This document shows, piece by piece, positions 1 to 64,000 of a DNA stretch of 64,000 bases; position 1 is the first letter of the stretch; each line of letters starts with the position of its first letter. Source of the DNA: Candidatus Pseudothioglobus singularis PS1 (GTDB taxonomy: Bacteria; Pseudomonadota; Gammaproteobacteria; PS1; Pseudothioglobaceae); NCBI RefSeq assembly GCF_001281385.1, contig NZ_CP006911.1:806001-870000 (forward strand). The letters run 5' to 3'. Position numbers and translations under genes: made by a program. Under the pieces are notes generated by a model. It did not search any database. It worked only from the letters and a program-made list of their open reading frames with translations, and was not told the DNA's origin.

Positions 1-1121
1 CCTTCGCCTTTTGCATATTCATAAGCAAGGTCAAACATGTTATACCACATATTGTGTATGCCAGCCAAAGTGATAAATTGATACTTATAACCCATCTCAG
101 AAATCTTTTCCTGAAAAGAGGCAATTTGACTATCATTTAAATTCTTTTTCCAGTTGAACGATGGAGAGCAATTGTAGGCTAGTAGTTGGCCGGGATTTTC
201 TGCAAGAACTGCTTCTGCAAACTCGCGCGCAAATCCAAGATCAGGTTTGCCCGTTTCACACCATACCAAGTCAGCATAAGGGGCATAAGCAACTCCTCTT
301 GAGATGGATTGTTCAAGGCCATTTTTAACAACATAAAAACCCTCAGCAGTTCTCTTTCCAGTAATAAAGGCAGCATCATGTGGATCAACATCTGAAGTAA
401 GAAGATTTGCTGCTTCTGCATCAGTCCTGGCAAGCAGAAGTGTAGGAACACCCATAACATCTGAGGCCAAGCGAGCAGAAATCAGTTTTTGAACTGCTTC
501 TTGTGTTGGCACTAAAACTTTACCACCCATATGTCCGCACTTCTTAACTGCAGCCAGCTGATCTTCGAAGTGAGCTCCAGCGGCACCATTAGCAATCATA
601 TTCTTCATTAACTCAAATGAATTCAATACGCCGCCAAATCCAGCCTCTGCGTCGGCAACGATTGGTAAAAAGAAATCAATATATTTATCATCACTAGGGT
701 CGATACCTTGGGACCACTGAATTTCATCTGCTCTTTTAAATGTATTGTTAATTCTTCTTACCATTGTAGGCACAGAGTCATAAGCGTAGAGTGATTGGTC
801 CGGGTACATTGTTTCAGAGGTATTTCCATCAGCAGCAACTTGCCACCCAGAAAGATAAATTGCCTCAATGCCAGCCTTTGCCTGCTGCATTGCTTGACCT
901 GCAGTGATTGCTCCCATGCAGTTGACATAGCCTTTTTTGGATGAGCCATTAACCAGATCCCAAAGCTTTTCAGCCCCTCTTCTAGCATAAGTACATTCAG
1001 GCTGAACTGATCCACGAAGCCTTACAACATCTTCAGCAGAATAAGTTCTTTTGACGTTGGACCATCTGGGGTTATCCTGCCAGTCTTTCTCTAATGCTTT
1101 AATTTGCTCTTTTCTGTTCAC
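1..1121 (-). CDS. aceA: Isocitrate lyase, C-terminal end cut by the window edge
   Basis: Glyoxylate-shunt enzyme that splits isocitrate into succinate and glyoxylate in the cytoplasm. Reading the minus strand gives about 373 codons that run off the window at base 1. The catalytic loop [11 protein letters not shown], with the active-site cysteine, is encoded around 510-545, and the N-terminal part reads as a typical isocitrate lyase. The start is chosen as GTG (1119-1121) because a good ribosome site, GGAGAG (1126-1131), lies just upstream and no in-frame ATG fits better. The gene is divergent from an IclR-family regulator; in enterobacteria IclR represses the ace genes, so a regulatory link is plausible here. 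It allows growth on C2 units such as those from fatty acids or betaine-type substrates. The missing C terminus is only a boundary effect. Confidence 0.93.
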
Positions 1122-1197
1122 CTTTCTCTCCTTAGTTATCACTATTTTATGAAATAGATTCTTTTAAAATATTATGTGTTATGTCAGTTTTTAGACA

Positions 1198-1217
1198 GAT
1201 ATCATGTTTAACATATC
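1198..1217. promoter_or_regulatory. Imperfect inverted repeat between aceA and the IclR gene
   Basis: The divergent spacer 1122-1333 holds GATAT and ATATC arms separated by 10 bases. The site sits about 77 bases upstream of the aceA start, where an IclR-family operator could lie. A TATAAT-like box at 1302-1307 may serve the plus-strand regulator gene. Short arms in AT-rich DNA occur by chance, so this is weak. Confidence 0.25.
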
Positions 1218-1333
1218 AGGCCTAAAGTATTGATAAAACTACTAATTGCATAGCTTTTCATAATACCAATATTACATCTAGAAAGTTTATTTTTTTCACT
1301 ATATAATATATATTTTTCATAATATGAAATTAA

Positions 1334-2023
1334 ATGAAGCCAAGATCGATTGATAAGAACTACAATGCCATAGAAAAATGCTTACAAATACTATCTATGT
1401 ATTCTCTAGACAAGACTCAATTTTCTATCAAGGAGATTTGCACTCAATTAAACTTTAACGTTTCAACTGCATATCGAATTCTGTGTACTCTTGAGGAGTA
1501 TGGCTATGTATCTCGCTTAAAAAATAAAGACTATGTCATTGGGACTCAGGCACTCTATTTGAGTGCAATATACACTCAAAGTAATCATCTTGAGCAAATC
1601 AGACCTATTGTTGATCGAATAAGGGATATATCTGGTGAAACATCATCCTTTTTTGTAGAAGAGGATGACAATCGTATTTGTTTGTATAGGGCTCATTCTC
1701 GTGATGAAATTAGACATAATATTGAGCAAGGATCTCGATTAGAGCTCAATAGAGGAGCATCAGGACGAATCATTTTGGCTTATGGCAGGAGACAAAAAGA
1801 TAAAAAAGGGTTTTATAAAGATATTCGTGACCAAGGTTACTACCTATCAATTAATGAACACAATGCATCTCTATTTGCTTTAGCAGTACCGGTGTTATCG
1901 AACAGTGATAAATTTGTGGGTGCGATTGTAGTTTCAGGGCCGATAAGTCGCTTTGATGATCAACAAAAAATATCATTATTAAAGCTTTTGAATGATCAAC
2001 TAGACAATATTGTAATGCCATAG
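1334..2023 (+). CDS. IclR-family transcriptional regulator
   Basis: Predicted DNA-binding regulator of 229 residues, slightly short for the family (usually about 250-270). Residues 10-65 form the winged helix-turn-helix, with the recognition region NVSTAYRILCTLEEYGYV. The remainder matches the IclR effector-binding domain, including the RGASGRIILAY segment and a C-terminal ALAVPVL/GAIVVSGP strand pair. IclR proteins usually act as dimers that sense small carboxylates. It lies divergent to aceA and upstream of betB, so it could control the glyoxylate shunt, betaine catabolism or both. The effector cannot be told from the sequence. The start is the only in-frame ATG before the HTH; no clear ribosome site is visible. 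Confidence 0.85.
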   Translation: MKPRSIDKNYNAIEKCLQILSMYSLDKTQFSIKEICTQLNFNVSTAYRILCTLEEYGYVSRLKNKDYVIGTQALYLSAIYTQSNHLEQIRPIVDRIRDISGETSSFFVEEDDNRICLYRAHSRDEIRHNIEQGSRLELNRGASGRIILAYGRRQKDKKGFYKDIRDQGYYLSINEHNASLFALAVPVLSNSDKFVGAIVVSGPISRFDDQQKISLLKLLNDQLDNIVMP

Positions 2024-2198
2024 TCTATAGGTGATATGGGACTAAGTTGGTTAGAGGTGATTTCTCTATTTATATCTACGAATTATTAACTAATAGTTTC
2101 TTAATTTTAGTCACTTAATTTTTTTTATTTTCTCTTGTTCATATGTATCATTACTTATTGGATTATTTCCGAATAACTTTATTACTTATTGTTAAATT

Positions 2199-3653
2199 AT
2201 GAAGCACCACCTATATATCGATGGCAATTATTTAGCGTCTTCCTCTGGGGAAACATTTATGTCGATCAATCCTGCGAATGGAGAGACGATTGCTATTGTT
2301 GATCAGGCAAGTGAAAAAGATGTTGAAAAGGCAGTTTTATCGTCTGAGAAAGCTTTTAGTGTTTGGAGTGAAATGAGTGCATTTGAGAGAGGTAGAATTC
2401 TTCTCAAAGCCGTCTCTATTCTTCGAGAAAGAAATGATGAGCTTGCTGAACTTGAAGTTCTAGATAGCGGCAAGCCACTCCAAGAGGCAAACTGTGTTGA
2501 TATTCAAACTGGGGCTGATGTCATTGAATACTATGCTGGATTAGCACCCACTCTTCAAGGGTCTCAGCAGGACCTAGATTCGAATACTTTTTTTATGTCT
2601 AAAAGAGAGCCCTTAGGAGTGTGCGCTGGCATTGGAGCATGGAATTACCCTATTCAAATTGCCTGCTGGAAGTCCGCTGCATGTCTTGCTGCTGGAAACA
2701 CTATGGTTTTTAAGCCTTCTGAAGAAACACCACTCAGTGCTCTAAAATTGGCTGAGATATATACCGAGGCAGGAATGCCTCCAGGTGTCTTTAATGTGGT
2801 CCAGGGCGACTATAGAGTTGGTCAATTCCTAACAAGACACCCTAGAATTGCTAAAGTTTCATTTACTGGTGAGAGTGGGACTGGGAAAAAGGTAATGACT
2901 GATGCCTCTGGTTCATTAAAGGAGCTAACCTTGGAGCTTGGAGGAAAGTCACCTTTAATTATCTTTAATGACGCGAACCTTGATAATGCCGTTTCTGGAG
3001 CTCTTTTGGCAAATTTTTATACGCAGGGTGAAGTCTGTACTAATGGAACAAGAGTTTTTGTTCAGTCTGCTATTTATGACAGTTTTCTTGAATTGGCATG
3101 TCAGCGAACTAAAAATATTAAAGTTGGCAATCCCTCGAATATAGAGACCCAAATGGGAGCATTAATTAGCTCTAAACATCTTGAGAAGGTTATGGGTTAT
3201 ATCGATCATGCTAAAAAATCAGGTGCACGACTTATAACTGGTGGTAACCGATTTAAATCGGATGAAACAAAAAATGGATTCTTTGTGGAACCTACCATTT
3301 TTGCTGACTGTGAAGATGAAGCAAGTTTTGTAAAAGATGAAATTTTTGGCCCTGTAATGTCTGTACTCCGCTTTGAAGAGGAGTCTGAGGTTATTCAAAG
3401 AGCAAACAATACTAGGTTTGGTCTTGCAGCTGGAGTTTTTACTCAAGATATTAGTCGTGCTCATAGAGTCATTAACGAAATTGAGGCCGGAATTTGCTGG
3501 ATAAACAGCTGGGGAGATTCTCCTGCTGAAATGCCAGTTGGAGGATTCAAAGAGTCAGGGATAGGTCGAGAAAATGGCCCTGAAACTTTAAAGAGCTATA
3601 CTCAAATCAAAAGTGTCTTTATTCGCCTTGATGATGTTGATAGTCCTTACTAA
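2199..3653 (+). CDS. betB: Betaine aldehyde dehydrogenase
   Basis: Oxidises betaine aldehyde to glycine betaine using NAD(P)+, the second step from choline. The protein has 484 residues, close to the 490 of E. coli BetB. It shows the aldehyde dehydrogenase signatures: WNYPIQ near residue 150, the [10 protein letters not shown] cofactor loop, the ELGGKSP motif with the catalytic glutamate, and the [12 protein letters not shown] motif with the nucleophilic cysteine near residue 283. betA follows after 13 bases, so the two are probably co-transcribed. Together they make the osmoprotectant glycine betaine or feed its breakdown. The spacer 2024-2198 contains only AT-rich sequence with no recognised operator. 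Confidence 0.92.
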
Positions 3654-3666
3654 ATAATAAAAAAGT

Positions 3667-5364
3667 ATGAATATAAATTTTGATTACATTGTTGTTGGCG
3701 CTGGTTCTGCAGGGTGCGTTTTGGCTAATCGTTTGAGTGAATCAGGTGAGCACAGTGTGATTCTTCTAGAGAACGGTGGTAGCGATAAAAATATCATGAT
3801 TCAAATGCCAACAGCGCTCTCTTATCCGATGAATACTAATAAGTATGCCTGGCAATTTCATACTGAGCCAGAGCCATTTTTAGATAACAGAAAAATGCAC
3901 TGTCCAAGAGGCAGAGTCATGGGAGGGTCTTCCTCAATCAATGGAATGGTTTATGTTCGAGGACATGCTGAAGATTTTAACCAGTGGGAGGAACATGGTG
4001 CTAAAGGCTGGGCTTATAAGGATTGCTTACCTTACTTTAAGCGCTGCGAAAGTTGGCACGAAGGTGAGAATGATTACCGTGGTGGAAATGGTCCTGTTTC
4101 AACTTCGAATGGCAATAATATGAAGCTTAATCCGCTATATAAGGCCTTTATTGAGGCTGGAAAAGAGGCTGGGTATCCAGAAACTAAAGACTATAACGGA
4201 GAGCAGCAAGAAGGTTTTGGTCCAATGCATATGACAGTGGGTGATGGAGTTCGCTCTTCTGCATCTAATGCCTACATTAAGCCAGCAAAAAATAGATCTA
4301 ATCTCAAGATATTAACTAACGTACTTGTTCAAAAAGTCATACTTGAAAATAAAATAGCTACGGGCGTTGTGTATTCAATAAATGGAAATAAAAAAGCTTT
4401 AAAGGCAAATAAAGAGGTGATTCTTTGCGCAGGTTCAATTGGATCGCCACAGCTTCTTCAGTTGTCAGGCATTGGAGCAAAAAAAGTTCTAGATGATGCA
4501 GGCGTAGATGTTTTGCATGAGTTACCAGGAGTTGGGGAAAATCTTCAAGACCATCTCGAGGTTTACTTCCAATATCATTGTAAAAAACCAATTACTCTTA
4601 ACAGCAAGCTAAACCTTTTCAGTAAGGGGCTTATAGGCATTGAATGGATATTAGCAAAGACCGGATTAGGCGCAACTAACCATTTTGAATCATGTGGCTT
4701 TATTCGCTCTCGTGCTGGCCTTAAATGGCCAAATATACAATATCATTTTCTTCCAGCTGCCATGCGATATGATGGAAATGCGGCTATGGATGGGCATGGC
4801 TATCAGGTTCATGCTGGCGTTAATAAAGTAACTAGTCGAGGTCATGTTCGGATAAACAGTTCAGATCCAAAAGCAAAGCCAACAATTATTTTTAACTATA
4901 TGGAAACTGAGCAAGATAGACAGGACTGGAGGGACTGCATCCGTCTCACCAGAGAAATTTTAAGCCAGCCAGCACTTGATGATTTTAATGCTGGAGAGGC
5001 AAGTCCTGGTATAGATGTGAGCAGTGATGAAGAAATTGACGTTTGGGTGAGGGCAAATGTTGAGAGTGCTTACCATCCATCATGTTCTTGCAAAATGGGT
5101 TCACTTGATGATCCAATGACGGTCGTCAATAATGAAGGTCAGGTTAATGGAATAGAGAGTCTTAGGGTCATTGATTCCTCAGTTTTTCCAACCATTCCAA
5201 ATGGTAATCTTAATGGCCCTACCATAATGTTGGCAGAAAAAATGGCAGACTCAGTCCTTGGTAAAAAGCCCCTCATATCTAGCGATGTGAATGTATGGAT
5301 TGATTCAAGCTGGAAGGAACTTCAACGTCTGAGTAATCCCAAGCGAAAAGTAACACAGGATTAA
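3667..5364 (+). CDS. betA: Choline dehydrogenase (GMC oxidoreductase)
   Basis: FAD enzyme that oxidises choline to betaine aldehyde, normally at the inner face of the cell membrane. It has 565 residues against about 556 for E. coli BetA. The N terminus carries the dinucleotide-binding motif [20 protein letters not shown] signatures follow: [15 protein letters not shown] near residue 85, and a segment around residue 255 containing [15 protein letters not shown]. The C-terminal active-site region has [10 protein letters not shown] and [17 protein letters not shown]. It sits directly behind betB. Other GMC alcohol dehydrogenases share these motifs, but pairing with BetB makes choline the likely substrate. 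Confidence 0.9.
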
Positions 5365-5449
5365 TTATTCCAATTGTTGAAAAAATTACTTGCTTCTTTG
5401 TATAAATCCGTATAAAAATTAACTCAACTTACTCATAACCTCTTCATCA

Positions 5450-6652
5450 ATGAAAGTAGCTAAACTAAATACTTATATTGTTGCAACACCTGAACCTCAC
5501 ATTGGAGGGATGTATTGGATTTTCTTGTCTATTGAAACTAAGTGCGGAATTTTAGGAGTTGGTGAAGTTTACTCGGCATCTTTCCATCCTGAGGTTGTTG
5601 TTAAAGGAATCAAAGATGTGTTTGAAAGATATCTCAAGGGCCATGATCCTCATCACGTTGAACGTTTTTATAGAGAGTGTTTCTCGAGTGGTTTTACTCA
5701 GAGACCTGATTTAACGATGATGGGGGTCTTAAGCGGTCTTGAGATGGCTTGTTGGGATATTATTGGAAAAGCTGCAAATAAGCCAATTTATGAGCTTATA
5801 GGAGGAAAAGTACATGATAAGCTTCGTTCATATACCTACCTGTATCCAAAAGACAAAGATGGAGTACTTGATTATGAAGACTCTGAGCTTGGTGCAGAGT
5901 CTGCCGTTAGTTTTATGGAGCAGGGCTTCAGTGCAATTAAGTTTGATCCTGCTGGCCCTTATTCTTCATACTCTGGGCATCAAATTTCACTAAAAAGACT
6001 TAGTCACTGCGAAAACTATACTCTAAAAATTAGGGAAGCAGTTGGTGATAATTGTGACATCCTTATTGGTACGCATGGGCAACTCTCTCCGTCATCAGCT
6101 GTAAGGCTTGCAAAGAGACTTGAGAAATTTGATCCCCTATGGTTTGAGGAGCCAGTTCCACCTGGGCAATCTAGTGCAATGAGTGAAGTTGCTAAAAAAA
6201 CTAAGATTCCAGTTGCAACGGGTGAGCGATTAACAACAAAGTATGAGTTTTATGATGTTTTAAAAAATAATGCGGCCTCCATTATTCAAATGAACCTAGG
6301 TCGGGTAGGTGGAATCTTGGAGGCTAAAAAAATTGCGAGTTTGTCAGAAGTTTTTTATGCTCAGATTGCTCCACATATTTACAATGGCCCAGTTGGTGCT
6401 GCAGCCAGTATTCAGCTTTCTGCTGCAACTCCAAATTTTTTAATTATGGAAAGTGTAAGGACTTGGGATGGTTTTCACTCGGAAGTTTTAAAAGATTCAA
6501 TTCAGTGGAGTAATGGAAATATTATTCCATCAGATAAACCTGGCTTAGGTATCGAGTTGAATTTTGACGTTGTTAGTTCAAACTCACCCTACAAAGGAAA
6601 AAAACTTCACCTTTCTATGAATCAAAAGCCATATTACGCTGACGATGATTAA
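5450..6652 (+). CDS. Mandelate racemase/muconate lactonizing enzyme family protein, substrate unknown
   Basis: Enolase-superfamily enzyme of 400 residues with the usual capping domain and TIM barrel. Visible active-site positions are the K164-x-D166 motif, E233/E234 in WFEEPVPP, E259 in ATGERL and H309 in APHIYNGP. The slot that usually supplies the first metal ligand reads I-G207-T-H209-G-Q, with glycine where aspartate is normal. That resembles a subgroup of acid-sugar dehydratase-like enzymes that I cannot name with certainty. It follows betA after 85 bases and precedes a beta-hydroxyacid dehydrogenase by 21 bases, so it probably takes part in catabolism of a hydroxy- or sugar-acid, or of a betaine-type compound. 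The exact reaction is not known. Confidence 0.8.
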   Translation: MKVAKLNTYIVATPEPHIGGMYWIFLSIETKCGILGVGEVYSASFHPEVVVKGIKDVFERYLKGHDPHHVERFYRECFSSGFTQRPDLTMMGVLSGLEMACWDIIGKAANKPIYELIGGKVHDKLRSYTYLYPKDKDGVLDYEDSELGAESAVSFMEQGFSAIKFDPAGPYSSYSGHQISLKRLSHCENYTLKIREAVGDNCDILIGTHGQLSPSSAVRLAKRLEKFDPLWFEEPVPPGQSSAMSEVAKKTKIPVATGERLTTKYEFYDVLKNNAASIIQMNLGRVGGILEAKKIASLSEVFYAQIAPHIYNGPVGAAASIQLSAATPNFLIMESVRTWDGFHSEVLKDSIQWSNGNIIPSDKPGLGIELNFDVVSSNSPYKGKKLHLSMNQKPYYADDD

Positions 6653-6673
6653 TTTAGTATTTAGGAGAATTGA

Positions 6674-7639
6674 ATGAAGGTAGGTTTTATTGGTCTGGGG
6701 AATGCAGGTGGAAAGCTTGCAGGAAGCTTATTAAGAAATGGTTTTGATCTTACAGTTCTAGATCTCGATAACTCATTAGTGAATGAATTTATAGATCGTG
6801 GCGCATCGAGCAGTAGCTCCCCAAGAGAGATGGCTGAGCTTTGTGATGTTGTAATCACTTGTCTGCCATCACCAAAGGCATGTTCAGAGGTCATGGAGTC
6901 GGAAGATGGAGTTATAGCTGGCCTCAAAGAAGGGAAGGTTTGGCTGGAGATGAGTACAACTGATGAGGCTGAAATAAGAAGAATAGGAACAATCGTTGAG
7001 TCAACAGGAGCCCTCCCAATTGACTGTCCTGTGTCTGGTGGTTGTCATAGAGCAGACACTGGAAATATTTCAATTTTTGCTGGCTGTAAAAGAGAGGCAT
7101 TCGATAAAGCCTTGCCGATTCTTAAAACAATGGGAAGACGAGTCCTTCATACAGGTGATTTGGGAACAGCATCAACACTAAAAGTAATGACTAATTACCT
7201 CGCTACAGTTAATCTAGTGTCAATTTCTGAAGCTCTTACGACGATGAAAGTGCTTGGTATGGATATGAATGTCACCTATGAAGCAATAAAAGCCTCGTCA
7301 GGCAATTCGTTTGTTCATGAAACAGAGTCTCAGGTCATTTTAAATGGAAGTAGAGATATAAGCTTCACGATGGACCTAGTATCTAAAGACGTAGGAATAT
7401 TTAATGAGCTTGCTGAACGAAAAGGGCTTGAATTGGAAATTGCACCTATGATTGTAAATATTTTTAAGGATGGCGAAAAACGTTACGGATCACGTGAGCT
7501 ATCTCCAAATATTATTAAAAGGCTTGAAGAGAGAGCAGATGTTAAAGTCTTGGGTAGTGGTTTTCCTTCTGAGATGATCGATGAAGAGCCTGAAGAGAAA
7601 GGCTACGAGGTTGAGATTCAAAATAGGAAAGATAACTAA
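6674..7639 (+). CDS. 3-hydroxyisobutyrate dehydrogenase-like oxidoreductase
   Basis: NAD(P)-dependent beta-hydroxyacid dehydrogenase, 321 residues. The N terminus has the cofactor motif GFIGLGNAGGKLA. DCPVSGG near residue 116 is the substrate-binding signature, and KVMTNYL near residue 169 contains the catalytic lysine. The C-terminal 30-40 residues are a charged tail beyond the usual family end. An AGGAGA ribosome site precedes the ATG. It may oxidise the product of the enolase-superfamily enzyme just upstream. Possible substrates include 3-hydroxyisobutyrate, tartronate semialdehyde and other beta-hydroxyacids; the sequence does not decide between them. Confidence 0.82.
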   Translation: MKVGFIGLGNAGGKLAGSLLRNGFDLTVLDLDNSLVNEFIDRGASSSSSPREMAELCDVVITCLPSPKACSEVMESEDGVIAGLKEGKVWLEMSTTDEAEIRRIGTIVESTGALPIDCPVSGGCHRADTGNISIFAGCKREAFDKALPILKTMGRRVLHTGDLGTASTLKVMTNYLATVNLVSISEALTTMKVLGMDMNVTYEAIKASSGNSFVHETESQVILNGSRDISFTMDLVSKDVGIFNELAERKGLELEIAPMIVNIFKDGEKRYGSRELSPNIIKRLEERADVKVLGSGFPSEMIDEEPEEKGYEVEIQNRKDN

Positions 7640-7732
7640 TTTCACTCAATCTTTCTCGAATCAACTTCAAAACTTCATTTAATAAACGAACTTGTTATTT
7701 ATAATTGACTTTTTTAATTAAACAACTAACCT

Positions 7733-9661
7733 GTGAATTCAGACTTAACACCTAATTTTGAACCTGATAACATCTTTGAAAATATAAGCAAAGTCATCAA
7801 TATTGGAATGACTTATTCAGCTCTAGCAAGCAATGGGGTCGATTGGGAGAGTGTTGTTGGAGTTTTGGATGAGGCCGAGCATCTTATTGGAAAAGAGATG
7901 AGCGTTAACTCTCATGAGAACTCAGTTAGGTTTACAGATGAGTTCAACACGCAGTATGAAAAAACACTCCCTTTAATTTCAAATTTTTATAGTGATCTTG
8001 GTGCAAATAAAGATCTTTACCAAGCATTTAAGAGAGTTAGTCAGACTGAGTTAAATGTCCAACAGCAGCATATTGTGAATGATTCTTTGCGAAGCTTTGA
8101 ACTCTCTGGTGTTGCTCTAGATGGAGCTAAGTCTGAGCGATTTAAAGAAATTAAAGAGCAGTTAAGTATTCTTAGTAATCAGTTTTCTAAAAATGTTTTA
8201 CAATCAACTAATTCATGGAAAAAAACTGTCTCAGCTAATGATTTAAAAGGGTATGGCGCTGATGAGTTTTCTAAGGTTAAAAAGGGCGATCACTTTGAGA
8301 TCAGTCTTCAAGTGCCAGTTTATATTGATCTTATGACTTATGCTGATAGTAATGATCTCAGAGAAGAGGTTTATAAGGCCTATATTTCAAGGGCTTCAGA
8401 TGTTGGGATTACTTCGAAAGAGTTTAATAATCGTCCTATTATGGATGAGATTTTAAAATTACGATCAGAAATGTCAGAATTAGTTGGATTTTCAAATTAT
8501 GCTGAATACTCGACCCAGTCAAAAATGGTTGAGTCACCAGATGCAGTTATCGAGTTTTTGAATAGTCTTATAGAGCTTTCAACCTCGCAAGCAAAAGCTG
8601 AATTAATAGATCTAGAAAGCTTTGCAGGCCATCCTTTAATGCCTTGGGATTTGATGTACTACTCAGAAAAATTAAAACAAAAAACATTTAGATTTAAGAG
8701 TTCTGACTTAAAACCTTTTTTTCCTGAAAGCAGTGTTTTTGATGGTTTATTTGAAACCATTCAAAATCTCTACAATGTTAAGCTAACTGAAATTCATGAA
8801 AAGACCTATCATGAAGATGTAAGAGTCATTAAGCTTGAGGATAATAATGGAGTAATTGGAAGAGTATATCTTGATGTTTATGCTCGAGAGAATAAGAGGG
8901 GCGGCGCATGGATGTCTGATTATCAGGGTCTTTACAAAGAATCATTGCCGGTTGCTTTTGTTGTTTGTAACTTAAACTCCCCCTCAGAGGGGAAGCCAGC
9001 TTTATTCGATTTTGATGAAATTGTAACTATCTTTCATGAATTTGGTCATGCGCTTCATCATCTTTTAACAAAAGTTCCTTTTCCTTGTGCTGCAGGTATT
9101 AGTGGTGTTCCTTGGGATGGCGTTGAGCTTCCTAGTCAGTACATGGAAAATTTTTGTTATGAAAGGGAGGTGGTTAATTTAATTTCAGGTCACTGGGAGA
9201 CAGGTGAAAAACTGCCTGAAGAGCTATTTCAGAAGGTAATTGAGTCCAAAAACTTTCAATCTGGTCTTCAAATGCTTAGGCAGTGTGAGTTTGCTTTATG
9301 GGATATTAGTACTCACATATCAAAAGATGATACTTATGAGATCCTCAGTAAAGTCAGAGAGAAAACAGCCCTAATGCCTATAGTAGCCGAAAATCGCTTT
9401 CTAAATTCATTTTCTCACATCTTTAGTGGAGGCTATGCAGCAGGTTATTTTAGTTATAAGTGGGCAGAAGTTTTGGCAGCAGATGCTTATGAATTTGTTA
9501 AAGAGAGTGGGGGAATTGGATCCAAATCATCCAATAATTTCAGGCGGCATATTCTTGAAATTGGGGGAAGTTTAGATTTTATGGACCAGTATATAAAATT
9601 TAGAGGAAGCAGGCCCAAAATGGATGGACTTTTAAAAGCTTCTGGAATTTCGATTAAATGA
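7733..9661 (+). CDS. prlC: M3-family oligopeptidase (oligopeptidase A-like)
   Basis: Cytoplasmic zinc metallopeptidase that cleaves short peptides, including signal-peptide remnants. The 642-residue protein has the thimet-oligopeptidase zinc motif HEFGHALHH near residue 435, and the C-terminal FSHIFSGGYAAGYFSY segment found in M3 enzymes. It is a little shorter than E. coli PrlC (680). The start is GTG at 7733; the first ATG in frame would remove conserved N-terminal sequence. The spacer before it (7640-7732) has no clear promoter. PrlC and dipeptidyl carboxypeptidase Dcp are related; the length and the motif context favour PrlC. Confidence 0.87.
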   Translation: MNSDLTPNFEPDNIFENISKVINIGMTYSALASNGVDWESVVGVLDEAEHLIGKEMSVNSHENSVRFTDEFNTQYEKTLPLISNFYSDLGANKDLYQAFKRVSQTELNVQQQHIVNDSLRSFELSGVALDGAKSERFKEIKEQLSILSNQFSKNVLQSTNSWKKTVSANDLKGYGADEFSKVKKGDHFEISLQVPVYIDLMTYADSNDLREEVYKAYISRASDVGITSKEFNNRPIMDEILKLRSEMSELVGFSNYAEYSTQSKMVESPDAVIEFLNSLIELSTSQAKAELIDLESFAGHPLMPWDLMYYSEKLKQKTFRFKSSDLKPFFPESSVFDGLFETIQNLYNVKLTEIHEKTYHEDVRVIKLEDNNGVIGRVYLDVYARENKRGGAWMSDYQGLYKESLPVAFVVCNLNSPSEGKPALFDFDEIVTIFHEFGHALHHLLTKVPFPCAAGISGVPWDGVELPSQYMENFCYEREVVNLISGHWETGEKLPEELFQKVIESKNFQSGLQMLRQCEFALWDISTHISKDDTYEILSKVREKTALMPIVAENRFLNSFSHIFSGGYAAGYFSYKWAEVLAADAYEFVKESGGIGSKSSNNFRRHILEIGGSLDFMDQYIKFRGSRPKMDGLLKASGISIK

Positions 9662-9713
9662 TATGAAACTTGGTAAAATATAATTTTTTTGCAAAGTTCA
9701 ACTGGAAAAAATA

Positions 9714-9932
9714 ATGATTAAATACTTATTAGGTGCAATTCTTACATTGGCCATTATTGGCGGCGCCTTTTCATTTCAGTCTAATGATCAAAGTTGGCAA
9801 ATAATTGTTCATAAAGAGGAGGCTTTCAAAAGCGTCACTAATGGTGCCCTAAGAATTTATAAGATTGGATTAGGTCTTTTTACAGATACAGACCTAGTTG
9901 ACAAGGCTTCAATTATATTGGAAGAAAGTTAA
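9714..9932 (+). CDS. Small membrane-anchored protein of unknown function
   Basis: A 72-residue reading frame with one hydrophobic segment at residues 3-20, likely a membrane anchor or uncleaved signal, followed by a soluble tail of about 50 residues. I recognise no family. It starts 52 bases after the oligopeptidase gene and ends 6 bases from the convergent fabF stop. A TATAAT-like sequence lies in the upstream spacer. The coding potential is supported only by its neat fit between two genes and its hydrophobic N terminus, so it could be spurious. Confidence 0.5.
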   Translation: MIKYLLGAILTLAIIGGAFSFQSNDQSWQIIVHKEEAFKSVTNGALRIYKIGLGLFTDTDLVDKASIILEES

Positions 9933-9938
9933 GAGCCT

Positions 9939-11180
9939 CTAGGGTCCTTTAGAAATCAAGATTGATCCGTTTGTACCACCAAACCCAAAAGAATTTGAAA
10001 TTGCATGATCTATTTTCATTTCTCTTGCTTCATTAGCTGCATAATCTAAGTCACAATTTGGATCTTGATTGAAAATATTAATCGTTGGAGGCGCTATTTG
10101 GTCTCTAATGGCTAAAGCCGTAAACACTGCCTCAATTCCACCTGCGGCTCCAAGAAGATGCCCAGTCATCGATTTTGTTGAGCTCATGACAATATTTTTT
10201 GAATGTGCGCCCAATGCCAACTTGGCAGCATCTGTTTCAGCTATATCACCAGCAGGTGTTGAGGTGCCATGGGCATTAATATAGTCAAGTTGGTCTTCAT
10301 TGATATTGGCATTTCTCATTGCGTTCTTCATGCATCTTGCAGCTCCCTCACCACCTTCAGAAGGAAGCGTCATGTGGTATGCATCACTACTCATTCCATA
10401 TCCAGAAAGCTCACCATAAATTCTTGCACCTCGTTTTTTAGCGTGTTCGTATTCCTCTAAGACAATAACTCCAGCTCCATCACCTAAAACAAACCCATCT
10501 CTGTCAACATCCCAGGGCCTTGAAGCTGTTTCAGGGTCATCATTTCTCGTTGATAGTGCGCGCGCAGCTGCAAATCCCCCTAAACCGCAATTAGTAGAAG
10601 ACATTTCAGTTCCTCCAGCAATCATCACGTCAGCATCACCATATTCAATGATTCTTGAAGCATCTCCAATATTATGAGTTCCAGTAGTGCAAGCGGTAAC
10701 AATGGCAAAATTAGGCCCTTTAAGGCCATATTTGATAGACATATTACCTGAGACCATATTAATGATAGAGGAGGGCACAAAGAATGGGGAAATCCTTTTT
10801 GGGCCTTTTTCTCTAAATAAGTCTGCAGTTTTTTCAATCGTTGTCAAACCACCAATCCCAGCTCCAATAGCAACACCAATTCTTTCAGCATTAAATTCTG
10901 TAACCTCAAGCCCACTATCTTCAAACGCTTGAATGCCAGCAGCCATTCCATAATGAATAAAAACATCCATTTTTTTTGCTTCTTTTGGGCTTAGGTATTT
11001 GGAGACATCAAAGTCTTTGACAGCTCCACCAAATTTAACTGCTTGCAGTTCAGTGTCAATATTGTCAATTGGGGCAATACCAGAAATGCCATTAATAATA
11101 TTTTTCCAGGCATCATTTACATTGTTTCCAACTGGACATACAATGCCCAACCCTGTGATCACAACTCTTCTTTTGTTCAT
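9939..11180 (-). CDS. fabF: 3-oxoacyl-ACP synthase II
   Basis: Condensing enzyme that elongates acyl-ACP in type II fatty-acid synthesis. The 413-residue sequence starts [15 protein letters not shown]. It has the nucleophilic cysteine in [12 protein letters not shown] near residue 163, and the two catalytic histidines in [11 protein letters not shown] and [10 protein letters not shown]. The length equals that of typical FabF. It lies downstream of acpP, the usual neighbour, but a hairpin at 11246-11282 separates them, so fabF may need its own promoter or read-through. FabB is the main alternative, but the motifs and the acpP context favour FabF. Confidence 0.94.
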
Positions 11181-11245
11181 AATGGATTAAGTATTAAATT
11201 TAATAAATTAATTTTTAAGGTTTTTTACAAATTAAAAAATTGAGT

Positions 11246-11282
11246 AAAAAAAAGGCGTTTTACTTTTTAAAGTAAACGCCTT
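11246..11282 (-). terminator. Rho-independent terminator after acpP
   Basis: On the minus strand an AAGGCGTTTACTTT arm pairs with AAAGTAAAACGCCTT (one bulged base) around a tiny loop, followed by a run of eight T. It lies 21 bases past the acpP stop and would cap this abundant short transcript before fabF. Confidence 0.8.
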
Positions 11283-11302
11283 AATAGATTTATTGATGAA
11301 TA

Positions 11303-11530
11303 TTATGTATTTGCGTTGATGTAATCGATTGCCTGTTGAATGGTTGTAATATTTTCAGCTTCCTCATCTGCAATTTCACAGTCAAACTCTTCTTCAAGTG
11401 ACATTACAAGTTCTACAGTATCTAATGAATCCGCCCCTAAGTCGTCTATGAATGATGCATTGTTATCAATTTCACCACTAACATCTAACTGTTCACTTAC
11501 AACTTTTCGCACTCTATCTTCAATACTCAT
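11303..11530 (-). CDS. acpP: Acyl carrier protein
   Basis: Small acidic carrier of growing acyl chains, 75 residues. The phosphopantetheine attachment serine lies in the [15 protein letters not shown] motif near residue 37, and the helix [16 protein letters not shown] follows. Holo-ACP is made by AcpS, which is encoded at 55717-56106 in this window. An AAGGA ribosome-site sequence precedes the ATG by about 10 bases. The 183-base spacer upstream (11531-11713) must hold its promoter. A strong terminator follows the gene, in line with high expression. Confidence 0.96.
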
Positions 11531-11713
11531 TTTGAGTTAAATCCTTAAATTGTTTAAAAGTGTACATTTTATCTTCAAAAAACACTAAATAGCGTTAAAT
11601 TTTTAAATATTTATTGATAATTATTAGTACTGTTAAATTGATGAATTTTGGAATTATGTTTTTAAGAAGAAATTAAATTTAATATATCACTAATCACTGT
11701 TACTAGATATTAT

Positions 11714-13597
11714 TTAGACATTAGCAAGATTGCCTTTTGTTTCTAGCCAAGATTTTCGGTCAGACGCTCTTTTTTTGGAAAGAAGCATATCCATGGTCTC
11801 CTGTATCTGCAGAGGGTGATTTAGAGTTAGCTGAATAAGTCTCCTTGTATCAGGCTGCATAGTAGTTTCTCGGAGCTGCTTAGGATTCATCTCACCAAGT
11901 CCCTTAAATCTTTGAACCTGAATTTTTTGACGTTTATTTTCTTTTAAAAGCCTTGCTTCAAACTGCTCTTTTTCTTTATCATCAAGTGCATAAAAGACTT
12001 GTTTTCCAGCATCTATTCTATAAAGCGGAGGCATTGCAACATAAACATGCCCTTGGCTAACTAACTTAGGAAAATGTTTGACAAAGAGCGCGCAAATTAA
12101 TGTCGCAATATGAAGACCATCTGAGTCAGCATCAGCTAAGATGCATACCTTTCCATACCTCAATCCTGATAGATCATTGTTATCTGGCTCGAGACCAATT
12201 GCAATACTTATATCGTGAATTTCATTTGATGCAAGAACTTGTGATGAGTCAACCTCCCACGTATTAAGAATTTTACCTCTTAGAGGAAGTATTGCTTGAT
12301 AATTCTTGTCTCTTGCTTGCTTGGCTGAACCGCCAGCAGAATCACCCTCAACTAAAAAAACTTCTGTTTGCTCAAGGTCTGAACTTGTGCAATCTGAGAG
12401 CTTGCCGGGGAGTGCTGGCCCGCTAACAATTTTTTTTCTAACAACTTTTTTGGCAGTTTTTAATCTTGACTGAGCATTAAGGATGGCTAATTCAGCAATT
12501 TTTTCTGCAATATCGGTATGCTGATTGAGCCACAAACTAAAGGAGTCTTTCACGATACCAGAGACAAATGAGGCGCACTCTCTTGAGGACAGTCTTTCTT
12601 TTGTTTGGCCTGAGAATTGTGGATCTAAAATTTTTATTGAGAGTACATAAGCAATTCTTTGCCAAACATCGTCAGGAGTAAGCTTAATATTTTTTGGAAT
12701 AAGATTTCTAAATTCACAGAATTCTTTAAGTGCATCAGTCAGTCCTGATCTTAGACCATTAACATGGGTTCCTCCACCAATCGTTGGAATAAGATTCACA
12801 AAACTTTCAGCAGTAATATTACTAGTATTTTCAGTCCAAGTTAAAGCACAATCTAGTTGCTCTTCCTTGGTTTCAAAAGAGATCACAAATGGAATAGAAG
12901 GGATACATTCAAGAGCATCCAAAGAAGCCTGCAAGTAATCTTTTATGCCATCTTTAAAGACCCAAGTATCTTCAGTTTCATCTATTTCATTTTTAAAATT
13001 AACCTCTAGGCCAGGACACAAGACAGCTTTAGAGCGAAGATTATGTCGCAGCTTCTTTATTGAAAATTTTACTGAATCAAAAAATTTCGCATCAGGCATA
13101 AATTTAATCAGAGTTCCTGTATTGCGCTTCCCAACAGCGCCTATTTCCTCAAGATCATTGGATTTGACACTGGATTCAAATTTCATATAGTACTGCTTTG
13201 CATCTCTTTTAATCCAAACTTCAATTGAGCTTGATAAGGCGTTTACGACAGATATGCCAACACCGTGAAGCCCACCAGAGAACTGGTACGAGTCGTTTGA
13301 AAATTTACCACCAGCGTGGAGTTTAGTTAGGATGACCTCAACGGCAGGTGTTCCTTCTTTTGGATGAATATCTATTGGTATTCCTCTACCGTTGTCTTCG
13401 ACCGACATAGAGTTGTCTGTGTGAAGCGTAACATTAATCTGGGTAGCATAGCCCGAGACTGCCTCATCGACACTATTATCAACCACTTCTTGTGCAAGAT
13501 GGTTAGGGTTTTCAGTGTCTGTATACATGCCTGGGCGTTTTTTGACTGGCTCCAGGCCAGTAAGAACTTCTATAGAAGATGCGTCGTAATTAGACAT
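11714..13597 (-). CDS. parE: DNA topoisomerase IV subunit B
   Basis: ATPase subunit of topoisomerase IV, which separates linked daughter chromosomes. The GHKL ATP site shows EVVDNSVDEA, DNGRGIP and GGLHGVGISVVNALS in the first 120 residues. The TOPRIM region has EGDSAGGSAKQ and ADADSDGLHIA. At 627 residues it matches ParE (630 in E. coli) and lacks the insertion that makes proteobacterial GyrB about 800 residues long. The partner parC is not in the window. It lies between groEL and acpP, with the groEL terminator just upstream, so it is likely transcribed separately. Confidence 0.93.
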   Translation of the reverse strand: MSNYDASSIEVLTGLEPVKKRPGMYTDTENPNHLAQEVVDNSVDEAVSGYATQINVTLHTDNSMSVEDNGRGIPIDIHPKEGTPAVEVILTKLHAGGKFSNDSYQFSGGLHGVGISVVNALSSSIEVWIKRDAKQYYMKFESSVKSNDLEEIGAVGKRNTGTLIKFMPDAKFFDSVKFSIKKLRHNLRSKAVLCPGLEVNFKNEIDETEDTWVFKDGIKDYLQASLDALECIPSIPFVISFETKEEQLDCALTWTENTSNITAESFVNLIPTIGGGTHVNGLRSGLTDALKEFCEFRNLIPKNIKLTPDDVWQRIAYVLSIKILDPQFSGQTKERLSSRECASFVSGIVKDSFSLWLNQHTDIAEKIAELAILNAQSRLKTAKKVVRKKIVSGPALPGKLSDCTSSDLEQTEVFLVEGDSAGGSAKQARDKNYQAILPLRGKILNTWEVDSSQVLASNEIHDISIAIGLEPDNNDLSGLRYGKVCILADADSDGLHIATLICALFVKHFPKLVSQGHVYVAMPPLYRIDAGKQVFYALDDKEKEQFEARLLKENKRQKIQVQRFKGLGEMNPKQLRETTMQPDTRRLIQLTLNHPLQIQETMDMLLSKKRASDRKSWLETKGNLANV

Positions 13598-13630
13598 ATT
13601 TTGAATTGGGTTTGAGTGGCAATAATAATA

Positions 13631-13661
13631 CCAAAAAAAAGCCCCAAAAAATGGGGCTTTT
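13631..13661 (-). terminator. Rho-independent terminator after groEL
   Basis: On the minus strand AAAAGCCCC pairs with GGGGCTTTT around a 7-base loop, followed by eight T. It begins 20 bases past the groEL stop and separates groESL from parE. Confidence 0.88.
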
Positions 13662-13680
13662 CACTATAAAACAAATAGAA

Positions 13681-15333
<1,653 letters not shown>

Positions 15334-15624
15334 TTAATCTTCAATTACCGCGACAATTTCATCTTCACTCATCACTAGGAGCTTTTCTTCTCCAACAGTG
15401 ATTTCAGAACCTGAATATTGACCAAACATTACCGTGTCACCAACTTTAACATCCAAAGGGATTAAGTCTCCTTGTGCACTTATTCTTCCATTTCCAGCTG
15501 CAACAACTTCACCTCTTGATGGTTTTTCAGTTGATGAATCAGGGATGATTAAACCACTAGCTGTTGTTTTCTTTTCTTCTACTCTTCGAACGATTACACG
15601 ATCGTGTAGGGGACGGATTTCCAT
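15334..15624 (-). CDS. groES: Co-chaperonin GroES (Hsp10)
   Basis: Heptameric lid of the GroEL chamber, 96 residues. It starts [14 protein letters not shown], carries the mobile-loop segment [15 protein letters not shown], and has the [11 protein letters not shown] strand. A GGAGA ribosome site lies 7 bases before the ATG. The gene is only 43 bases downstream of the rpoH stop, too little room for a full separate promoter unless it lies within rpoH. No convincing sigma-32 promoter was found there. Confidence 0.97.
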
Positions 15625-15667
15625 GTTTTCTCCTGGTATTACACATAAAATTGTCGTAAAAAAGTTA

Positions 15668-16495
15668 TTACTCTTCTAGACGTTCTTTAAGCTTTTTGAT
15701 AGCTTTATTTTCAAGTTGACGAACCCTTTCAGCGGAAACACCATACTTGTCTGCTAAAGTATGTAAGGTCAATTTTTCTTCTTTCAAGTACCTAGCTTGT
15801 AAAATATCGATACTTCTCTCATCTAAAGAAGAAAGAGCTTGATAAAGCCTGTTGTGTTGGTCTTCTTGACTTTTATTGCTGACCACTAATTGCTCTGGAT
15901 TTTTACCAGGGTCAGATATGTAGTGCTCAGGAGTGTATGTGTCTTCATCATCGTTTACTTCAAACGCAACATCGTTGAGCTGAAGTCTTGATTCCATTTC
16001 AATAACATCTTTTTCTCTAACACCTAAATCTTCTGCGATTACTTTTGCCTGCTCACTGGTTAAAGATTGAAATATGTTAGACTTAGCTTGCTTGAGTTTG
16101 AAAAAGAGTTTTCTTTGTGCTTTTGTTGTTGCAACCTTCACAATTTTCCAATTTTTGAAAATATATTCATGAATTTCAGCACGTATCCAGTAAACAGCAA
16201 ATGATGAAAGCCTCACTTTTTTATGAGGATTGAAGCGTTTAACTGCCTTCATTAAACCGATTGTGCCTTCTTGAATTAAATCTGCTTGCTCGAGTCCATA
16301 GCCTTTATAGCCGTGAGCAACAAACGCTACAAAGCGCATGTGAGCTAGGACTAACTTTTGTGCTGCAGATAAGCTTCCATCTTCGTAAAGTTCGAGAGCA
16401 AGGTTATATTCCTCTTCTGGTGAGAGAATAGGCGGATACTTTTGTACCTCTAGATCTCTAGATACTTTTTTTATCGATAATGCTAAATCACTCAT
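15668..16495 (-). CDS. rpoH: RNA polymerase heat-shock sigma factor (sigma-32)
   Basis: Alternative sigma factor for heat-shock promoters, 275 residues (284 in E. coli). Region 2 shows [20 protein letters not shown], the [17 protein letters not shown] core-binding helix and the [12 protein letters not shown] promoter-melting segment. QRKLFFKL near residue 127 is the RpoH box that distinguishes sigma-32 from RpoD. Region 4 ends with [21 protein letters not shown]. The gene is followed directly by groES-groEL, so the regulator and its prime targets may share a transcript. Confidence 0.95.
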
Positions 16496-16526
16496 TAAGT
16501 TTCCAAGTACGATAAATCAGAGCTAA

Positions 16527-16554
16527 ATTATACCAAAAAAATGTTTTATATCAA
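16527..16554 (-). promoter_or_regulatory. Sigma-70-type promoter upstream of rpoH
   Basis: On the minus strand TTGATA, a 16-base spacer and a perfect TATAAT lie at the end of gmk. The predicted start point is about 25 bases before the rpoH ATG at 16495. The match is good, but it rests on two boxes in AT-rich DNA. Confidence 0.55.
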
Positions 16555-17169
16555 TTCTTTAAGTAAATATTTATGTCTTAAAACTTGTTTTTCAAGTTTA
16601 AATTCAGATTTATTGAAATTTTCATTATTATGAATGATGGTTTTTAAATTTGATAACGCGTCTTCAAAGATATCATTAATCACTAGATAATCAAATTCAT
16701 CATAGTGTTTCATTTGATTTTCTGCATCAGACATTCTATTTTTAATTGTTTCATCATCATCCTGACCACGACCCTTAAGTCTTTCGAGTAATGATTTTTT
16801 TGAAGGAGGCAATATAAAAATACTAATGGCATTAGGCATATTTGCTTTAACTTGACGAGCTCCTTGCCAATCAATCTCGAGAATTACATCAATATTTTTA
16901 TTCAGATTTTCCTGAATTTTCTCTCGAGAGCTTCCGTATAGGTTTCCAAATACTTCGGCATGTTCAACAAATTCTGTATTAAGAATCATTTTTTTAAAGT
17001 CAGTTTTAGAGATAAAGTGATAATTGACGCCATCAACTTCACCAACTCTTGGTTTCCGCGTAGTGTGAGTGACTGACAAGTATAAATGTTCTGAGTTGTT
17101 GAGTAACGCATCAACTAAGGTTGTTTTTCCACACCCTGAAGGAGCGGCAATAATGAATAAATTAGACAT
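16546..17169 (-). CDS. gmk: Guanylate kinase
   Basis: Phosphorylates GMP to GDP with ATP. The P-loop APSGCGKTTLVDALL sits right after the chosen start, and SVTHTTRKPRVGEVDGVNYHF, the GMP-binding region, follows. EIDWQGARQVK is the catalytic segment. The chosen ATG at 17169 gives 207 residues, the family norm. An upstream ATG at 17229 would add 20 residues and overlap yggX by 38 bases, so it is less likely. The gene lies 22 bases after yggX and upstream of rpoH; its usual partner rpoZ is not here. Confidence 0.93.
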   Translation of the reverse strand: MSNLFIIAAPSGCGKTTLVDALLNNSEHLYLSVTHTTRKPRVGEVDGVNYHFISKTDFKKMILNTEFVEHAEVFGNLYGSSREKIQENLNKNIDVILEIDWQGARQVKANMPNAISIFILPPSKKSLLERLKGRGQDDDETIKNRMSDAENQMKHYDEFDYLVINDIFEDALSNLKTIIHNNENFNKSEFKLEKQVLRHKYLLKELI

Positions 17170-17191
17170 TATTTGGTAGAGTTTTTTATCA

Positions 17192-17458
17192 TTATTTTGG
17201 AATATATCCCTTGATTTGATCAAGATCATTATCCGAAAAAAAATACTTTTCCATTTGTTCTTTTAAGTAGGCTTGAGACGACTCTTCAAATAAATTTAAG
17301 TTATTTTCATTAATAAGCATTGTTTGATGATCAAGCCACATTTGCCAAGCATTCTTAGAAACCGAATCTAATATTTTTTTTCCAAGTTCACCAGGGTAGG
17401 GCGCCCTATCTAAACCTTCTGATTCTATCTTTAATTTAACGCAATAAACTGTACTCAT
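17192..17458 (-). CDS. yggX: YggX-family Fe(2+)-trafficking protein
   Basis: Small protein of 88 residues linked in enterobacteria to protection of Fe-S clusters against oxidants. It shows the family pattern: a cysteine in VYCVKLKIESEGLD, then the PYPGELGKKI segment, and WQMWLDHQTMLINENNLN near residue 40. It overlaps the murJ stop by 4 bases (ATGA), so translation is probably coupled. Usually it neighbours mutY; the murJ-gmk setting here is different. The annotation as an iron-trafficking protein is by family only. Confidence 0.88.
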   Translation of the reverse strand: MSTVYCVKLKIESEGLDRAPYPGELGKKILDSVSKNAWQMWLDHQTMLINENNLNLFEESSQAYLKEQMEKYFFSDNDLDQIKGYIPK

Positions 17459-18984
17459 AAATTTTTTAATCTAACTCCAAGTATAAATAGTGACAAAAAA
17501 TAGATAGCTATTGATATAACTATCGTCTTAAAAATGAGTGCAGATCTTTCGATCATAGAGGACTCATAATAAATATAAATATCCGAATCAAAATAGATAA
17601 TGTATAAGGACATTATAAAGACTGAAAATATAACTTTAAACAACATTTTATATAGATTAGTGTGCAACTTATAGATAGACTGCTTGATTAAGAAAAAGTA
17701 AAGTATCAAGGCATTTAGCAGCGCTGAAATAGAGGTTGCCAAAGCTAGGCCTACATGTCCATAAAATTGAACTAAGATAAGGTTTAAAATGATATTTGAA
17801 ACCATTGCAACAACTCCAGCCTTGACAGGTGTTTTAGTATCTCCTCTAGATAAAAAAATAGGTGCAAAGATTTTAATAGCAATAAATGCCATTAATCCTG
17901 AACCATATGCTTGAAGACTGTATGAGGTTTTCATGGCTGAATTAATATCAAATGCTTCATATTGAAAAAGAGTAAAAATCAATTCTTTTGAGAGTAGAAC
18001 CAATCCAATACAAGCTGGAATACCAAATAAAACTGCCAATATAAGTGCTCTATCAATAGTTTCGATAAAGCTCTTAGAATCTTTTTGAGCATGATAATTA
18101 CTTAGTTTTGCTAAAGCAACAGTTGCAAGTGCTATCCCAATTAACGCCAATGGAAGCTCCAGTAATCTATCTGAATAGTAAAGCCAGGAAACACTACCTG
18201 CAATAAGTGTTGAAGCAATCATAGTATCAACCAAAAGGTTTATTTGAGAGACTGAAACTCCAAATAATGCAGGCAACATTCTTTTTTTAAGTGTTATAAG
18301 AGCTTGATGATGTCCAAATTTTAATTTTGGTAGTCTTTTAATTTTCCTTAAAAAAGGAATTTGAAATGCAAGCTGCGCGATACCACCTATTAAGACGCCC
18401 CATGCAAGCGCTATAATTGGAGTTGATAGATATTTTGATAAGAAAATTGCACTTAAGATTAATGAAATATTTAGCAAAACTGGTGTAAATGCGGGAACAG
18501 TAAAATTATCATAAGTATTAAGAATTGATCCTGATAAAGCTGTCAGAGAAATAAGTAATAAATATGGAAAAGTTATTCTTAGCATATCAGAAGCTAGCTG
18601 AAACTGCTCAGGATCTGCCTTAAAGTAGAATCCCCATGCAAATAAAAAGATAATAAGAGGTGCAATAATTACAGCTACCAGAGTAATAATCATTAGAACA
18701 CTTAAGAGCTTAGTCGCAATATGGTTGATTACTAGCTGAACCTCTTCTTCACTATGGTTTGCTTTAGTATCAGCTAAGATTGGTAAAAAGGCTTGAGAAA
18801 AAGCACCTTCAGCAAACAAACGCCTAAAAAAGTTTGGAATTCTAAATGCGACTAAAAATGCATCTGTTAACTCATTTGCCCCAAAAAGCCTTGCAATAAC
18901 AAAGTCTCTGATTAGACCTAATATCCTTGAAATAAAGGTCATTGCAGAAACGATGCTGCTTGACCTTATAAATGATTTGGACAT
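17455..18984 (-). CDS. murJ: Lipid II flippase MurJ
   Basis: Polytopic membrane protein of 509 residues with about 14 predicted membrane segments, the normal MurJ size. It moves the peptidoglycan precursor lipid II across the inner membrane. The N terminus shows the MurJ hallmark SRILGLIRDFVIARLFGA, followed by DAFLVAFRIPNFFRRLFAEG and AFSQAFLPIL. It is the first gene after the lpxA cluster (16-base gap) and overlaps yggX, so it is probably part of the long minus-strand envelope operon. Confidence 0.93.
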   Translation of the reverse strand: MSKSFIRSSSIVSAMTFISRILGLIRDFVIARLFGANELTDAFLVAFRIPNFFRRLFAEGAFSQAFLPILADTKANHSEEEVQLVINHIATKLLSVLMIITLVAVIIAPLIIFLFAWGFYFKADPEQFQLASDMLRITFPYLLLISLTALSGSILNTYDNFTVPAFTPVLLNISLILSAIFLSKYLSTPIIALAWGVLIGGIAQLAFQIPFLRKIKRLPKLKFGHHQALITLKKRMLPALFGVSVSQINLLVDTMIASTLIAGSVSWLYYSDRLLELPLALIGIALATVALAKLSNYHAQKDSKSFIETIDRALILAVLFGIPACIGLVLLSKELIFTLFQYEAFDINSAMKTSYSLQAYGSGLMAFIAIKIFAPIFLSRGDTKTPVKAGVVAMVSNIILNLILVQFYGHVGLALATSISALLNALILYFFLIKQSIYKLHTNLYKMLFKVIFSVFIMSLYIIYFDSDIYIYYESSMIERSALIFKTIVISIAIYFLSLFILGVRLKNL

Positions 18985-19000
18985 GATTTATGGTAATTAG

Positions 19001-19798
19001 TTACTCATCTGCTGGACCACGCATAATACCCACTCTTGAATTCCTGATGCATTTGACGAATTGCATGACTTCAGGGTTATCAGACTCTGATGCTTCAAGC
19101 TTACTAAGAGCTTGATCCAGAAGTCTTCCCTGAGAATCTCTATAAACTACCTTAAAGGCTCTTTTAATTGAAGAGATAGAACTAGCACTAAAGCCCCTTC
19201 GTTTCATTCCTACAGAGTTAATGCTTCTAATTTTTGGATGAATTCCTGAAGCAACCATATAATCAGGGATGTCTTTATTTATTTGGCATCCCATACCGGC
19301 ATATGTATGTCTTCCAATATTACAAAATTGTTTTACTAATGCAAAGCCACCAAGAATAGCCCAATCAGAAATTCTAACATGTCCAGCTAAAGAGGCATTA
19401 TTTGACATAATGATATGATTTCCAAGTTGGCAGTCATGAGCAATATGAACATATGACATTAGCATATTGTTTGAGCCAATCCTCGTTAAAGAGTTTTCTT
19501 TTTCAGTGCCTCTATTGATTGTACAGAATTCTCTTATCAGGTTGTCATCGCCAATAACTAGGTTACTTTCTTGACCTTCTTGATAGGTTATGTCTTGGGG
19601 GTCTCCTCCAATTGATGCAAAAGAGTAGATATGATTATTTCTTCCAATTTTAGTGGGTCCTTCAATAACTGCATGAGATTCAATGACTGTTCCAGGACCA
19701 ATTTCAACGTTAGCACCAACTAGGGCATATGCAGATATTACGGCATCCTTATGAATTTTTGCACTCTCATGAACAATAGCTGAGGAATTTATAGGCAT
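19001..19798 (-). CDS. lpxA: UDP-N-acetylglucosamine acyltransferase LpxA
   Basis: First enzyme of lipid A synthesis; it acylates UDP-GlcNAc in the cytoplasm. The 265 residues consist mostly of hexapeptide repeats forming a left-handed beta helix (for example DNHIY, GDDNLIREFCTINRG, SYVHIAHDCQLGNH). HIAHDCQ near residue 120 contains the catalytic histidine. The order lpxD-fabZ-lpxA is the classical one, but lpxB does not follow; murJ does. It starts two bases after fabZ ends. Confidence 0.96.
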   Translation of the reverse strand: MPINSSAIVHESAKIHKDAVISAYALVGANVEIGPGTVIESHAVIEGPTKIGRNNHIYSFASIGGDPQDITYQEGQESNLVIGDDNLIREFCTINRGTEKENSLTRIGSNNMLMSYVHIAHDCQLGNHIIMSNNASLAGHVRISDWAILGGFALVKQFCNIGRHTYAGMGCQINKDIPDYMVASGIHPKIRSINSVGMKRRGFSASSISSIKRAFKVVYRDSQGRLLDQALSKLEASESDNPEVMQFVKCIRNSRVGIMRGPADE

Positions 19799-19800
19799 AA

Positions 19801-20247
19801 TCAGCTATTTGCTTTTTTTTGTGTACATAAGATTTCAGCTGATGTTACAAGCTCCCCTTCAACTTTTGCCGTGCAGTTAAATTTCCACATACCACGCTTA
19901 ACGGTAACAACTTCTGCATAGATTTCAAGCTGGTCACCAGGCTCAACAATTCTTTTAAAACGAACTTTATCGACTCCAACTAACATATATATTTGACCAA
20001 TTTCAGGTCTGCCTACTTCTGATTTAAAAGCCAATATTCCAGTTGCTTGAGCCATAGCCTCAATAATTAGAACACCGGGCATTATCGGCTGATCAGGAAA
20101 GTGGCCAGTAAATTGTGGTTCATTAAAAGAAATGTTTTTAATGGCTGTCAAATTTTTACCTGATTCAAAACTAATTACCCTATCAATGAGTAAAAAAGGG
20201 TATCGATGAGGGAGAAAATTTTTAACCTCGTTTATATTCATATCCAT
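19801..20247 (-). CDS. fabZ: 3-hydroxyacyl-ACP dehydratase FabZ
   Basis: Hot-dog-fold dehydratase of fatty-acid elongation, 148 residues. [13 protein letters not shown] near residue 12 and [20 protein letters not shown] near residue 50 contain the catalytic His and Glu positions. It lies between lpxD and lpxA as in many gammaproteobacteria. There it supplies or balances hydroxyacyl-ACP, the acyl donor shared by lipid A and phospholipid synthesis. The gap to lpxD is four bases, so co-transcription is very likely. Confidence 0.96.
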
Positions 20248-20251
20248 AGTA

Positions 20252-21250
20252 TTACCTAATATCTTTCAATTTTATTTTCATGAAGGTAGCAATTTTATCA
20301 AGTTTTGTTAGCCATATACTTACCTTTTTCCATTCTGAATGAAGCATGAGGGGCACGAAACCAGTATATACACCAGGTTTAGTAATATTTCTATTGACAG
20401 TGCTTGTAGCATTTATAACAACATCATCTGTAATCTTTAAGTGGTCAACTATGCCTACAGCACCACCTATCATACATCTTTTTCCAATAACTGTTGTCCC
20501 AGCAATGCCTGTTTTAGCTGCAATAGCAGTTCCTTCTCCAATAACTACGTTGTGAGCTATGTGAATAAGATTATCAAGTTTTACACCTTCATGAATTATT
20601 GTATCTGAAATAGAGCCCCTATCAATTGTTGTGTTAGCTCCAATTGATACATTATCACCAATTTGAACTGAACCAAGATGAGCAATAGGACTCCATTTTT
20701 TATTAGCATCTCTGGCATTACCAAATCCTTCAGAGCCAATAACTGCACCAGGAGAAATAACACAATTATTCCCAATCTGACATTCTCTTTGAATAGTAAC
20801 ATTTGGCTCAATTATTGAGTTAGAGCCAATACTCACATTATCTTCAATTACACAATTAACTCCAATGATTGATCCAATGCCAATTTTCACATTTTTACCA
20901 ATTAAGCTACTTGCAGCAATCTTAGAATCAGGATAACTTAATTGGTGGCCATATTTAAAATGTCCAATATTTTGAGTAACCTTAAATTTATGTGACAGGA
21001 TTGAGAGAGCAAGATAAACATCTTCAACTATGACAGTGTTTCCTTTACAGAATAGTTTAAGACTTTTATTAATAATAAAAGCTCCAGCATTGGAGTTTTT
21101 TAGAGAATCTTTATATTTTGAATTTACTGCATAGGATATTTCCCTTGAATTGGCAGAATCAAGAGTACCAATGCCTTGAATAGATTTAGAGGAATCTCCT
21201 TCAATGGACCCTCCAACTAGCTCTGCAACTTCTTTAAGTGTTAATATCAT
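20252..21250 (-). CDS. lpxD: UDP-3-O-acylglucosamine N-acyltransferase LpxD
   Basis: Third enzyme of lipid A synthesis, 332 residues. The N-terminal domain reads [20 protein letters not shown], as in LpxD. From about residue 105 there are many hexapeptide repeats, and [19 protein letters not shown] holds the catalytic histidine. The C-terminal helix [16 protein letters not shown] fits the family. Its start overlaps the end of the skp-like gene by four bases, suggesting coupled translation within the bamA-skp-lpxD-fabZ-lpxA operon. Confidence 0.95.
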
Positions 21251-21744
21251 GGTGAAAGTTTTTCAATTTTTTCAATAATTTTTTGAGTTATGTTAACCTC
21301 ATTACTCACAAAGGCTACGTCTTTATAAAGAATGAGATCATAACCCTCTTCTATGGCAAATTCATTTATAGTTTTGTTAACAAGAGTTTCAATCTTGTTG
21401 AGAAGATTAATTTTTTTATTATTAATTTCCTGCTGCCAAAATTTAGTTTCTGTCTCAAAATTTTCTTCTAAGACTCTAAGTTTAGATAATTCTATTTCGT
21501 TAGCACCAAGAGTGTTAGTATTATTTTTGGACTCAATATTAATTCTTAGAAGCTCAATATGCCTGAATAAATCTAATAACTCTTGTTTTTTTGGATCAAA
21601 TTCGCGTGATATTTCTTCAATGCTCTGCTTATATTGACTAAGGTTAAATACAATTTGCTCAGTATCAATAAAACCAATTTTTAAACTTTGTGCATTTGAT
21701 GAAAAACATAAAGCGCTTAAACAGAATATTACTAAAACCCTCAT
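21247..21744 (-). CDS. skp: Skp/OmpH-like periplasmic chaperone
   Basis: Predicted periplasmic chaperone for outer-membrane proteins, 165 residues. Residues 1-18 are a signal peptide ending near SNAQS. The mature protein starts [11 protein letters not shown], the typical OmpH opening, then forms long charged helices (about 45-120) like the Skp tentacles. The C terminus VDLIL-like strand reads [13 protein letters not shown]. It lies directly between bamA and lpxD, the classical location. Sequence conservation of Skp is low, so the call rests on position, signal peptide and pattern. Confidence 0.88.
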
Positions 21745-21751
21745 AGGGTAT

Positions 21752-24067
21752 CTAGAAGCCTGTTCCTAAAGAAAATCCGAAGTCTTCAATAGTGTCACCA
21801 TCTTTTTTAATAATAGGCGTTGATATAAAAGCTCCAATCGAACCTATAGGACTTAGATAAGCAAAACCGAATCCAGTAGACATTCTTATGTCACCAAATT
21901 TGATATTTGAGCTTTTCTCATATATATTTCCAGCATCAATAAAAGCACTCATTCTCATTTTTTCATTATTATCAAAAAAGAATGCTGGTGATATTAAATT
22001 TGCACTCCCAAGGATAGCAATTTCGCCACCCTTAGCTTTACCATTTGGATAAAGTGGACCAAGTGTTTTGTTGCCAAAACCTCTAACTGAGCCACTTCCA
22101 CCTCCAAAATTTCTTTTATAGAATGGCAGAGCTTTTCCACTATAACCTTTAGATAGATTAAGATTGCCTGTAAATTTTAAGGTTGTGGAATTACTTACAG
22201 GTCTGTAGCTTGTGTGATCAGCATTTAAATCGAAATATCTATAATCTCCTAATGGAAGAGCTATACCTGCAGAAAGAGAATTATTAACACCATTTGTTGG
22301 GTAAAGATAATCATTCAGAGTGTTTTCATTCCAGTTAATATTGAGTTTAAATTCATCATTTCCTGAAGAAGCACATTGACTAGCTTCATATCCCGATCCA
22401 GAAAATAAAGCACTACATTTAATCTCATTTGTTGAGAATTCAAACTCAGTATTAAGTCTTGTATTATTGCTCAGAGGAATTCCATAGCCAATACTTGCAC
22501 CAGTTGTATTAATTTCATATGAATTAGCTGCAATATCATCATCGTTTATTTCACTTCGGAAGGCACCAATACTAACGCTGTGTCCTTCATCATTATAGTT
22601 AGGATTCATAAAATAGAAGCTAACTCTATTATATGATTCTGAAACATTTAAATCAGCATTAAGGGTATTTCCAGAGCCAAAAACATTTTTTTCTTTAATT
22701 CCTGCTCCAAATGAAATTCCATAATTATTACTATGAGATACAGAAAAACTTATTGAGCCTGTTTGTGTTTCTTCCACTGAAAAATTAATATCAATTTTAT
22801 CAGGCATATCTTCAACTTCTGAAGTAGAAATTTGAACATCTGAAAAATATCCAAGTCGTCTTAATTTAACTAGAGAGTCTCTTAAAGTACTTCTAGAATA
22901 AAGAGATCCTTCAGATACCTCTATTTCTCTTCTAACAACCTCATCTTGAGTTCTAGTGTTGCCAGAAACAGTTATTCTGTTAATGTATACTTTTTTATTT
23001 AATGCGATATTAAAGTTAATGTTAACTGAATTTAAAAATTCCGAAGTTATAGGATTTATGTTGACAAATGCGTAACCTTCGTCAGCAAACAAATCAGTGA
23101 GTGTTTGAATATCTTGGATTACAAGGTTACGATTAAATACATCACCTTTTTTTAGACTTATTGCCTCATTAAGTTGTTCTAGACCAATAGCACTATACTC
23201 CCCATCAAAAGTAATTTCGCCAAGTTGATACTGAATTCCTTCTAAAATTTCGATAGTTATTGAGATTTTTTCTTTATTTTCATCTAGTAATGTTTCAACA
23301 TTTAAAATTTGAAAATCTAAGTAACCTGAATCAAAATAGGTATTGGTTATCGAATCTATTCCTTGCGAAAACTCAGCTTCAGTAAATAAGTCTTTGTTGG
23401 TAAAGTAATTTACTAGCATCATATCAGCTTCACCTATTTTGAATAATTCCAATAAGTTTTCTTCAGAAATTTTGTTAGCACCTTTAATACTAAATGATTC
23501 TATTTTAGCTCTATCCCCTTGATTGATATTAAGCTCTATCCCCACTCTATTCTGAGAGTCAACAGAAATATTAGGAGTTATTTCGGCATTGTAATAACCA
23601 GAGCTAGAATACTTTGACTCAAGTAAAAGTATAAATTCATCAAGTTTATACTTAGTATAGGCATTACCAGTAGAAAGCTCACTATTTTCAAGCTCTTCAT
23701 CAAGGAGTTCATTGCTAATTAGCATTTTTTCTCCTTTAATCCAGTTTGAAAACCCTGAGCCAGAATCAAGGTTAATATCAAAAAACTTGATAGTAGGATT
23801 TTCTATTAAAGTAATTTTTAAGGAGTTTTCATAATTTATAACACTAATGTCTGAAAAAAGCCCAGTCTTATAAAGTGACTGAATAATAATATTACTTGAA
23901 GAATCTGTATATTCATCTCCAATTTGTAAAGGTAATTGATTTAAAAGTGTATTTTCTGAAGAATTATTTAGACCAATAAAATTAATTTCATTTATTGTAT
24001 TTGAGTATGCTTTAGTTGTAAAAAATAAGAAAAGAAGAGCTAAGAATTGAGTTAATATATTTTTCAT
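21752..24067 (-). CDS. bamA: Outer-membrane protein assembly factor BamA
   Basis: Central barrel of the machine that inserts beta-barrel proteins into the outer membrane. The 771 residues start with a signal peptide (1-22, ending KAYS). Five POTRA domains follow up to about residue 420; segments such as ITVSGNTRTQDEVVRREIEV mark them. The remainder is a 16-strand barrel with the conserved NFGGGSGSVRGF region and a terminal phenylalanine. dxr, cdsA and rseP, which often precede bamA, are absent here. BamD of the same machine is encoded at 53279-54052. Confidence 0.95.
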   Translation of the reverse strand: MKNILTQFLALLFLFFTTKAYSNTINEINFIGLNNSSENTLLNQLPLQIGDEYTDSSSNIIIQSLYKTGLFSDISVINYENSLKITLIENPTIKFFDINLDSGSGFSNWIKGEKMLISNELLDEELENSELSTGNAYTKYKLDEFILLLESKYSSSGYYNAEITPNISVDSQNRVGIELNINQGDRAKIESFSIKGANKISEENLLELFKIGEADMMLVNYFTNKDLFTEAEFSQGIDSITNTYFDSGYLDFQILNVETLLDENKEKISITIEILEGIQYQLGEITFDGEYSAIGLEQLNEAISLKKGDVFNRNLVIQDIQTLTDLFADEGYAFVNINPITSEFLNSVNINFNIALNKKVYINRITVSGNTRTQDEVVRREIEVSEGSLYSRSTLRDSLVKLRRLGYFSDVQISTSEVEDMPDKIDINFSVEETQTGSISFSVSHSNNYGISFGAGIKEKNVFGSGNTLNADLNVSESYNRVSFYFMNPNYNDEGHSVSIGAFRSEINDDDIAANSYEINTTGASIGYGIPLSNNTRLNTEFEFSTNEIKCSALFSGSGYEASQCASSGNDEFKLNINWNENTLNDYLYPTNGVNNSLSAGIALPLGDYRYFDLNADHTSYRPVSNSTTLKFTGNLNLSKGYSGKALPFYKRNFGGGSGSVRGFGNKTLGPLYPNGKAKGGEIAILGSANLISPAFFFDNNEKMRMSAFIDAGNIYEKSSNIKFGDIRMSTGFGFAYLSPIGSIGAFISTPIIKKDGDTIEDFGFSLGTGF

Positions 24068-24219
24068 TTTTTTTACCTCTAGTAATTAAATTTCACTTTT
24101 ACAAAAAAATTTATAATTAAAAATTAAAAATTAAACATTAAATATTATAGAAAAGATTTTAACAAATTAACCTAGTTAGTTGTTAATCTAACAAAAAATA
24201 TTAAAAATAAGTTATTGGC

Positions 24220-24588
24220 TCAAATAGAAATTTTATGATAATTTTTATTATTGTCACTATTTTCTTTAACCCGATTGCAATAATCCAACCATAACTCTTC
24301 TTTATCAGCCCCCAAATGAAGTAAATAGCTCCATGAGTAGATTCCAGTAGTATGTCCATCATTAAAATGAATGGAGATAGCATAGTTACCCATTGGAACA
24401 AGTGATGATATAGATACATCTTGTTTGTTTAGTTGTAATGTTTCTTGTCCAGGACCATGACCCCTGACTTCTGCAGATGGTGAATACACTCTTAAAAACT
24501 CACTAGTCAAAGCATAATGATTATCTTTATAGCTAACTGTGAGTAACTTTTTATCCTTGCTAAGAGTGATATTATTTGGAGGAGTCAT
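24220..24588 (-). CDS. DUF971 domain protein
   Basis: A 122-residue protein consisting of the DUF971 domain, also found at the N terminus of gamma-butyrobetaine hydroxylases. The pattern SAEVRGHGPGQ followed by VPMGNYAISIHFNDGHTTGIYSWSYL is characteristic. A stand-alone DUF971 protein is common in proteobacteria. Its role is not firmly known; Fe-S or iron-linked roles have been proposed. It is 152 bases upstream of bamA in the same direction; that spacer is very AT-rich, with repeated TTAAAAAT-like words and no clear terminator. Confidence 0.85.
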   Translation of the reverse strand: MTPPNNITLSKDKKLLTVSYKDNHYALTSEFLRVYSPSAEVRGHGPGQETLQLNKQDVSISSLVPMGNYAISIHFNDGHTTGIYSWSYLLHLGADKEELWLDYCNRVKENSDNNKNYHKISI

Positions 24589-24673
24589 TTATAGTTAATC
24601 GAAATTTAAAGTAGCTAAATTTTATCATAGCAGTAATTGAAAAATTTACTATACAAACGGTTAAAATATATTC

Positions 24674-25492
24674 ATGATAAATTTTACAAAAATGCATGGT
24701 TTGGGAAATGACTTTGTTGTGATGAATAATCTTGATGGGGATGTTTGCCTTTCTGTTGAAGAAATACGTCAATTGGCTGATCGTCATTTTGGGATAGGCT
24801 TTGATCAGCTCTTGATGATTGAACCAGCAACTTCTAAAAGTGCTGATTTTAGATATGTTATATATAATTCTGATGGTACTGAAGTCAGTCAATGTGGAAA
24901 TGGAGCAAGGTGTTTTGCATTATATATAAAGAAAAAGAATCTTTCTTATAAAAATCCTTTAACTGTTGAAACGAATGCAGGGCTTTTAGTTCTCAATATA
25001 AATAGCGATGACACCGTAAAAGTTGAAATGGGTATGCCTAATTTTGAGCCTTCTAAAATACCTTTGAACTTAAATCAATTATCATCAGAATACAATGTTG
25101 GAGGCCATATGATTGGATCCTTGTCTATTGGGAACCCTCATGCTATTTTGATTCAAGATGAAATTGATAATATTGATGGCATTGCCTCTAAAATTCAGTC
25201 TAGCGAGTTATTTCCTGAAGGCGTCAATGTTGGTTTCATGAAGATTATAAACAAACGAGAAATTCAGTTAAGAGTGGTAGAAAGGGGGGTTGGAGAAACA
25301 CATGCCTGTGGCTCTGGAGCCTGTGCTGCTGTCATTCATGGAGTAAGACAGGGGCTACTCGATTCTAAAGTCATAGTCCACTTGAATGGTGGGGATGCAA
25401 CTGTAGAGTTTGATGGAGAGAAGGTCTATTTAACTGGACCTGGCAAGTTTATTTATGAAGGCTCTGTAAATCTTAGAAGTGGATTCTCTTAG
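24674..25492 (+). CDS. dapF: Diaminopimelate epimerase
   Basis: Cofactor-free epimerase that converts LL- to meso-diaminopimelate for lysine and peptidoglycan. The 272 residues show KMHGLGNDFVV at the N terminus. The two catalytic cysteines lie in QCGNGARCFA near residue 75 and in ETHACGSGACAAV near residue 212. Length matches the family (274 in E. coli). It is a lone plus-strand gene that overlaps the convergent apaH stop by four bases, leaving no room for a terminator between them. Confidence 0.96.
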   Translation: MINFTKMHGLGNDFVVMNNLDGDVCLSVEEIRQLADRHFGIGFDQLLMIEPATSKSADFRYVIYNSDGTEVSQCGNGARCFALYIKKKNLSYKNPLTVETNAGLLVLNINSDDTVKVEMGMPNFEPSKIPLNLNQLSSEYNVGGHMIGSLSIGNPHAILIQDEIDNIDGIASKIQSSELFPEGVNVGFMKIINKREIQLRVVERGVGETHACGSGACAAVIHGVRQGLLDSKVIVHLNGGDATVEFDGEKVYLTGPGKFIYEGSVNLRSGFS

Positions 25493-26292
25493 ATTTCTAC
25501 TGAATCTTGTGAAATATAAATATTGTTTGTTAAATTATATGCGGTAAGCTGCCCGCCCCAGATGCATCCATGGTCTACAGGGTAAATATTTTTGGTATCT
25601 ACATTTTTTAGTGAAGACCAATGCCCAAAAAAGATTTTTTGCTCTTTCATTAAGCGATTTTTATGAAGAAACCAGGCTTTAAAGCCTGCTGGACTTTTAT
25701 CAACATTGAGCTTGTGTTCAAACTCAAGCTCTCCATCTTCCTTGCAAAATCGCATCCTCATCAAGGCGTTTATTGTGTAACGACACTTTTCCTTGATTGT
25801 AAGAGTCTCTGACCATGTGTGAGGTAAATTACCATACATCTGAGATAAAAATTCAATTAGATTTTCATTTCGAAGCTGGCTGTGAACTAATGCAGCATTA
25901 TTGATGACATCTGATTGAGACCAGTTTGGTGGAACACCAGCATGAACCATTAAGGAGTCCTCATACTCGATTACTAAAGGCCTCTCAATAAGATAATCTA
26001 GCAAAGTATTTTTATCATTAGCTTCAAGAATGTCATGAAAGGTATCTTTTTTATTTGGATGTCTATCTGTAAGAGCGCAAACCAATAGATGAAAATCATG
26101 ATTTCCTAGGACCATTTCTGCATTATCTTTATTCGAGTGAAGAAACCTTAGTGTTTCTAATGAATGAGAACCACGGTTGACAACATCACCTAAGAAATAT
26201 AAACGATCTCTATCAATATTAAAGTTAATTTTTTTTAGCAGTGCATTTAGGCTATTAAAGCAGCCCTGAACATCTCCAATGGCATAATCCAT
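25489..26292 (-). CDS. apaH: Symmetrical diadenosine tetraphosphatase ApaH
   Basis: Metallophosphatase that cleaves Ap4A into two ADP and can remove Np4 RNA caps in E. coli. The 267 residues carry the phosphoesterase motifs YAIGDVQGC, LYFLGDVVNRG and VLGNHDFHLL, then HAGVPPNW. A further metal-binding histidine region, FGHWSSL, lies near residue 220. It is last in the classical order pdxA-rsmA-apaG-apaH, eight bases after apaG. Confidence 0.94.
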   Translation of the reverse strand: MDYAIGDVQGCFNSLNALLKKINFNIDRDRLYFLGDVVNRGSHSLETLRFLHSNKDNAEMVLGNHDFHLLVCALTDRHPNKKDTFHDILEANDKNTLLDYLIERPLVIEYEDSLMVHAGVPPNWSQSDVINNAALVHSQLRNENLIEFLSQMYGNLPHTWSETLTIKEKCRYTINALMRMRFCKEDGELEFEHKLNVDKSPAGFKAWFLHKNRLMKEQKIFFGHWSSLKNVDTKNIYPVDHGCIWGGQLTAYNLTNNIYISQDSVEI

Positions 26293-26300
26293 ATAACTTT

Positions 26301-26678
26301 CTAATGCAGCGTATGAGGTTCGCTCAATGTAAATTCAGGGATATCTGCATCAAACCTTTGGCCTATGTCGCTAATCATTCCATAAGAACCTTTCATAGTC
26401 CCTGTCTCAGTACTAATAATTGCTCCAGAGCTATATTTAAAGCTTTCACCAGGTGATAAATGTGGCTGTTGACCAATAACACCCTCACCAATTACCTCTT
26501 CAGTTTCGCCTGATTCGTCCTGAATGAGCCAACGCCTTGTCCTAAGTTGAGCGCCAGTATCACCTTGATTAGTAATCGTAATGGTATAGGCATAGGCATA
26601 TTGTTTATTAAGGATATCTGATTGATCCGAAAGGTAGGTTACTTCTACATTAATTTCAATTTTGTTTTTCATAATCAT
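26301..26678 (-). CDS. apaG: ApaG-family protein
   Basis: Small beta-sandwich protein of 125 residues (Co2+/Mg2+ efflux-associated ApaG); its biochemical role remains unclear. Typical segments are YAYTITITNQGDTGAQLRTRRW, read in two parts, VIGEGVIGQQPHLSPGESF and GSYGMISDIGQ. It overlaps the end of rsmA by 23 bases. A second start at 26672 (MKNKIEI) is equally possible and would reduce the overlap. The gene order is that of E. coli. Confidence 0.92.
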   Translation of the reverse strand: MIMKNKIEINVEVTYLSDQSDILNKQYAYAYTITITNQGDTGAQLRTRRWLIQDESGETEEVIGEGVIGQQPHLSPGESFKYSSGAIISTETGTMKGSYGMISDIGQRFDADIPEFTLSEPHTLH

Positions 26679-27411
26679 TCATAAGAGTTACAAAGTTTTC
26701 AACACTTAACATTTCAGCTCTTTGAGATAGATCAATGTCAGTTTGAGATTGATTTAGAACTAATTTTAAACAATTTTTTAGTGTTTTTCGTCTTTGAGAA
26801 AATGCTATTTTAACGATCTCCTCAAGAGGCTTAGAGTTTTGAACGAGCGACTGTTTTTTAGTTTTTAAATAAAGTATAGCAGATTCAATTTTGGGTTGTG
26901 GATCGAAAGATTCTTTAGGCACAACAAACATAAGCTCGGTATCAAAAAAAGCTTGCATAATGACGCTTATCCTTCCATAGACTTTACTTCCAGGAGGGGC
27001 TACTATTCGATCTACAACTTCTTTTTGAAGCATAAATGTCATATCAATAATATTATCCCTATAGTTAAGTAAATGAAACAACAAAGGAGATGATATATTG
27101 TATGGAAGATTGCCTACAATTCTAACCTTCTGCTTAAATTGATCAAAATTAAAAACCAAAGCATCAGACTCATGAATAGTTATTTTTATATTATTCTTTT
27201 TTTGAAGAAGGGCTATTAAGTCTCGATCAATTTCAATGACATGAATGTTTTCCAAATAATCTATTAATGGGAATGTTAAGGCGCCTTTTCCAGGCCCTAT
27301 TTCAATGATATGATCATTTTTTTTAGGAGAGATTGTTGAAACAATTTGGTTAATGATCTGTTGATCAACTAAAAAATTTTGGCCAAATCTTTTTCGAGGT
27401 TTATGAGGCAT
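26656..27411 (-). CDS. rsmA: 16S rRNA dimethyladenosine methyltransferase RsmA (KsgA)
   Basis: Dimethylates two adjacent adenines in the 3-prime helix of 16S rRNA late in 30S assembly. The 251 residues show KRFGQNFLVD at the N terminus, the SAM site EIGPGKGALTFPL near residue 41, and the target-adenine motif NLPYNISSPLL near residue 104. AFSQRRKTLKNCLK near residue 208 is a family signature. It overlaps pdxA by 11 bases and apaG by 23, so this is one tightly packed operon. Confidence 0.95.
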   Translation of the reverse strand: MPHKPRKRFGQNFLVDQQIINQIVSTISPKKNDHIIEIGPGKGALTFPLIDYLENIHVIEIDRDLIALLQKKNNIKITIHESDALVFNFDQFKQKVRIVGNLPYNISSPLLFHLLNYRDNIIDMTFMLQKEVVDRIVAPPGSKVYGRISVIMQAFFDTELMFVVPKESFDPQPKIESAILYLKTKKQSLVQNSKPLEEIVKIAFSQRRKTLKNCLKLVLNQSQTDIDLSQRAEMLSVENFVTLMNDYEKQN

Positions 27412-28357
27412 TACTAGTTAGTTTTTGAAAGAATGACAAGGCACAGTTAAAACTGCCAAGACTAATATTGCCACTCCCCGCTAAGTCCAGCGCAGTCCCA
27501 TGATCAACTGAGGTTCTAATAAAAGGAAGACCAAGCGTAATATTGGCTGCATTCTTAAATCCACTTGCTTTTAAAACGGGTAAGCCTTGGTCATGGTACA
27601 TTGCCAGGACGACATCAATATCTTTTAGTGAGTCAACAGTAAAAGCAGTATCTGCTGGAACAGGGCCAGAAAGCCTGAAACCATTTTTACTCAGTGTTTG
27701 AATCACAGGCGTTATTGTCTTTATTTCTTCATCTCCAAGATATCCATTTTCACCAGCATGCGGATTAAGTCCACACACTAGAATGCTTGGATTATTAACC
27801 CCTAAATATTTAAAATCATTATTAATAATTGAAATCACTTCCGTCAGTGATTCTTTAGTAATATTTTTTGGAACATCTTTGAGCGCTAAATGCGTTGTGG
27901 CAAGAGCTACTTTAAGTTTTGTGGTTGCGAGCAGCATGACAGTTTTTGGGCAATTAGATAATTCTGCTAAATACTCTGTATGCCCACTAAATTTTATGCC
28001 TGCTTGGTTAATCACTGCTTTATTTATTGGGCCTGTTAGAATGCCATTACACGTCTTATTTAAGCAGTCATGAGTGGCCTGTTTAATGATAGATAGTACA
28101 TACTCAGCGTTATTTGGATTAAGCTGTCCAGGTACGGTTTTTTCTTTAGATTTAATTGGAAAAATACTTAATTCACCAGCCTTATTAGTACTACTCTCTT
28201 TAAGAATAAGTGGTAATTTAAGTAATTTAGCCCTTTCAATGAGAGCATCTGGGTCTGCGTAGACCCTTAGATTTTCAGTCCTTTCTTTTTGAGCATAAAT
28301 GATTGCAATATCGGGCCCAATTCCAGAGGGTTCGCCTGAAGTAAGTGCAATTGTCAT
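27401..28357 (-). CDS. pdxA: 4-hydroxythreonine-4-phosphate dehydrogenase PdxA
   Basis: NAD-dependent enzyme of the DXP-dependent pyridoxal phosphate pathway. The 318 residues begin ALTSGEPSGIGPDI. Metal-ligand motifs are visible: GHTEYLAELS, NPHAGENGYLGDEE and YHDQGLPVLK. SVDHGTALDLAG near the C terminus is also conserved. Its partner PdxJ is encoded at 56103-56837, so the window carries two steps of vitamin B6 synthesis. surA, which often precedes pdxA, is replaced by a DUF2177 membrane protein. Confidence 0.95.
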   Translation of the reverse strand: MTIALTSGEPSGIGPDIAIIYAQKERTENLRVYADPDALIERAKLLKLPLILKESSTNKAGELSIFPIKSKEKTVPGQLNPNNAEYVLSIIKQATHDCLNKTCNGILTGPINKAVINQAGIKFSGHTEYLAELSNCPKTVMLLATTKLKVALATTHLALKDVPKNITKESLTEVISIINNDFKYLGVNNPSILVCGLNPHAGENGYLGDEEIKTITPVIQTLSKNGFRLSGPVPADTAFTVDSLKDIDVVLAMYHDQGLPVLKASGFKNAANITLGLPFIRTSVDHGTALDLAGSGNISLGSFNCALSFFQKLTSNAS

Positions 28358-28364
28358 AGGAAAA

Positions 28365-28748
28365 TCAGTTTAATTTATTTATTGTAAATACGGTAAGTGT
28401 TGCCACTGCGCCTGAAAGGAACATTCCCCAAAGGATATCTGCTACAACTAGCTTTAAACTAAATATATTCATTGAGGCGTAAACGGTTAAATCATAGGTT
28501 CCATAGGTTACTAAGCCAAAAAAAGCACCAATTAAAAACACGTTTAAAAGTGTATTATCTAGATTAGGATTGACGACAAAAAATATGAGTCCCAGTAAGA
28601 AAATCACATAAAAAAGGAGTGCTGGAGGAATTTTGAGCTCCATAAGCGACGATACCTCTTGTTTGTACATAGGAGTCGCCACAAAATAAATCCAAAAAAC
28701 ATCGATAATGAAGAAAAAGATTAGCGCTATAAAGAATGTTTTAATCAT
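28365..28748 (-). CDS. DUF2177 family membrane protein
   Basis: A 127-residue inner-membrane protein with four predicted helices (about residues 2-22, 42-60, 70-92 and 98-122). The pattern IDVFWIYFVATPMYKQE followed later by YGTYDLTVYASM is typical of DUF2177. The function is unknown. It ends seven bases upstream of pdxA and may be co-transcribed with it. Confidence 0.82.
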   Translation of the reverse strand: MIKTFFIALIFFFIIDVFWIYFVATPMYKQEVSSLMELKIPPALLFYVIFLLGLIFFVVNPNLDNTLLNVFLIGAFFGLVTYGTYDLTVYASMNIFSLKLVVADILWGMFLSGAVATLTVFTINKLN

Positions 28749-28797
28749 AATATTAGTATACTTTTAAAGGTTTAGAGAAAGGTCAATTTTATTTTGT

Positions 28798-29745
28798 TTA
28801 GTTAACAAGCTCCCCTTTAGCTTGGAGATCTGCATGGTAGGAGGATCGAACCATTGGTCCGCTTGCTACCTGCGAAAAGCCGAGTTCTTCAGCTATAGTT
28901 TTGTAGTGTTCAAATTGTTCTGGTGAAATATACTTTTCAACGGCCAAATGATGACGACTAGGCTGCAGATACTGACCAAGAGTAAGCATATCAACTTTAT
29001 GTTTTCTTAAGTCTTTGAGTACGTCTATGACTTGCTTTTTTGTCTCTCCAACACCGAGCATTAATCCTGACTTAGTTTTGACAGATGGATGTTTTTCTTT
29101 AAAGTTTTTAAGTAGCTCCAAAGATTGCTTATAGTCTGAACCAGGTCTCACTTTAGGATATAAGCTTGGAACGGTCTCTAAATTGTGATTAAAAACATCA
29201 GGCGGACAATCTTGAAAAATATCTAAGGCTTTTTCAACTCTTCCACGAAAGTCAGGGGTTAGTATTTCAATTTTAACTTTAGGCGTTTTTTGTCTGATAG
29301 CGTCGATACATTCTTTAAAGTGCAGAGCTCCTCCATCTCTAAGATCATCACGATCTACTGATGTAATGACAACATACTTTAATGCCATTTTAGAAATTGT
29401 ATCAGCTAAATGATTAGGTTCACTAGTATCTAATGGCTTTGGTCTGCCGTGCGCAACGTCACAAAAGGGGCAACGTCTTGTGCAGATCTGACCCATAATC
29501 ATGAAGGTTGCCGTTCCATGGTTAAAGCATTCACTAAGGTTCGGGCACTGAGCCTCTTCACAGACCGTGAACAATTCCTGACTTCGAAGGGTACTCTTTA
29601 ACTCATTAACTTTTTTTGAGTTTGTATGTCGAATTCTTATCCAGCTTGGTTTTTTTAGTGGTTCTCTTTTAGAGTCTGGCTTGATCTTCAGCCTACTGAT
29701 TTTGGATTCACCTTTTAAGGCTTTAATTTCAAGTTCTTGAGACAT
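28798..29745 (-). CDS. lipA: Lipoyl synthase
   Basis: Radical-SAM enzyme that inserts two sulfurs into octanoyl groups on lipoyl domains. The 315 residues show the auxiliary cluster cysteines in [12 protein letters not shown] near residue 62, and the radical-SAM CTRRCPFC motif near residue 88. The C-terminal RSSYHA motif provides the serine ligand. The start overlaps lipB by 17 bases, so ybeD-lipB-lipA is one operon as in E. coli, though with no intervening genes. Confidence 0.96.
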
Positions 29746-30340
29746 AATTTGAAAGATGACGAGTTAGTTGTTTTTTGATCTCAGATAATTTAAGGGTATT
29801 ATCCGTTAGATTTGACATCTGGGTAACATTTAAATCCCTGAAACCACAGGGGTTAATCAGCTTATATGGAGAGAGATCCATATCGATATTTAAGCTCAAT
29901 CCATGATATGTTCTTCCATGCCTGACTTTTAGTCCTAACGCTGCAATTTTGGACCCATCAACATATACACCTGGAGCGCCGCTAACCTTATGAGTCGAGA
30001 TCGAGTACTCTTCAAGTAGGTCAATGATTGATTGTTCAATCAAACTGACCATTTTTTTTATTCCAATCCCAAGTCTTTTTATGTCAATTAAACAGTAGAC
30101 AATCAATTGACCTGGAGCATGATAAGTGATTTGACCGCCTCTATCTGATTGAATCACTGATATATCAGTTTCCTCTAATAGATTTTCGGATCTGCCTGTC
30201 AGGCCTTGAGTGAATACACTGTAATGCTCCAAAAGCCAAATTTCATCAGGAGTCTCAGCATTTCTAGAATTAGTAAAAGAGACCATTTCTTTCCAGATTG
30301 TGGTGTAATCTTGTAAGCCTTTTTCACGAATTTGAATCAT
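29729..30340 (-). CDS. lipB: Octanoyltransferase LipB
   Basis: Transfers octanoyl from acyl-ACP to lipoyl domains. The 203 residues include [18 protein letters not shown] near residue 87 with the catalytic-lysine partner [20 protein letters not shown] near residue 130, and [10 protein letters not shown]. The acyl-thioester cysteine lies in INPCGFRDL near residue 165. It is six bases downstream of ybeD and overlaps lipA. Confidence 0.95.
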
Positions 30341-30346
30341 GATAAT

Positions 30347-30616
30347 TTATAAAAGATAAGACACCAGAGGGCAGTTTTGAAGGTCTTCATTTATTGAATC
30401 AAGCTGTTTTCTACTTGTTGCAATAATTCTAATGGTCACAGAAACATACTTACCCTTTGAGCTTTTCTTAAGAGTGATTTGATTGCTGTGGAGTTTTCCA
30501 ACGTATCTTTCCACGATAGTGCTGACTGTATCTATCAAATTAGGTTGACTTAGCCCAAAAACTTTGATTGGATAATCACAAGGAAATTTAAAAACGTCTT
30601 GATTCATGTTAGTCAC
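30347..30616 (-). CDS. ybeD: YbeD/DUF493 family protein
   Basis: An 89-residue protein with the YbeD ferredoxin-like fold pattern: FPCDYPIKVFGLSQPNL near the N terminus, SKGKYVSVTIRIIATSRKQLD in the centre (a beta-alpha-beta unit), and a short C-terminal strand. The function is not established. It leads the ybeD-lipB-lipA operon, the conserved arrangement in gammaproteobacteria. The 88-base spacer to the divergent rhodanese gene must contain promoters for both directions. Confidence 0.88.
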   Translation of the reverse strand: MTNMNQDVFKFPCDYPIKVFGLSQPNLIDTVSTIVERYVGKLHSNQITLKKSSKGKYVSVTIRIIATSRKQLDSINEDLQNCPLVSYLL

Positions 30617-30704
30617 AACCTAAATTTTACCCATTAAAGTTACCTAGACATAATTGTTAATAATAAAATATAATTAATATTTTTAATATCAAATAAATAC
30701 AATA

Positions 30705-31022
30705 ATGATAGAAGACTTAACTCCCCAAGAATTTCAACAATCGATAGAAAATGAAGGTAATATTCTCATTGACGTTAGAGAGAAATCCGAATTAGATATT
30801 TGCAAGATTAATGGCGCAATCAATATGCCTATGAGTTCCATTACTGAAACTTTTTCTGACCTAGATCCAAGTTTAAGTTATTCTCTTTATTGTCATCATG
30901 GAATGCGCTCCATGCAAGTTGCTAATTTCTTATTATCTAAAGGCTTCCAATCTCTTTCTAATCTTAGAGGTGGAATTGATGCCTGGTCCAGAGAGGTTGA
31001 TAATGCTGTTGAAAGATACTAA
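30705..31022 (+). CDS. Single-domain rhodanese-like sulfurtransferase
   Basis: A 105-residue protein consisting of one rhodanese domain. LIDVREKSELDICKINGAIN matches the N-terminal half. The active-site loop YCHHGMRS near residue 66 has the persulfide cysteine. The final segment is LRGGIDAWSREV. It resembles GlpE-type or ThiI-like single-domain sulfurtransferases, which move sulfane sulfur between cofactor or tRNA pathways. It lies upstream of a dUTPase, selD and selU; SelU also has a rhodanese domain, but whether they work together cannot be told. Confidence 0.88.
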   Translation: MIEDLTPQEFQQSIENEGNILIDVREKSELDICKINGAINMPMSSITETFSDLDPSLSYSLYCHHGMRSMQVANFLLSKGFQSLSNLRGGIDAWSREVDNAVERY

Positions 31023-31085
31023 GTTTTCTTGATACTATCTAATATTAAACTCTTATAATTTATACATCCCCCAATTAAAAAAAAT

Positions 31086-31736
31086 ATGAATCAAATTGAA
31101 CAAATGTTTTTGCTTCAAATGCAATTAAATGATCAAACAAATGGCCAAGTATGGATTAAAGGATATACTAAAGAAAACCGGGAAATATCCTGGTATAGAG
31201 GGATTTATATGGAGGTTGCTGAAGCAATTGACTCGTTTAATTGGAAGCACTGGAAAAACATTAATGATGAGCCAGATTGGGATAATATAAGGGTAGAGCT
31301 GGTTGATATTTGGCATTTTATTATGTCTGAGTCGATTCGTATCAAAGATCAATCTTATGCCAATAAACATCTGCATATGAAGGCTAAGGGAGATTATGAT
31401 ACTGATGCATTGATAGCCTCATTGGAAAAGATGCTGAAATTATCTGTTACCTCTAGTATCGATAAAGAAATTAATAATATTAGGGAGATCACGGATATAT
31501 TCTTCATCATAATTTCACACTTAGGTATCGATGTTGAGGATTTATACAAGCGCTATGTTGTCAAGAATCAATTGAATACCTTTAGACAGCAAAATGGCTA
31601 TAAAGAAGGCTCATATATAAAGATTTGGGGGGGTGTTGAAGACAATGTAGTTGCTTTTGATATTATGAATATGAATCCTAAAATTACCCCAACTGAACTT
31701 TATGATGAGCTGGATTCTGCTTACTCTAAACTCTAG
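31086..31736 (+). CDS. Dimeric all-alpha dUTP diphosphatase
   Basis: Predicted to hydrolyse dUTP to dUMP, keeping uracil out of DNA and feeding ThyA (encoded at 59072-59866). The 216 residues match the dimeric MazG-like dUTPase family known from Campylobacter, trypanosomatids and some phages. They show EVAEAIDSFNWKHWK near residue 41 with metal-binding glutamates, then ELVDIWHFIMSE with the second pair, and a late NQLNTFRQQNGYKEGSY motif. Most gammaproteobacteria use trimeric Dut instead. The stop codon abuts the selD start. Confidence 0.85.
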   Translation: MNQIEQMFLLQMQLNDQTNGQVWIKGYTKENREISWYRGIYMEVAEAIDSFNWKHWKNINDEPDWDNIRVELVDIWHFIMSESIRIKDQSYANKHLHMKAKGDYDTDALIASLEKMLKLSVTSSIDKEINNIREITDIFFIIISHLGIDVEDLYKRYVVKNQLNTFRQQNGYKEGSYIKIWGGVEDNVVAFDIMNMNPKITPTELYDELDSAYSKL

Positions 31737-32780
31737 ATGACTACTGAACATATAAAACTAACTGAATTCAGCCATGGCGCTGGATGTGGCTGCAAGATTT
31801 CACCAAAACTTTTAAAAGAAATTTTAGGAACCAAACTGGATAGCTTTGTCGATTCAAATTTATTGGTAGGGCATGAATCAAGCGATGATGCTGCAGTTTA
31901 TGATCTAGGGGATGGTAGGGCACTCATAAGTACTACTGATTTTTTTATGCCAATTGTGGATGATCCTTTCGATTTTGGAATGATTGCTGGCAGTAATGCT
32001 CTAAGTGACGTTTATGCAATGGGCGGTAAACCTTTAATGGCCATTTCAATCTTTGGATGGCCCATTAATATGCTCTCCACAGATGTTGGTGCAAAAGTCA
32101 TTGATGGTGGCCGAGAGATATGCAAGCAAGCAGGTATTAATCTTGCAGGGGGTCATAGCATTGACTCACCAGAGCCAATTTTTGGTCTATCGGTATCTGG
32201 TATTGTAGAAATTAAAAATTTGAAAAGAAATATTGGTGCACAGGTTAATGACACCTTGTTTTTGACTAAGCCATTAGGAATTGGTATTTTATCGACTGCG
32301 CAAAAAAAGAAGATTGTGGGCACTAATGATCATGCTACTGCAGTCAAACAAATGTGCACTTTAAATGATATTGGCTATAAATTAGCAGCCATCCATGGGG
32401 TTAATGCAGTTACAGATGTTACAGGTTTTGGTTTAGCTGGCCACCTCCTAGAGGTTTGCAAAGGAAGCAATACATCTGCAGAGATAAGTTTCGATAAGCT
32501 TCCATTGCTTCCAAATATTTTGAAATATATTGAAAATGATTGCGTTCCTGGTGGGACGCAAAGAAACTTTGATAGTTATGGAGATCAGCTCAGCAGAATA
32601 TCAAATCTTGAAAGATCAATTATTTGTGATCCTCAAACTAGTGGCGGTCTCCTTGTTTCTGTTTCAAATGAGGCTTTAGGTGAATTTGATAAGCTTATGG
32701 AGTTAAATGGACTTAATTTAAATCCTATTGGAAAAATCACTCAAAAGAATGATGAGTCTAAAACAATTGTTTTGAAATGA
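31737..32780 (+). CDS. selD: Selenophosphate synthetase
   Basis: Makes selenophosphate from selenide and ATP. The 347 residues carry the catalytic SHGAGCGCKISPK motif at residues 13-25, here with cysteine rather than selenocysteine. The AIRS-like ATP-grasp fold shows SSDDAAVYDLGDGRALISTT, a DVYAMGGKPL metal site and TDVTGFGLAGHLLE. It abuts the dUTPase gene and overlaps selU by four bases (ATGA), so selenophosphate production and use are translationally linked. No selA or selB lies in this window. Confidence 0.96.
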   Translation: MTTEHIKLTEFSHGAGCGCKISPKLLKEILGTKLDSFVDSNLLVGHESSDDAAVYDLGDGRALISTTDFFMPIVDDPFDFGMIAGSNALSDVYAMGGKPLMAISIFGWPINMLSTDVGAKVIDGGREICKQAGINLAGGHSIDSPEPIFGLSVSGIVEIKNLKRNIGAQVNDTLFLTKPLGIGILSTAQKKKIVGTNDHATAVKQMCTLNDIGYKLAAIHGVNAVTDVTGFGLAGHLLEVCKGSNTSAEISFDKLPLLPNILKYIENDCVPGGTQRNFDSYGDQLSRISNLERSIICDPQTSGGLLVSVSNEALGEFDKLMELNGLNLNPIGKITQKNDESKTIVLK

Positions 32781-33865
32781 GTAATCTTGAAGAAATTGAT
32801 AATTTTTCTAAAATCTTTAAAGCCAATCTCCCTTTACTAGATGTAAGAGCCCCAATCGAGTTCTCTGGAGGTTCTTTCCCTCAAGCGGAGAACTTTCCCT
32901 TAATGAATGATAGTGAAAGACATCAAATTGGCATTTGTTACAAAGAAAAAGGTCAAAATTCAGCTATTCAACTTGGACATGAGTTAATCAATGGAACATT
33001 AAAACAAGAAAGAGTTGAGAAGTGGCTTGATTTTGTTAGTAAGAACCCAAAAGGGGCACTTTATTGTTTTAGGGGTGGCTTACGCTCAAAGATAACTCAA
33101 GAGTGGATTTATGAGGAATCTGGGGTCTCTTATCCAAGAATTAAGGGGGGATACAAGGCTCTAAGATCATTTCTTCTTCATGAAATGGTTAGAATTACTA
33201 ACAATAAAGAGTTTATTGTGATCGGTGGCCAAACTGGCTGTGGAAAGACAATGCTATTGAATGAGATTGATAATAGTATTGATTTAGAGGGTCTTGCCAA
33301 CCATAGAGGATCTGCATTTGGGAATAACGTATCACCTCAACCTAAGCAAATTGATTTTGAAAATAATTTAAGTATTGAATTAATTAAAAAAGAGTCTTTT
33401 AGTCAATTGTTAATTGAAGATGAGGGTAACAATATTGGAATGATTCATATACCTGATTCCATCAAATTAAAATCACGTGATTCTAAAATTATTTTATTGA
33501 CTGCTTCACTTGAGGATAGATTGCGAATTAGTCTAAAAAGTTATGTTATTGATATGGAAATACAATTTAAAGCAATAAATTTAGAAAAAGGTTTTGAAAA
33601 TTTTTCAAACTATTGGCTTACGAGCCTATATAAAATCCAGAAGAGGCTAGGGGGTGATAGATATCAATCACTCTTAACACAGTTAAAGTTAGCCCTTAAA
33701 AATCATCAAAATAATGCTGATATCAATGATTATTTACCACTTATTGAATCACTTTTAGTTGACTATTATGACCCCATGTATAATTTTCAAATAAACAATA
33801 AAAAACATAGAGTTATATTTAAAGGAAACTCCAAAGAAGTGAAAAAATTTTTAGAAAAGAATTAA
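32777..33865 (+). CDS. selU: tRNA 2-selenouridine synthase
   Basis: Replaces sulfur by selenium at wobble 2-thiouridines in certain tRNAs, through a geranylated intermediate in E. coli (also called mnmH or ybbB). The 362 residues have an N-terminal rhodanese domain with the active-site YCFRGGLRS near residue 96, and a P-loop domain starting IGGQTGCGKTMLLNEI near residue 150. It overlaps selD, the selenium donor enzyme. The stop overlaps the convergent ferredoxin gene by four bases. The P-loop A-x4-GK form seen here (GGQTGCGKT) is normal for the family. Confidence 0.94.
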   Translation: MSNLEEIDNFSKIFKANLPLLDVRAPIEFSGGSFPQAENFPLMNDSERHQIGICYKEKGQNSAIQLGHELINGTLKQERVEKWLDFVSKNPKGALYCFRGGLRSKITQEWIYEESGVSYPRIKGGYKALRSFLLHEMVRITNNKEFIVIGGQTGCGKTMLLNEIDNSIDLEGLANHRGSAFGNNVSPQPKQIDFENNLSIELIKKESFSQLLIEDEGNNIGMIHIPDSIKLKSRDSKIILLTASLEDRLRISLKSYVIDMEIQFKAINLEKGFENFSNYWLTSLYKIQKRLGGDRYQSLLTQLKLALKNHQNNADINDYLPLIESLLVDYYDPMYNFQINNKKHRVIFKGNSKEVKKFLEKN

Positions 33866-34125
33866 ATCTTTGTTGTTATTTTTATGTCAGAAACTGGCCT
33901 TGATTGGCATGCTAAGATTTCACCCTGAGATAATGGTACAAGACACTCTTGATGAACTACATCACCTTTAACAAGTTTTAAAATACAGCTACCACAATGA
34001 CCCTGTCTACAGCTATGATTAACTAAGACGTTGTTTGCCTCAAGTTCAGTGAGTATAGAATCTTCTCCATAGACATAGAGCGACTCTGTTTTTCCATTAA
34101 TATTATCGACATCAATTTTGAACAT
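33862..34125 (-). CDS. yfaE: [2Fe-2S] ferredoxin of the YfaE type
   Basis: An 87-residue plant-type ferredoxin. The cluster cysteines are in NHSCRQGHCGSC (CX4CX2C), with the fourth in EILACQSRP. In E. coli, YfaE maintains and repairs the diferric-tyrosyl radical of NrdB. Here it lies 14 bases downstream of nrdB in the same direction, so the role is well supported by context. Confidence 0.9.
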   Translation of the reverse strand: MFKIDVDNINGKTESLYVYGEDSILTELEANNVLVNHSCRQGHCGSCILKLVKGDVVHQECLVPLSQGEILACQSRPVSDIKITTKI

Positions 34126-34139
34126 TTGATGCTAAGCAC

Positions 34140-35276
34140 TTAAAGCTTAAAGTCACTAAAATCTTCGTCTTCAGAGTCAATAGTATTGTCAATCGCACTT
34201 ACAAGATAAGAGGTAATCTCAGTCTCTTGTGGGGCAACTTGGACATTATCAGAATCAAGCCAGTGGTTTAGCCATGGCAGTGGGTTCGTAGTTTGTTCAA
34301 AAATCGGCTGCATATTGAGAGCCGACATACGAATATTGGTAATATATTCAAGGTATTGCTTAAGAATTTGTGCATTAAGTCCAATCATAGAGCCATCCCT
34401 GAAAAGATACTCGGCCCACTCTTTTTCCTGATTCGCAGCATCTTTAAACATCTGAATAACTTCTGCTTCACACTCAATGGCAATGGCTTGCATATCAGGG
34501 TCATCCTTGCCATCACGCATTAAATTAAGCATGTGCTGAGTGCCTGTGAGATGAAGCGCTTCATCTCTAGCAATTAGCTTAATAATTTTTGCATTACCTT
34601 CCATTACCTTTCTTTCCGCAAAAGCAAATGAACATGCAAAACTTACATAGAAGCGGATAGCTTCTAGAATATTTACAGACATTATTGTTAAATAGAGAAG
34701 TCTCTTAAGAGAATACATATTAATGTTAAGAGTTTTTCCATCAATTTGATGCTCACCTTCACCGTTGAGGAGGTAGGCCTGCGTATGATTAATTAACTTA
34801 TCATAATGTTTAGAAACGCTTGTCGCTCTTTGAATAATTTCTTCAGTTTTCATGATTTCATCAAAAACTGCGCCTGGTTCATTAACAATTGCTCTAATAA
34901 TGTGAGTATATGAGCGAGAATGGATGGTCTCTGAAAAAGCCCAAGTTTCAATCCAATTTTCTAACTCAGGGAGAGAAACAATCGGTAGAAAGGCAATGTT
35001 AGGTGAGCGTCCTTGAACAGAGTCTAATAAAATCTGATATTGAAGGTTAGATATAAAAATATGCTTTTCGTTTGGCAATAACTTACCAAAATCAATTTTG
35101 TCTTTTGACACATCAATTTCTTCGGGTCGCCAAAAAAAAGAAAGTTGTTTTTCAGTAAGCTTTTCAAACATCTCAAATTTTTGTTGATCAAAGCGTGCAA
35201 CATTTACAGCATCACCAAAGAACATTGGCTGTTTGAGCGTGTCATTAATTTTTTGATTAAATATACTATAGGACAT
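34140..35276 (-). CDS. nrdB: Ribonucleotide reductase class Ia beta subunit
   Basis: Provides the tyrosyl radical for deoxyribonucleotide synthesis. The 378 residues align closely with E. coli NrdB (376): [30 protein letters not shown] (radical tyrosine), [18 protein letters not shown] and [19 protein letters not shown] (iron ligands). It sits 12 bases downstream of nrdA and upstream of the YfaE-like ferredoxin. Expression is probably set by the two NrdR-box-like sites upstream of nrdA. Confidence 0.97.
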
Positions 35277-35288
35277 AATTAATAAATT

Positions 35289-37610
35289 TTATAGTTTACA
35301 AACACCATCTTCACAGTCATCATCGCCTTTTATAGCAGCATTTTGATCATCACTGGCTCCATCTCTAGTTGTATGGTAATAAAGCGTCTTAATGCCATAC
35401 TTGTAAGCCTTTAAGAGGTCCATTAAGAAAAGCTTCATTGGCACTCTATTGCCATCATATTGCGAAGGATCATAGTGAGTATTTGTTGAGATAGATTGAT
35501 CAACAAATTTTTGCATAATTGCACACAATTGAAGGTAGCCTTCATTGTCTTTGATATCCCAAAGCAGCTCATAACTTTTATGAAGTTTTTCATACTCAGG
35601 AACAACCTGTTTAAGAATTCCATCTTTAGATTGCTTGACAGATATAAAGCCTCTGGGCGGCTCAATACCATTGGTGGAATTAGAAATTTGAGACGAGCTT
35701 TCACAAGGCATAAGAGCAGTTAAGGTTGAGTTTCTGAGGCCTTTAGCTTTTATATTTTTTCTTAAAGTGTCCCAATCAAGCTCAAGCTCAGTATTACAGA
35801 ATTCATCAATATCTTTTTTATAGCTATCGGTTGGCATTATGCCTTTTGCATACTGCGTCTCTGAGAAAAGAGGGCAGGGGCCAAACTCTTCTGCGATTTC
35901 ATTTGACGCTTTCAATGAGTAATATTGAAGCGCTTCAAATGTTTTATGGATTAATTCATTGCCAGATCCATCAGAGTATTTAGCGCCATTCTTGGCTAGA
36001 TAGTAAGCTAAATTTGTTACTCCAATACCAAGTGTTCTTCGATTATTACTAGCAATCTCTGCAGCTTTTAGTGGGTAATCTTGATAGTCAAGCAAAGAGT
36101 CAAGAGAGCGCACAATAATATCAGTAATATCTTCAAGTTCATCAAGACTCTCAAGAGCCCCTAAGTTAACTGCAGAAAGCGTACAGAGGGCTACTTCACC
36201 TTCTTTATCTTGAACAGAGTATAAAGGTTTTGTGGGCAATGTAATTTCCATGCAAAGATTAGATTGCTTAATTGGGGCTTGTGAAGGGTCAAAAGCACCA
36301 TGAGTGTTGCAATGATCAACATTTTGTAGATATATACGACCTGTATTGGCTCTCTCCTTCATAAACATTGCAAATAGTTCACGAGCACTAATTTGCTGTT
36401 TACGAATAGAGTCATCTTTCTCGTACTTTTCATAAAGTTTTTTAAACTTTTTTTGATCAGCAAAAAAGGAATCATAGAGGCCAGGAACATCATTAGGCGA
36501 GAATAAGGTTATATTTTCATCTTTTAAAAAACGTTCATACATCAAGCCATTAAATTGGACACCGTAGTCAAGATGTCTGATTCTATTTTCATCGGTACCG
36601 GTATTATTTTTTAAAACAATTAGGCCTTCAACTTCTAAATGCCACAAAGGATAAAAAAGTGTTGCAGCGCCACCTCTAACTCCACCTTGAGAACAAGATT
36701 TAACCGCTGTATGAAAGTGCTTAAAGAAAGGTATGCATCCAGTATGAGTTGCTTCTCCACCTCTAATTGGGCTACCTAGAGCACGAATTTTTCCAGCATT
36801 AATCCCTATACCAGCTCGTTGAGATACATATTTAACAATTGCACCAGAAGCAGCACTAATAGAGTCTAAATCATCATCTGTTTCAATTAAAACACAAGAG
36901 GAAAATTGACGAGTAGGCGTTCTCACACCAGCCATAATTGGAGTTGGTAGTGAAATTTTGAAGTTAGATGAGGCATCATAAAAACGCTTAACAATTTTAA
37001 TTCTAGCCTTACCTTTATATTCTTGAAACAAGCACATTCCAACAAGCATGTACAACATCTGAGGAGACTCATGAATCTCACCAGTCACACGGTTTTGAAC
37101 TAAATATTTACCCTCAAGTTGCTTAACTGCAGCATACGAAAAGTTCATATCACGCCAATGATCAATATAATTATTAAACTCTTCAAACTCAGAAGCGTTA
37201 TATTTATTTAGTATATCTTTATCATAAATCCCTAAATTTGTAAGCTTAGTAACATGATCAATTAAAGAGGGTGGAGTGAAAGATTTAAATGCTTTTTTTC
37301 TAAGATGAAAAATTGCTAGACGAGCTGCTAAATACTGATAATCAGGAACATCTGTCGAAATTAAATCTGCTGCAGACTTAATAATAGTCTCATGTATATC
37401 TTCAGTTTTAATACCATCAAAAAATGCTAATTGAGCATTGATTTCAACCTGAGAGACAGAAATATTTTCCAAGTCTTGGGAGGCCCAATGAACAACACGA
37501 TGGATTTTTTCAAAATCAATTGACTCTTTTGAACCATCTCTTTTGGTAACTAATATTTCTTGATCAACAGCTTGGTCTTTGACTGCCTGGATTTCCTGGT
37601 TCAAACTCAA
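35289..37610 (-). CDS. nrdA: Ribonucleotide reductase class Ia alpha subunit
   Basis: Catalytic subunit that reduces ribonucleoside diphosphates. The 773 residues begin with an ATP-cone domain (about 18-110) that gives allosteric control by ATP/dATP. The active-site residues are in FSSCVLIETDD near residue 230, and in NLCMEITLPT near residue 440 (Asn, Cys and Glu). The C-terminal CEDGVCKL carries the cysteine pair that passes electrons from thioredoxin or glutaredoxin. An AGGAG ribosome site precedes the ATG. Two NrdR-box-like sites lie 15-60 bases upstream. Confidence 0.97.
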   Translation of the reverse strand: MSLNQEIQAVKDQAVDQEILVTKRDGSKESIDFEKIHRVVHWASQDLENISVSQVEINAQLAFFDGIKTEDIHETIIKSAADLISTDVPDYQYLAARLAIFHLRKKAFKSFTPPSLIDHVTKLTNLGIYDKDILNKYNASEFEEFNNYIDHWRDMNFSYAAVKQLEGKYLVQNRVTGEIHESPQMLYMLVGMCLFQEYKGKARIKIVKRFYDASSNFKISLPTPIMAGVRTPTRQFSSCVLIETDDDLDSISAASGAIVKYVSQRAGIGINAGKIRALGSPIRGGEATHTGCIPFFKHFHTAVKSCSQGGVRGGAATLFYPLWHLEVEGLIVLKNNTGTDENRIRHLDYGVQFNGLMYERFLKDENITLFSPNDVPGLYDSFFADQKKFKKLYEKYEKDDSIRKQQISARELFAMFMKERANTGRIYLQNVDHCNTHGAFDPSQAPIKQSNLCMEITLPTKPLYSVQDKEGEVALCTLSAVNLGALESLDELEDITDIIVRSLDSLLDYQDYPLKAAEIASNNRRTLGIGVTNLAYYLAKNGAKYSDGSGNELIHKTFEALQYYSLKASNEIAEEFGPCPLFSETQYAKGIMPTDSYKKDIDEFCNTELELDWDTLRKNIKAKGLRNSTLTALMPCESSSQISNSTNGIEPPRGFISVKQSKDGILKQVVPEYEKLHKSYELLWDIKDNEGYLQLCAIMQKFVDQSISTNTHYDPSQYDGNRVPMKLFLMDLLKAYKYGIKTLYYHTTRDGASDDQNAAIKGDDDCEDGVCKL

Positions 37611-37621
37611 CTCCTAAAAAG

Positions 37622-37637
37622 GTACTACATTTAGTGC
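37622..37637. promoter_or_regulatory. NrdR box, proximal to nrdA
   Basis: The site GTACTACATTTAGTGC matches the core of the NrdR consensus (acaCwAtATaTwGtgt) at the invariant CTA...TAG positions. It pairs with a second site whose core begins exactly 32 bases further upstream, the three-helical-turn spacing typical of NrdR operators. NrdR is an ATP-cone repressor of nrd operons. Confidence 0.75.
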
Positions 37638-37653
37638 TTACGGTGATAAATAT

Positions 37654-37669
37654 ACACTAAATATAGAAA
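37654..37669. promoter_or_regulatory. NrdR box, distal to nrdA
   Basis: The site ACACTAAATATAGAAA agrees with the NrdR consensus at 12 of 16 positions, including the CTAAATATAG core. The same 10-base core pattern (CTA-N4-TAG) occurs in the proximal box, offset by 32 bases. A TATATT promoter-like box on the minus strand lies between or within the sites, which fits repression. Confidence 0.78.
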
Positions 37670-37769
37670 ATAAATAATATAGATGAAATTTAATTAAGCT
37701 AATTATGTTGAATTTATATCTAACTAATTGAAAAAAAACAAGAAATTTATAAGAGAAAAAAATCTAGAA

Positions 37770-38639
37770 CTAAGTATTTTTTCTTGAAATGAAAATACCA
37801 GAAATAATAAGGAGAAGTGCCAAAATATTTTGCCAAAGAATGTCTTCACCAAGCAATAAAGCCCCAAGAAAAAAAGCAACTACGGGTATTAAATAATTAA
37901 TATTAGATAGAAATGTAGCGCCAGCAGTATTAATAATGATAAAGTAAAGAAAAGCAGCAATCCCAGTTGGTAGGGCACCTAATAGTATAATACTCACACC
38001 ACTAATAAATGGGATATTAGAAAAATTAATGAAGAAGATGTTGGGCCAAATAAAGAAAGAAAGCAAGCTCGCAACTAATAGAACGCTAGCACTTGACACT
38101 AAGGGGTCATAAGAAGGAAGTCGAGAGGCGATAATAGTGTTTATAGCATAAGCACAAGCAGCACCAAGAACTAATAAAACTCCAAAAAGAGTATTGTTGC
38201 CATTATTAATAGAAGGTCCAAGTATAAAAAGGACTCCAGAAATACCAATGATAAAGCCCAAAATTTTAAATCTAGTGAGTTTGTCGTTGGGAAGAAAAAT
38301 GTGAGCCAAGACAAGTGTAACTAGAGGCATAAAAGCCATAAGTAAGCCAGCCATACCAGATGTAATAGTTAATTGACCAGTTGCGATAAGCAGATATGGC
38401 AAAATGTTTCCAATCACTGCATAGACAATAAAGTGCAGCCAGGGTGTTATCGTTCTTGGAAAAGATTTTCCATAATAAAGCGCAATAGCGAACATAGTAA
38501 TAGCACCAATGACGAGTCTGTAACCAACAACTTGCTCTGGTGTGAAAAATAAAAGCGCACGATCAATAAGAAGAAAGGAGGATCCCCACACAATAACAAG
38601 CAAGCCTAAAAGCTGATAACTTCTTTTATTTATAGACAT
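37770..38639 (-). CDS. EamA-family (DMT superfamily) transporter
   Basis: Polytopic membrane protein of 289 residues with about ten predicted helices in two EamA repeats. The first repeat includes WGSSFLLIDRAL and VGYRLVIGAI; the second starts near residue 150 (LLVLGAACAYAINTIIASRL). Such proteins export amino acids or other small metabolites, but the substrate cannot be predicted. It starts 1.4 kb upstream of the aap transporter cluster and is probably its own transcription unit. Confidence 0.85.
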   Translation of the reverse strand: MSINKRSYQLLGLLVIVWGSSFLLIDRALLFFTPEQVVGYRLVIGAITMFAIALYYGKSFPRTITPWLHFIVYAVIGNILPYLLIATGQLTITSGMAGLLMAFMPLVTLVLAHIFLPNDKLTRFKILGFIIGISGVLFILGPSINNGNNTLFGVLLVLGAACAYAINTIIASRLPSYDPLVSSASVLLVASLLSFFIWPNIFFINFSNIPFISGVSIILLGALPTGIAAFLYFIIINTAGATFLSNINYLIPVVAFFLGALLLGEDILWQNILALLLIISGIFISRKNT

Positions 38640-39009
38640 ATTAGAAACATTGGGACCAAGTTAAAAAAAAGACAATATAAGAACTAGTAGGGTGGGACTA
38701 AGAAATATATTATCCATATTTCTTAATATAGGGTTTAAGTATGTTGAAGTTGAAAAAAATAAGTATTATTTAACATAATATAAATTATACGAACATAATA
38801 CGTAAAAAAAACATGGAATTTAATAGAATATCCTTAAAAAACAATGAGTTACATAATAAGTCCCAAATTTACAAATATAGAGCACTTCATTAACTAACAC
38901 AGGAAAGTTATCATTAAAATTATAAAAGTAGCTTGAATCGAATATTTAGAGTGAAAGGGTGTTCTGATATAAAAAAACCCTTTTTCTACAATACTAGAGC
39001 TCTTTTTAC
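38640..39009. other. 370-base AT-rich spacer with a weak hairpin
   Basis: No convincing gene is seen. Near the right end a 7-bp stem (AAAGGGT with ACCCTTT, 38954-38983) encloses a 16-base loop and is followed by a few T on the plus strand. It could be a weak terminator or part of a small RNA. A 26-codon plus-strand ORF at 38813-38893 has no ribosome site. The left part should contain the EamA gene promoter. Confidence 0.3.
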
Positions 39010-39408
39010 TTACTCTTTGACTCTTCTCTTAACAAACTTACCAGTTGTCCTATATTTTTGACTTGGACTTTTAGGACTTTCAGGAATAGTTAACTCTAAG
39101 AATTTATGATCGATAAGTGGATTTATTATCGCAGTTTTAAACTTAGACTTATTGGTTCTTTTGAGAATCTTCATTAATTCTAAAGCAGTACTTTCATTCT
39201 TACATTTTTTTAAAATTATTAGATGGTCCCTACTTAGTCCCTGCTTAGTCCCTTTAGTATCAATATGACTTTCAGAGTCATACATAAATGTTAATTGCTC
39301 AACTTCTTGGCCAATCTTTTTACTGCGCTTTATATCCTTGGTCCAGTCTTCGGATTGTGTGACTTCTGGGGCTTCTTTAGACTCTTCCTTCTTTAAAAAC
39401 TTAAACAT
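39010..39408 (-). CDS. Stand-alone winged-helix domain protein (Fic C-terminal-like)
   Basis: A 132-residue, very basic protein. Residues 1-50 are charged and probably disordered. Residues 58-128 resemble the winged-helix domain found at the C terminus of many Fic-family and RecG/AlbA-like proteins: a helical part with ALELMKILKRTNKSKF, then INPLIDHKFLELTIPESP and SQKYRTTGKF. No Fic catalytic domain is present here. It may bind DNA or be a remnant of a larger protein. It sits next to the MORN gene in the only accessory-looking patch of the window. The function is unknown. Confidence 0.65.
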   Translation of the reverse strand: MFKFLKKEESKEAPEVTQSEDWTKDIKRSKKIGQEVEQLTFMYDSESHIDTKGTKQGLSRDHLIILKKCKNESTALELMKILKRTNKSKFKTAIINPLIDHKFLELTIPESPKSPSQKYRTTGKFVKRRVKE

Positions 39409-39459
39409 TTGATATTGTTTTTATTTAATAATTAAATTATATAACTGATTCACTTCTTT

Positions 39460-39843
39460 TTAATACCTTTTAACGAGTATATTTTCTTTGAATTCCCCTT
39501 TTAATATCCTGCCATCATCAAAATAGATGATTTTTCCTCTACCATTTCTTTTATTCAGTTTCCAAAATCCATTGTATTGACTTCCTTCTCCAAATTGCTC
39601 TCCAGCAGGATAGTTCATTGTGCCTTGCCCTTCTCTATTGTTTTCCTTAAATGAGCCTATATAGCGTCTCCCATCTGGATATAGCATCTCCCCCTCTCCC
39701 TCCAGACTACCTGACTTAAATTCCCCCTTATATACTTGCCCAGTCGGCGATATTAATTCACCGTAGCCCTCTGGCTTGTTATTTATAAATGATCCTGTAT
39801 ATCGATATCCACTTGATGTTGTGTATATCCCTTTTCCCTGCAT
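39460..39843 (-). CDS. MORN-repeat protein (annotated from first ATG)
   Basis: A 127-residue protein made almost entirely of MORN repeats: GYRYTGSFINNKPEGYGEL, GQVYKGEFKSGSLEGEGEM, GRRYIGSFKENNREGQGTM, SQYNGFWKLNKRNGRGKI and RILKGEFKEN. Such beta-hairpin repeats bind proteins or lipids; in bacteria many are secreted or envelope proteins of unknown role. The ATG at 39843 is the first standard start but cuts into a preceding repeat; the frame stays open for another 60 codons and encodes an apparent signal peptide (see the next feature). So the real product is probably longer and exported. Confidence 0.75.
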   Translation of the reverse strand: MQGKGIYTTSSGYRYTGSFINNKPEGYGELISPTGQVYKGEFKSGSLEGEGEMLYPDGRRYIGSFKENNREGQGTMNYPAGEQFGEGSQYNGFWKLNKRNGRGKIIYFDDGRILKGEFKENILVKRY

Positions 39844-40023
39844 ACAGTTCTTAATTATCGATTTAATAGTGCATTTAGTAGTATTGCCGCTATATTTACT
39901 GCCATCCTGGAATTTGAGCTCAGTTGGATTATTTTCTATTTTGAGAGCTATATTTGACTCAGCGTCAGCAGAGCCTGATAGGATCAGGAATGATGCAAAT
40001 ATTACAGCTTGACTTACTCTAAT
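39844..40023 (-). other. In-frame upstream extension of the MORN gene: signal peptide without a standard start codon
   Basis: The 60 codons before ATG 39843 contain no stop and read as a signal peptide (RVSQAVIFASFLILSGSADA, then E) plus a degenerate first MORN unit (DGSKYSGN, then CTIKSIIKNC, MQGKGIY). In this frame, back to the TGA inside aapP at about 40090, there is no ATG, GTG or TTG. ATT at 40021-40023, directly before the signal-peptide arginine, is the best candidate start. Either initiation is at AUU, or the start was lost by mutation or sequencing error. Confidence 0.65.
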
Positions 40024-40049
40024 TGATTCTAGAGCTGGTTTAATTAAAA

Positions 40050-40805
40050 CTAGTGCGTTAATATTTGGTCTAAAAATAGTTGTAGCCTGTCAGATTCAGC
40101 GTTATTAAAGAATTTTTCAGGATCATTTTCTTCTACAATTTGACCATCGTCCATAAATATAATTCTGTTTGCCACCTTTCTTGCAAAGCCCATTTCATGG
40201 GTAACACAAATCATTGTTATTCCTTCTTTAGCAAGCTCTACCATAACATCTAATACCTCAGATATCATTTCAGGGTCTAAAGCAGAGGTAGGCTCATCAA
40301 ATAACATAATTTTTGGGTTGGTACATAGGGATCTCGCTATTGCTACCCTTTGCTGTTGTCCACCGCTCAGCTGATTTGGGTATTTTTCTGCTTGGTCTTT
40401 GATGCCTACTCTATCTAGAAGCTTTAAGGCTTTTTCTCTAGCCTCTTGCTTTGTTTCGTTATGAACCCAGATTGGTGCTAAAGTAAGATTATCAACAATG
40501 GTTAAATGAGGAAAAAGGTTAAAGTGCTGGAATACCATAGACACTTCACTTCTAATTTGTCTAATTTTTTGTGCATCATCGGTCAACTCTGTACCAGATA
40601 CCACTATAGAGCCCTCTTGGAATTTTTCTAAGAAGTTAACGCACCTTATCAGAGTTGATTTACCACTTCCTGAGGGTCCACAGACAACAATTATTTCACC
40701 TTCCTTTATCTCTAGATTGATGTTCTTGAGGGCATGAAAGTCTCCATACCACTTATTTAAGTCAGATATTTCTATGATATTGGTTTTATTTTTATCGTTG
40801 CTCAT
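40050..40805 (-). CDS. aapP: Amino-acid ABC transporter ATP-binding protein AapP-like
   Basis: ATPase of a polar amino-acid importer, 251 residues. Walker A is GPSGSGKSTLIR near residue 42. The Q-loop region FQHFNLFPHLT, signature LSGGQQQRVAIARSL and Walker B IMLFDEPTSALDPE follow, and the switch histidine is in CVTHEMGFA. It is the last gene of aapJ-aapQ-aapM-aapP. GlnQ is close in sequence; the large permeases upstream identify the Aap type, which takes up a broad range of L-amino acids. Confidence 0.93.
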   Translation of the reverse strand: MSNDKNKTNIIEISDLNKWYGDFHALKNINLEIKEGEIIVVCGPSGSGKSTLIRCVNFLEKFQEGSIVVSGTELTDDAQKIRQIRSEVSMVFQHFNLFPHLTIVDNLTLAPIWVHNETKQEAREKALKLLDRVGIKDQAEKYPNQLSGGQQQRVAIARSLCTNPKIMLFDEPTSALDPEMISEVLDVMVELAKEGITMICVTHEMGFARKVANRIIFMDDGQIVEENDPEKFFNNAESDRLQLFLDQILTH

Positions 40806-40818
40806 TTTCTTATAACCT

Positions 40819-41967
40819 TTAGTTTTTATTTTCAGTATTGAATCGTATTTCTAATTTTTTTGAGTAGCGGGACATTGTATATAGTATAGCCCACATAACA
40901 ATAGTAACGAATACAAAGCCTTCTGTTTCTCTGGCAAGCCAATATGGGTCATTACTAGTTAGATTGACCATAGCAAGCATATCGAATAGTCCAATAATCA
41001 GAACAAGCGTTGTATCTTTAAATAAAGAAATTGATGAGCCAACAATATTTGGTATTGATATTTTTAATGCTTGTGGAAGAATAATTAGTGCGTTTTTTTG
41101 GAAATAACTCAAGCCTATTGCATCAGCTGCCTCATATTGACCTCTTGGGATAGCCTGGAGCCCTCCCCTTACTACTTCAGCAAAATATGCAGCTTGAAAA
41201 AGAGCAATACCGATAAGCGCTCTTAAGAGCTTATCAAAATAATTTCCTGATTCTAAAAATAGTGGGAGAACAAAAGAGGCCATAAACAAAATAGTGATTA
41301 ATGGCACAGCTCTAATAAACTCAATAAACAAAGTAGAGAATAGCTTGATTACCTTTAAATCTGATTGTCTTCCTAGGGCTAGAAGTACTCCTATTGGAAA
41401 AGAAACGATAATCCCTACTGATGCAATAATTAATGTCAGCAATAAGCCACCCCATTGATCAGTTGAAACAGGCATTAATATTCCAAACCCACCAGCAATT
41501 AAAACATAGGAAACCAATGGGTAAAAGATGATTAATGATAAAGTGACTCTATTTTTGTACTTATAGTTTTTTACTAGCGGGACTATGACAAATAGCAGGC
41601 CAGTTAGTGCAAATACTGTATTAGGCCTCCAGGTCTCTGTTCGAGGATAGAATCCATAGGTATACATGTAAAGCTTTTCATAAATATAGGGCCAACAAGC
41701 CCCAACTCTGCCACAGTTTTGATTAGTTGCCATTTCCTCACTAAACTTTATTTCAAAGCCAAAAAGGTTTACAGTTCCAAAACTAAAGCTTGCATTAAAG
41801 AACATCCAGTCAAGCAATGGAGGAATCATAATGTAAAGCAAATATAGCGATGCAAGGGTAAGGGCTGAATTTACCCATGAAGAGAAGAGATTGGTTCTAA
41901 GCCATACAAGTGCACCAATTTGTGATATTGGCGGCTTTCTAGTAGCTTGTTGGTCAAATACTGGCAT
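40819..41967 (-). CDS. aapM: Amino-acid ABC transporter permease AapM-like
   Basis: Inner-membrane permease of 382 residues, far longer than HisM-type permeases because of an N-terminal half with extra helices, as known for AapM. The binding-protein-dependent transport domain spans about residues 185-375, with the EAA loop GQYEAADAIGLSYFQKNALI. It pairs with AapQ and ends 13 bases before aapP. The start is two bases after the aapQ stop. Confidence 0.93.
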   Translation of the reverse strand: MPVFDQQATRKPPISQIGALVWLRTNLFSSWVNSALTLASLYLLYIMIPPLLDWMFFNASFSFGTVNLFGFEIKFSEEMATNQNCGRVGACWPYIYEKLYMYTYGFYPRTETWRPNTVFALTGLLFVIVPLVKNYKYKNRVTLSLIIFYPLVSYVLIAGGFGILMPVSTDQWGGLLLTLIIASVGIIVSFPIGVLLALGRQSDLKVIKLFSTLFIEFIRAVPLITILFMASFVLPLFLESGNYFDKLLRALIGIALFQAAYFAEVVRGGLQAIPRGQYEAADAIGLSYFQKNALIILPQALKISIPNIVGSSISLFKDTTLVLIIGLFDMLAMVNLTSNDPYWLARETEGFVFVTIVMWAILYTMSRYSKKLEIRFNTENKN

Positions 41968-41969
41968 AA

Positions 41970-43190
41970 TTATCTTCCCTGAATTTCCATCTTTTTATTG
42001 ACATAGTTCAGCAATAAAGAGATAAATAGTGAAATGACTAGATAAACAAGCATCGCCATGGCTAGAATTTCTACTGCCTGGCCAACTTGATTTAAAACAG
42101 TTCCTCCAAAAGTACTCATTAACTCTGGATAGCCAATTACGGTAGCTAAAGAAGAGTTTTTTGTAAGATTCAAATACTGGTTAATTGTTGGCGGTATTGC
42201 AACCCTAAGGGCTTGTGGCAAAATAATAAGTTTAAGTGATTGAACGGGTGTCAAGCCAATCGCAGCTGCAGCCTCTTTTTGTCCCTTGTCAACTGCCTCA
42301 ATACCTGATCGAATGGCCTCAGCAATATAGGTTGCAGTATAAACACTAAGAGCAAACGTTAATGCTAAAAACTCTGGTACAACTGCCATTCCACCCTTTA
42401 AGTTAAATTTACCTAGAACGGCAAAGTCAAATGCCAGTGGAGATCCAAATACCAGATAAACAAGAATTGGCAGACCAAGAATTAAACCAATTGAATATGG
42501 CCATGTACTGGTGTGAATACCAGTTAGTTCATGCTTCTTCTTATAGGATTTCTTAATAAAATAAGCTGCAATGATTCCAATGATGAATGCAAATACTACG
42601 TATAAGAAACCCTCTTCAGGGATTGGTTTGGGCAGATACAAACCTCGTTGATTTAGAAATGCAAGATCAAAAAATGATAGACTTTGCTTTGGGTGCGGAA
42701 AAACATTAATAAATAAGTTATACCAAAATAAAATTTGAAGAAGTATAGGAATGTTTCTAAAGAGCTCTATGTAGCTCCCTGCTAGCTTAGCAACAAGATA
42801 ATTATTTGAAAGTCTTGCGATACCAATAAGAAGTCCTATTAGCGTCGATAAAATGATTCCAATAAAGGCGACAACAAGTGTGTTAATTAATCCCACATAA
42901 AAAACAGTTAAGTTTGAAGATTCAGGGGTGTAGTCAACCGCAATATTGCCTAAAAAAGGGAGTATGTCAAAGCCTGCTCTATTTTTTAGGAATGTAAATC
43001 CAGTTTGGATGCCTCTATCTTCAATATTTTGAAAGAGGTTTCCTATTGCTGTATAAAAAAGCCCTATTACCAGAACAAAGGTAATGACTTGGAATAAAAA
43101 AGACCTGACTTCGTTGTTATAAAGTAGATCTCGAAAGTTTGATCCTCTGTGTTGAGATTTTCCTAAGGATTCGAGGATAAGTTTTTTCAT
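41970..43190 (-). CDS. aapQ: Amino-acid ABC transporter permease AapQ-like
   Basis: Inner-membrane permease of 406 residues. It has the two-part architecture of AapQ: N-terminal helices with NRAGFDILPF, then the transport domain. The EAA loop is GQKEAAAAIGLTPVQSLKLI near residue 310. It follows aapJ after a 124-base spacer that contains a strong hairpin, so permease expression is probably lower than that of the binding protein. Confidence 0.93.
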   Translation of the reverse strand: MKKLILESLGKSQHRGSNFRDLLYNNEVRSFLFQVITFVLVIGLFYTAIGNLFQNIEDRGIQTGFTFLKNRAGFDILPFLGNIAVDYTPESSNLTVFYVGLINTLVVAFIGIILSTLIGLLIGIARLSNNYLVAKLAGSYIELFRNIPILLQILFWYNLFINVFPHPKQSLSFFDLAFLNQRGLYLPKPIPEEGFLYVVFAFIIGIIAAYFIKKSYKKKHELTGIHTSTWPYSIGLILGLPILVYLVFGSPLAFDFAVLGKFNLKGGMAVVPEFLALTFALSVYTATYIAEAIRSGIEAVDKGQKEAAAAIGLTPVQSLKLIILPQALRVAIPPTINQYLNLTKNSSLATVIGYPELMSTFGGTVLNQVGQAVEILAMAMLVYLVISLFISLLLNYVNKKMEIQGR

Positions 43191-43254
43191 AAATTGCTAA
43201 AAATTTGAATATGAATATTTTACTAAATATAGTGTTTCTAAGTTAGAAAAAATC

Positions 43255-43293
43255 AAAAAAAAACCAGACTGCTAAAGTATAGCAGTCTGGTTT
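43255..43293 (-). terminator. Hairpin terminator or attenuator between aapJ and aapQ
   Basis: A perfect 14-bp stem (AAACCAGACTGCTA with TAGCAGTCTGGTTT) has a 5-base loop and is followed on the minus strand by about nine T. It begins 22 bases past the aapJ stop. Inside an ABC operon it most likely lets only part of the transcripts continue into the permease genes and stabilises the aapJ message. Confidence 0.9.
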
Positions 43294-43314
43294 AGGTTCT
43301 AACTAGATAATTAC

Positions 43315-44322
43315 TTATCTAAATGGAGGTGAGTAAAGAATACCACCTTGCGACCATAGTGCGTTAACACCACGAGCAATACCAATTGGAGTAGAAAGTC
43401 CAATGTTACGCTCGAAGCTTTCAGCATAGTTACCTACTTGCTTAACGATTTGGTAAGTCCAGTCTGGAGTCAGACCAACATACTCATGAGTGCTTCCTGA
43501 ACGACCCATTAAGCGCTCACGCTCTGGGTTGTTAGAAACATCATCAACGTTACCACTGTTAACACCAATTTCTTCTGCAGTAATCATAGCGTTTAAAGAC
43601 CATCTTACAATGTTGAACCATTGATCGTCACCTTGACGAACAACAGGACCTAGAGGCTCTTTAGAAATGATTTCTGGAAGTACTACATGCTCTGAAGGAT
43701 CATTTGCACCTGCACGCATTGAGTAAAGACCAGAAGCATCAGTTGTTAATACATCACAACGTCCAGCGTCATAGTTAGTTAGAGTTTGAGCATTAGTATC
43801 TGATACAACTGAGTTGTACTCGATTCCATTTGCTTTACCCCAGTCAGCTAAGTTCAATTCAGTAGTAGTACCTGCTTGAATACAAATTGCAGCACCACTT
43901 AATTCCATAGCACTAGAAACACCTAGAGAAGACTTAACCATAAAGCCTTGTCCGTCATAGTAGTTAACACCAGCAAAGTTCAATCCTAATGAAGCGTCAC
44001 GAGTAATTGTCCAAGTCGTATTTCTAGACAACATATCGATCTCACCAGATTGTAGCGCAGTGAATCTTTCCTTAGCAGTTAATGGTACAAATTTAACTTT
44101 AGTTGCATCACCAAGCGTTGCAGCAGCAACAGCACGACAAACATCAACGTCAATACCAGTCCATGTACCAGACGAGTCAGCTGAAGAAAAACCAGCAAGA
44201 CCTTTAGAGACACCACAAGATACGTGTCCTTTAGCCTGAACGTCGCTCAAAGTAGAAGCCTGTACACTAAGTGCACCAACAACTAACAATGAAGCAGCAG
44301 ACAATTTTAATAATTGTTTCAT
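43315..44322 (-). CDS. aapJ: Periplasmic amino-acid-binding protein AapJ-like
   Basis: Solute-binding protein of the importer. From ATG 44322 it has 335 residues with a signal peptide at 1-22 (LLKLSAASLLVVGALSVQA). The mature part shows the family pattern VQAKGHVSCGVSKGLAGFS, GIDVDVCRAVAAA and PLTAKERFTALQSGEIDML. The start at 44322 is preferred over 44364 because AAGGAG lies seven bases upstream (44328-44334) and the signal peptide begins there. It heads the operon and is divergent from nadE. Confidence 0.95.
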   Translation of the reverse strand: MKQLLKLSAASLLVVGALSVQASTLSDVQAKGHVSCGVSKGLAGFSSADSSGTWTGIDVDVCRAVAAATLGDATKVKFVPLTAKERFTALQSGEIDMLSRNTTWTITRDASLGLNFAGVNYYDGQGFMVKSSLGVSSAMELSGAAICIQAGTTTELNLADWGKANGIEYNSVVSDTNAQTLTNYDAGRCDVLTTDASGLYSMRAGANDPSEHVVLPEIISKEPLGPVVRQGDDQWFNIVRWSLNAMITAEEIGVNSGNVDDVSNNPERERLMGRSGSTHEYVGLTPDWTYQIVKQVGNYAESFERNIGLSTPIGIARGVNALWSQGGILYSPPFR

Positions 44323-44364
44323 ATATATCTCCTTAATGAGTTTCAAAGTATAAAAAACCTTCAC

Positions 44365-44757
44365 AATTGAATGAGGTTCACAGAAAATTTTAACACTAGT
44401 TAAACAAGTAATACAAATTAATTATTAAAAAAAAATTTAAATCAATTCAACTAGTATGGCTTGATTTTTGCTATTAAAGCGATAATATCCTCTAATTCAG
44501 ATCTAGAAAAGTTGAATTAAATTCAAGTAATTAGATTCTTTTTATTTAGCTGACAAATTGTTTTTATAAAGAATTTGATTAGATAATGCTAACAATCTTA
44601 ATGTATTCATTATAAATTAAATTGTTTTAATTCAATGAGTTATATATAAATTAGTTAAATCTTACATGTATTATTTTTGTTATTATAAGTAATTTTAGTT
44701 ATTTTTTACCTATAGTGGTATAAAATAACTAATATATAGTTTAATTAATGAAACACA
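44365..44757. other. 393-base divergent spacer between aapJ and the HTH-NadE gene
   Basis: Very AT-rich. Its notable contents are the palindrome at 44695-44732 and a plus-strand sigma-54-like sequence at 44457-44472 (TGGC-N7-TTGCT with the GG-N10-GC spacing). For aapJ on the minus strand a TTGTAT-18-TAAAAT pair is a weak promoter candidate. No gene, tRNA or riboswitch pattern is seen. Confidence 0.4.
44695..44732. promoter_or_regulatory. 36-38-bp near-perfect palindrome, likely operator for the HTH-NadE protein
   Basis: Arms TAGTTATTTT (44696-44705) and AAAATAACTA (44722-44731) are perfectly complementary. The inner ACC and GGT triplets are also symmetric about the same centre (44713.5), and one further pair extends each end. 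The right arm overlaps a TATAAA/TAAAAT -10-like box and ends 26 bases before the nadE start. This is what an autorepression site of the fused helix-turn-helix domain would look like. Binding itself is inference. Confidence 0.7.
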
Positions 44758-46632
44758 ATGATCATCAAAACTACCGAATACCTAGCAATGGTGCGTGATA
44801 AAACAGGTTATTCTGATTATAAAATAGCTAAAGAATATGACATTAATCAGTCAAATCTTAGTAAATATAGCTCTGGAAAGGCTGCTTTAAGCGAAACACA
44901 CGCTTGGTTGATCGCTAATATCCTTGATATAGACCCTGCTGAGGTTGTTGCAAATACTAAATTTGAACACGCAATAAATACAGGTAATAACTCGAAGGCC
45001 AAATTTTGGCAAGAACAGTTAAATAAAATATTTTCTGAAACCTCACCAATCAGAATACAAATCGCACAATTTAACCCTATTGTTGGGGATATTAAGTTGA
45101 ATGCACAAAAAATGCTTGATTTGTCTATTGAGGCTAATAATGCTGGAGCTCATTTAATTATATTTCCAGAGTTGGCCTTGACTGGCTATCCTCCTGAAGA
45201 TTTATTGTTTCGAGATGGATTTACTAATCAGGTCAAAGAGGAAATAACAAATTTCTGTAATTTGGTGCCTTCAGACATTTCAATTTTATTTGGTGCACCG
45301 AACAAAACTGATGACTTTCTTTTTAATAGCGCCTATCTTATTCAAAATAATCGAATCTTTAATATTTACAACAAGCAGGAATTACCAAATTATGGTGTTT
45401 TTGATGAAAAACGTTATTTTTCATCTGGTGTCGATTCTTTTGTATTTGAATGTCAAAATACCAAAATAGGTGTGTTAATTTGCGAAGATCAATGGGTCGA
45501 AGGTCCCATTTCAAGTTTATGCCAGTCGAATATTGATATTGTGGTTTCGCTTAATGCCTCACCATTTCAACTTAATAAGCAAAGTGAGCGCATAAATATC
45601 TGTAAAAATTATGCTTTAAAGTTTGATATTACTTTTATTTATGTGAATATGGTGGGTGGCCAGGATGAGGTTGTATTTGACGGTAACTCCTTCATAGTTA
45701 ATAATCAGGGAGATGTGTCCCTTCAACTCCCAGCCTTTAAAGAGCTGAGCGTTTCTCATATTGACACAACATTTACCCCTTCTTTGGTTAGCAATGTATC
45801 TTTAATCTATTCTGCCATTGTTTTAGCAACAAAGGACTATATTCAAAAAAATACTTTTGGCGGTGCTTTAATCGGTTTATCTGGAGGCATTGATTCTGCT
45901 TTAACTTTAGCTATTGCTGTTGATGCAATTGGTGCAGAAAATGTCCATGCAGTTATGATGCCATATCAATTTACCTCTGATATGAGTTTAACTGACTCTG
46001 AGCTTCAAGCTGAAACTCAGGGTGTTGAGTTTTCTAGTATCGATATCCATTCAATGGTTGACTCATTCAACTTATCACTGAGTGATCAATTTAGAAATAC
46101 TTCTAGAGATACTACTGAAGAAAATATTCAGTCACGTGTCCGTGGAACCCTTTTAATGGCTTTATCTAACAAATCTCATAAGCTTGTTCTTGCAACAGGT
46201 AATAAGTCTGAAATGGCTGTTGGTTATGCTACATTGTATGGTGACATGTGTGGCGGATTTGCACCTCTCAAAGATATATCAAAAACTATGGTTTATCAAC
46301 TAGCAAAATATCGAAATACCCTATCTGATGTCATTCCTGAAAGGGTAATAACTAGGCCCCCTTCTGCAGAGCTTGCGCCCGACCAGGTTGATCAAGATTC
46401 ACTTCCGTCTTATGATATCTTGGATGATATTTTGATGAGATTTGTAGAACAAAAACAGTCTGTTAATGAAATTATAGAAAATGGCCATAACTCAGAAGAT
46501 GTCAATAAGATTACTTCTTTAATCTTAAGAAATGAATATAAAAGAAGACAGTCTGCCCCTGGGCCCAAAATAAGTAGCAATGCCTTTGGAAAAGAAAGGC
46601 GTTACCCTATGACGTCAAAGTTTAAACCTTAG
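44758..46632 (+). CDS. nadE: Glutamine-dependent NAD+ synthetase with an N-terminal helix-turn-helix domain
   Basis: Makes NAD+ from deamido-NAD+, ATP and glutamine. The 624 residues exceed the usual 540-550. Residues 98-330 are the nitrilase-like glutaminase domain, with E138 in IFPELALTGYPPEDLL, a lysine in NKQELPNYGVFDEKRYF and the cysteine in LICEDQW. Residues 340-624 are the synthetase, with the P-loop SGGIDS at 375-380. Residues 1-92 are extra: KIAKEYDINQSNLSKYSSGK (22-41) is a helix-turn-helix, and DPAEVVANTKFEHA then FWQEQL recall phage Cro-like/DUF3693 regulators. No alternative start lies near residue 98, so the domains form one chain. A palindrome lies 26 bases upstream. The divergent gene is aapJ. 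Confidence 0.93.
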   Translation: MIIKTTEYLAMVRDKTGYSDYKIAKEYDINQSNLSKYSSGKAALSETHAWLIANILDIDPAEVVANTKFEHAINTGNNSKAKFWQEQLNKIFSETSPIRIQIAQFNPIVGDIKLNAQKMLDLSIEANNAGAHLIIFPELALTGYPPEDLLFRDGFTNQVKEEITNFCNLVPSDISILFGAPNKTDDFLFNSAYLIQNNRIFNIYNKQELPNYGVFDEKRYFSSGVDSFVFECQNTKIGVLICEDQWVEGPISSLCQSNIDIVVSLNASPFQLNKQSERINICKNYALKFDITFIYVNMVGGQDEVVFDGNSFIVNNQGDVSLQLPAFKELSVSHIDTTFTPSLVSNVSLIYSAIVLATKDYIQKNTFGGALIGLSGGIDSALTLAIAVDAIGAENVHAVMMPYQFTSDMSLTDSELQAETQGVEFSSIDIHSMVDSFNLSLSDQFRNTSRDTTEENIQSRVRGTLLMALSNKSHKLVLATGNKSEMAVGYATLYGDMCGGFAPLKDISKTMVYQLAKYRNTLSDVIPERVITRPPSAELAPDQVDQDSLPSYDILDDILMRFVEQKQSVNEIIENGHNSEDVNKITSLILRNEYKRRQSAPGPKISSNAFGKERRYPMTSKFKP

Positions 46633-46636
46633 AATA

Positions 46637-47929
46637 TTATTTCTCAAAAACCTTAATCAATCCTTGGGCTTTATGACGAGTCTCAGCAAGCTCTCTCAAA
46701 GGATCAGAGTCGAATACAATTCCCGCACCAGCTCTAAAAGTTAGATTGTCGCCCTGATGGATAAAGCTTCTAATAAGAATATTGAAGTCCATTTTACCAT
46801 TTTGACTCACATACCCGACTGAACCAGTATAAGCCTCCCTAGGCATTTGCTCAAGTTCATTAATAATTTCCATACATCGAACTTTAGGACATCCTGTTAT
46901 TGTTCCACCTGGAAATAATGCTTTGACAATTTGCTTAACTCCTACATGCTTTCGAAGATTACCTTTTATGTTTGAGACGATATGATGAACATAAGGGTAG
47001 GTCTCTAAAGTCATTATCTCATTAACATAAACGCTTCCATATTCACACACCCTTCCCATATCATTTCTTTCGAGATCTAAAAGCATAACGTGCTCAGCTA
47101 TTTCTTTAGGATGGCTAATCAGGTTCTCTTTTTGAGCGTCATCTGAGCGCCCTTCTCCTCTTGGGTGTGTTCCAGCAATTGGCCTTGTCTCTAATACACC
47201 ATCATTCACACTAAATAATCTCTCAGGTGAGGATGAGATAATACTAAAATTTTCATATTGAACAAGTGCTGAAAAAGGAGCTGGATTAGCCTTTTTAAGT
47301 TGTTTGTATATTATTGCTGAATCTTCTTTTGAGCTTAGAGCGTATGACCATTTTCTCGATAAGTTAACCTGAAAGACATCACCCGCAACAATATAATCCA
47401 GACTTCTCTTGACGCCATCAGTAAACTTTTCATTATTTTCCTCTGAAATTTCTCCATCTAGAGGCGCATCTGGGATGTTTTCAATAGCTTTAATATCTGA
47501 TAATATTTGATTAATGCGAGTGCGATCATTATCCTCATCAACGACATATGTTTTTTTGAGCTTGTGGTCAGTTATGACTGCACATGGTATTTTTACTGCA
47601 TAAGCAATTGGAATTCTAGATTTGTGAAGTTTGGATGCTAAAGTAGGTTCAATTTGCCCTATTAGCTCATATGATAAGTAAACAAACCACCCACCGTTAA
47701 AAGGGAGGTTTAAATTATCACTTATTTGTTTACACTGATTTTCTAGTTCACTCAAAAAATCAAAATCTGCAAAATTTCTCAGTACAATATTTTCTTCTGG
47801 AAAAGCAAATAATATTGAATACCTATTATTTTCATTATGATTTACACTTTCGAGTAAAAACGGATATCTTTCTTTGTTTAGATAACAAAAAGATGCCAAG
47901 TCAACTTTTTGAATTTCTATAGTTGCCAC
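46637..47929 (-). CDS. pabB: Chorismate-utilising synthase component I (PabB-like; TrpE possible)
   Basis: Converts chorismate towards aminodeoxychorismate (folate) or anthranilate (tryptophan). At 430 residues it is nearer PabB (about 450) than TrpE (about 520). Family motifs are GDVFQVNLSRKW near residue 183, SSSPERLFSV, LLDLERNDMGRVC and FPGGTITGCPKVRCMEII. The key position reads ETRPIAGTHPRG: many PabB enzymes have lysine (PIKGT) as nucleophile, while TrpE has PIAGT. So the size says PabB and this residue says TrpE-like chemistry. It is convergent with nadE (4-base gap) and four bases downstream of cpoB; the context does not decide. Confidence 0.75.
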   Translation of the reverse strand: MATIEIQKVDLASFCYLNKERYPFLLESVNHNENNRYSILFAFPEENIVLRNFADFDFLSELENQCKQISDNLNLPFNGGWFVYLSYELIGQIEPTLASKLHKSRIPIAYAVKIPCAVITDHKLKKTYVVDEDNDRTRINQILSDIKAIENIPDAPLDGEISEENNEKFTDGVKRSLDYIVAGDVFQVNLSRKWSYALSSKEDSAIIYKQLKKANPAPFSALVQYENFSIISSSPERLFSVNDGVLETRPIAGTHPRGEGRSDDAQKENLISHPKEIAEHVMLLDLERNDMGRVCEYGSVYVNEIMTLETYPYVHHIVSNIKGNLRKHVGVKQIVKALFPGGTITGCPKVRCMEIINELEQMPREAYTGSVGYVSQNGKMDFNILIRSFIHQGDNLTFRAGAGIVFDSDPLRELAETRHKAQGLIKVFEK

Positions 47930-47933
47930 TTAT

Positions 47934-48581
47934 TTAAAGGCTTTGAATGAGTGCAGAAGCTTTATTGAAAAGAATGTGATTTGGATAATCTTCAAGCATT
48001 TGGGTTAAAAGCATCTTGGCTTCACTGGCTTCATTGAGCTCTATATAAACTCTAGACAATTCATATAAGGAGTCAGCATACTTTGGATGTTCAGTCCCTA
48101 GAGCTTGAAAATCTAAATATGAATTTTTGGACTCTAGATAAGACTCGCTGTAAAAGTAAGAGCGCCCTAGCCATAGTTGTGTGTCTATCAAACTTTTATC
48201 GTTTGGAGAGTAATTTAGATGACTTAAAAAGAGCTCAATAGCTTTATCATAATTCCCAAGAACAAAACTACTCTTTCCATCTCTAAAAAGCTTAGAGGGC
48301 TGCGGATTAATTTCAACTGATTTTTCTAATTGCTTGTTGGTTGTCTGGCTTAATTCAATCATCTGAAGAAGTTCGTCAATTTTTTCAGAATTAAGTCTTT
48401 GATTTTCTCGTAAGATTTCAATCTCATCCTTTAAAGTAAGAATTTCTTTGTTTAGGGACTTTGCCTCTTTATTGATTTTAAGTATTGCAAGATCTACATT
48501 TAAGCCTTCAGCAGAGAAAGCTCCAAACGACATCGATAATAATGAAACACAAAGTACAGAACTATAGGAAAAGTTTTTCAT
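47934..48581 (-). CDS. cpoB: Cell division coordinator CpoB (YbgF)
   Basis: Periplasmic protein that links outer-membrane constriction (Tol-Pal) and peptidoglycan synthesis. From ATG 48581 it has 215 residues; an upstream TTG at 48596 is possible but adds five residues before the signal peptide. Residues 1-24 are the signal peptide (ending GAFSA). A coiled coil (about 30-75, EILTLKDEIEILRENQRL) follows, then three TPR-like units such as YSPNDKSLIDTQLWLGRSYF and YADSLYELSRVYIEL. It closes the tolB-pal-cpoB order. Confidence 0.88.
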   Translation of the reverse strand: MKNFSYSSVLCVSLLSMSFGAFSAEGLNVDLAILKINKEAKSLNKEILTLKDEIEILRENQRLNSEKIDELLQMIELSQTTNKQLEKSVEINPQPSKLFRDGKSSFVLGNYDKAIELFLSHLNYSPNDKSLIDTQLWLGRSYFYSESYLESKNSYLDFQALGTEHPKYADSLYELSRVYIELNEASEAKMLLTQMLEDYPNHILFNKASALIQSL

Positions 48582-48627
48582 CAGACGATAAAACAACTAT
48601 TTAAGGTAGCTTTTAAACAAATTGCTT

Positions 48628-49476
48628 TTAGTAGTAAGAGAATTCTACTCTTCGGTTTTTCTCCCAGGCCTCCTCATTGCTGCCAGTTAGGATCGGCGAT
48701 TCCTCTCCATAACTTACAACGATGATTCTATCGTCTAGGTTATACAGGCCAAGAACTTCTTTTACACTTAGTGCACGATTCTCACCTAGAGCAAGATTAT
48801 ATTCACGAGTTCCTCTCTCATCTGCATGCCCTTCTAAGCGAAGGTTAACAGATGGATTTTCTTGCATAAAGTTTGCATGTTGAATGATTGTTCTTGTCGC
48901 TACTTCATCAATTTCAGTATCATCATAGGCAAAATATAGCGTAAATGAATCTGCATTATTGCCAAACTCACTAATTGCAGCCTCTGTTGCAGCAGCGCTT
49001 TCTAATAATGCTTCAACCAGCTCATCTCGATTTGCAAGGTTGCCATCAGCATCTAATACAATCAGTTCAGTTAAACCCTTAGAAACAGCCACCTCAATAA
49101 GTTCATCATCTGACATTGACTCTAATTCTTCAGATTTACTTTCAAGTAATGCAGCACTTTCAACAATTGCATTAATAATTTGGTCTCTATTTAGAAGGTT
49201 TCCATCTTCATCAAGAAGTATTAGGTCTTCTAGGCCTTTTTCTTTTGCAATCGCAATTAATTCATCATTGGATAATTCTTCAAGTTCATCTATTGTGAAT
49301 CCTCCAGCTTCATCCATTGCAATAAGATTTTCCTCGCCACTTAGCATAGCAACTTCAGTTGCATCGTCTGATGGGTTGATTAGATCAAGAAATTTATCTC
49401 CCAGTTCAGATATATTGGTTGCAGCACATGAACTTAGAAAAATTACACTTGATAATAATAGAATTTTTTTTGACAT
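48628..49476 (-). CDS. pal: Peptidoglycan-associated lipoprotein Pal with an inserted tandem repeat
   Basis: Outer-membrane lipoprotein that binds peptidoglycan and TolB. The lipobox LSSC places the lipidated cysteine at residue 17. The OmpA-like domain (about 177-282) shows TLYFAYDDTEID, LRLEGHADERGTREYN and LGENRALSVKEVL. Normal Pal has about 170 residues; this one has 282. The surplus is a very acidic segment with a 53-residue unit present twice (residues 64-116 and 117-169, 29 of 53 identical by eye). Each unit contains a DELIxxAxxKGL core that recalls SAP/Rho-N-like helical motifs. It lies 10 bases after tolB. Confidence 0.92.
   Translation of the reverse strand: MSKKILLLSSVIFLSSCAATNISELGDKFLDLINPSDDATEVAMLSGEENLIAMDEAGGFTIDELEELSNDELIAIAKEKGLEDLILLDEDGNLLNRDQIINAIVESAALLESKSEELESMSDDELIEVAVSKGLTELIVLDADGNLANRDELVEALLESAAATEAAISEFGNNADSFTLYFAYDDTEIDEVATRTIIQHANFMQENPSVNLRLEGHADERGTREYNLALGENRALSVKEVLGLYNLDDRIIVVSYGEESPILTGSNEEAWEKNRRVEFSYY
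48970..49287 (-). repeat. Tandem 53-codon duplication inside pal
   Basis: Two direct copies in frame, 49129-49287 and 48970-49128, encode the units described for pal. They are diverged at the DNA level, so the duplication is not recent. Conserved positions are the DELI helix, the KGL-x2-LI strand, the LD-x-DGNL turn and the NRD-x-(L/I) helix. Confidence 0.8.
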
Positions 49477-49486
49477 TTTAGGTTCC

Positions 49487-50761
49487 TTAATTTGAATAGT
49501 TTGACCAGCTAGGCTCTCTTACTTCACCTTCTTTTTGCATTAACTCAACAACTTGATTATTATGTAGTGAAATTATAGACAATATTCCTTTGTTATCCCT
49601 ATTAGTTGAGTAAATAATCATACCACCATTTGGAGAAAAATAGGGTGACTCATCTGATTTATTTTGCGTCATAACTGTCAAGTCTCTTGATGCTATGTCA
49701 AGAAGAGCCAATCTATAGTCTTTTCCAACTCTATGAATAAGAGCTAAATCTTTACCATCAGGAGAGAAAACTGGTTTTGCGTTGTAGCGGCCCTCAAAAG
49801 TTGCCCTAGAAATTTTTCCTGATTTAAGATCTTTAATATAGATCTGCACCTGCCCAGTTCGATTGGAGGTAAATGCAATTTTGGTTCCATCAGGAGAAAA
49901 GCTAGCTTCAGTATCAATAGCAATATTTGTAGTCAATGGAATTGGTTTAGACTTAAAATCATACAAATATATATCCTTATTACCATTTTTAGATAGAGTT
50001 AGTGCAATACTCTCACCATCAGGATGCCAGGTTGGTGATGATGCTATTCCATCAAATTTTGGTAATTTAATTGGAATTGTTTTTAAAAATGGAGTCATTA
50101 CAAAAACTTCTGATCTATTATTTTTGAAAGAGACGTATGCAAGTTTCTTTTGGTCTTTTGACCATGCAGGCGAGAGAATAGGATTTGAGGATCTAACTAC
50201 TGTTTGAGGATTGAATCCGTCAGAGTCTGAAATTTGTAGCTTATATGTTCGACCGCCATTGCTATTTTCAGTTACTGTTACATAAGAAAGCCTGGTGTCG
50301 AAAGAGCCTTTTTGCCCCAATAATACATAATAAATTTTGTCACTTAAAAAATGCGCAATTCTTCTAAAACCGCTATTGTGGACTCTTATTTTCTTTTGAT
50401 AGAGACTTTTCTCTGAAAATACATCATAAATATAAATATAAACGTTATAAACTTTATTGCTTACTTGTTCAATCTTTCCAAATACCACTGCATCTTTTTT
50501 ATGTTCTTGCCAAAAACTAAAGTCGATTTGATTAGTTATCAGGGCTTCTGTACTTAAGGCGTTAAATTGTCCGGATCGATTTAGATTGTCTCTAATAATT
50601 TTTGAAATATCAACATTGTTAGAATTTCCAACAATCTCAAATGGGGCTATAACTATTGGAAAAGCGGCTTCTCTTGATTTGATAATGTTGACTTCTAGAA
50701 GTGCATTTGCCGATAAAGAAATAAAAACACTCAGAGTGATTATAAACTTGATAATTTTCAC
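49487..50761 (-). CDS. tolB: Tol-Pal system protein TolB
   Basis: Periplasmic beta-propeller that shuttles between TolA and Pal. The 424 residues begin with a signal peptide (1-20, ending ANA). An N-terminal domain (to about 160) has FPIVIAPFEIVG and a Tol-typical GRIEQ-like strand. Propeller repeats follow, marked by SPAWSKDQKKLAYVSF, SPTWHPDGESIALTLS, EASFSPDGTKIAFTSNRTG and KPVFSPDGKDLALIH. tolQRA is not upstream; iscX is, overlapping by four bases, so the Tol operon is split in this genome. Confidence 0.94.
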   Translation of the reverse strand: MKIIKFIITLSVFISLSANALLEVNIIKSREAAFPIVIAPFEIVGNSNNVDISKIIRDNLNRSGQFNALSTEALITNQIDFSFWQEHKKDAVVFGKIEQVSNKVYNVYIYIYDVFSEKSLYQKKIRVHNSGFRRIAHFLSDKIYYVLLGQKGSFDTRLSYVTVTENSNGGRTYKLQISDSDGFNPQTVVRSSNPILSPAWSKDQKKLAYVSFKNNRSEVFVMTPFLKTIPIKLPKFDGIASSPTWHPDGESIALTLSKNGNKDIYLYDFKSKPIPLTTNIAIDTEASFSPDGTKIAFTSNRTGQVQIYIKDLKSGKISRATFEGRYNAKPVFSPDGKDLALIHRVGKDYRLALLDIASRDLTVMTQNKSDESPYFSPNGGMIIYSTNRDNKGILSIISLHNNQVVELMQKEGEVREPSWSNYSN

Positions 50762-50955
50762 TCGATTTCCTCAATCCAGTTCATTTGTATTGCCTCTAAA
50801 ACCCTTTCACCACATTTACTATCAGCTTCTTCAAAATCCTCAAGATTTAATACAAGTGCACGAAGATCGACAAAGTTAATTGTTTTTGGGTCAATTTCAG
50901 GAAAGTTATCCGCCAGAGAGATTGCTATTTCTAATGAATCGGTCCAACAGATCAT
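50758..50955 (-). CDS. iscX: Fe-S cluster assembly protein IscX
   Basis: A 65-residue acidic helical protein that binds IscS and iron and modulates Fe-S assembly. The pattern WTDSLEIAISLADNFPEIDP followed by LEDFEEADSKCGE and LEAIQMNWIEEIE matches IscX (66 residues in E. coli). It is far from any isc genes in this window and overlaps tolB, an unusual location. Confidence 0.9.
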   Translation of the reverse strand: MICWTDSLEIAISLADNFPEIDPKTINFVDLRALVLNLEDFEEADSKCGERVLEAIQMNWIEEIE

Positions 50956-51031
50956 TATATTTTTAAGGACAGTTAAATTTAATTAAGTAATTTTAATCAA
51001 TTCAAGTGTTAGATTTAAACATTTTTTTAAA

Positions 51032-53137
51032 TTAAAGTCTGCCTACTGAAATAAGGTGAGGTAGCTTATTTAGCTTATTAAGAACGCTATTAAGTTCAAT
51101 AATATTACTCACAACAAGGGTAATATAAAATAGTCTATCTGATCCTGGTCTTTGTTGCTGTTCTATATTTTCAATATTGACTCCAAGATTTGCGAGCGTA
51201 TTTGCAATAGCTGCTAACCTTCCACTTCGATTTTCTACTAAACAGCTTATTGCTACTTCAAATTGCTCACTCCCATCTGACTTCCAATCAACTTCCATCC
51301 ATTGTGCATTTTTTTCTTTGATATGTCCAAGTTGTGAGCAGTTTGTTCGATGTAATACTAAGCCTCGTATCGAGGTTAAGACTCCAGTGACTTCATCCCC
51401 AGGTATCGGATAGCAGCACTGTGCAAAATTAATAGCCATACCCTTTGTTTTCTTAATAGCTAGGGTGTTTATTGTTTCATTATTTATGTCTTGAAGTAAT
51501 TTATTTATAACAACAGCAACAAAAATCTCAGAAAGACCTACCCTGATATATAAATCTTCAAAATCAACACAATTGAGCTCTTTAAAACATTTATTCCATT
51601 TATCTAATGGAACGTCATTTATCTTAATATTTTGAAATTTTAAAGCATCAGCTATTAACAGTTTTCCGAGTCTAGCAAGTTCCACTTTAGAGTTATCTTT
51701 TAAGTGTGCTTTAATGGCAGTTTTTGCTTTTGAAGTCACAACAATATCTAACCAGCTTGGCTTTGGCTTTACAAATCTGCCAGTAATAATTTCCACTGTT
51801 TGTCCTGATTTGAGACGCGTTAACAGTTCTACTTCATTACCATTAATTGTTGCTTTTTGAGCCTTTTTGCCAATATTTGTATGAACTGCATAAGCAAAAT
51901 CAAGGACTGTAGCTCTTAAAGGTAACTGAATAATTTTTCCACCTGGAGTAAAAACAAACACTTCATCAGAGAATAAATCTGATTTTGTGCTTTCTAAAAA
52001 ATCGATTGATGTGTCAGTATTTTGCTGAATATCTAACAAAGAGCCCATCCAATTGCGCGCTAATTTTTTTGAAGGCTCATCCTTATTTTTATAGTGCCAG
52101 TGGGCTGCGATGCCATATTCAGATATAAAATCCATCTCTTGTGATCGAATTTGGACCTCAATAAACATTTTTCTTGGGCCTATTAATACAGTATGAAGAG
52201 ACTGATACCCATTTGGTTTAGGCGCTGAAATATAATCTTTAAACTTTAGAGGGATTGGTTTATATAAACTATGAATATGACCTAATGCTTGATAACATGC
52301 ATTCGTATTTTCTACTACAACACGAAATGCATGCATATCTAAAACTTCTGAAAATTTTCGTGACTTAATTTTCATTTTGTTATAGATACTTGATGGCTCC
52401 TTTTGACGCCCTTCTACTGTTGCATTAATTTGTTCAAACTTTAATCTACTCTCTATTTCAGATTTAATAAGACTAATTGTTTTTCTTTGATTGCCATATT
52501 GTTTTTTTATTTTTCTTTCAATAACTAAGTGTTTTCTTGGGTGAAGTGTTTTAAAGCAAAGATCATCTAGCTCAACTCCAATACTATGAAGTCCTAAGCG
52601 TCTGGCAATAGGCGCATGCAGTTCAGAAGTCTCTTTTGCCTTAAGAATCTTTTTTTCTTCAGTCATTGAATCAATGGTCCTCATATTGTGGAGTCTATCT
52701 GCGAGCTTAATAATCATTACCCTCATATCTTTAGACATTGCTAAGATGAGTTTTTGAAAATTTTGAGCTTGCTTTTGAGAGCTAGAAGTAAATTCAAGGT
52801 TTGTAAGCTTTGATACACCTTCAACTATATGCGCAACCTGGTCACCAAATTGTTTTCTAACTTCATCCTTAGTAACAGAAGTATCTTCTATACAATCATG
52901 AAGAATCGCAGCAACAATACATAAATAGTCTAACTTTAGGTCTGCTAGGATTAGAGCTACTGATAATGGATGGCTAATATAGGCTTCTCCTGATTTTCTG
53001 AATTGGCCAGAATGCGCTTTATCTGCAATCTTATAGGCCTTTTTAACTAATTTAACTTCTTCTTGAGATAGGTAGTCACCTAAAACACCATACAAAAAGG
53101 TTGCTTGAGATTGAATTTGAAAAAAATTAGTAGCCAT
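51032..53137 (-). CDS. spoT: Bifunctional (p)ppGpp synthetase/hydrolase SpoT
   Basis: Controls the stringent-response alarmone. The 701 residues carry an N-terminal HD hydrolase domain (HPLSVALI and ILHDCIEDT, residues 55-90), intact, so hydrolysis is expected. The synthetase domain has KFKDYISAPKPNGYQSLHT near residue 300; this RxKD-type motif marks bifunctional enzymes rather than RelA. TGS (VFVFTPGGKIIQLP) and a C-terminal ACT domain follow. It stands alone here, not beside rpoZ-gmk as in E. coli. Divergent bamD lies 141 bases away. Confidence 0.94.
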   Translation of the reverse strand: MATNFFQIQSQATFLYGVLGDYLSQEEVKLVKKAYKIADKAHSGQFRKSGEAYISHPLSVALILADLKLDYLCIVAAILHDCIEDTSVTKDEVRKQFGDQVAHIVEGVSKLTNLEFTSSSQKQAQNFQKLILAMSKDMRVMIIKLADRLHNMRTIDSMTEEKKILKAKETSELHAPIARRLGLHSIGVELDDLCFKTLHPRKHLVIERKIKKQYGNQRKTISLIKSEIESRLKFEQINATVEGRQKEPSSIYNKMKIKSRKFSEVLDMHAFRVVVENTNACYQALGHIHSLYKPIPLKFKDYISAPKPNGYQSLHTVLIGPRKMFIEVQIRSQEMDFISEYGIAAHWHYKNKDEPSKKLARNWMGSLLDIQQNTDTSIDFLESTKSDLFSDEVFVFTPGGKIIQLPLRATVLDFAYAVHTNIGKKAQKATINGNEVELLTRLKSGQTVEIITGRFVKPKPSWLDIVVTSKAKTAIKAHLKDNSKVELARLGKLLIADALKFQNIKINDVPLDKWNKCFKELNCVDFEDLYIRVGLSEIFVAVVINKLLQDINNETINTLAIKKTKGMAINFAQCCYPIPGDEVTGVLTSIRGLVLHRTNCSQLGHIKEKNAQWMEVDWKSDGSEQFEVAISCLVENRSGRLAAIANTLANLGVNIENIEQQQRPGSDRLFYITLVVSNIIELNSVLNKLNKLPHLISVGRL

Positions 53138-53217
53138 TAAAATTAATTCTTAAATAAGATGTAACATGGTAATTATATAATCATGTTGTTGAGAGCTATA
53201 AGTTCTTTGCATGAAGG

Positions 53218-53245
53218 TTTCCAGATAAAAAAACACTAGTATAAT
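53218..53245 (+). promoter_or_regulatory. Probable sigma-70 promoter of bamD
   Basis: TTTCCA, a 16-base spacer and a perfect TATAAT lie 34-61 bases upstream of the bamD start in the spoT-bamD divergent spacer. The -35 box is poor, so the call rests mostly on the -10 box and its position. Confidence 0.45.
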
Positions 53246-53278
53246 TTCCTTTTCTACAGTTACTAACCAAAACTTAAA

Positions 53279-54052
53279 ATGAATAGACGTTCTATATTTT
53301 CCCTAACATTAATCGTGTTATTGTCAGGTTGTTCTTTTTTGGGCGGCGACAAGGACACAAGAAAGCTTGTTGCTGACGGCTTAACTCCAAAAGAACTGTA
53401 TGAAAAAGCCGAGGATAAGTTGGATGGTGGATTGATCGAGCAAGCCATTGATCAATATGAAATAATCTTATCATCATATCCTGGTTCTAAATATGCCATT
53501 CAAGCAAGATTAGATATTGCCTATAACTTGCTTAAGCAAAAAAAATACAATAGAGCGATATTAGTATTAGATGACTTTATTGAAAGATATCCTAGTCTTC
53601 CTCCTACCCCTTATGCTTATTATTTAAGAGGTGTTGTTGCTGAAGCCAAGTCGAGCTCTATACTTGATAAATTAGTTACTGATAGTGCTCAAAGGGATGT
53701 TGAAAGCGTCAGTAATGCTTATCAATACTTTGTTGACTTAATTGAAGCTTTTCCTAATTCCAAATATTCAGAAGACGCCAAAGTTAAATTAGTTGGTCTT
53801 CGAAATACTCTTGCAAGACATGAATTTTATATAGCAATTTACTATACTGAAATTAACGCTCATATTGCAGCAATTAATCGAAGTAAATATATCATTGAAA
53901 ATTATCCAAATAGCGCCTCAATTCCAGATAGCCTTCATCTTATGGCATATAATTATGACAAGATTAATGCAGGTCAGCTTGCAATTGATGTTAGAAAAGT
54001 TTTAGCCTCGAGTTATCCAAATTACTCGCCAGGTTATTCAGTTAAAGAATAA
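53279..54052 (+). CDS. bamD: Outer-membrane assembly lipoprotein BamD
   Basis: Essential partner of BamA. The 257 residues start with a lipoprotein signal (LLSGC, lipidated Cys18). TPR units follow: TPKELYEKAEDKLDGG, YPGSKYAIQARLDIAYNLL, FIERYPSLPPTPYAYYLRG, FPNSKYSEDAKVKL and YPNSASIPDSLHLMAYNY. Spacing between units and length fit BamD (245 in E. coli). It opens a plus-strand unit with the MFS gene 18 bases behind. Confidence 0.94.
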   Translation: MNRRSIFSLTLIVLLSGCSFLGGDKDTRKLVADGLTPKELYEKAEDKLDGGLIEQAIDQYEIILSSYPGSKYAIQARLDIAYNLLKQKKYNRAILVLDDFIERYPSLPPTPYAYYLRGVVAEAKSSSILDKLVTDSAQRDVESVSNAYQYFVDLIEAFPNSKYSEDAKVKLVGLRNTLARHEFYIAIYYTEINAHIAAINRSKYIIENYPNSASIPDSLHLMAYNYDKINAGQLAIDVRKVLASSYPNYSPGYSVKE

Positions 54053-54070
54053 TAGTCAGTTTTTTAACTT

Positions 54071-55228
54071 ATGAATTCTGCTGAAAGGCTCTTTGCATTT
54101 AAGATTTCACTGGTTATGGCGGTAAGAATGCTGGGTTTATTTATGCTGTTTCCAGTCATGAGTGTTTATGCCGGTGATTATGAAAATGCAACTCCTATTC
54201 TTATTGGAATGGCAATTGGCATATATGGCCTAACACAGGCTATCTTTCAAATTCCTTTTGGCTATCTCTCAGATCGGTTTGGTAGAAAGCCAATTCTTTT
54301 AGTTGGCCTTCTAGTCTTTCTTCTTGGCAGCATTTTAGCAGCTAATACTTCAAATATTATCATTGTTGTAATTGGTCGTGCATTTCAAGGTGGAGGCGCT
54401 ATATCAGCAGTTCTTATGGCGTTTTTAGCTGATTCAATTAGTGAAGAAAACAGAGCAATGGCGAATGCATTCGTTGGGTTTCAAATAGGGGTCGCTTTTA
54501 TGCTCTCACTTCTAATCGGGCCAATCATTTCATCAAGAATTGGGCTTTCAGGCCTTTTTTGGGTAATTGCCCTTCTATCTTTGATTGCTATGTTTATTGT
54601 TCTCTCTTTAAAGCATACTAAATCTATTACATACTACAAGCTATCTTTTGAAGCATTTAAAGAGACTTTTACAAAAGACCTACTTGCCCTTGATTTTAGT
54701 ATTTTTTCACTGCATTTAATTCTTGCTGCTGGATTTATTGTGATGCCTCTTCTCATAATGGAAAATCAAATTGTAAGTATGTTAGATAATTGGCAGCTTT
54801 ACCTTCCAGCTGTCCTATTATCATTTTTAGGAATGATTCCTTTAATTATTATCTCTGAAAAATTTAAAAAGACAAAGTACATATTATTAATTAGTATTTT
54901 GTTACTTATATCAAGTCAAATTATCTTCTTTAGTTTAAATTTAAACTTCAAGGTTTTCTTAATTACCTTAACTATATTTTTTGTAGCATTTAACACAATT
55001 GAGGCTTTGCTACCTTCTCTATTATCAAGAACTGCAAGCTCTTCAAAGAGAGGTTTAGCCATGGGAATTTTCTCTACATCACAATTTCTTGGCACCTTTA
55101 CTGGCGGAGCAATTGGCGGTGTTATTTATGACATTTACAATTTAAATAGTGTATTCTTATTTACCATATTTGTAGCAATAATCTGGTGGCTTTTGATTCT
55201 TTTTATGCCACTGAAATCTAAAACTTAA
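54071..55228 (+). CDS. Major facilitator superfamily transporter (YajR-like)
   Basis: Inner-membrane transporter of 385 residues with 12 predicted helices. MFS motif A is [14 protein letters not shown] near residue 65; a proline-bearing [19 protein letters not shown] lies near residue 137. The N-terminal pattern [15 protein letters not shown] recalls YajR, but YajR has an additional C-terminal domain that is absent here. The substrate is unknown. It sits between bamD and ssb; an MFS gene beside ssb is common in gammaproteobacteria. Confidence 0.85.
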
Positions 55229-55245
55229 CAGGAGAAATTAATAGA

Positions 55246-55713
55246 ATGGCCGGGATAAATAAAGTAATTTTGGTAGGTAATTTGGGAGCAAAACCAGAGA
55301 TTAAATATGCTTCAAATGGAAACGCAATTAGTAATTTATCTATCGCAACAAGTGAATCCTGGACAGATAAAAGTTCTGGTCAAAAGCAAGAAAGAACTGA
55401 ATGGCATAGAGTTAGTTTGTTTGGCAAGGTAGCTGAAATAGCTGGTCAATATCTTGATAAAGGCTCAAAGGTCTATGTAGAAGGTAAGCTCCAGACAAGA
55501 AAATGGCAAGATCAAAGTGGACAAGATCGCTACACTACAGAGGTTGTTATTAGTGGTTATAGCGGGACTCTTCAAATGTTAGATAGAAGAGATGATATGA
55601 ATTCAAGTGCTCCAATGCAGCAATCTCAGCCTCAAGCGCAGCAAGCTTCTCAGCCGGCGCCTGCAATCACTCCAGTTGCACCTGATGAATTTGAGGATGA
55701 TATTCCTTTTTAG
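55246..55713 (+). CDS. ssb: Single-stranded DNA-binding protein
   Basis: Protects single-stranded DNA in replication, repair and recombination. The 155 residues have the OB fold ([51 protein letters not shown]). A Gln/Pro-rich linker follows from about residue 118, then the acidic tip DEFEDDIPF that recruits partner proteins. A GGAGA ribosome site precedes the ATG. It is three bases from the convergent acpS stop. Confidence 0.96.
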
Positions 55714-55716
55714 TTC

Positions 55717-56106
55717 TTAAGAGCTTGATTCTGACTCGAGTACAACAAATGCTACTGCATGATTACTTTCATCAGAAATACTCAAATGACCCTGCTTAAT
55801 TCCTTTTTCTAGAAGGTATAGTCTGAGTTTTTCACTTGGCATAAAGTAAGGCTTGCCATTTTCGTTGTTTCTTATTGTAAGATCTTGGAAGCTAACCACC
55901 CTTCCTATTCCAGTTCCCAAGGATTTAGCAAATGCCTCCTTAGCTGCAAACCTCTTTGCGCAAAAGGCCGCACTGTCAGCTTTATTAGTAAATAGAGCTC
56001 TCTCGTGCTCTGTTAACACTCGATTGATAAAACCATCACGGTTTTTGATCAAAATCTTTTGGACTCTCTCTATGTTTACTATATCTGTCCCAATACCGTA
56101 AATCAC
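55717..56106 (-). CDS. acpS: Holo-ACP synthase
   Basis: Attaches 4-phosphopantetheine to AcpP (encoded at 11303-11530). The 129 residues show [15 protein letters not shown] with the metal-binding Asp, and [16 protein letters not shown] near residue 52 with the catalytic Glu/Lys. It is last in the rnc-era-recO-pdxJ-acpS order and overlaps pdxJ by four bases. Confidence 0.95.
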
Positions 56107-56837
56107 AACCCTCTTGCCTCTTGTATTAACTGTTTCATTTCAGATGTAGCAGCTCCTAAGCCAACAAAAAGCGCTCTTGAGATAATTGAGTGACCAATAT
56201 TTAGCTCTACGACACTGTTAATTTCAGCAATAGCTTTTGTATTCTCAAGAGTTAAACCGTGACCTGCATTGACCTGTAAACCAAGACTATGTGCATAAGC
56301 ACAAGCTTCTGAGATTTTTTGAAGCTCTTTAAGCTTTTCAGCAGCAGATGAGGCGTCTGCATAATGACCTGTATGAATTTCAATAATTGGTGCGCCGCAT
56401 TCAATAGCCGCCTCAATCTGATAATTATCAGCATCGATGAATAAAGAGGCTTTAATGTTGTTTGTGCTTAATTCAGAGCAAACCTCTTTAATTCTGCCTA
56501 ATTGAGTTAGAACATCTAAGCCTCCTTCAGTCGTCAGCTCTTGCCTCTTCTCTGGAACAAGGCAGCAGTCTTCAGGCAAAATTTTAGTTGCTATTTCTAA
56601 CATTTCATCTGTCGCAGCCATCTCTAAGTTCATTTTGGTTGTGAGGCTAGATTTTAATTCCTCTACATCCTGGTCCTGAATATGGCGTCTATCTTCTCTT
56701 AAGTGAAGAGTAATACTATCTGCACCTGAGCTCTCACATATTTTTGCAGCATCAATCAGGCTGGGGTAACGAGTACCTCTTGCTTGTCTTAATGTAGCAA
56801 TGTGGTCAATATTTACACCTAAAAATATATCCATCAT
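56103..56837 (-). CDS. pdxJ: Pyridoxine 5-phosphate synthase PdxJ
   Basis: Condenses the PdxA product with deoxyxylulose phosphate to form pyridoxine phosphate. The 244 residues start [23 protein letters not shown]-barrel motifs [42 protein letters not shown] and VNAGHGL are those of PdxJ. A second Met directly at the start (MMDI) makes the start ambiguous by one codon. It overlaps acpS by four bases. Confidence 0.96.
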
Positions 56838-56842
56838 TAAAC

Positions 56843-57529
56843 CTAATTCACAAAAAACAATTCTTTACTTTTAAGGGGCTTATCCCCAAGTAAGGATTTT
56901 AATCTTTTTCGATTCATTTTTTTTAAAATACTTAACTCTTTTGTTGAAGAAATAGGCTCATTAGATTTTGAAAGGTGAATAAGTGTACTGCCTTGAATTT
57001 CTCCTTCAACATTAAGCGCAAAGCCTTGATCCTCAATATAGTCATAATGGAGATTGTCATTAATGATATTGCCATCAATATCATCTTCAAAGTCAAGACC
57101 ATAGCCTAAATCTTGTAACAATTGGTTTTCAAATACACGAAGGGTATACTCTTTTGCACTTGAATCTAATGAGCTAATACTCCTAATATAAGACCAATAG
57201 GATTCAAATATTTCACTATGCTCATCACCTTCGGGAAGAAGTCTTTGTATAAGTTCATTGACATACATTGCCATAACAAGATCGTTACCCATTAGGCGCC
57301 TTGGCTCGTCTGAAATTTCCCATTGAGACAGGCTTTTTAAATCGCCTTTTCCTTTGTATGATATGCTTAAACATTGAAACATTTGAAGAGAGGTTTTGCT
57401 GCTTCTTGCACCTCGAGCAATGAGCCTTAACTTTCCATGATCTTTTGTAAAAAAGTCCAGTAGGAGAGAGTTTCCTTGATACATTCTTCTATGAATTAAA
57501 AAAGCGGGTGAATTTTCGACTCTAGTCAT
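56843..57529 (-). CDS. recO: DNA repair protein RecO
   Basis: Helps RecR load RecA on SSB-coated gaps. The 228 residues show the N-terminal OB fold typical of RecO ([20 protein letters not shown], then [16 protein letters not shown]) and a helical C-terminal region. No zinc-finger cysteines are visible, as in E. coli RecO. It overlaps era by eight bases and precedes pdxJ by five. Confidence 0.92.
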
Positions 57530-58406
57530 AACCCAAAGATGCTAATGCTCTTTTGTCGTCTGACCAGCCTTGCCTAACCTTAACCCATAACTCGAGGAAT
57601 ACTTTTGCATCTAGAAAGCCTTCAATTGATAGTCTAGACTCCATTCCAATTTTTTTAAGCATACCGCCATTTTGACCAATGACAATGCTTTTTTGTGAGG
57701 CTTTGTCAACAAAAATACGTGCTGCTATTCGATACATTTTGCCGTCAAGCTCTAGCTTTTCAATCTCAACAGTAATGTCGTAAGGCAGTTCATTCGATAG
57801 ATTTCTCATCAGCTTTTCGCGAATAAATTCAGAGATCACAAACTTTTGAGATCGATCTGTGATGTAATCCTCATCATAGATCGCATCCTGTTCTGGAAGA
57901 TATTTTAAGATTAACTTTCGTAGTTTTTGAGTGTCTTTTCTTTCAAATGCTGACAATGGAAAGACCTCTGTGGCTTTAAATTTTTCATTTAAGGTTTCGA
58001 GAAAGGGGAACATTTTATCGGCTGACTCTAATTTATCTATCTTATTAATGCAGAGTATGACTGGGATATCTACCTTATTAAGGTGCTCCATTACTCTAGC
58101 ATCCTCTTTAGTCCATTTAAAAATTTCAACAATCCAAATGATCATGTCTACATCGTTAAAACTAGAGCTAGCAGCCCGATTCATATATGAATTAATAGCT
58201 TTATTGTTGCCAATATGTATGCCGGGAGTATCCACAAATACCATCTGGTAATTGGCTTGAGTATCAATTGCATTTATGCGGTGTCTTGTTGTTTGTGGAC
58301 GATGAGAAGTAATCGATAATTTTTGTCCAATCAACTCATTGACAAGAGTAGATTTGCCGACATTGGGCTTACCAACAACTGCAATGGAGCCTGATTGAAA
58401 ACCCAT
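57522..58406 (-). CDS. era: GTPase Era
   Basis: Ras-like GTPase that assists 30S ribosome maturation. Motifs are G1 GKPNVGKSTLVN, G2 THRPQTTRHRI, G3 DTPGIH and G4 NKID; the KH RNA-binding domain follows with QNGGMLKKIGMESR. From ATG 58406 it has 294 residues. A longer frame to 58442 exists, but the chosen ATG begins at the last base of the rnc stop (TAATG), the usual coupled arrangement, and starts two residues before the G1 strand like other Era proteins. Confidence 0.95.
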   Translation of the reverse strand: MGFQSGSIAVVGKPNVGKSTLVNELIGQKLSITSHRPQTTRHRINAIDTQANYQMVFVDTPGIHIGNNKAINSYMNRAASSSFNDVDMIIWIVEIFKWTKEDARVMEHLNKVDIPVILCINKIDKLESADKMFPFLETLNEKFKATEVFPLSAFERKDTQKLRKLILKYLPEQDAIYDEDYITDRSQKFVISEFIREKLMRNLSNELPYDITVEIEKLELDGKMYRIAARIFVDKASQKSIVIGQNGGMLKKIGMESRLSIEGFLDAKVFLELWVKVRQGWSDDKRALASLGYD

Positions 58407-59068
58407 TATTTTAAAATTTCCTCTAAAATTGACTGAGCACAAGCCTGCTCTGCCCTTTTGATGCTTTTAGCATTTTTTTCAGAAGTAAGATTGAGTTCTG
58501 AGACAGTACAGCTCACATAAAAAATTGCATTATGGTCTTTTCCTTTGGTCTGAATCAGCTCATAGCTTGGCAGAGAATGCCCTTTCTTTTGAAGTAGCTC
58601 TTGAAGTTGAGTTTTAAAATCTTTTAATGAATCCTCTGGTTTCGCCTGATTAAGTAAGTCATTAAAGAGGTTTAGGATTATATTTTTTACAGTTACATAG
58701 TCAGAATCAAGAAAGATAGCGCCCAGTATTGCCTCAAATGCGTCAGCAAGGATTGATTCACGTCTAAAACCCCCACTTTTAAGTTCTCCATGACCCAACG
58801 TTAGACTTTCAGAAATATTTAGATTTTTGGCTAAATTTGCAAGAGTTTGTCCTCTCACAAGATGAGAGCGAAGTCTTGATAGTTGACCTTCATCAATTAA
58901 AGGATAGCGTAAGTATAGTTCTTCCGAAATAACGCACCCTAGAACACTATCACCTAAAAATTCAAGTCGCTCATTATTACTCTTGCTGACACTTCGATGC
59001 GTAAGCGCTTGCTTCAGAAGAGCAATATCGTTAAATTTATAAGTGAATTTTTTTTGAAGTTTTTCCAT
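58406..59068 (-). CDS. rnc: Ribonuclease III
   Basis: Cuts double-stranded RNA during rRNA maturation and RNA decay. The 220 residues show NERLEFLGDSVLG near residue 32 with metal-binding Glu/Asp and the DAFEAILGAIFLDS motif. The double-stranded-RNA-binding domain occupies about 150-218 (DFKTQLQELLQKKGHSLPSY). lepB and lepA do not precede it here; thyA lies four bases upstream. Confidence 0.96.
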   Translation of the reverse strand: MEKLQKKFTYKFNDIALLKQALTHRSVSKSNNERLEFLGDSVLGCVISEELYLRYPLIDEGQLSRLRSHLVRGQTLANLAKNLNISESLTLGHGELKSGGFRRESILADAFEAILGAIFLDSDYVTVKNIILNLFNDLLNQAKPEDSLKDFKTQLQELLQKKGHSLPSYELIQTKGKDHNAIFYVSCTVSELNLTSEKNAKSIKRAEQACAQSILEEILK

Positions 59069-59071
59069 TAA

Positions 59072-59866
59072 TTAAACCGCTACTGGGGCTTTAATGGGAT
59101 CATCATGCTCGTAATCAATGAGCTCAAAGTCTTCGTAAGCATAATCAAATATGCTCTCAGGTTTTCTATTAATTTGAATAGTTGGCAGTTTTTTTGGCGT
59201 TCTTTGAAGCTGAGTATCAACTTGGTTAAAGTGGTTTGTATATATATGGCAGTCACCTCCACTCCAAACAAAGTCACCTACCTCTAAATCAGATTGCTGA
59301 GCAACCATATGGGTCAGTAATGCATATGAGGCGATATTAAATGGCACCCCTAAAAATATGTCTGCACTTCTTTGATAGAGCTGACAAGATAGCTTTCCTT
59401 CTGCAACATAAAACTGAAAAAGAGCATGGCAAGGCTGAAGGGCCATGCTTTCAAGTTCTCCAACATTCCAGCTTGAAACAATAATCCGTCTTGAGTCTTG
59501 CGCGTTATTAATCAGATTAATTGCTTGCTGAATTTGATCAATTTCATGGCCGTTAGCATTTTTCCATTTTCGCCATTGAGCGCCGTATACAGGGCCAAGA
59601 TCTCCATTTTTATCAGCCCATTCATTCCAAATATTGACTTTATTATCTTTCAAGTATTTAATGTTGGTGTCGCCCTTTAAAAACCAGAGTAACTCATGAA
59701 TAACTGAGGGAACATGAACTCGTTTGGTGGTTACAATTGGAAAGCCATCAGCAAGGTTAAAGCGCATCTGGTGGCCAAATATGCTTTTAGTGCCTGTTCC
59801 AGTTCTATCTGTTTTTTCAGCGCCTTTATCTCTAACAAGGTTCAAAAAATCTAAGTATTGTTTCAT
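59072..59866 (-). CDS. thyA: Thymidylate synthase ThyA
   Basis: Methylates dUMP to dTMP using methylene-tetrahydrofolate. The 264 residues are the same length as E. coli Thy[15 protein letters not shown] lies at the N terminus, and the catalytic cysteine is in [12 protein letters not shown] near residue 146; [19 protein letters not shown] follows. dUMP may come from the dimeric dUTPase at 31086-31736. It overlaps lgt by four bases, the lgt-thyA order of E. coli. Confidence 0.97.
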
Positions 59867-60651
59867 GTTTGACCCTTTAAATTGTATGACTTATTTAAAA
59901 AATAGAGTCCAATTAGTATCATTGGAAAGCTGAGCAATTGTCCCATAGTCAGCCAGTCAAATGCTAGATAACCAATATGTGAATCTGGGGCCCTAATAAA
60001 TTCAATTATAAATCTAAAAAAGCCATAAAAAATAAGGAATAAGGCCGAGGTTGCAAATAATGGCGGATTCTTTTTACTAAAGATCCAAAGTATTATGAAT
60101 AACAAGAGTCCTTCTAAAAGAGCCTCATATAGCTGCGTTGGAAATCTTTGTTCCCAGAGTCCGCTCTGATCAGGCGCCAAAACCCCCCAAGAGCTTTCAG
60201 TTACCCTACCCCAAAGCTCGCCATTAATGTAGTTTCCTAGCCTCCCAAATCCTAAGCCCAGAGGAACAAGTGGCGCAATGAAGTCTGTTGTTTGAAAAAA
60301 CGAGAACTCATATTTTCTATTAAAAACCAGCATGGCAATAAGTACCCCGATAAATCCTCCATGAAATGACATCCCTCCATTCTGGAAATTAAAGAATGTG
60401 AGTGGGTTTGAAATAAATATTGAGAAGTTATAGAAGATTAGATACCCCAGCCTACCGCCTAGGACAGCGCCTAGGGCGCCATAAAAAATAAGGTCATCAA
60501 CATGCTTTATATTCCATAAAGTACTCAATTTTGCGCGATACTTAGCTAAGAAATAGGCTGATAAAAAAGCCAAAAGATACATAACACCGTACCAGTAAAT
60601 TTTGACAAATCCAAGGTCTGCTAAAACAGGATCAATGACAATGTACTTCAT
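59863..60651 (-). CDS. lgt: Prolipoprotein diacylglyceryl transferase
   Basis: First enzyme of lipoprotein maturation; it attaches diacylglycerol to the lipobox cysteine of proteins such as Pal and BamD here. The 262-residue membrane protein has about seven helices. Conserved motifs are [26 protein letters not shown], and [16 protein letters not shown] (Lgt signature). It shares four bases with thyA. The 131-base spacer upstream contains no gene. Confidence 0.95.
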
Positions 60652-60782
60652 AGATTAGACCATGCCTTTTGTGGAGATTTATTGGAAATTTTAGTTAAGA
60701 ATTTATACATATTATTTAAAGACAAATTATATGCATTATTGAAAGATGAATGTATTTAAGTCCTTATGGATGAGTCAAATAA

Positions 60783-61259
60783 TTAACTTGGATATTGGAT
60801 GGGAGAAAGACCTTTATTTTGGTAAAGAGGATGAGCTGGTTGCCCTGTTTTGTTAATCTTAAGACACATAGGGTTATTAATGAAGTCTAATACTTCTTTA
60901 TCTCTATTATGCAGCGCTCCATCATTACCCCAAGCAACGAGAACGATTCCAGACTCTCTCTGATGCTCTATTATGAATTTATTATTGTCCTTCCCGATTG
61001 GATGATTTGCTTTTCTTAAGTCACTAGGTAAGGTTGCTTTAAAAGCAAAGAGATTAACCATTATGAGTCCTCCAAAACCCCATCGATAAGCATAATGCAT
61101 AGACCTTCTAATCGTTGGATCGTCCTCTGTTTCATTAGCAGTAGAGGGGTTTAGCCCGATAATTAATGCAGGCTTTTGGTTTAGACTCCATACCCTTGAA
61201 AGAGAGTATCTATATTGATTACAGGGTGAGAAAATAGCACTTTTTTTTATAATTTTCAT
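60783..61259 (-). CDS. DUF1643 domain protein
   Basis: A 158-residue protein with the DUF1643 pattern: YRYSLSRVW, ALIIGLNPSTANETEDDPTI near residue 31, YRWGFGGLIMVNLFAFKAT, and VAWGNDGALHNRD near residue 106. The family is widespread in bacteria and phages and has no firmly known function. It stands alone, divergent from cuyA by 77 bases and not close to lgt. Confidence 0.85.
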   Translation of the reverse strand: MKIIKKSAIFSPCNQYRYSLSRVWSLNQKPALIIGLNPSTANETEDDPTIRRSMHYAYRWGFGGLIMVNLFAFKATLPSDLRKANHPIGKDNNKFIIEHQRESGIVLVAWGNDGALHNRDKEVLDFINNPMCLKINKTGQPAHPLYQNKGLSPIQYPS

Positions 61260-61336
61260 TTGAATTAAAACTTTAACTATAAAATCATTTTAAATAAATA
61301 TTTAAATCATTTACTAAAACAACTACCTCTCTTTTT

Positions 61337-62320
61337 ATGTTTGACAAATTTGAACGAATTGATCTTGGTCATTTCCCAACACGCATTGAATACCTTAAAA
61401 ATATCTCTGATATGCTAAAGGGTCCTCAAATATTTATTAAAAGAGATGACTGTACCGGTCTGGCAACCGGAGGAAATAAGACAAGAAAGCTTGAGTTTAT
61501 CCTTCCAGATGCTATAAATAATAATGCCGATCTTATCATTACTGTTGGCGCTATTCAATCAAATCATGCCAGGCAAACTGCTGCTGCATGCGCTAAACTC
61601 GGAATTAAGTGTCTCATAGTTTTAGAGCAAAGACTTGAAAATGCACCTGAAAGCTATATGAATTCAGGAAATGTTTTCTTGAATAAAGTATTCGGTGCTG
61701 AGATGATTTTGTGTCCCAAAGATAGAGATGTAAAAGTGTTTGCTGAAGAAATTATGGAAGATCGAAAAAGGGATGGCTATAATCCCTATTTTATTCCAGT
61801 TGGAGGCAGCAATCGTCTAGGAGAGTTAGGTTATATAGAATGTATGCGTGAGATTCTCGAAAACCCTAATAAGGACTCATTTAGCCATATTGTTGTAGCT
61901 ACTGGGAGTGGAGGAACACACGCTGGCCTTGTTGCGGGAAAAGTCCTTTATAAAAGCAACACTAAAATTATTGGGATAAGCATTAAAGATACTAAGCCCA
62001 AACAAGAGAAAAGAGTTCTTAAATTAACTCAAAACTCCTGTGAGCACATAAGTTGTAATCCACCCAAGGAGAAAGATGTTATCGTTTTTGATGATTATGT
62101 TGGTCCAGGGTATGCAATGCCAACAGATGGAATGAGATATGCGCTATCTTTGATGGCAACGAAAGAGGCTATTTTGCTCGATCCAGTCTACACCGGAAAA
62201 GCATTTGATGGGCTCATCAATTTAGTCAAAAAGAACTACTTCAACTCTTCAGACAGGGTGCTGTTTATTCATACTGGCGGGTCAGCTGCACTTCCGGCTT
62301 TTGAGTGGGCTTTTAGCTAA
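61337..62320 (+). CDS. cuyA: L-cysteate sulfo-lyase/D-cysteine desulfhydrase family PLP enzyme
   Basis: PLP-dependent lyase of 327 residues. The segment KRDDCTGLATGGNKTRKLEF contains the PLP lysine; as I recall, this Cys-Thr-Gly-Leu-Ala form matches CuyA more than DcyD. QSNHARQTAAACAKLG, the phosphate-binding GSGGTHAGLVAG and the VYTGKAFDGLINL end follow. CuyA releases sulfite and ammonia from L-cysteate, an intermediate of DHPS or taurine-like sulfonate use. It is convergent (9-base gap) with an ABC permease, and the pairing suggests linked uptake and breakdown. D-cysteine desulfhydrase remains a possible alternative. Confidence 0.83.
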   Translation: MFDKFERIDLGHFPTRIEYLKNISDMLKGPQIFIKRDDCTGLATGGNKTRKLEFILPDAINNNADLIITVGAIQSNHARQTAAACAKLGIKCLIVLEQRLENAPESYMNSGNVFLNKVFGAEMILCPKDRDVKVFAEEIMEDRKRDGYNPYFIPVGGSNRLGELGYIECMREILENPNKDSFSHIVVATGSGGTHAGLVAGKVLYKSNTKIIGISIKDTKPKQEKRVLKLTQNSCEHISCNPPKEKDVIVFDDYVGPGYAMPTDGMRYALSLMATKEAILLDPVYTGKAFDGLINLVKKNYFNSSDRVLFIHTGGSAALPAFEWAFS

Positions 62321-62329
62321 ACCCATAGC

Positions 62330-63826
62330 TTAGTCCCTTTTTTTGCCTTGTATCACTCTGTCAAGGATTAGAGCGCAGAACAAGATTGCAATTCCAGCTA
62401 GGATTCCTTGGCCAACATTGGCATATTGAAGGGCCTCTAAGACATCTTGGCCTAAGCCTTTTGCGCCAATAAGTGAGGCAACTACAACCATCGCAAGACT
62501 CAGCATCACAGTTTGGTTAACACCTGCCAGTATTGTTGGCATCGCTAAAGGTAGATCAACCTTGGTCAATAGGTACCACTTCGAAGCGCCATAGGCTATA
62601 GCGGCCTCCCTGATTGACTCAGGAACTCCTTTTAAGCCAAGGACGGTTAGTCTAACAACTGGGGTTCCACCAAAAATCATAGTAATAATAACTGCTGATA
62701 CCTTTCCAGTGCCAAAAAAAGCGATCACAGGAATCATAAATACAAACGCTGGCATGGTCTGCATGAAATCCATAATGGGCCTAATAAAGGCATAGAATCT
62801 CGGTCTTGTCGAGCAATAAATGCCCAAAGGTATGCCAATGGAAATGCTAAGAATTGCAGCAGTGCCAAGAAGAGCTAGAGTTGTCATCGCTTTAATCCAA
62901 AACCCTAGTAATCCCATGTAAGCTAAAAATGAGAGTGAATATAGTGCTGCCCTTGGTCCTGCTGAAAGCCCTGTCATTAGAACGATCGCACTAATAACAA
63001 CAATCCAAGGTGTGGTTACAAAGAGCATTTCAAGAGAGTCAAGAACCGAGCGAATTCCGATAGTAATAGCACTAAAGAGGACATCTCCTTTAATTACAGC
63101 ATAGTCAAAGGTTCTTTCAACGCCATCGATTGATGCAAGTCTTATATCTGGGTGTGTTGGGAAGTCTGCAAACAGCTCTACAAGGTATGGGAAGCTGTAG
63201 TGTACTGAAGAGAAGACAATGATGATTAATGCAAAAGATATACTCAGTAGATAGTTCTTAAACTCCATTCCAGGGCTAATAAGCTTATTTGATAGCCATT
63301 CTGAGAATCGTCTTTCTAGAATTGAGTTTGCTAATACGCCTTGTATAAGTCTGATCAAGAGAAAAAGAATGATGCCACTGATGGCAATCCAAATCCCTGA
63401 CGCTTCAATATTTTGCGCCTCTTGAAGGTATCCCGCTATCGAGTCCTCTAAAGACTTAATAGTTCTTTTAAACATTTCAACTTTATCAGAGTTGCTTTCT
63501 ATGGCTGATTGAAGCTGTTTTTGTCTAAAGTCGATGGTCGACTGAATTTTATCAATCTTGGTATAGGCCTCTGCACTAATGTTTCCAAAAAAACCTCGAA
63601 TGATTTGGACAATAGCAAAGGTTTCAATAATTAGGAATGTCAGTGACCAATTCCATATGTTCCTTATGCCAAACCACATTGAGCCAAATAAGAAGGCAAA
63701 TAAATTGAACGATAATACAAACTTAGATGTATTGTTTATCTTTTCAAATTCGTGAATATAGTAATCAGGGCTTGTCTTTACAAAATCCTTGATTTGATCT
63801 GTATTGATATAGTTATCTTTACTCAT
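62330..63826 (-). CDS. Quaternary-amine-type ABC transporter permease with N-terminal extension
   Basis: Inner-membrane permease of 498 residues, related to ProW/OpuAB. The transport domain covers about 310-495 and has the EAA loop PESIREAAIAYGASKWYLLT. Before it lie an extra 180 residues: two helices (about 33-80) with FLFGSMWFGIRNIWNW, a pattern that recalls DUF2628, then a coiled coil (about 93-140), then another helix pair. ProW-type permeases usually have 300-350 residues. It overlaps the ATPase gene by eight bases. Likely substrates are glycine betaine, choline, taurine or a related compound; the nearby cuyA and distant betAB fit either. Confidence 0.82.
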   Translation of the reverse strand: MSKDNYINTDQIKDFVKTSPDYYIHEFEKINNTSKFVLSFNLFAFLFGSMWFGIRNIWNWSLTFLIIETFAIVQIIRGFFGNISAEAYTKIDKIQSTIDFRQKQLQSAIESNSDKVEMFKRTIKSLEDSIAGYLQEAQNIEASGIWIAISGIILFLLIRLIQGVLANSILERRFSEWLSNKLISPGMEFKNYLLSISFALIIIVFSSVHYSFPYLVELFADFPTHPDIRLASIDGVERTFDYAVIKGDVLFSAITIGIRSVLDSLEMLFVTTPWIVVISAIVLMTGLSAGPRAALYSLSFLAYMGLLGFWIKAMTTLALLGTAAILSISIGIPLGIYCSTRPRFYAFIRPIMDFMQTMPAFVFMIPVIAFFGTGKVSAVIITMIFGGTPVVRLTVLGLKGVPESIREAAIAYGASKWYLLTKVDLPLAMPTILAGVNQTVMLSLAMVVVASLIGAKGLGQDVLEALQYANVGQGILAGIAILFCALILDRVIQGKKRD

Positions 63827-64000
63827 CTTGGCCCTCTACAATGGCGACCAGCAAGTCTTTTTGAGAGACAATACCTATTTCTTCATTGTTCGAATTATTG
63901 ATTATGATTGGCATGTCGCTTGAAACTGAAGTCTCAATCAGGCTACTTAAGTCATCATTTTCATTCATATTTAGAGCGCCCTTAGGAACTGCCCCGTATT
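63819..64000 (-). CDS. ABC transporter ATPase of the ProV/OpuAA type, C-terminal CBS end only
   Basis: The last 60 codons are visible; the rest lies outside the window. The segment reads as the second CBS domain of a ProV-like ATPase: AVPKGALNMNENDDLSSLIE, MPIIINNSN, then EEIGIVSQKDLLVAIVEG. CBS domains of these ATPases sense ionic strength or nucleotides. The stop lies inside the permease start, so the two genes are translationally coupled. Confidence 0.8.
   Translation of the reverse strand, partial: YGAVPKGALNMNENDDLSSLIETSVSSDMPIIINNSNNEEIGIVSQKDLLVAIVEGQDE

Follow-up and report, generated by a model that had tools for sequence, protein, structure and literature searches.

A conserved palindrome before HTH-nadE as the probable operator of a presumably self-repressing NAD synthetase in the SUP05 family

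Enzymes with DNA-binding domains and the HTH-NadE protein

To our knowledge, few enzymes double as their own repressors, the standard examples being PutA, BirA and NadR. The DNA-binding domain of PutA is a ribbon-helix-helix, and BirA recognises an operator dyad that extends over about 40 bp. PutA of Escherichia coli and Salmonella was described as a metabolic enzyme that carries its own DNA-binding domain and binds only the spacer before its own gene (PMC8249747), and BirA as an enzyme of cofactor metabolism that represses the genes of its own pathway by an N-terminal HTH (PMC6978683). Autoregulation by BirA was reported solely in Desulfovibrionales, and NadR of Enterobacteriales was reported to be absent from other Proteobacteria (PMC5343134). 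The controller protein C.Esp1396I binds as two dimers to a 35-bp operator of two pseudo-dyads, each made of two short boxes round a TATA centre and overlapping promoter elements (PMC3758141).

The window analysed here, a 64-kb stretch of DNA, contains the HTH-nadE gene (44758..46632, + strand), in which a Cro/CI-type HTH (aa 1-95) is fused to a glutamine-dependent NAD synthetase, the enzyme of the final step in making NAD. The 624-aa product comprises HTH_3 (aa 10-62), CN_hydrolase (102-336) and NAD_synthase (351-598) domains. The Pfam glutaminase and synthetase domains were matched at E-values of 3e-25 and 3e-72, full-length matches were found in the family, and the DNA-binding domain and the enzyme lay in one open frame throughout. 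When 21 family members were aligned, dozens of residues of the HTH part (44758..45042, + strand) proved invariant. Residues 1-95 matched phrog_4441, a family of phage-type HTH proteins, over most of their length (E 4e-14). An all-helical HTH fold was modelled by AlphaFold with a mean pLDDT of 92.5. The nearest folds found by Foldseek included C.AhdI, C.Esp1396I and the lambda and 434 repressors or Cro; the probabilities were near 1 but the E-values were weak (best 0.11), so the fold class is supported and a closest relative is not claimed. The N-terminus of NadE is confidently predicted to adopt an HTH fold, which resembles that of Cro/CI-type regulators.

The nadE gene was present in all 49 near-complete genomes of the SUP05 family, a group of marine sulfur bacteria, and the match included the HTH in 70 of the 72 family genomes that had a match. 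The two genomes with no readable HTH were represented by a contig-end fragment (G404) and by an apparent adapter artefact (G424). In the latter, what we take to be an MGI/BGI sequencing adapter stood at two nearby places of the contig (L130, G424:C1:83600-85200) and interrupted both the HTH-coding region of nadE and the beginning of aapJ. The break was treated as an artefact of assembly, and the genome was rejected as a natural HTH knock-out. The HTH of NadE was found in none of the 365 other gammaproteobacterial genomes, and outside the SUP05 family the NadE matches started at about residue 95. When 84,980 species were scanned with a pattern, 56 SUP05 family loci (Pseudothioglobus, Thioglobus, Ruthia, Ruthturnera and Bathymodiolus symbionts) and three weak Flavobacterium matches were retrieved. 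The fusion looks ancestral to the family. It was also observed that one relative with an intact HTH-NadE encodes, as a separate protein, an 84-aa homologue of this HTH (L170, G261:C117:30504-32576, positions 1001-1252), a hint of a mobile, phage-type origin of the domain.

HTH-NadE resembles PutA in being a metabolic enzyme with its own DNA-binding domain and in having its candidate site only before its own gene. It differs as a biosynthetic enzyme with a Cro/CI-type HTH; PutA also controls the transporter gene putP, whereas control of a neighbour was not supported for HTH-NadE. BirA likewise has an N-terminal HTH on an enzyme of cofactor metabolism and a long dyad, but its HTH is a winged helix and it controls the bio operon. 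NadR is also an HTH fused to enzyme domains of NAD metabolism and represses NAD genes, but the fusion is to NMN adenylyltransferase and not to NAD synthetase, and it has multiple targets (nadA-pnuC and others). NadR-type NMN adenylyltransferase/ribosylnicotinamide kinase domains were absent from HTH-NadE, whose enzyme domains are CN_hydrolase and NAD_synthase. Controller proteins such as C.Esp1396I share the Cro/CI-like fold, and their type of operator, two adjacent pseudo-dyads of two short boxes each, is matched here by two such pseudo-dyads within 36 bp; unlike HTH-NadE, they are stand-alone regulators with GACT boxes and not enzymes. NrtR, NadQ and NiaR also control NAD genes at the level of transcription, NadQ at least via a palindromic motif, but they are separately encoded, have other DNA-binding domains and motifs, and none is NadE. 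The literature searched yielded no description of an NAD synthetase with a fused HTH, which is weak evidence of novelty as most subscription journals lay outside its scope. A survey of the NAD synthetase family (PMC3376133) made no mention of an HTH or of DNA-binding.

The palindrome and its conservation

The palindrome TAGTTATTTTTTACC-TATAGT-GGTATAAAATAACTA was located at 44696-44731 (full 36 bases: TAGTTATTTTTTACCTATAGTGGTATAAAATAACTA), and 26 bases separated it from the nadE ATG at 44758. It can be written as an operator dyad of two arms, TAGTTA-N5-TACC-N6-GGTA-N5-TAACTA. Matches were found in 15 of the 18 pairs: from outside in, 10 pairs were followed by one mismatch, four pairs that include the ACC/GGT triplet, two mismatches and the central TA. 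The near-perfect palindrome, its perfect 10-base arms and its inner triplets were thus as the initial annotation had described them; a further matching pair, 44695/44732, flanks the dyad and accounts for the slightly wider coordinates given there. It was the top-scoring 36-bp dyad of the window, with a runner-up of 13/18. Dinucleotide shuffling of the spacer (393 bp) produced an inverted repeat of the same quality 19 times in 2000 (p ~0.01). The statistical surprise of the repeat alone was small because the spacer has only 19% GC, and therefore the case must rest on the comparison between genomes.

The dyad was the most conserved stretch of the spacer in the 21 loci of the genus, with a mean pairwise column identity of 0.90; the value was 0.54 immediately upstream, fell to 0.40 at a greater distance, and was 0.56 on the downstream side. 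In a genome-wide search allowing up to three mismatches, it preceded HTH-nadE in all 17 sampled genus genomes that hold the gene, so no genus genome of the sample had kept the HTH gene and lost the dyad. No such dyad was detected in 14 outgroup genomes. Elsewhere in the genus genomes just two matches were found, one site with three mismatches in each of two genomes, and the genome of the window had no second dyad. The exact arm GGTAWWWWWTAACTA occurred twice in this genome (1.71 Mb; 1,714,148 bases, one contig), both times within the dyad, and its one-mismatch sites there were not commoner than those of the reversed control pattern. A conserved candidate cognate DNA site, as expected of a trigger enzyme, was hence present, and it was a single-target one: one site per genome, adjoining its own gene.

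In the 83 family genomes, 79 of the 94 exact arms lay at nadE, spread over 54 genomes, while the reversed control pattern gave 52 matches. The 15 arms located away from nadE did not exceed the background. When they were inspected singly, 14 proved to lie within open frames. Four of these shared a polA-like gene, the sole recurrent location, and there the match is accounted for by the coding sequence; the fifteenth stood in an intergenic region ahead of a purE-like gene and was seen in one genome. No second conserved target emerged, and a wider regulon was rejected. Other genera of the family kept the arms as GKTA-N5-TAMC at shifted positions. The strict core TAMC-N6-KKTA was failed by 27 of 69 upstream regions, many of them by one base.

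Arms, promoter and proposed mechanism

Each arm is a short pseudo-dyad in its own right, GKTA-N5-TAMC (G[GT]TA-N5-TA[AC]C). The left arm, GTTA-TTTTT-TACC (44698..44710), and the right arm, GGTA-TAAAA-TAAC (44717..44729), are each 13 bp long and spaced by 19 bp, both inside the 36 bp. The right arm was near-invariant in the genus, with a mean column identity of 0.99 across 15 bp, and corresponds to the arm nearest the promoter in the other genera of the family. In relatives the boxes were swapped at the same place, TACC for TAAC and GTTA for GGTA, and this interchangeability suggests four equivalent recognition boxes. The size of the palindrome had been regarded by the initial annotation as that expected for the operator of a dimeric or tetrameric HTH protein. 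The operator role was well supported, and the picture of a single 36-bp palindrome for one dimer needs refining, since two pseudo-dyad arms suit two HTH dimers.

Additional elements were recognised upstream. A degenerate distal arm, TAGTTA-AATCT-TAC (44652..44665), is a half-site kept in the genus about 45 bp upstream of the dyad. The 67 upstream regions together contained 111 arms, whereas shuffled sequences gave 1.6 on average. At 44630..44642, about -130 from the start codon, the window has, with one mismatch, the IHF-consensus-like site WATCAANNNNTTR. This site was exact in 45 of 64 family upstream regions (shuffled mean 0.7) at a nearly fixed position, and the genome has four HU/IHF-type genes. 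In two loci, L010 and L011, a second complete pair of arms was observed behind the conserved dyad, giving four arms in a row between about -105 and -28 relative to the HTH-nadE start.

A putative core promoter (44716..44735, + strand) was placed inside and beside the right arm by alignment with sister genera. Two -10 candidates were available, the extended -10-like TGGTATAAA (44716-44724) and TAATAT (44730-44735); the latter aligned with a clear TATAAT that immediately follows the right arm in the sister genera. The -10-like TATAGT that had been said to overlap the palindrome is present, while the promoter itself remains putative, as a simple sigma-70 consensus scan scored none in the window spacer. 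In the other genera the two-arm core TACC-N6-GGTA was found at about -99, and a further arm at about -53 fills the -35/-10 spacer before TATAAT. The dyad lies at about -51 in the genus of the window, and therefore its exact relation to the promoter differs among genera. The overlap of the operator with the likely promoter argues for repression and not for activation.

It was proposed that the palindrome is, in all probability, the dedicated single-target operator of HTH-NadE acting as a self-repressing trigger enzyme, and the assignment to the adjoining HTH-NadE protein, made already in the initial annotation, was well supported by conservation with the gene and uniqueness in the genome. Two HTH dimers, from one NadE oligomer or from two, would occupy the two 13-bp arms side by side. 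Glutamine-dependent NAD synthetases were described as octamers or dimers (PMC6946656), so that one enzyme particle could supply several HTHs. Bound over the nadE promoter, the dimers would block RNA polymerase, and the enzyme would limit its own synthesis. As with PutA or BirA, DNA binding would probably depend on whether the enzyme is free or holds deamido-NAD, ATP or NAD. Binding by HTH-NadE, repression and any metabolite response are what we infer from the sequence comparison. A more elaborate scheme, in which HTH-NadE is an NAD-sensing self-repressor whose synthetase oligomer presents several HTHs to the array of arms and IHF bends the DNA near the distal arms, is put forward only tentatively.

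If the proposal is true, a self-contained circuit of NAD feedback operates in the abundant, streamlined SUP05 bacteria and in the related symbionts of mussels and clams. In some genomes of this clade the circuit seems to be breaking down, so that the idea can be tested.

Alternative regulators, roles and neighbouring elements

Any genome has other HTH proteins, and the dyad might be the operator of a regulator with a gene of its own, such as another repressor of the Xre family or of NAD metabolism, with a different role left for the HTH of NadE. This was considered unlikely. The site occurs once per genome and at nadE only, a second copy of the NadE-type HTH was not found in the genome of the window, and the site, constantly accompanied by the HTH, tracks the fusion through the family and decays together with it.

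The decay was seen in four complete genomes of about 1.0 Mb (G406, G407, G410 and G414; loci L131-L134 and L187-L190), which are inferred to belong to clam symbionts. Divergence of their HTH exceeded that of the NadE part by a factor of 1.5-2.3 (0.4-1.1 in their sisters), and the HTH carried 4-9 replacements at otherwise invariant residues. The distal pair of arms was lost in the same genomes, while the NadE open frame was retained and the enzyme part was conserved. The joint decay of the HTH and the distal arms supports, but does not prove, a link between the HTH and the site. The four genomes are related, so that a single loss in one clade, followed by drift, may have produced it, and genome reduction alone could loosen both elements.

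The aapJ-like gene for a solute-binding protein (43315..44322, - strand) is the divergent neighbour of nadE in all 21 genus loci. The HTH-NadE operator might accordingly also act on the importer genes that begin with aapJ, so that glutamine uptake and NAD synthesis would be regulated together in the manner of putA/putP, for which PutA offers a precedent (PMC8249747). An influence of this kind on the importer had been suggested by the initial annotation, and the comparison did not bear it out. The dyad lies about 370 bp from the aapJ start codon at 44322. Moreover, aapJ was not found in the fetched upstream sequence (about 970-1500 bases) of L023, L025 and L028, but the arms were still present at nadE, which indicates that the operator goes with nadE. 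The aligned part of the spacer, which stopped short of the aapJ-proximal stretch, showed little conservation beyond the IHF-like site in the direction of aapJ. The distance and the persistence of the arms mark aapJ as probably no target, and joint control was judged improbable.

An RNA hairpin, acting as an attenuator or leader structure in place of a DNA site, could form about 15 pairs if the palindrome were transcribed, but this role is very improbable. The scan of the spacer gave no terminator-like site, and in sister genera the two-arm core is upstream of TATAAT, hence untranscribed from that promoter. Furthermore, the conserved letters are those of the GKTA/TAMC boxes, and the intervening A/T bases vary with no pairing kept (TTAAT opposite TAAAA in L010). 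A chance product of the AT-rich spacer, conceivable given the shuffled repeats, was refuted almost beyond doubt by strong conservation against a diverged background in 17/17 genomes.

Two other repeats were noticed around aapJ. A second, short inverted repeat, AGTTGAATTAAATTCAA, is located closer to this gene at 44509-44530 of the window and could be a candidate aapJ operator; L006 has AGTTGAATTAGATTCAACT at a similar place. A near-perfect hairpin, AAACCAGACTGCTAAAGTATAGCAGTCTGGTTT, was observed at 43260-43294, between aapJ and the downstream permease gene, and is probably an intercistronic terminator or an mRNA-stabilising hairpin.
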